DNA of 37,373 bases from an uncultured Actinomycetes bacterium (GCA_903943955.1 CAJAPZ010000058.1:1-37373); one strand, 5' to 3'; shown: positions 1-37,373, counted from the first letter of the stretch. Numbers and translations are program-made. The notes: generated from the sequence alone by a model not told the origin.

Positions 1-437
1 GGGGTGCTCATCACCTCGAGCGCGCCGTTATTCACCACAAGCCACGACCAGCCGGATCCGAAGCGCTTGATGCCGCCCTCGTTGACCTTGGCCTTCAGGT
101 CGTCCAGCGACCCGAAGGTGCTGTCGATGGCTGCGCCCAAGGCACCACCGGGTGCACCCCCGCCATCCGGGCCCATGATCTCCCAGAAGAGCGTGTGGTT
201 GTAGTGGCCACCAGCGTTGTTGCGCACCGCGCCCCGGATGTCCTCGGGGATCTGGTCGAGGCTGGTGACAACCTCCTCCACGGAAGAGTTCTCCCACGAG
301 GTACCGGCAAGCGCCGCGTTGGCGTTGTCGACGTATGCCTTGTGGTGGCGGTCGTGGTGGATCTCCATCGTGGTTGCATCAATGTGCGGCTCAAGGGCGT
401 TGAACGCGTATGTGAGCGGCGGGAGCTCGAAGGGCAT
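1..437 (-). CDS. sodA: Superoxide dismutase (Fe/Mn family), 5' part only
   Basis: The enzyme converts superoxide to oxygen and hydrogen peroxide in the cytoplasm using an active-site Mn or Fe ion. The frame from ATG 437 to the window edge gives 145 residues that follow the family closely: N-terminal [19 protein letters not shown], then EIHHDRHH with the metal ligand His27, [13 protein letters not shown] with the ligand His81, and GSGWSWLVV near the edge. The remaining ligands, Asp and His of the C-terminal domain, lie outside the window, so this is a window truncation and not a broken gene. A GAGGAGG ribosome site four bases before the ATG supports the start. Gly77 is compatible with a Mn enzyme, but Mn versus Fe cannot be decided. 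It diverges from yraN across 148 bp in which I see no convincing promoter. Confidence 0.95.
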
Positions 438-585
438 GCGGCCTCCTCGGAAGAGTTCGTGCTGATCCGGACCGGTGCAGTCTGTACGACGGGCGCCCAT
501 GTTGCACGGGTATCGGCACGAAGTGGCACCGATTTCGCCACATTGCCCGCACCCCGCGTGCGTGACGACGGCGCACGATGTGGCA

Positions 586-978
586 ATGGACGACTACCGC
601 GATCACGTACTGGGACGCGCTGGCGAGCGCGCGGCGGAACGATGGCTGATCAGACGCGGATGGCGAATTCTTGCCACCCGGTGGCGCGGGGGCGGGGGCG
701 AGATTGACATCGCTGCCGAGCGGCGCGGAATTCTGGCCACCTGCGAGGTGAAGACCCGCACGCGGTACGACCCCCACTCCCCGCCCATCAGCACCGGGCA
801 ACGTGATCGTCTCGCCCGTGCCGCATTGGCGTATGTGGCACGACACCCTGAGTTCGCCGGCCACGCCATACGCCCCGACCTGATCGTGGTGGTACCCCGT
901 GGCGCGGGGTGGGACATCACGCGCACCGAGGACATCACCCCCGAGCGCTACTCACGCAGCGAGGGATCGTCGCCATAG
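586..978 (+). CDS. yraN: YraN family (UPF0102) putative endonuclease-like protein
   Basis: This small cytoplasmic protein of about 130 residues has the YraN/UPF0102 pattern: an N-terminal [20 protein letters not shown] helix and strand, then GGGGEIDI and CEVKTR, which supply the acidic residues and Lys of a Holliday-junction-resolvase or RecB-like nuclease fold. The biochemical role of the family is poorly defined. I chose ATG 586 because the conserved region starts at once after it. An in-frame GTG at 580 and a longer frame back to 475 exist, but the extra residues look unrelated, and none of these starts has a clear ribosome site. In many actinobacteria yraN follows rnhB on the same strand. 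Here it faces rnhB and the two 3' ends overlap by 31 bp. Confidence 0.85.
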
Positions 979-1607
979 GCATCCGTACGGAATGACAGTC
1001 GGTGCAGCGGGCTCGGACCATGGGCGCGCACGGCGTCTTTATGCGCGGTCGTGATGTACCCCACGTGCCCGTCGAACCCGTATTGCGGGTACCGGGAGGC
1101 GGCCGGACCGCGCATCAGGCGGTCGCGCGTCTCCTTTGCGATTACCGATGCGGCCGCGATGGCCGCGCTGGTGGCATCGCCCTTGACGAGCCGCCGGTGC
1201 GGCGGGGCGTCAGGCCCCAGATCGAAGCCGTCCACCAGGGCCAGATCTGGTGCGGGGGCGATACCCCGCACCGCGCGTGCCATGGCACTGATGTTGGTGC
1301 GATGCAGGCCATGGGCGTCGATGGTGCGCGAGGTAGCCGAGATGATGACCACCTGCTCGGCATACATCATGACCGCCCCCACCAGCGCAGCACGTCGGCG
1401 CGGGCTGAGCCGCTTCGAGTCATTCAGCCCGGACAGGGCCTCGATCGCCACCGTCGACATCGACCCGAGGTTGAGGCACACCGCCGCGGCCACAAGGGGC
1501 CCTGCCAGACACCCGCGCCCGGCCTCGTCGGCACCAACCACACGATCGACCCCCAGTTGCAGGTCGTGGTCGAGCAGCGGGGACAGTCCCGTGGCGAGCG
1601 GTCGCAT
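948..1607 (-). CDS. rnhB: Ribonuclease HII
   Basis: RNase HII cuts the RNA strand of RNA-DNA hybrids and starts removal of misincorporated ribonucleotides. The 219-residue product has the full motif set: GADEAGRGCLAGPLVAAAV near residue 25 with the catalytic Asp-Glu pair, LNDSKRLS, a central LALVDGFDL with the third acidic residue, and KGDATSAAIAAASVIAKETR with the Lys-Gly-Asp and the fourth. The length is normal for the family. It is the last gene of the long minus-strand block, 107 bp after rplS, with a strong hairpin in that gap. A GGAGG lies almost against the ATG, closer than usual, so the exact start is a little uncertain. Its 3' end overlaps convergent yraN. Confidence 0.95.
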   Translation of the reverse strand: MRPLATGLSPLLDHDLQLGVDRVVGADEAGRGCLAGPLVAAAVCLNLGSMSTVAIEALSGLNDSKRLSPRRRAALVGAVMMYAEQVVIISATSRTIDAHGLHRTNISAMARAVRGIAPAPDLALVDGFDLGPDAPPHRRLVKGDATSAAIAAASVIAKETRDRLMRGPAASRYPQYGFDGHVGYITTAHKDAVRAHGPSPLHRLSFRTDAYGDDPSLRE

Positions 1608-1654
1608 ACCTCCACGCTACCGCCGGTGCGGCACATGAGTGGTCCCCGAAACGT

Positions 1655-1682
1655 CGAGGGCCCGCACAACGGCGGGCCCTCG
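1655..1682 (-). terminator. GC-rich hairpin after rplS
   Basis: The arms CGAGGGCCCGC (1655-1665) and GCGGGCCCTCG (1672-1682) are perfectly complementary over 11 bp around a 6-base loop. The hairpin lies 32 bp past the rplS stop and 47 bp before rnhB. No U-tract follows on the minus strand, only a short TTT, so it could terminate partially, attenuate rnhB or protect a 3' end. Confidence 0.55.
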
Positions 1683-1714
1683 GAAATGCGAATGCGGCAT
1701 ACGCCGCGGGCGGA

Positions 1715-2155
1715 TCACTCGTCGCCGGTGGTCTCCTCGACCTCGGCGATGACCTCAACGGCCTCGACCGCCTCGGGGTCCACCGGAGTGGATGCCGTCT
1801 GGGTGGTCTGCCAGTTCTGCAGTTCACGCACACGGGCCTTCTTGCCCACACGGTCGCGCAGGTAGTAAAGCTTGGCGCGACGCACGTCACCCTGCATGGT
1901 GCGCTCGATCTTCTCGATCTTGGGGGAGTGCACGGGAAACGTGCGCTCCACGCCAACACCGAAGCTCTGCTTGCGCACGGTGAAGGTCTCGCGCGACGAT
2001 GCACCCTGACGCTTGATGACCGTGCCCTCGAAGACCTGCACGCGACGGCGCTGGCCCTCAATGACCTGGAAATGCACGCGCACGGTGTCCCCCGGGCGGA
2101 ACTCGGGGACGTCGTCGCGGATTTGCATCCGCTCCAGGCTCTCGATGACGGTCAT
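1715..2155 (-). CDS. rplS: 50S ribosomal protein L19
   Basis: L19 sits at the 30S-50S interface of the ribosome. The 146-residue product shows the family core: [56 protein letters not shown] and [16 protein letters not shown] family-typical core of about 115 residues is followed by an acidic tail (residues 120-146, rich in Glu, Val and Pro) that many L19 proteins lack; such tails occur in actinobacterial L19. The ATG overlaps the trmD stop as ATGA, which suggests translational coupling. The trmD-rplS adjacency is classical. Confidence 0.97.
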
Positions 2156-2880
2156 TGCTGTGAATCCTCCTGAGGTGAAAGCGACGGCGAGGATAGCAGT
2201 ACGTCGGGCTGGGGAGCGGGACGTACCTCAGATTGCCGCCATCGCTCAATGGCGGCGTGATCTCCCGACAGCAGAATGGGCGGAACTCCCCATCCACGGA
2301 ACTCGGCGGGGCGGGTGAAATGGGGGTGCTCCACACGGCCCTCAAGGCCGGGGGAGAATGATTCACGGTCGAGGCTCTCGGCGTTGCCCAGTGCACCCGG
2401 CACCCGCCGCGCAAGGGCATCGATGATGGTCATGGCCGCCACTTCCCCACCGGCGAGCACAAATGGGCCGAGGCTGATGCAGTCGCCAGCCAGGTGGGTG
2501 TGCACCCGCTCGTCAAATCCCTCGTAGCGGCCTGCGAGAAAGGTGATGTCGGGCAGCACCGCGAGCTCGCGCGCCACCGCATCGGTAAATGGACGCCCCC
2601 GGGGGCTCAGCACCACCACGCGGCGTGTGTCGCGCACCGTCTCGGCCGGTACCCCGTAGATGGCCTCCATTGCGGCGGCCATCACGTCAACCCGCAGCAC
2701 CATGCCGGGCCCGCCGCCATATGGTGAGTCGTCCACCTGTCCCTGCCCCAGCGGCGTGTGATCACGCGGGTTGAAGCAGCGGATCTCCAGCCCACCGGTC
2801 TCGGCGGCATTGGCGAGATGCCGAGGGCGGCGCATCCAGTCGAACCACTCGGGAAAGAGCGTGAGCACGTCAATGCTCAC
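2152..2880 (-). CDS. trmD: tRNA (guanine37-N1)-methyltransferase TrmD
   Basis: TrmD uses SAM to methylate G37 next to the anticodon, which prevents +1 frameshifting. The product has [11 protein letters not shown] at the N-terminus, [10 protein letters not shown] near 51-60, the trefoil-knot SAM motif [12 protein letters not shown] (115-126), [11 protein letters not shown] (136-146) and HPHFTRP (185-191). In the SLGPFVL segment the family usually has Gly-Asp, here Gly-Pro. I chose GTG 2880, which overlaps the rimM stop as GTGA, has GAGGA upstream and gives the canonical N-terminus (242 residues). An in-frame ATG at 2895 would add five residues. The last 30 residues are an unconserved Ser/Pro-rich tail. 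The gene is coupled to rplS through ATGA. Confidence 0.95.
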
Positions 2881-3410
2881 TGGTCCTCGCCCCATGCCCA
2901 GCCGCCCAGCAGATCGGCGCGCAGCAGAATGCGACGGCCATCGTGGTCGATCTCAACCACGGCGTCATACGTGAAGGGCACCAGCACGTCGCCGACCGGA
3001 CCAGTGATGACCATGGCGTCATTCGCGGGCCCCGGCACCACGTCGGCCACGGGGCCGAGCAGGCGATCGCCCTCAAACACCTCAAACCCGAGCAGGTCAC
3101 GCACGTAGAACGTGTCGTCATCCACGATCCCTGGCAACAGCTCTGCATCAACCAAGAGGGAATTGCCGGTAAGCACCGCAGCCTCCTCACGGCACGTGAC
3201 CCCCTCGAAGCCCAGAATGGCCTTCAGAGGGTCGCCGCGGCGCGATTCGAGCACAAGGGTCCGATCCACCCCCTCGATGCGCACAAACACCGTGTCACCG
3301 GGTTCAAGCGTTCCGAGGGTGGGGCCGTCGGCGTGTGCGGTGATATCGCCACGCACGCCGTGCGGACGACCGAGGCGCGCGATGGCAACCCGATCGCCGT
3401 CGCCGGTCAT
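2877..3410 (-). CDS. rimM: Ribosome maturation factor RimM
   Basis: RimM binds S19 and helps mature the 30S head, including 16S rRNA processing. The 177-residue product opens with VAIARLGRPHGVRGDI, the RimM N-terminal beta-barrel signature, and contains the PRC-barrel region with FYVRDLLGFEVF and DVLVPF. The ATG at 3410 lies four bases after the khpA stop. The open frame continues upstream to 3509, but that part covers khpA in another frame and resembles no RimM. The stop overlaps the trmD GTG. The order khpA-rimM-trmD-rplS is conserved in Gram-positives. Confidence 0.95.
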   Translation of the reverse strand: MTGDGDRVAIARLGRPHGVRGDITAHADGPTLGTLEPGDTVFVRIEGVDRTLVLESRRGDPLKAILGFEGVTCREEAAVLTGNSLLVDAELLPGIVDDDTFYVRDLLGFEVFEGDRLLGPVADVVPGPANDAMVITGPVGDVLVPFTYDAVVEIDHDGRRILLRADLLGGWAWGEDQ

Positions 3411-3414
3411 CGTG

Positions 3415-3663
3415 CTAATCGACGATGTGAAGGCCCAGACCGCCCTCGCTCCGGGGCCCAGTGGCCGCCCGGAGCAGGGTGCGGAGGGCGTGCGCGCCAC
3501 GGCCGCCACGGCCGATCACCTGACCGCGGTCGGGCTCAGCCACAACCAGATCGATGACGGGCTCGCCGCGTTCCTCGCCCACCGAGGCAGATACCTCGTC
3601 TGGGTTCTCGACCATCGCCCGAGCAATTCGGGCGACCATCTCTGCGGCGCGGTCCTCGTTCAC
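3415..3663 (-). CDS. khpA: KH-domain RNA-binding protein KhpA (YlqC family)
   Basis: This 82-residue single KH-domain protein carries the GXXG RNA-contact loop as VIGRGGRGAHALRTLL (GRGG at 51-54), and its size and place between rpsP and rimM are those of KhpA/YlqC. In Streptococcus, KhpA pairs with KhpB (EloR/Jag) and affects cell elongation and division through RNA binding. That function is family knowledge and has not been shown for this lineage. The ATG lies 10 bp after the rpsP stop. Confidence 0.93.
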   Translation of the reverse strand: MNEDRAAEMVARIARAMVENPDEVSASVGEERGEPVIDLVVAEPDRGQVIGRGGRGAHALRTLLRAATGPRSEGGLGLHIVD

Positions 3664-3673
3664 GATGCCGGTC

Positions 3674-3916
3674 TCAGCCGCGTGCGCGGACGATGGAGAT
3701 GAGCTTCTTCACCGGCCCGGTCGGCTGTGCGCCGTGCCCCAGCCAGTGATCGGCCCGTGCGAGGTCAACCTCGACGATCGATGGATCGGGCTGCGGGTTG
3801 TACCGGCCGATCGTCTCGATGTTGCGGCCGTCACGCGGCGAGCGCGAGTCGGACACCACGATGCGGTAAATAGGATTCTTCTTGCTGCCCACGCGGGCGA
3901 GGCGGATCTTGACCAC
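3674..3916 (-). CDS. rpsP: 30S ribosomal protein S16
   Basis: S16 is an assembly protein of the 30S body. The 80-residue product is a full-length match: [39 protein letters not shown] and a C-terminal GPVKKLI. It lies 25 bp downstream of ffh in the block, in the classical order ffh-rpsP-khpA-rimM-trmD-rplS. Confidence 0.97.
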
Positions 3917-3941
3917 TGTGCTCCCTAGGGGATTCGACCTG

Positions 3942-5267
3942 TCAGGCGCCGAGCATGGACGGCATTCCTCCGCCGCCCTTACCCATGCGCTTCATGAGTT
4001 TCTGCATCTGCTTGAACTGCGCCAGAAGTTGATTGACCTCCTGGACCGTTGTGCCGCTGCCCTCGGCGATACGGCGACGACGACTGCCGTTGATGATGTC
4101 CGGACGCGAGCGCTCGGGCATCGTCATGCTGCTGATAATGGCCTCCACGCGGTCAATACGCCGCTCGTCGACCTCAACGTCCTTCATCTTCGCAGCCTGG
4201 CTGAATCCGGGAATCATGCCCATGACCTGGCCGAGCGGTCCCATTTTGCGGACCTGTTGCAGCTGCTCGAGGAAGTCGTCCAGCGTGAGGTTACCTCCCC
4301 GGAGCCGATCCTCCATACGCTTCGCGTCATCAACGCTCACCGTCTGCTGCGCCTTCTCGATGAGACTGAGCACATCGCCCATCCCCAGAATGCGCGATGC
4401 CATGCGATCTGGGTGGAATGGTTCGAGGGCATCAACCTTCTCGCCGGTGCCCACAAAGAGGATCGGCTTCCCTGTGACCGAGCGCACCGACAGGGCCGCG
4501 CCACCGCGCGCATCACCGTCGAGCTTGCTCAGCACCACGCCGTCAAACTGCACCGCGTCCTGGAATGCCGTGGCGACCTCGACGGCCGTCTGACCGGTCA
4601 TGGCGTCGACCACCAGCACCACGCTGGTGGGTTTGACGGCGTCCCGGATGGCCACCAGCTCGGCCATCATGTCGGCGTCGATGGTGAGGCGTCCTGCCGT
4701 ATCGACGATGACCACATCGCGGCCCGAGCGTTTGGCCTGCGCGATTCCGGCGGTGGCGATCTTCACCGGGTCGGTGGCGCCCTTCTCCATGTGCACCGGC
4801 ACGCCGATCTGCTCACCCAGCACCGCCAACTGCTCCATGGCGGCCGGACGGTGCACGTCGCACGCAATCATCATCGGCGCGCGGCCCTCATTCAGCAGGT
4901 GCCGGGCCAGCTTCGCGGTGCAGGTGGTCTTCCCCGACCCCTGGAGCCCCGCCATGAGGATGACCGTCGGGGGGTTCTGCGACATCGCAAGGCTCACGTT
5001 GGCGCCGCCCATCAGGCGGGTGAGCTCTTCGCTCACGATCTTCACGACCTGCTGGTCAGGTGTGATTGACGACATCACCTCGTCGCCGGTCGCGCGCTCC
5101 TTGATGGCAGTGGTCAGCTGCTTGACCACGGGCAGGCTGACGTCGGCCTCGAGCAGCGACAGGCGAATGGCGCGCATGGCCTTGTCGATGTCGGCATCGG
5201 TGAGTTTGCCCCGGCCCTTGAGGCCGGAGAAAACGCCCTGCAGCTTGTCGGTGAGTGCGTCGAACAT
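3942..5267 (-). CDS. ffh: Signal recognition particle GTPase Ffh
   Basis: Ffh is the protein subunit of SRP: it binds signal peptides as they leave the ribosome and docks with FtsY for membrane insertion. In the 441-residue product the N domain (about 1-90) is followed by the G domain with the P-loop GLQGSGKTT (107-115), DVHRPAA, DTAGRL and [10 protein letters not shown]. The methionine-rich M domain starts near 300, with [13 protein letters not shown] and the RNA-binding [11 protein letters not shown], and ends in a Met/Gly-rich tail. The length is normal. It lies 44 bp after ftsY, its receptor. Confidence 0.97.
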
Positions 5268-5311
5268 GGTTCAGGCCGGGCCACGGGGCCCGAATGCCGG
5301 AGGATACCGCG

Positions 5312-6343
5312 CTACTGGCCCGCGTCTGTGTCGGCGGAGAAGATGGCCTCGGCAAATGCGCGGGCGTCGCATGGCTGCAGATCCTCAACAGCCTCGCCCA
5401 CGCCCACAAGGGTCACCGGAATACCGAGCTCGCGATGGATTGCAAGGACGATGCCGCCGCGGGCGACGCCGTCCAATTTGGTGAGCACCAGCCCGTTCAC
5501 GGGCACCGCCTCTGAGAAAAGGCGGGCCTGCGACAAGCCGTTCTGCCCGGTGGTGGAATCGATGACCAGCAGCACGTGGTGTGGTGCGCCCTCCATCGCC
5601 TTGCCCGTGACGCCGTACACCTTGCGCAGTTCCTCCATGAGGTTGTGCTGGGTCTGCAGGCGGCCGGCGGTATCAATGATGACCACGTCGGCATTGCGCG
5701 CCCGGCCAGCGACCACGGCATCGAAGGCCACGGCGCCCGGGTCGGCACCCGGTGACTGGCGCACAATGTCGGCGCCGGCGCGATCGGCCCACACGGCCAA
5801 CTGCTCCACGGCAGCGGCGCGGAAGGTGTCGCCCGCACCAATGATCACCTTCTGCCCCAGCGACGACAGGCGATGGGCCATCTTGCCGATGGTGGTGGTC
5901 TTGCCCGCGCCATTGACGCCCACAACGAGAATGACCGTGGGGTCATTCCCCAGTGCGATGCGCGGTGGCGTAGATGCCAGTCGCGCCGCGATCTCATCGG
6001 TGAGCGACCGGGCGAGGCCGGATCCCGACGTAATGCGACCCGCAGCAGCCTCGGCACGCAGCGCATCCACCAGATCTATGGTGGCGGGCATTCCGCAGTC
6101 GGCCGTTATCAAGGCCTCTTCCAGGTCCTCCCACGTGTCCTCCGACACCAGCGTGGACGCGTAGATGCCGGCGAGCTGCGGCGAGATCGCCTGCCGGGGT
6201 CTGGTGAGGTTCTCCTTCAGACGACGGAACAGACCGCGGCGGCCGGGTTCAGCAGCTGCCTCCGGCGCACCAGGTGTCTCCAGCCCGAAGAGAGCCGCGA
6301 ACGCACCGAGCCCGTCCCCGTCCCCGTCCCCCTCGTCGGTCAT
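5312..6343 (-). CDS. ftsY: Signal recognition particle receptor FtsY
   Basis: FtsY is the membrane-associated GTPase that receives SRP-ribosome complexes. Of its 343 residues, the first 36 or so form a short acidic A region containing Asp-Gly repeats. The NG domain follows, with the P-loop GVNGAGKTT (142-150), GAGDTFRAAAVEQL, IDTAGRLQTQHNLMEEL and LTKLDGVARGG. The ATG at 6343 overlaps the smc stop as ATGA. An open frame extends 28 codons further into smc but is Arg-rich and unlike FtsY. The Asp-Gly run is encoded by a tandem GACGGG hexamer near 6313-6331. Confidence 0.96.
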   Translation of the reverse strand: MTDEGDGDGDGLGAFAALFGLETPGAPEAAAEPGRRGLFRRLKENLTRPRQAISPQLAGIYASTLVSEDTWEDLEEALITADCGMPATIDLVDALRAEAAAGRITSGSGLARSLTDEIAARLASTPPRIALGNDPTVILVVGVNGAGKTTTIGKMAHRLSSLGQKVIIGAGDTFRAAAVEQLAVWADRAGADIVRQSPGADPGAVAFDAVVAGRARNADVVIIDTAGRLQTQHNLMEELRKVYGVTGKAMEGAPHHVLLVIDSTTGQNGLSQARLFSEAVPVNGLVLTKLDGVARGGIVLAIHRELGIPVTLVGVGEAVEDLQPCDARAFAEAIFSADTDAGQ

Positions 6344-9300
6344 CCCACAGCCGCGGCGGCGGGCGGCTCGTCGGCCTCCACCTCGCGGGGCGGCTCGGGG
6401 GCAGCCTGCAGCTGTCGGCGAACCCACGGGCGCGCAGGGCCCTCGGCATCGCGGTCAAGGCGCCGCGCCACAACCTGCGACACGCCAGAGCGACCCATGG
6501 TGACCCCAAAGAGCAGGTCGGCCACCTCAACGGTGGGCTGCTGGTGCGTGATGAGGATGAACTGACGCTCGCCGGCCAAGCGGCGCAGCACGCCGAGGAA
6601 ACGGCGCAGGTTGGCGTCGTCGAGCGCCGCCTCAACCTCGTCGAGCAAGTAGAACGGCGTGGGTCGTGCCATGGCGATGGCAAGGCAGAACGCCAGGGCG
6701 ATAAGCGACTTCTCGCCACCCGAGAACAGGGCGAGCGAACGGGCACGCTTGCCTGCGGGCACCACCTCAACCTCCACGCCCTCCTCTCCCTCGTCATCAA
6801 CGACGCGAAGGCGACCGGTGCCGCCGGGGAACAGCAGGCCGACCACTTCCTGAAAGCGCTCATCCACGGCCTGCAGCACATCGGCGAACCCGCCTGCCAC
6901 CTGTGCGTCGAGATCGGCCATCTGCGCACGCAGGGAATCGACCGCCTGCTCGAGGTCGGCGATCTGCTCCGCCGTCTCGGTCTCGCGCTCGGCAAGTTCG
7001 GCGCGCTCCTCAGCCGCCAACGGGTTGACCGCGCCCATGCCCTCACGGCGCATCGAGAGCGCCTCCACGCGCTCCGAGATCACGTCGGCGTGCTCTTCGT
7101 CCTCTGCGGCGGGCGGGGGTGCCGGGGCGCCTTCCGGCACGCCGGCTTCTCTGGCGCGCTCCGCGGCCACGGCCACAGCGATCTCAGCGGCACGATCGCC
7201 CTCCGCGGCGGTATGCGAGGCGCGCTCGGCAGACTCCACAGCCTGATGTGCTGCCTGCAGCGCGGTGCCCATCTCGATCAGCCTGCCGGCCAACTCACGG
7301 GCGCTCTCGTCGAGAGCGTCGCCGCAGGGGGCCAGGGCCTCGGCCACGGCGTTCATCGCGTGCGCTGCGGCGAGCACGGTGCGGTAATCGGCCAGCGCCG
7401 GCTCGGGGGCCTCTGCCACTGCCCGGGCGCGCGCGCGTCGGGCCACGATGTCCTCGAGGGTGCCGCGGCGCTGCGCCGCATCATGGTCAGCAATACGTAC
7501 CGACTCGCGAGCCGCATCGCGGGCCACTCGTGCGGCCTGCGCGGATGCGGCGGCGACCTCAGGGTCGATGGGTTCGCCATCGGGGGCGGATCCAAGGCGC
7601 ACGAGCTCGGCGCGGGCAGCGTCGAGTGCGGCCACGGCCTCTGCCCGGGCGGCGGCGCGGCGGCGATCCTCGGCGCGGGCGGATTCCACCCGCGACTCGG
7701 CACGTTCGGCCGATCGTGCGCTGGCCCGGGCACGGGCGTCCATGCGGCGCTCGGCGGCGGCGGCGGCGCGCTCAGCCTGCTCGGCACGCTCCAACACTCC
7801 GCCAGCCTGCTCGGCGCTCTCAATAGCCCGCTTGTGCAGGGCTCGACCGGCCCATGGACCACGCACCCCGGTAAGCATGCCGAGGCCCGGCCGAAACGCC
7901 AGGCCCTCCGACGTCACCAGCACCCGGGCGTCGAGCCCCTCGGGAAGCCCCTCGAGGGAGTCGACCAGCCACGCGCCCACAAGCAGGCCATCCAGCCACG
8001 GACGGGCACGATCCGGGCATGCGGTGATGAGCGACGACAGCGGGCGGGCGCCGGTAACTGGCGGTGAGGCCTGCCCGCCGGATGCGACCGGGCGGGCAAC
8101 AGCGGCGGCGCTTGCGCCTGCCTCAAGGGCCTTGGTACCCGGCCCGACACCATCCACGAGCGGTGCATCGGCAAGTTCTCCGAGCGCAGCGGCCACTGCG
8201 CGCTCCATACCCTCCTGCACCTCAATGCCGTCGCCAAGCAGCGTGCCCTCAAATGGGCGGTCATCACCCGGGGCAAGGGATGCGGCCTCGGATGCCAAGC
8301 GGGCGGCGCGCGCTGCCGCACCCTCCCGTGCTGAACGCGCGGCTTCGGCGGCGCGGTGCATCTGCGCCCGGCGCTCCTGATCGCGCACCCGGCGGGCGGT
8401 GGAGATCTCCATCCGCCGCTCCGCACGCGCAACGTCGGGCGCATTCGCGCCGTCAAGCGACGAAATGGCCTCGGTGGCGCGCACCACGCGGCCCTCGGCG
8501 GCGCTGCGCTCAAGCGCATCGCGCTCGGCCAGGCGGCGATCCTCGCGGGCATTCTCGAGCGCACCGGTTGCAGCCTGATCAGCCACCTCGGCCTGCTCCA
8601 GCCGGTCGGCAGCCTCGCGGGCTGCAGCCTCGGCGGCATGGAGACCCTGCTCGGCCTCTTCGTGCGCGCGCTCGGCGGACACAAGGGCCTCCTGCGCCTC
8701 GCGCCTGCGCTCGCGCCGGCGCTCCGACTCTTCGGCAGCGGCCGCCACGCGACCGGTTGCCACCTCAGCGCGACCGGCCAGGCGCTCGGACACCCCGCGA
8801 ATGCGTCCTGCCGACTGCATCGCGCCCTCGCGATCGGTGATGACCTGCTGACGGTCCTCACCCGCCTTTTGCGATGCGGCACGGGCCTGCTCAAACGCCT
8901 CTCGGGCCGCGGCCACCTGAGCTGCACTGGCCGTACGGGTGTCCGTCGCGGTGGCGAGTTCCCGGCCGGCAGCGACGGCACGTGCCACCGCCAATGCCTC
9001 GCGGGCAGCGGTGAGGTCCTTCTCCACCTCTGCGGCCCGCTCGGCCGAACGGGCCTGGCGCTCCAGCGACCGGGCACGCGACGCAATCTCGGACGCCAGG
9101 TCGCGGGCGCGTGCGAGGTGCTCGACCACGTGCTTAAGCCGCAACTCGGCACGATGCCGGCGTCGCTTGGGCAGGCCGGTGCCAGCGGCCTCGTCGAGAA
9201 TGCCGCGCAGCGCCGCGGGCTTGCTCTGACAGATGGCATCCACCTGCCCCTGCCTGATGATGGACAGCGACTGGGGGCCCAGGCCGCGAGAGGACAGCGC

Positions 9301-9666
9301 GTCGAGCACGTCCACCAGGCGGCAACTGCCGTTGTTCATGCGGTAGCCGGAGTCGCCGGCGCGCGTCAGACGGCGGGTAAGCCCGAGTTCGGCCGGGCCG
9401 TCGGCGGCTCCACCATCGAGAGTGATGCCCACCTCGGCCATGCCCACGGGCTGGCGGCCATCGCCCCCCGAGAACAGGACGTCCTGCATGGCCGGGGCCC
9501 GCAGACGGCCTGCGCGCTGCTCGCCGAGTGCCCAGGCGATGGCCTCGGAGATGTTGCTCTTGCCCGACCCGTTAGGGCCCACAATCACGTTGAGACCGGG
9601 GCCGAACTCCAGATCCACGGGGTCGGCAAATGACTTGAAGCCCTTGATTCGCAGGCGCTTCAACAT
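6340..9666 (-). CDS. smc: Chromosome segregation ATPase SMC
   Basis: SMC dimers with ScpA and ScpB load on DNA and extrude loops to compact and segregate the chromosome. The 1108-residue product starts with LKRLRIKGFKSFADPVDLEF and the Walker A GPNGSGKSN (about 30-38). Two long Ala/Arg/Glu-rich coiled coils flank a hinge at roughly residues 460-630, with GDGIEVQEGMERAVAAALG and GRALHKRAIES. The C-terminal head has the signature LFSGGEKSLIALAF (about 980) and the Walker B YLLDEVEAALDD (about 1009), then a Pro/Ala/Glu tail. It is somewhat shorter than the usual 1150-1190 residues. The ATG at 9666 lies four bases after the rnc stop. The order rnc-smc-ftsY is typical of actinobacteria. Confidence 0.96.
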   Translation of the reverse strand: MLKRLRIKGFKSFADPVDLEFGPGLNVIVGPNGSGKSNISEAIAWALGEQRAGRLRAPAMQDVLFSGGDGRQPVGMAEVGITLDGGAADGPAELGLTRRLTRAGDSGYRMNNGSCRLVDVLDALSSRGLGPQSLSIIRQGQVDAICQSKPAALRGILDEAAGTGLPKRRRHRAELRLKHVVEHLARARDLASEIASRARSLERQARSAERAAEVEKDLTAAREALAVARAVAAGRELATATDTRTASAAQVAAAREAFEQARAASQKAGEDRQQVITDREGAMQSAGRIRGVSERLAGRAEVATGRVAAAAEESERRRERRREAQEALVSAERAHEEAEQGLHAAEAAAREAADRLEQAEVADQAATGALENAREDRRLAERDALERSAAEGRVVRATEAISSLDGANAPDVARAERRMEISTARRVRDQERRAQMHRAAEAARSAREGAAARAARLASEAASLAPGDDRPFEGTLLGDGIEVQEGMERAVAAALGELADAPLVDGVGPGTKALEAGASAAAVARPVASGGQASPPVTGARPLSSLITACPDRARPWLDGLLVGAWLVDSLEGLPEGLDARVLVTSEGLAFRPGLGMLTGVRGPWAGRALHKRAIESAEQAGGVLERAEQAERAAAAAERRMDARARASARSAERAESRVESARAEDRRRAAARAEAVAALDAARAELVRLGSAPDGEPIDPEVAAASAQAARVARDAARESVRIADHDAAQRRGTLEDIVARRARARAVAEAPEPALADYRTVLAAAHAMNAVAEALAPCGDALDESARELAGRLIEMGTALQAAHQAVESAERASHTAAEGDRAAEIAVAVAAERAREAGVPEGAPAPPPAAEDEEHADVISERVEALSMRREGMGAVNPLAAEERAELAERETETAEQIADLEQAVDSLRAQMADLDAQVAGGFADVLQAVDERFQEVVGLLFPGGTGRLRVVDDEGEEGVEVEVVPAGKRARSLALFSGGEKSLIALAFCLAIAMARPTPFYLLDEVEAALDDANLRRFLGVLRRLAGERQFILITHQQPTVEVADLLFGVTMGRSGVSQVVARRLDRDAEGPARPWVRRQLQAAPEPPREVEADEPPAAAAVG

Positions 9667-9670
9667 GGGC

Positions 9671-10405
9671 TCAGGCCCCCCTCTCGCCAATCGCGCCGAG
9701 CGCGATGTCTGCGGCGGCCTGCTCGGCCGCCTGCTTGGAACGGCCCGATCCCTCACCGAGCGGGCGGCCATCCTGCGACACCCGCGCGGTGAACACGCGT
9801 GCCTGTGCCGGGCCGTCCTCGTGAATGATCTCGTAGTGCACCCGCGTGCCACCCCGGCGTGCGATCTCCTCCTGGAGAATCGTCTTCGCGTCACGCATCT
9901 GCGTGGGAGCGACATCAAGCGCGGCGGCAAATGACCCAAGCACCGCTGATGTGGTGGCCTCCGGCCCCACTCCCAGCCACCCGGCGCCGATGACCGATTC
10001 CGCGAGCGCTGCCTTCACGTTGTGGCTGGCGGCCAGCTCACGGGCATCGCTCTCAAACTTGGTGGGTGCTGCAGCGATCATCGCGCCTGCGAGCGCGCAG
10101 TCGTCGGCCACAACCGCGCAGGCATCACGCGACACGACCCGCTGACGCATGAAGGTGAGGTCGCCCTCGCCCCGGTCGGGGTGACGCCTGAAGAGTTCGA
10201 CCGTCACGATGAGGCCGAGGATCGCATCGCCCAGAAACTCAAGGCGTTCGTACGACTGCAGGCGAGAGGGCGCCCACTGCGGATGCAGCAGCGCCTCTCG
10301 CCTGAGGTCAGGCTCCAGCATTTCGAGAAGCCCGGCGAGGTCACGAGGTGACTGTCCGGATGCCTCAGGAACCGGCGCGTGCGACGACGTAGTCGACGGC
10401 GTCAC
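9671..10405 (-). CDS. rnc: Ribonuclease III
   Basis: RNase III cuts double-stranded RNA in rRNA precursors and structured mRNAs. The product has the nuclease signature [14 protein letters not shown] (Glu53, Glu56, Asp60 counted from GTG 10405), EGDL (Glu80) and [13 protein letters not shown] with Glu136. The double-stranded RNA-binding domain follows from about residue 170 with [30 protein letters not shown]. The usual DxxE motif reads AxxE here, so the Asp equivalent to E. coli Asp114 is Ala133. The start is uncertain: GTG 10405 keeps the N-terminal helix but overlaps acpP by 41 bp, ATG 10435 is longer and ATG 10321 would cut the helix; none has a good ribosome site. Confidence 0.9.
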
Positions 10406-10613
10406 CAACGGTGACGATCTTCTCCGCCTCTTCATCCGGGATCTTGACCCCGAACTTGTCCTCCATCTCCATAATCATCTCGACCAGATCAAGAGAGTCG
10501 GCGTTCAGGTCCTCCGAGAACGACGCGCTCTCGACGACCTCTGACGCCTCGACTCCCAACTGCTCGACGAGGATGGCCTGAATCTCGGAGAGGGCCTGGG
10601 CTCGATCCACCAT
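10365..10613 (-). CDS. acpP: Acyl carrier protein
   Basis: ACP carries growing acyl chains on a phosphopantetheine arm in type II fatty-acid synthesis. The 82-residue acidic protein has the attachment motif [10 protein letters not shown] with Ser40, and the expected four-helix pattern through [13 protein letters not shown] and TVGDAVDYV. The ATG at 10613 has GGGAGA just upstream; a frame extending ten codons further adds nothing conserved. The position between plsX and rnc, with plsX making the acyl-phosphate used for phospholipids, is classical. Confidence 0.96.
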
Positions 10614-10700
10614 ATTCTCCCTTTGGGACGTCCGATTGGGCACTGCAGGACGCAGGGAAACGTACAGACGCGTCCGGACGACCCCGGCGCGCTGTGCCCG

Positions 10701-11714
10701 CTAGCGGAGAGTGGCCTCGAGGCCGGCTTGAATGTGACCGGTGACGTCACTGGTCACGCCGCGCGCAGCCAGGCGGATGCCGTTGGCCATACCGCGCACG
10801 CCGGTGTTGCCATGGCCGATCACGGACATGCCGCGCACGCCCAACAGATAGGCCCCGCCGTACTCCTCGGGGTCAACCTGCTTGCGAAGGCCCTTGAATG
10901 TCGGCATGGCCAGCATTCCGGCGATCTTGCCGCGAAGCGATGACGTGAGCCCCGCGCGGATCTCGTGGAAGATCATCCCTGCGGCGCCCTCGTAGAGTTT
11001 GAGTGCCACGTTGCCGGTAAAGCCATCGGTCACGATCACCCGGGCCGTGCCCATGGGAATGTCGCGCCCCTCGATGTTGCCGATGAAGCCCTCGGTGCCC
11101 TCAAGCAGCGCGTAGGTCTCCTGCACCAGATCGGTGCCCTTGCCAGCCTCCTCGCCGATGGTGAGGATGCCCACCGTCGGGTCGTCGATTCCCATGATGT
11201 CGCGGGCGAGCACCCGCCCCATCACTGCGAACTGTGCGAGGTACTCGGGCTTGCACTCCACGTTGGCCCCGCCGTCAAGCAGGACCACCGGGCCGAGGAC
11301 GGAGGGCATGGGAACCGCAAGACCGGGGCGGATGACGCCCGGCAGGCGTCGCATGAGCAGCGTGGACGCCGCGAGCATGGCGCCGGTGTGCCCGGCGGAG
11401 ATGACGGCACTGGCGTTGCCCTCGGCAACCTGCCGGCAGGCCACGACCATTGACGCGTCAGCCTTGTTTCGCACCGCCCGTACGCCGTCTTCGGCAGAGT
11501 GGATGCGGTCGCTGGCATGCACCACGGTGATGCCACCCGGGACATCGCCATGCGTGGCGAGTTCGCGCAGAAGTACCTCGGAATCCCCGACCAGAAGGAT
11601 CCCGATACCCTCCTTCGCTGCCGCGACGGCACCCGCCACTGGCACCTGCGGTGCCTTGTCTCCCCCCATCGCGTCAACGGCGACGACGACGGGAGTAGCG
11701 GCGGAACCGCTCAC
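10701..11714 (-). CDS. plsX: Phosphate acyltransferase PlsX
   Basis: PlsX converts acyl-ACP and phosphate to acyl-phosphate, the donor for PlsY in phospholipid synthesis, and acts at the membrane surface. The motifs are complete: VAVDAMGGDKAP at the N-terminus, ISAGHTGAMLAAS, LLDGGANVECKPEYLAQFA, IGEEAGKG, NIEGRDIPMG and VTDGFTGNVALKLYEG. GTG 11714 lies 13 bp after the rpmF stop and gives 337 residues, the normal length. No clear ribosome site precedes it. A longer frame starts inside rpmF at 11786 and looks spurious. The rpmF-plsX-acpP order is conserved across bacteria. Confidence 0.95.
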   Translation of the reverse strand: MSGSAATPVVVAVDAMGGDKAPQVPVAGAVAAAKEGIGILLVGDSEVLLRELATHGDVPGGITVVHASDRIHSAEDGVRAVRNKADASMVVACRQVAEGNASAVISAGHTGAMLAASTLLMRRLPGVIRPGLAVPMPSVLGPVVLLDGGANVECKPEYLAQFAVMGRVLARDIMGIDDPTVGILTIGEEAGKGTDLVQETYALLEGTEGFIGNIEGRDIPMGTARVIVTDGFTGNVALKLYEGAAGMIFHEIRAGLTSSLRGKIAGMLAMPTFKGLRKQVDPEEYGGAYLLGVRGMSVIGHGNTGVRGMANGIRLAARGVTSDVTGHIQAGLEATLR

Positions 11715-11727
11715 GGGTGGAGGTGCG

Positions 11728-11907
11728 TCAGACGCCGGTGTCGACGACCGCGCGGCCCTTGTAATGACCGCACACCATGCAGACATGGTGGGGCATCACG
11801 GGAGCCGTGCAGCGAGGGCACCGGCCGAGGCGCGTGGCCGACACCGTGTGGGTGGCACGACGCTTGTCACGGCGTGCGCGGGATGTCTTGCGCTTGGGGA
11901 CTGCCAA
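11728..11907 (-). CDS. rpmF: 50S ribosomal protein L32, zinc-binding form, TTG start
   Basis: This short gene encodes a complete 59-residue L32 from the large ribosomal subunit. The N-terminus is AVPKRKTSRARRDKRRA, and the zinc ribbon keeps all four ligands as Cys30-x2-Cys33 and Cys43-x2-Cys46, so this is the zinc-dependent form. The start is TTG at 11907, preceded five bases upstream by an ideal GAGGAG. No ATG or GTG in frame gives the conserved MAVPKRK beginning. It sits between the DUF177 gene and plsX, the classical position. Confidence 0.95.
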   Translation of the reverse strand: MAVPKRKTSRARRDKRRATHTVSATRLGRCPRCTAPVMPHHVCMVCGHYKGRAVVDTGV

Positions 11908-11912
11908 TGCGG

Positions 11913-11918
11913 CTCCTC
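11913..11918 (-). promoter_or_regulatory. Ribosome binding site that fixes the rpmF TTG start
   Basis: On the minus strand GAGGAG is followed by five bases and then TTG. Site and spacing are ideal and coincide with the conserved L32 N-terminus, which settles the start. Confidence 0.8.
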
Positions 11919-11936
11919 GATAGGACCGGTTCCGGA

Positions 11937-11970
11937 ACGACGCGGGAGGTTAGCGCCTCGGAAGCGTCGT
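11937..11970 (-). terminator. Imperfect hairpin between the DUF177 gene and rpmF
   Basis: ACGACGC (11937-11943) pairs with GCGTCGT (11964-11970), and an inner GAGG/CCTC pair closes a six-base loop with a small internal loop between. It lies 53 bp past the DUF177 stop and 29 bp before the rpmF start. It could be a weak terminator or a leader structure, and it overlaps the proposed -10. Confidence 0.35.
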
Positions 11971-11976
11971 GGGCAA
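11947..11976 (-). promoter_or_regulatory. Possible promoter for rpmF-plsX-acpP
   Basis: On the minus strand TTGCCC (11971-11976) and TAACCT (11947-11952) are 18 bp apart, and TAACCT lies 39 bp upstream of the TTG start. Both resemble sigma-70-type hexamers as used in actinobacteria. This gap is one of the larger ones in the block, so an internal promoter is plausible. The match is moderate and untested. Confidence 0.35.
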
Positions 11977-12023
11977 GCGGTGCGGCAAATCAGTGCGAAA
12001 AATTCGGTGCGGGACAGCGGTGC

Positions 12024-12605
12024 TCACGCCTCGTCGGGTGAGTCCTCCCGCATGCGCGCCGCCAGGTCGCCGAGCGCGGCCCACCGGGGATCGGTGACGT
12101 CCTCGGTGCAGTGGCACGAGTCGGCGTTCAGGTCGGTGCCACAACTGGGGCAGATGCCCGCGCAGTCGGGGCGGCAGAGAATGGTCATGGGCATGGACTC
12201 CACCACGGCGTCACGGGCCCACGCCGCCACGTCGAGTTCCTGCCGCGCGGGGCCGATCAGGTATTCGCAGTCCAGATCGGGATCCGGATCCTCCACCAGG
12301 TCGCGGCCCCCGGCCTGGAAGTCGCGCGTGTCCACGTCAACGCGGACGGCCGCGTCGGCGAGGCAGCGCTGACATGGGCCACGCAGCTCGGTGGCCAGCC
12401 GGAGCCGAAGCCCGATGCCCGAGCCGGACGAGCTCACGTCGATGCGGGCCTCAACCTCGGCGGGTGCGGGCAGGTACTCCTCTGCGCCCATGATCATGCC
12501 GTCGATGGATGTCACCACGTCAACCTGTGCCCCGCCGCCCGACGTGATGTCGAGGCGGCGAAGGTCAACGGGTGCGCCCTTCTTCCCCGGGCGGTCCCCG
12601 GTCAA
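12024..12605 (-). CDS. YceD/DUF177 family protein
   Basis: DUF177 (YceD) proteins are almost always encoded next to rpmF and have been linked to rRNA synthesis or ribosome assembly in other organisms; their biochemistry is not settled. The protein begins VDLRRLDITSGGG and has the family cysteines: CQRC (Cys78, Cys81), CRPDCAGICPSC (Cys144, 148, 152, 155) and CHC (164, 166), with PDCAGICPSCG the usual signature. TTG 12605, four bases after the SepIVA-like stop, gives 193 residues. The frame stays open to 12773 but that part lies in the upstream gene. The TTG has no clear ribosome site, so the start is tentative. Confidence 0.87.
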   Translation of the reverse strand: MTGDRPGKKGAPVDLRRLDITSGGGAQVDVVTSIDGMIMGAEEYLPAPAEVEARIDVSSSGSGIGLRLRLATELRGPCQRCLADAAVRVDVDTRDFQAGGRDLVEDPDPDLDCEYLIGPARQELDVAAWARDAVVESMPMTILCRPDCAGICPSCGTDLNADSCHCTEDVTDPRWAALGDLAARMREDSPDEA

Positions 12606-12609
12606 CTGA

Positions 12610-13110
12610 TCAGTCGCTGTAGGAGCTTGAGTCGTCGGTGACGAAGGGCGTTGCCTCCGCCTCCTCAGACTTGCCCTGAAGGTGCTCGCGGCCACGACGA
12701 ACGGCGTTGGTGAACTTCTCGAGATTGACCTCGAGCGTTCCAAGCACCTCGTCGGCGTAGTCCTCGGCACCAAGGCGTACTTCGCGCTCGCGCATGCGGG
12801 CGTCGTCCAGCATCTCGGTCGCCTGGCGCTCGGCCAACTTCACAACCTCCTGCTCCGATGCCTGACGCTCCGCGCGCTCGCGGGCTTCGCCCACAATGCG
12901 ATCGGCTTCACGCTTGGCCTCGGCCAGCATCTCCTGCCGCTCCTTCACAATCCAGCGGGCCTGCTTGATCTCCTCGGGGATCGTGGACCGCATCTGGTCG
13001 AGGAGCTCATAAATCGCTTCGCGGTCAATGCGCACCTGATCTGTCAGGGGTACCGCGCGCGCGTTGTGCACGAGATCGTCCAGCTTGTCGATGAGCGCGA
13101 GAACATCCAT
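12610..13110 (-). CDS. SepIVA-like DivIVA-domain coiled-coil protein
   Basis: The 166-residue product has no membrane segment and is almost entirely helical. After a short N-terminal part (DVLALIDKLDDLVHNARAVPLTDQVRIDRE) comes a coiled coil (EEIKQARWIVKERQEMLAEAKREADRIVGEARERAERQ) rich in heptads, then a polar Ser tail. The gene lies between coaD and the DUF177 gene, where Mycobacterium has Rv2927c (SepIVA), a DivIVA-like factor needed for division and polar envelope growth. The assignment rests on architecture and gene order. The ATG at 13110 has AGGA six bases upstream. An F-type ATPase b-like coiled coil is the main alternative name used for such proteins. Confidence 0.78.
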   Translation of the reverse strand: MDVLALIDKLDDLVHNARAVPLTDQVRIDREAIYELLDQMRSTIPEEIKQARWIVKERQEMLAEAKREADRIVGEARERAERQASEQEVVKLAERQATEMLDDARMREREVRLGAEDYADEVLGTLEVNLEKFTNAVRRGREHLQGKSEEAEATPFVTDDSSSYSD

Positions 13111-13123
13111 GGATCGTCCTTTT

Positions 13124-13630
13124 TCAGGCGGTGCGGCCGGAACCGAGGCGGTCCCGGAGAGCGTCCGCGACATGCGGGGGTACCCAGTGATCAACAGAAG
13201 CGCCCCACGCGGCGGCCTCGCGGACGCCGGAACTCGAGAGGAAGCCCCATTCGGGTGATGCCGGAAGGAGGACCGTGTCGATCTCCCCCGCCAACCCCCG
13301 GTTGAACTGGGTCATCTGGTTTTCGTAGTCGAAGTCCGCGGCTGTCCGTACGCCCTTCACAACGACAGTGGCGCCGACCTCACGGGCGTGCGTGGTCACA
13401 AGGCTGTTGAAGCCCACGACCTCGACGTTCCCAAGATGTGTGACGCTCTGACGCAAAAGGGCCTTTCGCTCCTCCGCGGTGAACATTGGCTGTTTTGTGT
13501 TCGATCCCTCGGCGACGGACACCACAACCCGATCAAACAGGCGCGCTGCCCGCTCGATCACGTCGAGGTGGCCGTACGTGACCGGGTCATATGTTCCCGG
13601 ACACACGGCGATTCGCCCTCCGGTGCTCAT
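13124..13630 (-). CDS. coaD: Phosphopantetheine adenylyltransferase
   Basis: CoaD transfers AMP from ATP to 4'-phosphopantetheine, the penultimate step of coenzyme A synthesis. The 168-residue product has the nucleotidyltransferase motif CPGTYDPVTYGHLDVIERA with His21, then VKGVRTAADFDYENQM (about 91-106) and LSSSGVREAAAWG (about 131-143), all at standard positions. The ATG at 13630 overlaps the rsmD stop as ATGA; a frame seven codons longer begins inside rsmD. The pair rsmD-coaD is conserved in many bacteria. Confidence 0.96.
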   Translation of the reverse strand: MSTGGRIAVCPGTYDPVTYGHLDVIERAARLFDRVVVSVAEGSNTKQPMFTAEERKALLRQSVTHLGNVEVVGFNSLVTTHAREVGATVVVKGVRTAADFDYENQMTQFNRGLAGEIDTVLLPASPEWGFLSSSGVREAAAWGASVDHWVPPHVADALRDRLGSGRTA

Positions 13631-14196
13631 GTTCCTGCTCCCGCAGTCCACATCACGGTGATCTCCGTACCGCCGTAGCGGCGGGTTGTCTGCTCAGGGA
13701 CCCCGATACCGGGGATGCCGTCGGCCCCCATCATCGCACCACGGGCGTGTTCGAGGACCACCACACCGGCCGGGGCGAGCACCTTGGCAATGGCCGGCCC
13801 GAGGTCGGGGAGGATCTCGGGAAGCAGGTCATAGGGCGGGTCAACGAGCACAAGATCGAACAACGAACCGGCACCGGCCTCAGCGCGCAGGGCCTCGCGC
13901 CACCCACGCGGCACCACTCGCAGGCGGTCGCCAAGGGCCAGCGCATCGACATTGGCGCGGATGGCGCGCACCGCATTGCGGTCACGCTCCACAGTCACGG
14001 CCAACGCTGCTCCCCGCGAGATCGCCTCAATGCCGAGGGCACCGCTGCCGGCGAAAACGTCAAGGACCTGAGCGCCGTCAAGCGGCCCCAGAATGGAGAA
14101 GAGCGATTCGCGTACGCGGTCGGAGGTGGGACGTGTGTCCGTTCCCGACGGGGCCACCAGGCGCCGCCCCCCGAACTCGCCGGCCACCACGCGCAT
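13627..14196 (-). CDS. rsmD: 16S rRNA (guanine966-N2)-methyltransferase RsmD
   Basis: RsmD methylates G966 of 16S rRNA with SAM. The 189-residue protein opens with MRVVAGEFGGRRLVAP, has TRPTSDRVRESLFSIL, the SAM-binding VLDVFAGSGALGIEAISRGA (about 44-63) and the catalytic DPPYD (about 118-122), and fits the family in length. Its ATG overlaps the recG stop as TGATG and its stop overlaps the coaD start. Confidence 0.95.
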   Translation of the reverse strand: MRVVAGEFGGRRLVAPSGTDTRPTSDRVRESLFSILGPLDGAQVLDVFAGSGALGIEAISRGAALAVTVERDRNAVRAIRANVDALALGDRLRVVPRGWREALRAEAGAGSLFDLVLVDPPYDLLPEILPDLGPAIAKVLAPAGVVVLEHARGAMMGADGIPGIGVPEQTTRRYGGTEITVMWTAGAGT

Positions 14197-16352
14197 CAGG
14201 CGTCCAGCAATCTGGGCAGATCGGGGAATGCCCGGCGAACGGCGTCGGCAAGCAGCACGTGCTCGGGCTCCTCAAGGTGGGGGTCGCGGCGCAGGGTGGC
14301 TCGCGCCACCTGACGCGCCTGGGCAAGCGTGCGGCGGTCGCGCGACAGCCGCGCGAAGCGCAGGTCGGTGGCCCCCGACTGCCTGAGGCCAAGAATGCTT
14401 CCCTCGCCACGGATCTCCAGATCGATGTCGGCCAGGCGGAACCCATCGTTGGTCTGCACCAGGGCTTCGAGCCTGCGCATCCCCTCCTCCCCTCCCGGCT
14501 CGGCAAATATCAGGCATGTGCCCGCATGCTCGCCGCGCCCCACACGCCCACGCAGCTGATGCAGTTGCGCCAGCCCGAACCGGTCGGCGTCCTCAATGAG
14601 CATGACCGTCGCGTTCTGAACATCAATGCCCACCTCCACCACGGTGGTGGCCACCAGAATGTCGGTTTCGCCCGCCGCAAATGCCGCCATGGCCGCGCGG
14701 CGCTCGTCGGGTCGCTGGGCGCCGTGGGCGAGCCCCACCCTGAATGCGGCGAATGGGCCCTGGCGAAGGCGGGTGAACTCGGCAACTGCCGAGCGCCCTG
14801 CGATGCCGGACTCGCCGTCCTCTACAAGTGGGCAGATGACGTAGGCCTGGCGACCCCGTCGCAGTTCGGCACGCACGTCGTCGTACGCCATCTCACGCTC
14901 GGCGTCGCGTACCCATCGGGTGGCGATCTCGCTGCGCCCCGGTGGGCGGCCGCGTATCGCCGACACCCGCAGATCACCGTAGGCCGTGAGGGCAAGCGTG
15001 TGGGGGATGGGCGTGGCGGTCATGTACAGCAGGTGGGCCGCCATGCCGTCGTCACCCGCCTGCTCGGCCAATGCCTGACGCTGCTCAACGCCAAAGCGGT
15101 GCTGCTCGTCAACCACCACCAGCCCCAGGCGATCGAACTCGACGCCACCCACCAGCAGCGCCTGCGTGCCCACCACCACACGGGCGGTTCCTGTGGCCAC
15201 CGCCATTTCGCGACGCTCCCGCTCAGCCTTCGGCACGTTGCCGGTAATGAGCACCGGCTCAATTCCCGCCGGGGCGAGCAGGGAGTCGAGTGTGCGCAGG
15301 TGCTGTTCGGCGAGCGTCTCGGTGGGCACGAGGATGGCCGCCTGGGCACCGGCCTCCACGGCCTGCGCACATGCCAGCGCCGCCACCACCGTCTTGCCCG
15401 CCCCAACTTCCCCCTGCAGCAGCCGACGCATGGGCTGCGGGCGGGTGATGTCGCGCGCCACCTCGCGCGCCACGCGCTCCTGCTCACGCGTGAGCGTAAA
15501 TGGCAGGGCAGCCCTGATGACGCCGGTGATCTCGCCGGTCGCCGGAAGGGGCAGGGCGCGCCGGGCGGTCTCATCGTGCCGACGCACGGCGATGAGCCCC
15601 ATCTGCAACACAAGCAACTCCTCAAATGCGAGGCGGCGACGGGCCGAGCGCGGCTCGCGGGCGGTGCGCGGAAAGTGCAGGGCGGCGAGCGCATCGGCAC
15701 GGGTGCCCACCTTCACGCGTTCCCGCATCCACTGGGGCAGCACCTCAGGCGCCGACGACACATAGGGGCGGGCGGCGTCCACGAGCTCACGAAGCCGCCT
15801 GGCCGGGAGCGCCTCGGTCGCCGGATACACCGGCACGAGCCCCTCGGTATGCAGCCCTTCGGATGCCTGCGATCCCAGCACCTCATGCGCCTTGACCGTG
15901 ATCTGACGGCTGGGCCGAAGCTTCACCTGCCCGCGGATCATCAACTCATCGCCCGGTGCAAGCACTCCGGCCAGATACCCCTGGTTGAACCAGACGGCAG
16001 CAATGGAGCCGGTGGCATCGTGCACCTTGGCGCGTACCATCTTGAGTCCCCGCCGCCGGGTGGGGATGACACTGATCGAATCGAGCACCACCCGTACCGT
16101 GGCCTCCTCCCCTTCTGCCAACCCGCTCACGGGGCGCGCGCTGTCATATGCCAGATAGCGCGACGGCAGGTGCTCCAGCAGGTCGCCGAGATCGTGCACG
16201 CCAATGGCGGCCGCACGATCCGCAGTCGCCTTGCCCACTCCGGGGAGCTCCGTAAGCGGTGCGTACCACCAACGCACGCCCGGGCGATGGGGTATCGCAG
16301 GCGCGTCGGCGTCTGTCCGACGACGCCCAAATGCATCGTCAGGCACGATCAC
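14196..16352 (-). CDS. recG: ATP-dependent DNA helicase RecG
   Basis: RecG remodels stalled replication forks and branch-migrates Holliday junctions. The 718-residue protein has an N-terminal helical part with LTELPGVGKATADRAAAIG, the OB-fold wedge domain (about 75-160), then helicase motifs: GEVGAGKT (314-321), the DEQH box (415-418), TATPIPHTLALTAYGDL and the C-terminal VGIDVQNATVMLIEDADRFGL and QLRGRVGRG. The length is normal. The start is GTG 16352 with GGAG seven bases upstream. It is the first gene of the minus-strand block, divergent from rpmB across 86 bp that must hold both promoters; I see no clear hexamers there. Confidence 0.96.
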   Translation of the reverse strand: MIVPDDAFGRRRTDADAPAIPHRPGVRWWYAPLTELPGVGKATADRAAAIGVHDLGDLLEHLPSRYLAYDSARPVSGLAEGEEATVRVVLDSISVIPTRRRGLKMVRAKVHDATGSIAAVWFNQGYLAGVLAPGDELMIRGQVKLRPSRQITVKAHEVLGSQASEGLHTEGLVPVYPATEALPARRLRELVDAARPYVSSAPEVLPQWMRERVKVGTRADALAALHFPRTAREPRSARRRLAFEELLVLQMGLIAVRRHDETARRALPLPATGEITGVIRAALPFTLTREQERVAREVARDITRPQPMRRLLQGEVGAGKTVVAALACAQAVEAGAQAAILVPTETLAEQHLRTLDSLLAPAGIEPVLITGNVPKAERERREMAVATGTARVVVGTQALLVGGVEFDRLGLVVVDEQHRFGVEQRQALAEQAGDDGMAAHLLYMTATPIPHTLALTAYGDLRVSAIRGRPPGRSEIATRWVRDAEREMAYDDVRAELRRGRQAYVICPLVEDGESGIAGRSAVAEFTRLRQGPFAAFRVGLAHGAQRPDERRAAMAAFAAGETDILVATTVVEVGIDVQNATVMLIEDADRFGLAQLHQLRGRVGRGEHAGTCLIFAEPGGEEGMRRLEALVQTNDGFRLADIDLEIRGEGSILGLRQSGATDLRFARLSRDRRTLAQARQVARATLRRDPHLEEPEHVLLADAVRRAFPDLPRLLDA

Positions 16353-16438
16353 GCTGGTACTCCGGGCCGCGGTGTGGCATCGTGCCCGGGTCGCGGCATC
16401 CGCCGCGCTCGTTCTTCAACACGAGGTAGTTGGTCGAC

Positions 16439-16639
16439 ATGGCGAAGGTCTGCAGCTCCTGTGGCAAGGGTCCCTCCTTCGGGAACAACCGGAGCCACTC
16501 CATGCGTGCGACGCCTCGTCGCTTCGATCCGAACCTTCAGAAGGTGCGGATCATGGTCGGCAGCACGCCGACCCGCGCCTACGTCTGCACCCGCTGCCTG
16601 AAGGCCGGCAAGGTGCAGAAGGCCGTCTCCGGAACCTAG
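16439..16639 (+). CDS. rpmB: 50S ribosomal protein L28, zinc-binding form
   Basis: L28 is a 66-residue large-subunit protein, here with MAKVCSSCGKGPSFGNNRSHS, RRFDPNLQKVRI and YVCTRCLKAGKV. The four zinc ligands Cys5, Cys8, Cys50 and Cys53 are present, so this is the zinc-dependent form. ATG 16439 gives the canonical N-terminus. A TTG at 16430 closer to a GAGG is in frame but would add only three residues. The stop TAG overlaps the stop of convergent ribH through a shared CTAG. Confidence 0.95.
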   Translation: MAKVCSSCGKGPSFGNNRSHSMRATPRRFDPNLQKVRIMVGSTPTRAYVCTRCLKAGKVQKAVSGT

Positions 16640-17145
16640 GACCGGCCCGCCGCTCCTGGGCCACTCGCCCGAGCGGACGCCAATAGGTTGATCATCGCGA
16701 CCGCCGCATCTGCGGCCTCGTCGCCCTTGTTTCCCTTGTCGCCACCCGCGCGCGCCGTTGCCTGCGCCATGGTGTCGCAAGTGAGGATGCCGAATGCGCA
16801 GGGCACGCCGGTGTCGAGCGACACGCGCATCAGGCCATGGGCCGCGGCATCGCACACGTACTCGAAGTGGGCCGTCTCGCCCCGGATAACGGCGCCCAAC
16901 GCCATGATGGCGTCGTAGCGACCCGTCACGGCCAGAGCCTGTGCAGCGGACGGTGCCTCGAAGGCACCGGGGATCCAGTGCACATCTACGCGATCAGCCG
17001 TCACCCCGCTCTCGGCGAGCCGAGTGAGAGCACCATCGAGGAGCGCGTCGGCGATTCCACGATGGAAGCCCGCCGCCACGGCCGCGATGCGCACATCGGT
17101 ATTGGCGATCTGCTCGGCGGGCGGGGCTGGATCAGTTCGTGCCAT
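16636..17145 (-). CDS. ribH: 6,7-dimethyl-8-ribityllumazine synthase
   Basis: RibH condenses 5-amino-6-ribitylamino-uracil with 3,4-dihydroxy-2-butanone 4-phosphate to form the substrate of riboflavin synthase, usually as an icosahedral or pentameric shell. The 169-residue protein shows RIAAVAAGFHRGI, VHWIPGAFEAP (about 55-65), ALGAVIRGETAHFEYV with His93, and GVPCAFGILTCDTMAQA. ATG 17145 starts the conserved part; the frame stays open upstream without similarity, and no ribosome site is visible. In most actinobacteria ribH directly follows ribBA. Here ribBA ends 12.2 kb away on the same strand, with an island between, so ribH needs its own promoter in the 66-bp divergent gap. Confidence 0.95.
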   Translation of the reverse strand: MARTDPAPPAEQIANTDVRIAAVAAGFHRGIADALLDGALTRLAESGVTADRVDVHWIPGAFEAPSAAQALAVTGRYDAIMALGAVIRGETAHFEYVCDAAAHGLMRVSLDTGVPCAFGILTCDTMAQATARAGGDKGNKGDEAADAAVAMINLLASARASGPGAAGRS

Positions 17146-17211
17146 GAGGGGGAAGGGTACGCGGCACCGCGGTCGCACCGCCGTGCCAGAGGCATCTGCA
17201 ACACTCGCGCC

Positions 17212-19065
17212 GTGATCCATCCGCGCATCCCAAAGGTCGCCTTGGGCGCATCTGTCGCTCTTCTGGCGACGCTGTGCCTGGCAGCAACTGCATCTGCACA
17301 GTCTGTGCGTTTCGCCAACTGCACCGGTACCACCCGGGTGGGCTGCGCCACGCTGTCGGTACCGCTGGACCACGCCGACCCGTCAAAGGGTGCAATCCCT
17401 CTGCACATCGAACGCCGGCGCGCGAAGGGCACCCCCAAGGGTGTGTTGGTAATGCTCGCCGGAGGCCCGGGGCAGGCCGGAACGCCGCTCGATCCCGATG
17501 GCATCGTCCCGGCCGCGATCCCCGGTTGGGACTACGTGGTGCTCGACCAGCGCGGCACGGGCGACTCCGCACTGCGGTGCGCAGCCCTTGATGCCCCGCA
17601 CGCCACCTTCTCGAATACCGAGATCGCCACGTGTGCCGCCCAGGTTGGCTCCAATCGCGCCTTCTACACCAGCCGGGACTCCGTGCTCGACATCGAGAAC
17701 CTGCGAGTGGCACTCGGCGTTCCGCGTATCGCGCTCGGCGGTGTGTCGTATGGCACCTACGTCGCGCAGTACTACGCCCAGGCCTTCCCCGATTCCGTGA
17801 GCCACCTCGTGCTCGACTCCGTGGTGGATCCGGCCACGATGAGTGGGCTTGCCCCGCAAACGTGGGCAGCCGTCCCTGGCATGCTCACCGCGCTGTGTGC
17901 GAAGAAGGCGTGCTCGGGTATCACCACCAACCCGGTTGGCGACGTGGCGCGAGTTGTTGCCGCCACAGCGGATGCCCCTCTGCGCGGGATGGGAACCACC
18001 ACCGGGGGCCGCATGGTGCGCGCGGAGATCGGCGGGCCGGGGGCACAGGGTGACCTGCCGGGCCTGTTGATGGTCGGTGATCTCAGCCCTGGGATGCGCG
18101 CCCTGTATCCCGGTGCAATCAACGCGGCTGCCAGAGGCGATGCCGCCCCGCTCTTCCGCCTCGCCGCTCTCGCAAATTCGGGCGGATCTCCCCCCGTCAC
18201 CGAAATCTCGAGTGCCCTGTTCTTCGCCACCGAGTGTGCCGATTCAACGCCCCCCTGGACCACGGCAGATCCGACCGGGGTGCGCACGGCGTCGCTCGGC
18301 CAGGCGTTTGCGGATATGGGCGATGCAGCGGTGGCTCCGTTCTCCATCGCCAATGCCAGCAGCGCCTCACCCGCTGAGGCCTGCATTGCATGGCCCGACG
18401 CGGCCACCGATCCCCTCACGCCTGCGCCGCTCCCTGCCGTTCCCACGCTCCTCTTCGCCGGCGGCCAGGATCTGCGCACCCCCACCGCCAGCGCACGTGC
18501 CGTTGCCGCCAGATCGCCGTCGGCAGCCGTGGTGGTGGCACCGGGCTGGGGCCATGACCTCACCGACAACCTTGGGTGCGCCGCCACCCAGGTGGCACGC
18601 CTGCTCTCCGGAAGGACCGTCCAGACGGGTGCCTGCTCGCGCGTGACGGTCGCCATCACGATGGCTCCCTTCCCCGCCCCCGCTGCGACAGTCGGTGCGC
18701 TGTCACCGATGGGTGCCAAGGGAAACGCCGGCAGGGTGGCCCACGCCGCGCGCTTCTCAATTCAAGATGGACTGCACTCACTGAGCGCCGGCACCGACGC
18801 CGGACTGGGAGGCATCCCGGGGGTGCGGGGGGGATTCATGCGTGTGTCGGGAATGCTCGGTCAGACCGTCCGGTTTCGGAACTTCAGCGATACGGCGGGT
18901 GTGCGGATCTCAGGCGCCCTCAATGCCGTGGAGTCGCACTTCGAGGGTCGCCTGACAGTCGATGGTCCGGGCTCGCTTGACGGCTACCTTGACCTCGCCA
19001 AGGACGGCGCGCGCAGGTACACCGGCGTGATCGGTGGCGTCGCGATCAACATCCCCCTGGGGTAG
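17212..19065 (+). CDS. Secreted TAP-like alpha/beta hydrolase (tripeptidyl aminopeptidase family)
   Basis: This is a 617-residue exported serine hydrolase. A signal peptide ends near ASAQS at about residue 30. The hydrolase part has the oxyanion region MLAGGPGQAG, DQRGTGDS and the nucleophile elbow GGVSYGTY (Ser179); Asp420 in GGQDLRTP and His448 in GWGHD complete the triad. The C-terminal part of the fold resembles the TAP-like domain of Streptomyces tripeptidyl aminopeptidase, which removes N-terminal peptides outside the cell; the exact substrate is unknown. Beyond residue 470 lie about 145 extra residues, Gly-rich and probably beta, that I cannot assign. GTG 17212 is chosen because the signal peptide starts there; no ribosome site is visible. 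Confidence 0.85.
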   Translation: MIHPRIPKVALGASVALLATLCLAATASAQSVRFANCTGTTRVGCATLSVPLDHADPSKGAIPLHIERRRAKGTPKGVLVMLAGGPGQAGTPLDPDGIVPAAIPGWDYVVLDQRGTGDSALRCAALDAPHATFSNTEIATCAAQVGSNRAFYTSRDSVLDIENLRVALGVPRIALGGVSYGTYVAQYYAQAFPDSVSHLVLDSVVDPATMSGLAPQTWAAVPGMLTALCAKKACSGITTNPVGDVARVVAATADAPLRGMGTTTGGRMVRAEIGGPGAQGDLPGLLMVGDLSPGMRALYPGAINAAARGDAAPLFRLAALANSGGSPPVTEISSALFFATECADSTPPWTTADPTGVRTASLGQAFADMGDAAVAPFSIANASSASPAEACIAWPDAATDPLTPAPLPAVPTLLFAGGQDLRTPTASARAVAARSPSAAVVVAPGWGHDLTDNLGCAATQVARLLSGRTVQTGACSRVTVAITMAPFPAPAATVGALSPMGAKGNAGRVAHAARFSIQDGLHSLSAGTDAGLGGIPGVRGGFMRVSGMLGQTVRFRNFSDTAGVRISGALNAVESHFEGRLTVDGPGSLDGYLDLAKDGARRYTGVIGGVAINIPLG

Positions 19066-19071
19066 TCACCA

Positions 19072-19105
19072 GCAGGCGCCGCCTGCCGGGCGACAACGTC
19101 GCCCG
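19072..19105 (+). terminator. Two back-to-back hairpins after the TAP-like hydrolase gene
   Basis: GCAGGC (19072-19077) pairs with GCCTGC (19081-19086), and CGGGCGAC (19087-19094) pairs with GTCGCCCG (19098-19105). Both have three-base loops and lie 6 bp after the stop. There is no U-tract. The gap separates converging genes, so the structure could act on either strand. Confidence 0.55.
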
Positions 19106-19267
19106 AGTCGAGATGCGGAGCCAGCCCAGGCCGCGGATGCCCTGGTGGCGACGCCACTCACCCGGTGCTCGGAGAGACGGCATGCAGCAGCATCCCTCGT
19201 GAGCAGCCCCAGGGGGCACCAGCGCGTCATTCCCCCACGACCGGGATACGCGCTCCCCGGCGTGCGC

Positions 19268-19291
19268 CCGCGCCACTCGACTACGGCGCGG
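19268..19291 (-). terminator. Hairpin across the end of the DctP-type gene
   Basis: CCGCGCC (19268-19274) pairs with GGCGCGG (19285-19291) around a ten-base loop that contains the stop codon. It may contribute to ending the three-gene minus-strand operon, but the overlap with the coding end and the short stem make this weak. Confidence 0.3.
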
Positions 19292-20390
19292 TGCAACCCG
19301 CGGGGAATGGCTTGGGTGCGGGGGGCGAGATGGATGCCTTTAGGGCCTCGATCTGCTTGATGATGCTGCCGGTTGGCTGCTTGCGTGAGTACTTGTCATA
19401 CACGGGCTGAACGGCTGCGCGAAGCGCCGCGATCTGCGCAGGTGAGGCGTTACCGAACTTGAGACCCGCGGTGCACAGGTCCCCAACCAGAGTGCTCGTG
19501 GGGTCGGTCAAGATGGCGAGGGAGTCCGATGAAAGATCCTTCGCGGCCGCACGGATCCACTTCTCCTGGTCATCGGTCAACCGGTTCCACGCTCGCGTGT
19601 TCATTGCCAGCACGGTGGGAAAGGGCCACAGATTGACATTGCCCGACATGCAGGTGAGCACCTCGTACAGTTTCTGCGTGTACACCAGCCCTAGGTTGGC
19701 CTCGATCGCGTGTACCACCTTCTGCTTAAGCCCCAGATAGACGTCGCTCAAGGGAAGAAGCACCGGCTTGGCACCCAGCGCAAACAGGCTGGTGGTGAGG
19801 AGGGGCGATTCCACCGAGCGCACCTTCACTCCCTCGAAGTCGGACGGTGAGAGCAGGCACGATGAGGCAGAGGCCGGCTTGCGGATGCCCCCTTCGTGAA
19901 TAGCAATCCCGGTGAGCTCGATTGCCTTCGTCCCCTTCAGCATCTGCGTGGCGATGGGGCTCGCGAGCACCGCACTCTCCAGGGCGTAGCTGTTCACGAG
20001 GAACGGCATTTGCAGGGCCTCGAACGAATCCACGCCCTCGAGCTCCCACACCGCTGCTGACACCGACCCGGCCATGATGGTGCCATCGCGCATGTCGTTT
20101 AGAAGCTGGATGTCATCGCCACCGGCATACGTGGGAACCAGCTCAATACCGAGTCGGCCCGAAGAGACTTTGCCGACCCGATCGGCGAACATTTGCAGCG
20201 CCTTGCCATACGGGTGCGTGGGTGAGGTGACATAGCCCACCTTGATGGTTTTTTCGGCGCGGTTGGCATCGGTGCCCGAGATGGCCGCGGGTGCAGGGAC
20301 GGCGCCAACGGCGGAACCCCACATCGCAACTCCGACGAGGAGGAGGGCGACGAAGCCCGCGATAACCGCCCGCTGGATGGCCGGGGTCAT
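19281..20390 (-). CDS. DctP-type TRAP solute-binding protein, orphan
   Basis: The 369-residue product is an exported DctP/TRAP substrate-binding protein. A long hydrophobic N-terminus (AVIAGFVALLLVGVAMWG) is a signal peptide or anchor. Then come IKVGYVTSPTHPYGKALQMFADRV, FEALQMPFLV and VKVRSVESPLLTTSLFALGAKPV with Arg191 at the usual carboxylate-binding position, and DVYLGLKQKVVHAIEAN, where most relatives read VDGxEN. Such proteins bring organic acids to DctQ/DctM permeases, but no permease is nearby. It lies 22 bp after the DUF4239 gene and is the last of three linked genes. ATG 20390 is preferred to an upstream ATG at 20474 because the signal peptide begins there; no ribosome site is seen. 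Confidence 0.85.
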   Translation of the reverse strand: MTPAIQRAVIAGFVALLLVGVAMWGSAVGAVPAPAAISGTDANRAEKTIKVGYVTSPTHPYGKALQMFADRVGKVSSGRLGIELVPTYAGGDDIQLLNDMRDGTIMAGSVSAAVWELEGVDSFEALQMPFLVNSYALESAVLASPIATQMLKGTKAIELTGIAIHEGGIRKPASASSCLLSPSDFEGVKVRSVESPLLTTSLFALGAKPVLLPLSDVYLGLKQKVVHAIEANLGLVYTQKLYEVLTCMSGNVNLWPFPTVLAMNTRAWNRLTDDQEKWIRAAAKDLSSDSLAILTDPTSTLVGDLCTAGLKFGNASPAQIAALRAAVQPVYDKYSRKQPTGSIIKQIEALKASISPPAPKPFPAGCTAP

Positions 20391-20412
20391 GAGGGGAGCC
20401 CCGCGAACGGGA

Positions 20413-21231
20413 TCACGGGCACGATCCATCCACCCGTGGATCGAGGGCGAACTGGGAAATCGATGCCACGGCACGGGTCATCGCAGTTGGCTCTACCACG
20501 GGGAGAGGCCACTCTCCGGAATAGGGACGGTCGAGCGATCCGATGAGGATGACGGTGAAGGCAATAATGATGGCGGAGCCACAGACGACGAACGTTTGCA
20601 GCCATGCGAATTCCTTGGCCATCAGCACGGCACTCAGCGCGATGACGAGCATGGCGCCCACGACGACCATTACCCAGAACAGAACTGGCAGATGGGTGCC
20701 CATATCCAACCTCTGGGCGCGTGCCTCACGAAGGGCTGTCTCCCCTTCGATGAGCGACCCCATCACGGCATCCTTGACGCCATCTGTGGTGGAGATGCGC
20801 GCAAGCGTCTGCGAGATGCGGTCGCCGGATGCATCAGCGAACGGGCTTCCGCCTGCAGTCAGCCCCCCGGATCCGCTGTCGTTATTCGCCCAGTCGTACT
20901 CGATGACGTCACGCCCATAACAGACCAACTGGTGCGAGAGGTCATCGCGCAGCTGGGCGGGGATACCCAAGGCTGACCGCGACATGGTGGTGAGAGCCCG
21001 CCCTTCCGTCACCGCCGCCTGCTGCGCTCCTTGGAAGTTCTGAAGCGCGGCCACCAGAACGAAACCGAGGATGATGGCGAAGCCGAAGTTCAGGTCGTTG
21101 GGCCGCTCGGCAGCAAGTTCAGGAAACCGTACGAAGTCACCTCGGCTCCCGCGCCACCGTGTGTAGACGACCGCCGCCACACCAAAACCCACAATGGCGA
21201 GAAGCACGAGGACCGCGTAAAGGATCGTCAC
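20413..21231 (-). CDS. DUF4239 (bestrophin-like) integral membrane protein
   Basis: The 272-residue product has four predicted membrane segments: two near the N-terminus (TILYAVLVLLAIVGFGVAAV and FAIILGFVLVAALQ) and two near the C-terminus (VLFWVMVVVGAMLVIALSAV and FVVCGSAIIIAFTVILIG), flanking a soluble loop of about 110 residues. This plan, with AAVTEGRALTTMSR after the second helix, fits DUF4239, a family of unknown function that has been called bestrophin-like. GTG 21231 overlaps the stop of the upstream lipoprotein gene as GTGA, a sign of coupled translation. It sits between two binding-protein genes of unrelated types, so a role with an exported ligand is possible but unproven. Confidence 0.7.
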   Translation of the reverse strand: MTILYAVLVLLAIVGFGVAAVVYTRWRGSRGDFVRFPELAAERPNDLNFGFAIILGFVLVAALQNFQGAQQAAVTEGRALTTMSRSALGIPAQLRDDLSHQLVCYGRDVIEYDWANNDSGSGGLTAGGSPFADASGDRISQTLARISTTDGVKDAVMGSLIEGETALREARAQRLDMGTHLPVLFWVMVVVGAMLVIALSAVLMAKEFAWLQTFVVCGSAIIIAFTVILIGSLDRPYSGEWPLPVVEPTAMTRAVASISQFALDPRVDGSCP

Positions 21232-22577
21232 GAAACAGATCCGGTTGCAAATGACCGCCCACGCACGAGCTTGCCATCTTCCACCCGATATCCACCAAAC
21301 AGGGTGGTGGTGGTGTCTCCGAAGATATCGATGGAGTAGGTGCCGATGACCGAGTCGCGCGTATCTGTGGACAGAGCCGCCTCGCGTACAAGATCGCGTT
21401 CGCGGTCGATCGGCATATCAACAAACCCGGGGGTCTCATTGGCCGTGCGGATTGCGTCGAGCGTGAGCGCCATTCCCTCGTAGGCGAAGAGCACAAGGCT
21501 GCTGGGACTATGCCCGAGCCGCTTCGCCAGTCGATCGTGTGCCTGCTTTCCCCGGGGTCCATACGCGGCGAGCGGCAGCAGGTAGCTGGTGAGATAGGTA
21601 CGGGACTCCAGGCGCCCGAGGCGACCATGAAACCCCCGAAGCGCAAGCCCATCGGGCGCAAAGATCACCATCTGTTCATCAGACGCACCCGCGGCCCGGG
21701 CGACACGGAGCGCCGTGATTGGATCGTTTGTGGCGATCATGAGCGCCCACCGGGCGTTGTCATCTTTGTGGCGAACCCCGATGGCGCGTCCCACCTCAGC
21801 GGCGTTCTCGGGTGTGATCGTGATGGGAGGGCCGTCAATTTTCAGACCGGCTTCCCGGGAGGCGGTTACAACATCGCGGCCGAGCCCCTGCCCGTAAATG
21901 GTGCCATCCCGCACCACGGAGACGCTGCTCACGCCTTCGTCGCGCATGTAGGTGGCGAGCGCCTTCGACTGCACCAAGTCGTTGGGCACGACGCGGACGA
22001 TGGTGCGGACTCCCGTGGGTGCGACTGCCGTTGGCGGTGCCGGCAGGCCGTCGTCGCGACGGGTCAGGTCCACTGCTGTTGCTGTCACGCTCACATGAAG
22101 CAAGCCGGCGCGGTTGAGAATAGGAGCCATTTGCCGCATGCCATTTGATGTGATCGAACCGATGACCGCGAGCGAGTACGGGTCAATGGCTGCCGTCTCG
22201 GCAGCATCGACAGCGCGCGCAGCCGACTCGGCGCCCGTGGGCCCAGAGGTGTTATTTGTGCGAAGGCGAATCCGCACCCCCGATATCGCGTCTCCACCAT
22301 CAGCGAGGGCCATTTCCACAGCGGCCCGCATGTCTTTGGCATCCCCGCCCGCAAGACCGAGTGGCACCACCAAGTGCACCGTACGAACGGGTCGCACCCG
22401 ATACTCGGCCACCGGGGCGTCACTTCCGCCACCGCACCCCGCGGTGCCCAGGCCCACAAGCGCCGCGGCAACCACGCCAACGACGAAGAGACCCAGCCGT
22501 CGTCGGCCTCGTTGCTGCCGGGAATGGGCATGCTTTCCCGGAAGTTGGTCAGGTGAGGAGGCGATAGTGGGAAACAT
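21228..22577 (-). CDS. LivJ-type ligand-binding lipoprotein (Peripla_BP_6)
   Basis: This 449-residue protein has a basic N-terminus, a hydrophobic stretch (LGLFVVGVVAAALVGLG) and a lipobox GTAGC, so it should be anchored on the outer face of the membrane. The mature part is a type I periplasmic fold like branched-chain amino-acid binding proteins: VHLVVPLGLAGGDAKDMRAAVEMALAD, IGSITSNGMRQMAPILNRAG, VVPNDLVQSKALATYM and LVLFAYEGMALTLDAI. Such proteins feed ABC importers or act as sensors, but no ABC permease or ATPase is near. It is the first gene of a three-gene operon and couples to the DUF4239 gene. ATG 22577 is preferred over an ATG at 22646; the upstream sequence has only a weak GGGG. Confidence 0.85.
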   Translation of the reverse strand: MFPTIASSPDQLPGKHAHSRQQRGRRRLGLFVVGVVAAALVGLGTAGCGGGSDAPVAEYRVRPVRTVHLVVPLGLAGGDAKDMRAAVEMALADGGDAISGVRIRLRTNNTSGPTGAESAARAVDAAETAAIDPYSLAVIGSITSNGMRQMAPILNRAGLLHVSVTATAVDLTRRDDGLPAPPTAVAPTGVRTIVRVVPNDLVQSKALATYMRDEGVSSVSVVRDGTIYGQGLGRDVVTASREAGLKIDGPPITITPENAAEVGRAIGVRHKDDNARWALMIATNDPITALRVARAAGASDEQMVIFAPDGLALRGFHGRLGRLESRTYLTSYLLPLAAYGPRGKQAHDRLAKRLGHSPSSLVLFAYEGMALTLDAIRTANETPGFVDMPIDRERDLVREAALSTDTRDSVIGTYSIDIFGDTTTTLFGGYRVEDGKLVRGRSFATGSVS

Positions 22578-22766
22578 TACCCCGTCATTGCATGGCCACC
22601 CGGGCTTCCCTGATACGAGTCCCCGTTGATCGACCACGCGACTCATGTCACCGGCACTTGGGCACCCGCAACGCGTTTCGACCCCCAGCGCATCTGGTGG
22701 TCCTCCCCCCTACCGCGTGTCCCAAACGGACACCCCGCACCTTGGTGGCGTGCCATTCCTGACACC

Positions 22767-22803
22767 ACCGCTGCCCCGGCGCATCACGGGCCGGGGCAGC
22801 GGT
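22767..22803 (-). terminator. Strong 14-bp hairpin after the TolB-like gene
   Basis: ACCGCTGCCCCGGC (22767-22780) and GCCGGGGCAGCGGT (22790-22803) are perfect complements around a nine-base loop, 16 bp past the stop at 22820. No U-tract follows. It also lies upstream of the lipoprotein operon and so insulates it. The rest of the 242-bp gap holds a small GTGTCC/GGACAC repeat at 22717-22733 and nothing else that I recognise. Confidence 0.65.
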
Positions 22804-22819
22804 TGAAGTCATCTCCGGG

Positions 22820-23917
22820 TCAACCGTTCCAGCTCGGTGTGACCGACACGGTGAGCGCCCGTGGAACGAGCGTGCGTGTGCCGCGTCCAGTCAGACTCGT
22901 CGTCTTGATGGCAGCCGGGGTGTCCTCGGAGCCAGCGGTGTAGAGCAGTCGCTTGCCGTCGGCCGACACGGCCACCGCGGTCTGAAGGCTGCCGCTGCCG
23001 CTGCTCAACAAGGTCGTCATGGCCCCGCCGGGGACACGGAATGTTGCCATGCCCATGTGGTCCTCACCGCCGATGAACCCGAACACCATGTTGCCGCTCG
23101 GCGACCATGCCACTGGCCCGGGGCCGGCCATGAGACCGGATGCCTTGTAGTGCGTCAGCTGCTTCTTTGAGGAGAGGTCGGGGCTGATGGTCCAGATCTG
23201 GGTGTGCACCATGGGGGTACGCGCCCCGTTGAAGGTCACCGTGACATTGGTGCTCTGCATCGCCGCGATGCCCGATGTGCTCCACACCGGCGCCGCTGCC
23301 CGGGCCAGCACCGCGGTGCGGGCTGTGGCGTTGGCGACCGGCGCCACGTACAGGGTGCCCGCAGCCGCGCGACTCCCGAACTTCATGAGACTGAAGGCAA
23401 TCTGCGTGGAGTCGGGCGAGAAGGCGACGCCATATGCCACCGCGTTGCCCGGGGCCGGGATGTAGTTGCCGACAGGAATGGACGACACGCCCTCGAGCGA
23501 CGCCGGGATCTGCGCCAGCCCGAGGCCGTTTCCGGTGACGAAGCCCTTCGCGTTCGCCGTTTCTGTAGCGCAGGCGAGCAATGTCGAGTCGGGCGACCAC
23601 GGGAGCACACCGGGCTGGCAGGTGCCGGTAAGGACAGCCGTGGACCCAGAGGCGAGGTCGCGCACGTTGCTTGTCGGATTGTCCTGCTTCGGGTTCCACA
23701 CCTGATATGCCACGCGAGACCCATCGGGAGAGATGCTGGCCGCGGTGCCGGCGACAACCTTCACGGCATTGGAGCCGTCGTCGTTGGCCAGCATCACCCA
23801 CGAGGTGGAGGAGCCCTTCGCGGGAGGTGCGACGTAGACCATGGTGGCGGTCGCGATCGTGGGGGCTGAGACGGCAGCGATACCGGCAGCGAGTACCAGC
23901 ATGGTTCGGGCAGTCAT
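22820..23917 (-). CDS. Secreted TolB/WD40-like beta-propeller protein
   Basis: The 365-residue product starts with a signal peptide (TARTMLVLAAGIAAVSAPTIATA) and is built of TolB-like blades that recur as SISPDGSRVAYQVW, LPWSPDSTLLACATE, VAFSPDSTQIAFSLM, VAWSPSGNMVFGFIG and AVSADGKRLLYTAG. Propellers of this kind bind proteins or ligands outside the membrane; no catalytic residues are apparent and no partner gene is obvious. The ATG at 23917 has AGAGG at a good distance. A hairpin at each end isolates it as a single-gene unit. Confidence 0.8.
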   Translation of the reverse strand: MTARTMLVLAAGIAAVSAPTIATATMVYVAPPAKGSSTSWVMLANDDGSNAVKVVAGTAASISPDGSRVAYQVWNPKQDNPTSNVRDLASGSTAVLTGTCQPGVLPWSPDSTLLACATETANAKGFVTGNGLGLAQIPASLEGVSSIPVGNYIPAPGNAVAYGVAFSPDSTQIAFSLMKFGSRAAAGTLYVAPVANATARTAVLARAAAPVWSTSGIAAMQSTNVTVTFNGARTPMVHTQIWTISPDLSSKKQLTHYKASGLMAGPGPVAWSPSGNMVFGFIGGEDHMGMATFRVPGGAMTTLLSSGSGSLQTAVAVSADGKRLLYTAGSEDTPAAIKTTSLTGRGTRTLVPRALTVSVTPSWNG

Positions 23918-23951
23918 ATGGCGCCTCTTTCAAGGGGAGGGACTTTCGGCG

Positions 23952-23957
23952 ATTCTA
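23952..23957 (-). promoter_or_regulatory. Possible -10 element of the TolB-like gene
   Basis: TAGAAT on the minus strand lies 34 bp upstream of the ATG in the 118-bp gap. The sequence 17 bp further upstream is a poor -35 and falls in a hairpin, so this is a weak call. Confidence 0.3.
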
Positions 23958-23964
23958 CGCCGCC

Positions 23965-23992
23965 GACCCCGCAAAACGATCCGGGCGGGGTC
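23965..23992 (-). terminator. Hairpin after the COG2345-type regulator gene
   Basis: GACCCCGC (23965-23972) pairs perfectly with GCGGGGTC (23985-23992) around a 12-base loop that contains TTTT on the minus strand. It lies 43 bp past the regulator stop and just upstream of the TolB-like gene. Confidence 0.5.
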
Positions 23993-24035
23993 AGTCCCTG
24001 GCCTTCGCGCCTCGCGATGCCGGCAGCCCCCGCAG

Positions 24036-24710
24036 TCACTCCCCATCGGCGCGAGGCGCCCCGCGCGTGACCACACGGCATGGGCCTGTGCGTGGATCAA
24101 CCGCGTCGAATGCCACGAGTTCGCCGTGTTCGTCCGCGAGAATTCCGCGCACGACCCCACGATGCAGCGCGCAGATGGTCGGCGCGGTCTCAGGGGTAAT
24201 GGAGTCGGCGTACGGGCAGTGGCGGAGCAGCACTTCAGTCTCACCCCGGCGTGCCGCAGCTGCATCGGTGATGTCGTCGGGGGCGAATCCCATGCGCCGG
24301 AAGCCCGACACCAGCCCCATGCCCTGCCCCGCAAGCGCGCGGCCATCCTCAACGCCGGCCGCCTCGATCTCGGGCTCCGTGAGACCGGCGCTCTGCACCA
24401 GCTTCAGCAGCATCCCCACAAGCGCCTGTCCGGACTCAACCTCAGCCATCGCGGCGGGATCGGCAAGGCGATAGATGATGCGCGGTCGCCCAGAGCGCCC
24501 GGTCAACCGCTCGCGGGCAGACGAGACGAGCCCGGCGCGGGACAGAATGCTGAGATGGGTGCGCACGGCGTTGTGATGCAGATCAACGCGGTCGGCCAGA
24601 TCGAATGCGGTCACCCCATCCGACATGGCGGTGAGCACCTCAACGATTCGACGCCGTGATGGATGCGCCATCGCCGTGATCGCCTCGTCGCTCAGCCGGC
24701 TCTCGCTCAT
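24036..24710 (-). CDS. COG2345-type winged-helix regulator with Cys-rich C-terminus
   Basis: The 224-residue protein has an N-terminal ArsR/MarR-like winged helix: SDEAITAMAHPSRRRIVEVL, a recognition helix region LADRVDLHHNAVRTHLSILSRAG and a wing with GRSGRPRIIYRL. The C-terminal domain carries HCPYAD (Cys165), ICALHRG (Cys180, His183) and a late Cys211, the pattern of COG2345/SufR-like regulators that can bind metal or an Fe-S cluster. The true ligand is unknown. ATG 24710 has AAGGAG eight bases upstream and settles the start. Its neighbours, a DUF2249 protein and a radical SAM enzyme, suggest control of redox or heme-related genes, perhaps through the palindrome at 25569-25596. Confidence 0.82.
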   Translation of the reverse strand: MSESRLSDEAITAMAHPSRRRIVEVLTAMSDGVTAFDLADRVDLHHNAVRTHLSILSRAGLVSSARERLTGRSGRPRIIYRLADPAAMAEVESGQALVGMLLKLVQSAGLTEPEIEAAGVEDGRALAGQGMGLVSGFRRMGFAPDDITDAAAARRGETEVLLRHCPYADSITPETAPTICALHRGVVRGILADEHGELVAFDAVDPRTGPCRVVTRGAPRADGE

Positions 24711-24876
24711 GACGTGTACTCCTTGCATCGGATCGGGGGACGAGCGGGACTCTGGGGCGATTGATTGGCGATGCGCCGGAGTATCGTAACCGGCTGTCCG
24801 GGTACCGGGAGCACCAACGCACACCGGTATGCAGGGCCGTCTCTCCCGGTGGCCCTCACGGGGCACCGAGACGATT

Positions 24877-24912
24877 GCGTCGGAGCGGGGCGTACGTCCC
24901 CCGCCCCGACGC
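24877..24912 (-). terminator. Long hairpin after the DUF2249 gene
   Basis: GCGTCGG then GCGGGG (24877-24883, 24885-24890) pair with CCCCGC then CCGACGC (24899-24904, 24906-24912), with one A/C mismatch and an eight-base loop. It lies 43 bp past the stop at 24956 and before the regulator gene, in a 245-bp gap that otherwise shows nothing clear. Confidence 0.55.
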
Positions 24913-24955
24913 CCCAGTACCGACTACTCCGCTGGCACCGACGTGCATCCACCGC

Positions 24956-25552
24956 TCACCTGCAGCCAATCCTGACGCGCCACTCCTCCGGCCCGGCCTC
25001 CAGATAGTCCCATGTAAACCCAGTGGGCCGCTGGGCATCGAACTGGAACCGAAGCGGCTTGGGGTCATGGTCGTTCAGAAGCACGAACGCCTCGCCGGGG
25101 CGCAGGGTGTCAAACAGACCGAAGATGGCCGGGTGCTTCGCACGGGGCGGCAATACCCGGGCGTCAAGCACCGTGCTGCCATCTGGTGACTCGCGCAGCC
25201 CATCGTCCGGTATGACCTCAGCCGGTCCCGACGGAAGCCGGGGGCCGGTCTCCCCTGATGCAAGCCGCCAGATAGTGACGCACACTCCCGAGCCATCGCA
25301 CGGCCTCAGCGAATAGCCGAACCCGTTCTCGGACAGATACGGGAGCAGAAATACCGGCACCCGATCGACCATCTGCTCCAGGGCCACGCCGTCGCCGAGA
25401 TGGTCGAGGGCCATGATCGTTCGGTCAAATGGCTCAGGCGGATCGAGGCCGCGGACATCGAGGGTGACGCGATCGTCGGGCGGTGACGACACGACCATCG
25501 TCGGTGGCCGGCATCCGCATTCCGGCCCATGTGCATTCGTCTCAACGGCCAT
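24956..25552 (-). CDS. Tandem DUF2249 domain protein
   Basis: The 198-residue cytoplasmic protein holds two DUF2249 copies. The first (about 29-95) reads TLDVRGLDPPEPFDRTI, LPYLSENGFGYSLRP. The second (about 128-197) is closer to the family: LDARVLPPRAKHPAIFGLFDTLRPGEAFVLLNDHDPKPL and a terminal GPEEWRVRIG. DUF2249 proteins occur with hemerythrin-like, nitrite- and nitric-oxide-related genes, but no reaction is known. The N-terminus has a Cys pair (ECGC). The ATG at 25552 has GAGGGG six bases upstream. It diverges from the radical SAM gene with a palindrome between them. Confidence 0.83.
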   Translation of the reverse strand: MAVETNAHGPECGCRPPTMVVSSPPDDRVTLDVRGLDPPEPFDRTIMALDHLGDGVALEQMVDRVPVFLLPYLSENGFGYSLRPCDGSGVCVTIWRLASGETGPRLPSGPAEVIPDDGLRESPDGSTVLDARVLPPRAKHPAIFGLFDTLRPGEAFVLLNDHDPKPLRFQFDAQRPTGFTWDYLEAGPEEWRVRIGCR

Positions 25553-25568
25553 CTGCGTCCCCTCGTCT

Positions 25569-25596
25569 GGTTATTCTGTCAACGGGCAGTATAACC
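25569..25596. promoter_or_regulatory. Near-perfect palindrome in the DUF2249/radical SAM divergent promoter
   Basis: GGTTATTCTG (25569-25578) and CAGTATAACC (25587-25596) are inverted repeats matching in nine of ten positions around an eight-base spacer. The right arm contains TATAAC (25590-25595), a plausible -10 for the plus-strand gene, so a bound dimer would block it. The AT-rich arms stand out in a GC-rich region. It looks like an operator; the best local candidate to bind it is the COG2345-type regulator, which is inference. Confidence 0.6.
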
Positions 25597-25643
25597 TTAT
25601 GGGGATATGTGGTGCTCCTGTATCGATTCGCCGGGGATCTGAG

Positions 25644-26711
25644 ATGAACACCGTGACGCGCAGCACACGAGCCTCCGCCGCTCCAGCCATGAACCTGGCG
25701 TCACTCGCCCGCAACCCCGTCATCGTGGCGTGGGAGGTCACCCGGGCCTGCGGATATCGCTGCACGCATTGCCGTGCCGATGCCCAACCTCTTGCCGCCC
25801 CAGGGCAACTCGACGAGGCCGAGGCGCGCGACCTCATCGACGAGCTCGCCACGTTCGACGGCACCACACTCGTGATCACCGGTGGCGACCCGATGCTCCG
25901 GCGCGATCTTGTTGACATCACCCGGCATGCGACGGCGCGGGGCCTGCCCGTGGCACTCACCCCGAGTGCCACGCCGCAGGTGACCGAGGCGCGCCTGGGC
26001 GAGCTGGTCGACGCCGGCCTCTCGCGCATTGCCATCTCGCTGGACGGTGCGACGGCAGCCACCCACGACGGCATGCGGGGTATCCGCGGGTCGTTCGACC
26101 GCACCATCAGGATTCTGCGAATGGCCCGGGACATGGGCATCCCGACGCAGGTCAACACCACCGTGACCAGACTCACGGCCCCCGATCTCGATCGCATCGC
26201 GGCCATCGTGGAGCTGGTCGGGGCCAGCATGTGGAGCGTGTTCTTTCTCGTACCGGTGGGTCGTGGAAGCACCGCCGACGTTCTTGGTGCCGACGAGACC
26301 GAGGTGGTGCTCAACCGCCTGGCTGATCTGGCACCCACGCTCCCGTATCGCCTCAAGGTGACCGAGGCGCCTTCCTACCGCCGTGTTCTCGCCCAGCGCG
26401 GTGTGGAGCCGGGACCGCCTGTCAACGCCGGGCGGGGGTTCATGTTCATCTCGCATGATGGCGACGTCCAGCCCAGCGGGTTCCTCACAATCCCTGCTGG
26501 CAATGTGCGCCACTGCTCGCCGGTTGTTCTGTACAGGGGGTCCCCGCTCTTCCGGGCACTACGCGATCCAGCCCTCCTTGCCGGGAAATGCGCCTCCTGC
26601 AGATGGGCCCGCGAATGCGGGGGGAGCCGTGCCAGGGCCTGGACCATGACCGGCCTGCTCTTCGGGGACGACCCAACTTGTCCCCATATTCCCGAAGGTG
26701 AGTTATGCTGA
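25644..26711 (+). CDS. Radical SAM/SPASM protein, TIGR04053 (AhbD/NirJ-like) type
   Basis: The 355-residue protein has the radical SAM cluster motif CGYRCTHC (Cys36-x3-Cys40-x2-Cys43) after VIVAWEVTRA, then TGGDPMLRRDL and SLDGATAATHDGMRG. A SPASM-like tail has FMFISHDGDVQPSGF, KCASCRWARECGG and PTCPHIP, so an extra Fe-S cluster is likely. This arrangement is that of the TIGR04053 family, related to the heme synthases AhbD and NirJ. A role in heme or peptide modification is inferred, not shown. ATG 25644 is chosen; it has only a weak GGGGAT site. A frame back to 25413 overlaps the divergent gene and looks spurious. Confidence 0.85.
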   Translation: MNTVTRSTRASAAPAMNLASLARNPVIVAWEVTRACGYRCTHCRADAQPLAAPGQLDEAEARDLIDELATFDGTTLVITGGDPMLRRDLVDITRHATARGLPVALTPSATPQVTEARLGELVDAGLSRIAISLDGATAATHDGMRGIRGSFDRTIRILRMARDMGIPTQVNTTVTRLTAPDLDRIAAIVELVGASMWSVFFLVPVGRGSTADVLGADETEVVLNRLADLAPTLPYRLKVTEAPSYRRVLAQRGVEPGPPVNAGRGFMFISHDGDVQPSGFLTIPAGNVRHCSPVVLYRGSPLFRALRDPALLAGKCASCRWARECGGSRARAWTMTGLLFGDDPTCPHIPEGELC

Positions 26712-26800
26712 ATTTCGAACTTTCCGCGTAACCGGGGGGCTCAATCGGCGGCCGGAATCGACCGTGCAGCCGCTCTGCCATCGAACGGCGGCGCGGCCAT

Positions 26801-26829
26801 TTGACAAGCGCGTGCACCTACCCTGCAAC
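26801..26829 (+). promoter_or_regulatory. Possible promoter of the IPT/TIG secreted protein gene
   Basis: A perfect TTGACA (26801-26806) is followed 17 bp later by TGCAAC (26824-26829), a poor -10, and the ATG lies 39 bp further on. The 157-bp gap after the radical SAM gene needs some promoter, and the -35 match makes this the best candidate. Confidence 0.3.
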
Positions 26830-26868
26830 GTCGGCTCGAGATTCCAAACCACTCACCAGGAGCCATTG

Positions 26869-29403
26869 ATGCCCCCCTTCCGACGCAAGATCACCACCAC
26901 CGTGATCGGCGCTGTGTGTGCGGCGTTGTTCGCCTGGGTGGGCATCGCTGCGGCGGGGAGCACTCCCGCGTACAAGATCACGGTGGTGAACAGCACGGGG
27001 CAGGACCCCGCCAACGTTTTCGTCACGCTCATCGCATCGAACGCGGCGCCCAAGCAGCCATCGAGCCTTCCCTCGGGACTCGCGATGGGCACCGCCTACG
27101 CGCTCGACCCCATCGGCTCGGGCACCCCCTGGGTGAGTGAGGGCGGAAATCGTTACTCCATCAGCGTGAGCGGCGGCTGGAACTCCGGGACCATTCTTTA
27201 CAGCCTCGGCAAGGGCTACGGGAACAAGCCGACGGCGGGCGCAAACAACCACCCGTACGACTTCTCCGAGCTCACCGTGAACGGAGGAAGTACGTTCGCG
27301 CTCAACGGTGATATCTCGTCGGTCGATCAGATCGGGGTTCCGGCCCGGCTCTCGGTGCTGGCCCCGGGGCGGGTCCAGGCGCTCCGCGACGGATCGACTC
27401 AGCCCGCCACCGAATATGTGGGCTGCGTGGCGAGCACCTGGAACCTCCTCAACCAGTACGCAGGGAATACCTGGCCGTCAGGCACCGCCCAGCAGGCTGT
27501 GTACCGCACATCCGGCGGATCGTTTCTCCAGCTGCTCGGACCATCGGCGGGCGGGGCGTGGGCCAACTACCCCAGCTTCCAGCAGTACGTGCAGAGCGTC
27601 GTCGGTGCGGGCATCACCATCACGGGCAACTTCGCCGGCAGCACCACGTATGGATCCCCGGCGTCCACCTACAGCTATACCGGCACGCTCACGGCGGACG
27701 GTCAGTGGATCAAGATGTCGGGCACGCTCGGCAACAGCGCGTACACAACCAAGGACATTTACGTCCCGTTGTCCGAGATGTACGGGCACGACGATTCGGT
27801 GTGGACCGGTGCGAATGGCTACGGCGTGTACCGGCAGAACGGCCCGTACGTGCTGGCGGGACCCGCTGACCCCCAGCCCGGGTTCGGCGCGACGGCGTAC
27901 TTCAACACTGCGCCCCCGTTCCCCGCTCAAGGAAATACCAGTGGCCCCCTCACCATCAGTGGCTACTCCCCGGTCAATCCCCCGTCCGGTGCCTATGCGA
28001 CCGACGCGAATGACATCTATGGCTGGATGTACGGCGATCTCGTGGCGTCCTTCGCAATGGGATACGCAGGCTCCAACTATGGATCGAACTCCGTCGCGTG
28101 GAATACGAACGCCGTGCCGCCGTGGGGTATCGAAGGCAGCGGAGGTCCCGCGCCATTTGCCCCGGCATGGACGAATCCATTCCCGGGCTACCCCCTGTTC
28201 AACGTGTATCAGGCAGCCGTCAACGCCACGGGCACGACCTACGGCTCACCGCTGAATGACCGCTTTACCCCTGCGGATACCACCAGCCCTGAGCTGGGGG
28301 TCACCCCGCCCACCACGGCGTCCGGTCCGTACTCCTGGGCCATCGAACTTCTCGCCCAGAACGGGTGTGCACAGGCCCTCAGCGTGTCCCCCGCCAGCGG
28401 ACCCGCCTCCGGTGGCCAGCCGGTGACCATCGCGGGCCACAACTTCCATCAAGGCGCCACCGTCACCTTTGGCGGGGTGGCCGCGACTGGTGTGCAGGTA
28501 TCGCATAACCCCGCCACGTCGATCGACACCATCACGGCCGTCACCCCCAGCTCCCCTGTGGGCGGCGGACCGGTGAACGTGCGGGTCACGAATGCGAACG
28601 GCTCCAAGGCGCAGAACATCGACACGAGCATGCTCCCGGGTGCCTACGCATACCCGACCGTGAGCGGTGCAGCAGCGGGGAGCCCCGCGGCGCCCGGCGG
28701 CCTGCCGCTCGGTGCCGGTGTCGTCAGGTACCCGGGAAAGGGGTGCTCATCCACCGACGTCGTGCGGGCACCTCTGCAGGCCAAACAGGCCCGGGCGCCC
28801 AAGGTCACCGTGCCGTCGGGCGGCATCATGGCGCTCTCCGTCACGGGCCTCCCAAAGAAGGCTGAGGCCTCGGTATCAGTTCAGGTGAATGGCACGTGGG
28901 ACTTCCTTGGCCGGATCACTGCGAACGCCGCGGGCCATGCCGTGCTGCCGCGCTACTCGCAGAGCACACGGGGGCAATCATTGCTCATCCGGGTAAGTGC
29001 CGGCCGCAAGGGCACGCGCTACCTGCGCACGGTGGCGGGCAGCCCTCGCGATTGGGCCGGGGTCGCGCTCAGTCCGGTGGTCACGTCGTACCCGATCGGG
29101 ACCTGCCCTGTGCACTCCGCCAGCGCGCGCAAACCGGTCACCGCGGTGCTCGGCAAGGCCCCCACCGCATCCGTGCCGCTCGGTGGCACGACCGTGGTGC
29201 GTGTGCGCGGCATTAATCGCAACACGAGCACCGGGGTTGATCTGAGAATCGGGTCACGCTGGCGCTTCGTCGGACGGGTGACATCGGCATCCAATCGGGT
29301 GCTGTCCCTGCCCCCAATTGCCATCAACCAGAGGGGCAAGGTCATCGCCGTGCGCCTGCGCGCAGCGGGGGCCACGCGTTACGCAAAGGTCAGAGCCTCC
29401 TAG
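26869..29403 (+). CDS. Large secreted protein: GH64/thaumatin-like N-terminal region, IPT/TIG domain, duplicated C-terminal module
   Basis: This 844-residue protein begins with a signal peptide ([23 protein letters not shown]). Residues about 35-490 resemble the GH64 beta-1,3-glucanase/thaumatin-like group: [41 protein letters not shown] and [21 protein letters not shown]; this is a pattern match and the catalytic residues are not confirmed. An IPT/TIG domain follows at about 500-585 ([20 protein letters not shown]). The last 230 residues are two copies of a module of about 105 residues, each with a YP-Cys start and a VP-GG strand. ATG 26869 has AGGAG six bases upstream. Its stop overlaps that of convergent ribBA through CTAG. 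It is probably an extracellular polysaccharide- or surface-binding protein. Confidence 0.7.
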
Positions 29404-30647
29404 GTCTGGGGGTCTGCCTCAAGATCGAGCCCGTTGTGATGGAGAATGTGCCCCATCTTGTCGCGCTTGGTGGCCAAGTAGCGGGCGTTCTCGTTGCCGG
29501 GCACCACCTCGATGGGAACGCGCTCCACAACCTTGAGGCCGTAGCCCTCAAGCCCGACGATCTTCTTGGGGTTATTGGTGAGCTGCCGGATTGACGTGAG
29601 CCCTAGGTCAACCAGGATCTGGGCACCGATGCCGTAGTCACGCAGGTCGGCCGGGAAGCCCAGCTGCAGGTTGGCCTCCACGGTGTCGAAGCCGTCGTCC
29701 TGCAACTCATATGCCCTGAGCTTGTTGATGAGGCCGATACCGCGGCCCTCCTGCGCGATGTACAAAAGGACGCCCTCGCCCTGGTCGGCGATCATGCGCA
29801 TGGCGGCGTCCAGTTGATCGCCGCAGTCGCAGCGCAGCGAACCGAACACATCACCGGTGAGGCACTCGGAGTGCACGCGCACCAGCACGTTCTCCTTGCC
29901 CGCAACGTCGCCCTTCACCAGGGCCATGTGGTGCTTGCCGTCGATCAGCGCGCTGTAGCCCACGGCGGTGAACTCGCCGTACCTGGTGGGCAGTCGAACG
30001 GCGGCGCCACGCTCGATCAGGCGCTCGGTGCGACGGCGGTGCTCGATGAGGTCGGTGATGGTGATCATGCACAGGCCGTGGTCCTGCGCGTAGCCCACCA
30101 GATCATCCACCCGGGCCATCGTGCCGTCGTCATTCATGATCTCGCAGATCACACCCGCGGGGATGAGCCCGGCCATACGCGCCAGATCAACCGCTGCTTC
30201 GGTGTGCCCAGCCCGCTCCAGCACGCCACCCGGCTTGGCCCGAAGCGGAAACACGTGACCGGGCTTCACCAGATCGCTCGGGCTGGAGTCCGGGTCGATG
30301 GCCACCATGATGGTGCGCGACCGGTCGGGTGCGCTGATTCCTGTGGTGGTGCCCTCGCGCGCCTCGATGGCCTCGGTAAAGGCCGTGGCCAGCGGCGCCT
30401 CGTTCTTGCGCACCATCTGCGTGAGGCCCAGCTGCTCACAGCGATCCTCGGTGAGCGCCAGGCACACAAGCCCCCGGCCATGGGTAATCATGAAGTTCAC
30501 GGCGTCGGGCGTGGCGAACTGCCCGGCAATCACCAGATCGCCCTCGTTCTCGCGGTCCTCGGAATCGACCACGACGACCATGTGGCCGCTGCGGATCTCC
30601 TCAATGGCCGTCTCGATTGTCGAGAAGGGCGTCGTCTCAGTGCTCAG
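29400..30647 (-). CDS. ribBA: Bifunctional DHBP synthase / GTP cyclohydrolase II, probable CTG start
   Basis: The N-terminal half makes 3,4-dihydroxy-2-butanone 4-phosphate from ribulose 5-phosphate ([35 protein letters not shown]). The C-terminal half opens GTP ([17 protein letters not shown] with zinc Cys, [18 protein letters not shown]). The first ATG, 30581, would remove the conserved N-terminal helix that precedes [14 protein letters not shown]. In frame upstream, CTG 30647 restores it as [20 protein letters not shown], overlaps the ribE stop as CTGA and has GGGGGAGAG five bases before it. No ATG, GTG or TTG lies nearby in frame, so I annotate CTG and 415 residues. Its stop shares CTAG with the converging secreted-protein gene. 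Confidence 0.92.
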
Positions 30648-31255
30648 GAGGTCTCTCCCCCGGTGATGTGCGGGCGAACCAGCGCCTCGACGTACTTTGC
30701 CACCACATCGGCTTCCAAGTTGACACTTCGGCCCACTGCGTCACGGCCGAGAGTCGTGGACGCCATGGTGTGCGGGATCAGCGCGATGGTGAAGCCGTCT
30801 GCCTCACGGCTCGCCACCGTCAGGCTCACGCCATCAACGGTGACTGACCCCTTCTCCACGACGTACCGCAGCACCTCATCCGGGCAGGCGATTGACATGA
30901 GCACGCCGTCGCCCTCGGGCGTGATGCCACGCACGGTGCCCGTGCCATCCACGTGCCCCTGCACGATGTGGCCGCCCAGGCGGTCGCCCACCCGCATGGC
31001 CCGCTCCAGGTTCACCGGGTCCCCGGCGTGGCGGTCGCCCACTGAGGTGCGACGGAGGGTCTCCTCCACACAATCCACCGCGAACGAGTCGTCGGTGAGT
31101 TCCACCACGGTGAGACATGCGCCGTTGATGGCAACCGAGTCGCCAATGGCGAGTCCGTCGCGCACCACGCCGCAGGTGATGACCAGCCGCGCCCCGGCCG
31201 CGCTGGGCACCCGCTCGCGCACCGTGCCCATCTCCTCAACAAGACCGGTGAACAT
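30644..31255 (-). CDS. ribE: Riboflavin synthase, alpha chain
   Basis: The enzyme dismutates two 6,7-dimethyl-8-ribityllumazine molecules to riboflavin and the pyrimidine precursor. The 203-residue protein has two lumazine-binding repeats: [12 protein letters not shown] with [15 protein letters not shown], and [12 protein letters not shown] with [18 protein letters not shown] 31255 shares one base with the ribD stop (TGATG); a longer frame upstream lies within ribD. Its stop overlaps the ribBA start. Confidence 0.96.
30653..30661 (-). promoter_or_regulatory. Ribosome binding site in front of the ribBA CTG codon
   Basis: On the minus strand GGGGGAGAG is followed by ACCTC and then CTG 30647. 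It lies inside the end of ribE and is the main evidence, with the conserved helix, for a non-canonical start. Confidence 0.6.
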
Positions 31256-32403
31256 CAGGCAATCCCCCCAGGTACGGGACGCAGCCGCCCGATCAGCAGC
31301 ACATCGTCGCCAAGGCGTTCCACGCGGGGTGCCGGGATCCTCGCTGCATCGGCGATCTGGTCGGCGCCCACACCACGTACCGCAGCCGGTGCGCCATCGC
31401 CGCCGATAACGATGGGGGCCACCACCCACGCCAACCGGTCCACCAGGTGCGCCTCAAGCAGGGCGCCGGCAACTGTGGGGCCACCCTCAACCAGAATTGA
31501 CTGGATCTCGCGTCGCCCGAGCGCATCGAGCCCCTCGGCGAGGAATGCCGCGCCGTGGTCCGCCTGCCCCACCTCAACATCAACACCGGCCGCCCGCAGC
31601 GCATCCACACGCTCCGGTGCGGCCAGCGACCCGGCCAGCACAACCACGGGGATGTCGCGGGCCGTCTGTACGAGCACCGAATCCAGGCGCAGCCGGGCGT
31701 GTGGGTCAAACACCACACGGGTGGCACGGCGCACAGGTGCCGGGTCGACGTCGCGGGCAGTCAGCGATGGATCATCGGCGTCGGCAGTTCCGATACCCAC
31801 GCCCACGGCGTCCATATCGGCGCGCCAGCGGTGCACCAGCGCACGGGCCTCCGGGCCGGAGATCCACCGGGTGTTGCCGGTGCGGGTGGCGACACGGCCG
31901 TCAAGCGACGCCGCCATCTTCAGCATCACCTCCGGACGACCCGTGGCCGCCCATGTGAGAAATGGTGAGGCCACCTCGCGCGCGTGATCGGCATCCTCGC
32001 CGTCGGCAATCGCCACCTCAATCCCCGCGTCGGTGAGGATTTTTACGCCCTGTCCACGCGTGCGCTCAAGTGGGTCGAGGGTCCCAACCACCACCCGTGC
32101 GATGCCCGCGGCAATTACCGCCTCCGTGCACGGACCAGTGCGTCCCGTGTGGGAGCACGGCTCAAGAGTGCACACGAGGGTGGCGCCGCGCGTCGCAGCG
32201 CCGGCAGCCGCAATAGCCGCAGGCTCAGCATGCGGCTTGCCCGGGCCGGTGTGCCAGCCCTCCCCCACAACCTCGCCATCACGTGCGATAACCGCGCCGA
32301 CAGCAGGATTGGGGCTCACGTGTCCACGGGCACGCAGGGCCAGATCGCATGCCCGGGCAAGCAGGGTGCGCTCGGCCGCCGTCGGCCGGCCGGCCGGGGT
32401 CAC
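31255..32403 (-). CDS. ribD: Riboflavin biosynthesis deaminase/reductase RibD
   Basis: RibD deaminates the pyrimidine made from GTP and then reduces its ribose side chain with NADPH. The 382-residue protein has the cytidine-deaminase-like zinc site HAE (58-60) and EPCSHTGRTGPC (Cys83, Cys92). The reductase domain follows from about 155 with LKMAASLDGRVATRTGNTRWIS and LVEGGPTVAGALL. GTG 32403 overlaps the rpe stop as GTGA. The order rpe-ribD-ribE-ribBA is the common actinobacterial one. Confidence 0.96.
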   Translation of the reverse strand: MTPAGRPTAAERTLLARACDLALRARGHVSPNPAVGAVIARDGEVVGEGWHTGPGKPHAEPAAIAAAGAATRGATLVCTLEPCSHTGRTGPCTEAVIAAGIARVVVGTLDPLERTRGQGVKILTDAGIEVAIADGEDADHAREVASPFLTWAATGRPEVMLKMAASLDGRVATRTGNTRWISGPEARALVHRWRADMDAVGVGIGTADADDPSLTARDVDPAPVRRATRVVFDPHARLRLDSVLVQTARDIPVVVLAGSLAAPERVDALRAAGVDVEVGQADHGAAFLAEGLDALGRREIQSILVEGGPTVAGALLEAHLVDRLAWVVAPIVIGGDGAPAAVRGVGADQIADAARIPAPRVERLGDDVLLIGRLRPVPGGIA

Positions 32404-33074
32404 GCCGCCAGAATCCGATCGGTCAGGTCGACATACGCAGCCACTGGGTCGGAGGCTCCGAAGATGGCTGATGCCGACACGATGAGGTCGGCCCCCGCGG
32501 CGCGTGTGGATGCCGCATTCGTGAGGCCCACCCCGCCATCCACCTGAAGCAGCACGCGATCAGGCAGAAGGTCGCGCAGGGCGGTCAGGCGCTCGATGGT
32601 CTCGGGAATAAATGACTGCCCACTAAAGCCGGGGTTCACACCCATGCAGTTGACGTAGTCGATGCGCTCAATCAACGGGGTCACGGCCTCAAGCGGTGTG
32701 CCGGGGTTGATCGCAAGCCCCGCCAGACACCCTGCGGCGCGGATCTCGGTGAGCAACTGATGTGGATGCGGATCTGCCTCCACGTGCACGCTGATCATGT
32801 CGGCGTGGGGTGCAAACCAACGGATGGCATTGCCCGGCCGCGACACCATGAGGTGCACGTCGACGATGCCATCTGACGGGTGCACGCGATCAGCCACCCC
32901 ACGGGTGGTGCCGGTCCCGAGCATCAGGTTCGGGACGAAGCGCCCATCCATCACGTCGATGTGGAACACCCGCGCCCCCTGGGCGAGGAGCGAATCCACC
33001 TGCTCACCCAGTCGCATGGCGTCAGCCGACATGAGCGACGGGCAGATTGTGGGTGTGCGGGGTGGCACGGGCAT
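32400..33074 (-). CDS. rpe: Ribulose-phosphate 3-epimerase
   Basis: Rpe interconverts ribulose 5-phosphate and xylulose 5-phosphate in the pentose phosphate pathway; ribulose 5-phosphate is also a riboflavin precursor. The 224-residue TIM barrel shows TICPSLMSADAMRLG, FHIDVMDGRFVPN with the metal-binding His and Asp, VDVHLMVSRP, AINPGTPLEAV, GVNPGFSGQSFIP and QVDGGV. ATG 33074 lies 10 bp after the rsmB stop and has no visible ribosome site. A frame to 33155 overlaps rsmB and was not used. Confidence 0.95.
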   Translation of the reverse strand: MPVPPRTPTICPSLMSADAMRLGEQVDSLLAQGARVFHIDVMDGRFVPNLMLGTGTTRGVADRVHPSDGIVDVHLMVSRPGNAIRWFAPHADMISVHVEADPHPHQLLTEIRAAGCLAGLAINPGTPLEAVTPLIERIDYVNCMGVNPGFSGQSFIPETIERLTALRDLLPDRVLLQVDGGVGLTNAASTRAAGADLIVSASAIFGASDPVAAYVDLTDRILAA

Positions 33075-33084
33075 GGGCGGCAGG

Positions 33085-34434
33085 TTATCGGCCCACGAGC
33101 CGCGCGACGAAAAACCCATCAGTGCCGTTCGCGTGCGGGAGCAGGCGCAGTGCACCCGGGAGGTCGGGTGACGCCATCCCGGGGAACCGTGCCGTCAGGT
33201 CCTCAATCTCGCCCCCTGATGCGCGCACCACATCTTCGTTCTCATCACGCAGCAGGCTGCAGGTGGAATACACCACGCGCCCGCCGGGCTTCACAAGGGT
33301 GAGCGCACGATTCAGAAGTCCCTGCTGAATCTCCACCAGCGGTGCCAGTGCCTCCTCGCGACGGCGCCAACGCGCATCCGGACGCGAGGCCAGCACCCCG
33401 GTGCCCGTGCATGGCGCATCAACCAGCACGGCGTCGAACAATCCACCGGGGATCTCCACCTCGCGGGCATCGCCATCAATCACCGTCATGGGTGCACCCA
33501 TGCGCTCTGCCAGCTCGCGAAGGCCACTGGCGCGCGACGAGTGCATCTCGATTGCCACGATCTCAGCCTTGCCGTCGGCGAGGGCCGCAAGCTGTGTCGC
33601 CTTGGCACCCGGTGCCGCACACATGTCGAGGATGCGCTCCCCGGGCTGCGGGTCGAGTGCTCTGGCCGGGATCATCGACGCGCGACTCTGCCCCATCACC
33701 AACCCGCTGGCGAATGCTGCGGAAGCTTCAAGCGCGAACGGCTCATCCAGTACCAGGGCCTCAGGTAGCAGCGGGTCGCCATGCCACGCGGGTATCTCCT
33801 GCTCCAGCTCCGCACGGGGCCCACGCAGCGAATTCCAGCGCACGGCTGACTCGCTTGGCATGTTGGCGGCGGCCATCACGGCGTCCGCGTCGTCCTGTCC
33901 GAGAGAGCGCACCAGACCATCGGCGATCCAGTCGGGGAATGAGTTGACGAGTGCCGAGTCGGCGGGGCCCAGCTCGGCCAGCCTGACTGGCCCTTCACTG
34001 GCGATGCGCCGAAGCACGGCATTCACCAGGCCACCACGGGCGGGCGCCCTGTCGCGGTGCCCGGGAAGCATGCGCGCGAGGTGCACGGCCTGATCAACGG
34101 CGGCGCGATCGGGCGTGCCATCGGACGCAATGATCTCGTACGTCCCCAGGCGCAAGACGTCGCGCACACCGGGCTCAATGCGATCGGGGCGTTCGGCCGC
34201 ACCATCAATGAGCCAGTCAAGGGTTCGACGCATCTGCACGGTGCCGAACACAAGGCGCTGGGCCTGCTGCCGGTCGCGCGGGTCGAGCTCGAATCGGTTG
34301 GCCTCGGCCGTGAATGCGCGGTCGGCGTAGGCGCCGTCATCCACCCGGCGCAGCACGCGCAGCGCCACGCGGCGGGCCGGTGCGGCACCGCCCATTCCGG
34401 GCTCACCCTTACGGGGACGTGAGGTCGAGCTCAC
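33085..34434 (-). CDS. rsmB: 16S rRNA (cytosine967-C5)-methyltransferase RsmB
   Basis: RsmB methylates C967 of 16S rRNA. The 449-residue protein has an N-terminal NusB-like domain (about 18-150, ARRVALRVLRRVDDGAYADRAF and GTYEIIA) and a SAM methyltransferase domain with LDMCAAPGAKATQLAAL, the motif IV VDAPCTGTGVLASRPD and the catalytic Cys motif YSTCSLLRDENED. GTG 34434 has GAGGGGG seven bases upstream and overlaps the fmt end by 26 bp. ATG 34395, just past the fmt stop, is a shorter possible start. Confidence 0.94.
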   Translation of the reverse strand: MSSTSRPRKGEPGMGGAAPARRVALRVLRRVDDGAYADRAFTAEANRFELDPRDRQQAQRLVFGTVQMRRTLDWLIDGAAERPDRIEPGVRDVLRLGTYEIIASDGTPDRAAVDQAVHLARMLPGHRDRAPARGGLVNAVLRRIASEGPVRLAELGPADSALVNSFPDWIADGLVRSLGQDDADAVMAAANMPSESAVRWNSLRGPRAELEQEIPAWHGDPLLPEALVLDEPFALEASAAFASGLVMGQSRASMIPARALDPQPGERILDMCAAPGAKATQLAALADGKAEIVAIEMHSSRASGLRELAERMGAPMTVIDGDAREVEIPGGLFDAVLVDAPCTGTGVLASRPDARWRRREEALAPLVEIQQGLLNRALTLVKPGGRVVYSTCSLLRDENEDVVRASGGEIEDLTARFPGMASPDLPGALRLLPHANGTDGFFVARLVGR

Positions 34435-35320
34435 CGCGGTACCCCCTCAGGAAGGCGTCGATTTGCATGCGGCCCTTGCCGGGCGGCTGGATGTCGAGGA
34501 TCTGCAGGCCGTTGGTGGCCGTTCCGAGCAGCAGTGCACCGGAATCGGCCGTCAGCCCGGCAGGCGTGGGCGATTCCCATTCCCGTGTGCGCCACACCTT
34601 GAACGGCTGTCCATCAATGTGCAACACCGCACCGATGTGTGGAGAGAGGGCGCGGACCTGGCCCACCAGCTCACGGGCAGGTCGCGAGGGGTCAATCGGC
34701 CGGTCTGCGTCAGTGATCTTGGCTGCGACCGATGACCCCTCATCCGTCTGCGGCATTGCCACCAGCGTGCCGGCGTCAACCGCATCAAGCGCCCGCACGA
34801 GGGCGGGTCCAGATGCCTCGGCCATCTTCTGCAGCACCGAACCCGCGTCGTCGTCGTCGGTCACCTCAAGCACGACGGACTCGATGATTGGACCGGTGTC
34901 GAGCCCCGCATCCATCTGCATGATCGTGGTGCCCATGTGCGCGGCGCAGTCCATGAGGGCCCGCTCAACCGGAGCCGCCCCGCGGTAGGCGGGAAGCAGC
35001 GAGTAGTGCACGTTGATGCACGGCCACCCATCAAGCACGTCGTCGCGCAGAATCTGCCCGAAGGCCGCAACCGCGAGCGCACCCGCGTCGGCACTGCGCA
35101 GCACCTGTAGCGACTCCGGCGCGTTGATTGAACCGGGCCTGAGGGTGGGGATTCCCAATTCGGCGGCCACCGCACCCACCGGAGTGGGGACCGGTGCCTT
35201 TGATCGTCCTCTCGGGCGGTCCTCACGCGTGACCACCAGCACCACCTCGTGGTGCGATGCCACGAGCGCGCGCAGGACGGGAACGGCAGGCTCGGGGCTG
35301 CCGGCAAAGATCACACGCAT
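34409..35320 (-). CDS. fmt: Methionyl-tRNA formyltransferase
   Basis: Fmt formylates initiator Met-tRNA with 10-formyl-tetrahydrofolate. In the 303-residue protein the catalytic set is Asn103 and His105 in INVHYSLLPAYRGAAPVERA, with Asp141 in QMDAGLDTGPI, and MRVIFAGSPEPAVPVLRAL opens the hydrolase fold. The C-terminal OB fold from about 205 contacts tRNA. It sits 9 bp after def, whose product removes the formyl group again. Confidence 0.96.
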   Translation of the reverse strand: MRVIFAGSPEPAVPVLRALVASHHEVVLVVTREDRPRGRSKAPVPTPVGAVAAELGIPTLRPGSINAPESLQVLRSADAGALAVAAFGQILRDDVLDGWPCINVHYSLLPAYRGAAPVERALMDCAAHMGTTIMQMDAGLDTGPIIESVVLEVTDDDDAGSVLQKMAEASGPALVRALDAVDAGTLVAMPQTDEGSSVAAKITDADRPIDPSRPARELVGQVRALSPHIGAVLHIDGQPFKVWRTREWESPTPAGLTADSGALLLGTATNGLQILDIQPPGKGRMQIDAFLRGYRGELDLTSP

Positions 35321-35329
35321 GGCCCGCCC

Positions 35330-35881
35330 CTACGTGCTCGGCAGAAGCGAGTCGCGCAATTCGGCGAGGGCAGCGCGGCGATCCTCTGGCGAGGCCCGGT
35401 CGAGAATGAGGATGCCGTCGAGGTGATCGATCTCGTGCTGTACCACCCGGGCGGGGAAGTCCTCGATCACGGCCTCAAACTGCGTGCCGTTCAGGTCCTG
35501 CGCCCGAACGCGGATCCACGTGTAGCGCTCCACCTCGACGTTGACCTCTCCGATCGAGAGGCACCCCTCGGTGTCCACACCGGTTTCATCGGAGTGCTCA
35601 ATGATTTCCGGGTTCACGAATGCATGGACGGTGCCGTCATCAAATGGCGCGACGGTGATGAGCCGGCGCAGGCGTCCGAGTTGCGGCGCAGCAAGTCCGA
35701 CCCCGCGGCCATCCTCCATGATGCGCGCCATCTCATGGACCTCGGCGATGAGGGCCTCGTCAAATACCTCGATGCGCTCAGCAGGTGTACGCAGCACGGG
35801 ATCTCCGTACTGGCGCACGTGCTCGAGCGCGGCGAGCCGCAGTGCCTCGAGCTCGGGCTCCTCAAATGAACGTCGCGCCAT
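35330..35881 (-). CDS. def: Peptide deformylase
   Basis: The metalloenzyme removes the N-formyl group from new proteins. The 183-residue product has the three motifs GVGLAAPQ (60-67), EGCLS (105-109, Cys107 metal ligand) and QHEIDH (148-153, His149 and His153 metal ligands with Glu150 catalytic). ATG 35881 is used, since the longer frame to 36118 lies in the kinase gene; no ribosome site is visible. The kinase stop is 37 bp upstream. An extra N-terminal helix of about 20 residues precedes VRQYGDPVLR. Confidence 0.96.
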   Translation of the reverse strand: MARRSFEEPELEALRLAALEHVRQYGDPVLRTPAERIEVFDEALIAEVHEMARIMEDGRGVGLAAPQLGRLRRLITVAPFDDGTVHAFVNPEIIEHSDETGVDTEGCLSIGEVNVEVERYTWIRVRAQDLNGTQFEAVIEDFPARVVQHEIDHLDGILILDRASPEDRRAALAELRDSLLPST

Positions 35882-35918
35882 GCGCGCAGGATACCACCGG
35901 CCCTCAGCGCGCCGCGGG

Positions 35919-37373
35919 TCAGCCGGGTGCCAGCACCTGGGCGGGACGGGCAGCGGACAGGGCGTCAATCCACCGCACTGCAGCGCCATTGTCGCCATTG
36001 GCCACAACCACAACGTCGGACGCGCCAGCCGCTGACGAGGGCACTTCAGCAACCACCCACACCTGCCCCATGTGGAGGAAATCCGCAGGGCCCCCCGCGA
36101 TGAGGGCGGCACCATCACTGCTCAGATCAACTGACGTGGTGCGCAGGCCGGATGCCGCAAGCCCCCCTGCTACCGCACGGGCAACGGCGTCGGGCGAGCG
36201 ACCGGGACCAGCTTCCACGGCGTATACCTGTACTCCATCGCCCAGCGCAGCGGTGGCGGTCAGGTCCGACGCCCGGACGCCCGGGATCGTGCCCACCGGT
36301 GCGGCCGCGCCCTGCAGGTCGCCTACGGGTGTCGGGATTGGGGGAAGTGATCTGGCCGCAGGAGCCGGGGCAGATGCCCCCGTCGGGCCGAACTGCATCC
36401 ATGCCAACCCGGCGGCGGACCCCACGAGCGCGATCGACCCCACGGCGATCACCGCGAGGGTGCCGCGCGCGCGCGCGCGGCGACGGGCGGCGGGCATGCT
36501 GCCGGGCATGGGGACAGTTGATCCGGGGCCAGGGACGGCAGCGGCCAGGGCGTCCACCAGCGCAGTTGCCGTGTGCGGACGGTCGCGGGGGTCCTTGGCG
36601 AGTCCCCACGCGAGCGCCTGCTCCGTACCCACCGGCAGGTTGCTGCGCACACTGCGGGCCCGGGGCACCGCCCGCTCCATGTGCGCAAACAGCACCGTGC
36701 CCACCTCAGGGTCCGGGTATGGACGGGCGCCGGTCAGCACTTCGAATGCCATGCAGGCGAAACCGTAAATGTCGGCTGAGGCCCCCGGGCGGCCCCCGGA
36801 AATGACCTCGGGTGCCATGTACGCAGCGGTGCCAACCATCTGACCGGGGATCGTGGTGGTACCACCCACCGGTCGGGCGACGCCGAAATCGGCGAGCCAT
36901 GCGTGTCCATCGGGTTCAAGAAGGACGTTGGCCGGCTTCACATCCCGGTGAAGGCGACCCGCCTGATGTGCCGCATCGAGCGCCGACGCGACCTGGCGCA
37001 GGATGCGCACCGCCACCTCGGGATCCATCAGGCCTTCGTGCAACCGGTCGTCGAGACTGCCGCCGCTGGCGAGGTGCATCACGATCCACCCCACGCCATC
37101 CGTCTCCCCGGCGTCCAGCACCGGGATGACGTTGGGGTGCTCCAGCGCCACCAGCGCCTCGCACTCTCGACGAAACCGCGTGCGGAAGCCATCGTCTGCC
37201 CACACATGCGGATGGAAGATCTTGATGGCCGCCGCGCGCCCAAGCGATATGTGATGCGCGTGGTGAACCGTTGCCTGGCCGCCGTGGGCGATGGGAGCCC
37301 CGACCACCCAGCGGCCGGCGATGATCCCGTCGTGGATACCCGCGCCGGCCGTGATGACTACCGCTTTCTCGGA
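35919..37373 (-). CDS. Transmembrane Ser/Thr protein kinase (PknB-like), N-terminus outside window
   Basis: The frame runs to the window edge with no start codon, so the first residues are missing. The kinase domain has the Gly-rich loop (IAGRWVVGAPIAHGGQATVHHA), AAAIKIF with the ATP-binding Lys, RRECEALVALEHPNV, the HRDVKPANVLL catalytic loop, ADFGVARP and GTAAYMAPE, so it should be active. A linker with Arg-Ala repeats precedes one membrane helix (GTLAVIAVGSIALVGSAAGLA), and an external domain of about 150 residues follows with no PASTA repeats or other domain I recognise. Actinobacterial kinases of this layout sense envelope signals. It lies directly before def-fmt-rsmB. The linker contains a CG dinucleotide run. 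Confidence 0.9.
   Translation of the reverse strand, partial: SEKAVVITAGAGIHDGIIAGRWVVGAPIAHGGQATVHHAHHISLGRAAAIKIFHPHVWADDGFRTRFRRECEALVALEHPNVIPVLDAGETDGVGWIVMHLASGGSLDDRLHEGLMDPEVAVRILRQVASALDAAHQAGRLHRDVKPANVLLEPDGHAWLADFGVARPVGGTTTIPGQMVGTAAYMAPEVISGGRPGASADIYGFACMAFEVLTGARPYPDPEVGTVLFAHMERAVPRARSVRSNLPVGTEQALAWGLAKDPRDRPHTATALVDALAAAVPGPGSTVPMPGSMPAARRRARARGTLAVIAVGSIALVGSAAGLAWMQFGPTGASAPAPAARSLPPIPTPVGDLQGAAAPVGTIPGVRASDLTATAALGDGVQVYAVEAGPGRSPDAVARAVAGGLAASGLRTTSVDLSSDGAALIAGGPADFLHMGQVWVVAEVPSSAAGASDVVVVANGDNGAAVRWIDALSAARPAQVLAPG
36464..36479. repeat. Eight-unit CG dinucleotide run in the kinase gene
   Basis: Positions 36464-36479 are CG repeated eight times without interruption, in the part of the kinase gene encoding the Arg/Ala juxtamembrane linker. 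Alternating CG can form Z-DNA and can slip during replication. A 2-bp change would shift the frame before the membrane helix. That effect is a possibility only. Confidence 0.8.

Follow-up and report, generated by a model that had tools for sequence, protein, structure and literature searches.

Known partners of solute-binding proteins include ABC transporters, TRAP transporters and certain receptors. LivJ-LivHMGF ABC importers combine a LivJ-type binding lipoprotein with LivH/M, and TRAP transporters (DctPQM) combine a DctP-type binding protein with DctM. In GluR0-type bacterial ionotropic glutamate receptor homologues, a periplasmic-binding fold is coupled to a pore. Bestrhodopsins, the rhodopsin-bestrophin fusion channels of algae, have a sensor module fused to the channel domain (PMC12291454). 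The locus described here lies in a 37,373-nucleotide stretch of DNA from an uncultured Actinomycetes bacterium (the window). It shares a LivJ-type binding lipoprotein (Peripla_BP_6 match) with the first of these systems and a DctP-type binding protein bearing the family's Arg with the second, but the genome of the window was found to have neither LivH/M nor DctM, and the membrane partner of the lipoprotein is a protein of family PF14023. We propose, with a probability of about 50%, that the locus encodes a binding-protein-coupled channel of bestrophin type that would be gated by ligand-loaded binding proteins; such a coupling, if true, would be a new use of solute-binding proteins.

Three genes on the minus strand are transcribed in the order LivJ-like, PF14023 and DctP-like. 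The first (positions 21228-22577 of the window) encodes a LivJ-type binding lipoprotein of type I periplasmic-binding fold, as judged by Pfam (Peripla_BP_6, E 3e-16, with ANF_receptor also matched), by a lipobox (..LGTAGC, with Cys47 at about 22437-22439) in its translation and by an AF2 model; an alternative ATG is possible upstream at 22646. The second (20413-21231, minus strand) encodes a four-helix membrane protein of PF14023, formerly DUF4239 (E 8e-27), which is bestrophin-like by Pfam, AF2, Foldseek and hhalign. Its GTG start codon and the stop of the LivJ-like frame share a 4-bp overlap, GTGA (21228-21231, minus strand). The third (19281-20390, minus strand), the ATG of which lies 22 bp past the PF14023 stop, encodes a DctP-type binding protein of the TRAP family (PF03480, E 5e-44, by Pfam and NCBIfam, and by alignment to 4p47). 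Coordinates and Pfam matches thus confirmed the three consecutive genes, the overlap and the gap reported in a preliminary description of this DNA. On the downstream side lie a convergent alpha/beta hydrolase gene and RecG.

Upstream of the LivJ-like gene is a gene for a TolB/PD40-like propeller (22820-23917, minus strand), possibly a further partner, homologues of which were also found near the type C PF14023 loci described below (L045 2017-3144, L043 1978-3105 and L077 757-1878; genomes G009, G019 and G017). Further along the window (24036-26711), genes for an ArsR-type regulator and a DUF2249 protein (minus strand) are grouped with one for a radical SAM/SPASM protein (plus strand) that scores just below the TIGR04053 cut-off, and positions 26698-29403 (plus strand) encode a secreted-looking protein of 901 residues with no NCBIfam match at E 1e-10.

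The preliminary description had found no permease near these genes, and for the LivH/M and DctM types this was borne out and extends to the whole genome, which is 2.0 Mb in size and 99.99% complete by estimate. Profile searches for cognate permeases elsewhere in this genome returned no match to PF02653 (LivH/M) or PF06808 (DctM). PF02653 was likewise unmatched in eight relatives (nine genomes in all) and detected in 12 of 14 control genomes; PF06808 was unmatched in seven congeners and detected in seven controls and in G020, a member of the same family. Both families were missing from all seven congeners. The DctM search can be relied upon because in G020 it detected a DctM gene that adjoins DctP on one contig. 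Permeases of the PF02653 and PF06808 families are therefore absent genome-wide.

Yet this genome gave six matches to Peripla_BP_6 and carries DctP at two places. The lack of both cognate permease families in a genome with these binding proteins favors the main rival to a gated channel, an uptake pore or carrier in which PF14023 stands in for the missing LivH/M or DctM and LivJ-like, DctP-like or PstS-like proteins hand over a solute that is moved along the bestrophin-fold pathway, down its gradient or by ion coupling. Such a reading must explain accumulation with no energy source: the PF14023 system contains neither an ATPase nor a domain for ion coupling, scarce solutes would not be concentrated by a pore that is passive, and an inside-negative potential works against the entry of anions. 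We consider uptake possible but rather unlikely.

We examined whether the gene order recurs in related genomes. The LivJ-like/PF14023 pair (type A) was found in nine genomes, that of the window and eight others, in which the orthologues keep the identical 4-bp overlap; the order persists at 36-38% identity in another genus. All genomes with the pair are actinobacterial MAGs, sampling having been confined to one phylum, and sample names in the records read as a lake habitat for some of them. Public MAG contigs labelled Bifidobacterium breve (L101, L103 and L107) also carry homologues of the locus, and these labels look wrong. A DctP gene follows the pair in only three near-identical species (G000, the window's relative G002, and G003), which rules out the exact trio as a conserved unit. 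Thus, of the three genes described earlier, the LivJ-like/PF14023 core is conserved and the DctP gene is, on sequence comparison, a lineage-specific addition at the window locus.

A second, paralogous locus (type B) has the order PstS-like (PF12849), PF14023 and LivJ-like with overlapping frames, and was detected in at least 15 genomes, including ten of family f1, three of f23 (G115, G721 and G737) and two of f134 (G602 and G669). At the type B locus of G002 a divergent DctP is also present, and in the window's genome the same genes are split over a pair of short contigs, C114 and C132. Each of the two DctP genes in this genome would therefore lie beside a PF14023 locus, the second as inferred from synteny with G002. 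In G019 the type B genes are embedded in an arginine biosynthesis operon, argC-argJ-[PstS-like/PF14023/LivJ-like]-argB-argD (L100, 6519-14006), the four arg genes being confirmed, and the same arg clusters flank type B in several other congeners. The association of unrelated binding folds with one membrane protein fits the handing over of cargo; by contrast, a permease specific for its substrate would not usually work with binding proteins of three structural classes on one translocator family.

In a third arrangement (type C), PF14023 is divergent from genes for a small membrane protein and a LivJ-like protein. This linkage is weaker, being missing from about half of the clade, partly owing to contig ends. 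The small membrane protein, of about 220 residues, is paired at type C loci with LivJ-like genes, and G199 has it next to PF14023 itself (loci L046 6287-7108, L042 1601-2272, L082 9734-10384 and L154 5741-6394); the L154 copy is weakly DUF4337-like, and those tested from the genus had no Pfam match. Another LivJ-like gene, in G020 (L089, 5086-7624), adjoins a HAMP histidine kinase and perhaps forms a binding-protein/kinase pair with it.

Within the genus and G020, 25 of 36 PF14023 genes had a Peripla_BP_6 gene no more than 2 kb away where 0.5 were expected; the P value of this linkage overstates its significance, as the genomes counted are related. The linkage is not due to chance. In a tree of 75 PF14023 domains, type B formed one clade (14/14 linked to binding proteins) and type A a separate clade (8/8 linked), each with support of 100/99, and the linkage label required 6 changes on the tree compared to 23 in shuffles. 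Most PF14023 genes of the phylum have no adjacent binding-protein gene, and PF14023 must therefore have some function alone.

The two genes were also found joined in single reading frames. Intact PF14023-LivJ proteins of 706-717 residues occur in G571, G756 and G810 (genus g127, family f44) and in G534 (family f108); in the proteins of G571 and G534, Pfam detected PF14023 and, behind its fourth helix, the binding domain. The same fusion in G195 (g127) is frameshifted and was excluded from the intact count. One of the fusion genes sits after purH. Two other long PF14023 frames (L081 and L185) were considered as fusions and rejected, since they had no LivJ profile match and what lengthens them looks like upstream sequence of low complexity or a short tail of unrelated origin. 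Fusion of these neighboring genes in two families provides strong evidence that PF14023 and LivJ-like proteins work together. ABC importers also include membrane proteins with fused binding domains, a precedent for uptake, and thus fusion alone cannot separate gating from uptake.

It may be asked whether scavenging lipoproteins have simply been clustered, by accident or for shared expression, with an unrelated membrane protein. The restriction of DctP at the window locus to three near-identical species would fit such a view, as would type B inside argC-argJ-argB-argD, where cotranscription need not mean joint function. Against this stand the overlapping frames, which persist down to 36-38% identity, the complete linkage of at least two clades and the fusions in two families, and chance clustering is nearly excluded. 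The suggestion in the preliminary description of a novel system, in which DUF4239 forms the membrane part and soluble binding proteins take part, was well supported by the gene order, two kinds of trio, the fusions and the lack of a LivH/M or DctM permease, except that DctP is not a core partner and the more widespread trio has a PstS-like protein in its place.

We next considered what PF14023 may be. Pfam names the family 'Bestrophin-like' (previously DUF4239), and the window protein matched nothing beyond PF14023 at E <= 0.001 among curated Pfam models, including that of bestrophin. A search with PF01062 gave no match in the controls and was replaced by one with PF25539, which is carried by E. 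coli and had no match in the window's genome. The AF2 model of the window protein, built from nine sequences, was of moderate quality (pLDDT 72, pTM 0.64). By Foldseek, its 50 best PDB matches were all KpBest (Klebsiella bestrophin) or mutants thereof, at a TM of about 0.64-0.73 and a probability of 1.00. When 75 PF14023 sequences plus that of the window were compared by hhalign to five Bestrophin_2 sequences, a match of 197 columns was obtained (probability 94%, E 1.2e-7); smaller alignments gave weaker matches, and a single YneE sequence scored a probability of 8.7%, yet in the right register. A sequence search of the PDB with the PF14023 profile found no credible relative. Marks in register with bestrophins included GF at the neck end in TM2, a Pro starting TM3 and PF(S/G) past TM4. 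The neck of KpBest is formed by I62/I66/F70 (PMC9253114), and the hhalign register places a neck-like stretch of TM2 at residues 49-57 (F49, I53 and F57; 21061-21087, minus strand), where F57 is found in 63/76 proteins and I, L, V or F in 74/76 at position 53, while position 49 is variable. Remote homology of PF14023 to bestrophins is thus well supported by predicted fold and profile comparison. The view of DUF4239 as the membrane part stood, and its description as a protein of unknown function holds only in part.

PF14023 is predicted to be inverted in the membrane relative to bestrophins, with its collar and its N- and C-termini outside, as several lines of evidence suggest: the charge bias, a co-varying Cys pair and the C-terminal LivJ fusion. 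The mean net charge of 26 aligned proteins was +2.0 for the TM1-TM2 loop, -5.9 for the TM2-TM3 loop and -2.0 for the C-terminal tail; the TM2-TM3 loop of the E. coli bestrophin YneE is at +6. The helical TM2-TM3 loop of the window protein (20692-21033, minus strand) includes Cys104 (20920-20922), and the tail past TM4 (20416-20529, minus strand) includes Cys271 (20419-20421); on charge counts and Cys co-variation the loop is predicted to be extracytoplasmic, as is the tail. By a count over 69 proteins, uncorrected for relatedness, 30 have Cys104 as well as the tail Cys and 36 have neither, with three exceptions, two of which are cut at contig ends. Such co-variation suggests that the pair forms an extracytoplasmic disulfide. 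The tail is also the position at which LivJ is fused in relatives, and the LivJ-like domain is a lipoprotein when separate and lies behind TM4 when fused. By contrast, the collar and termini of bestrophins are cytosolic.

Binding proteins activate sensor kinases in other systems (PMC11113362), and PF14023 might likewise be a pore-less membrane receptor or scaffold that relays ligand occupancy to a cytoplasmic partner; the LivJ-like gene beside a histidine kinase at L089 of G020 is in line with this. The predicted topology, however, leaves PF14023 with only short cytoplasmic loops and no signalling domain, the Pfam scan detected no kinase among the neighbors in the window, and no partner of that kind was found repeatedly next to types A or B. 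A relay of this sort is improbable.

A lipobox was present in most of the paired LivJ-like orthologues, and the AF2 model of the window LivJ-like protein matched Leu-binding proteins and mGluR ligand domains, although its inter-lobe angle is unreliable. The DctP-like protein has a hydrophobic N-terminus and no lipobox, and its alignment to 4p47 revealed that the conserved Arg of the family is kept; this residue aligns with the carboxylate-binding Arg of the family. The ligands are probably small solutes, amino acids or carboxylates. The position of type B amid argJ and argB-argD, together with the fusion after purH, hints at a nitrogen-related ligand.

In the channel reading, PF14023 would be the bestrophin-fold subunit of what is probably a pentamer, inserted opposite to bestrophins with its helical collar facing outside. 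The LivJ-like lipoprotein, joined by the DctP-like protein in the window lineage, would bind small solutes; loaded binding proteins may dock on the collar or the C-terminal tail of PF14023, and their open or closed state would control how ions, or small organic ions, pass through the neck. The operon, its recurrence, the fusions, the bestrophin homology and the lack of a LivH/M or DctM permease are well supported; the moderate AF2 model, the variable first neck position and the many PF14023 genes with no binding-protein neighbor count against the channel reading, as does the fact that neighboring binding-protein genes are not always functionally tied to the genes next to them (PMC11113362). 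We suggest, more tentatively, a new bacterial class of ligand-gated channels, in which the outside gate of inverted bestrophin-fold pentamers would be worked by LivJ, PstS and DctP proteins, three classes unrelated to one another, with fusion to the channel in some lineages. In the open-access literature searched, no account was found of a link between binding proteins and PF14023, and the combination is, as far as tested, a new kind of system.

Coupling to binding proteins would give a first idea of what one branch of PF14023, or more, may do. As a channel, the system would be a bacterial ligand-gated type built from parts unlike those of GluR0 or the pentameric Cys-loop homologues; as a transporter, it would be a permease type missed by current annotation and would account for the binding proteins that stand as orphans in lake bacteria with small genomes. 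An inverted bestrophin homologue, if true, would be of interest for the evolution of membrane proteins. The single-chain PF14023-LivJ fusions make the coupling directly testable.

Compared to known systems, the way of working proposed for the PF14023 locus, a binding fold acting with a pore, is that of the GluR0-type receptors, but the class of binding fold is a different one, the GluR0 pore is of K-channel type and unrelated, and no GluR0-type domains were detected when the proteins of the window were scanned with Pfam. With bestrophin channels (PF01062 and PF25539; KpBest and human Best1/2), PF14023 shares the predicted fold and the TM2-TM4 profile homology, but it forms its own Pfam family, is predicted to be inverted, is linked or fused to binding proteins and does not conserve the first neck position. 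Bestrhodopsin, in which a sensor is coupled to a bestrophin-type domain, provides a precedent for a PF14023 protein coupled to binding proteins, with the difference that the sensor proposed here is a soluble solute-binding protein, usually a separate lipoprotein, in a bacterial system that is built on PF14023 and not on bestrophin proper.
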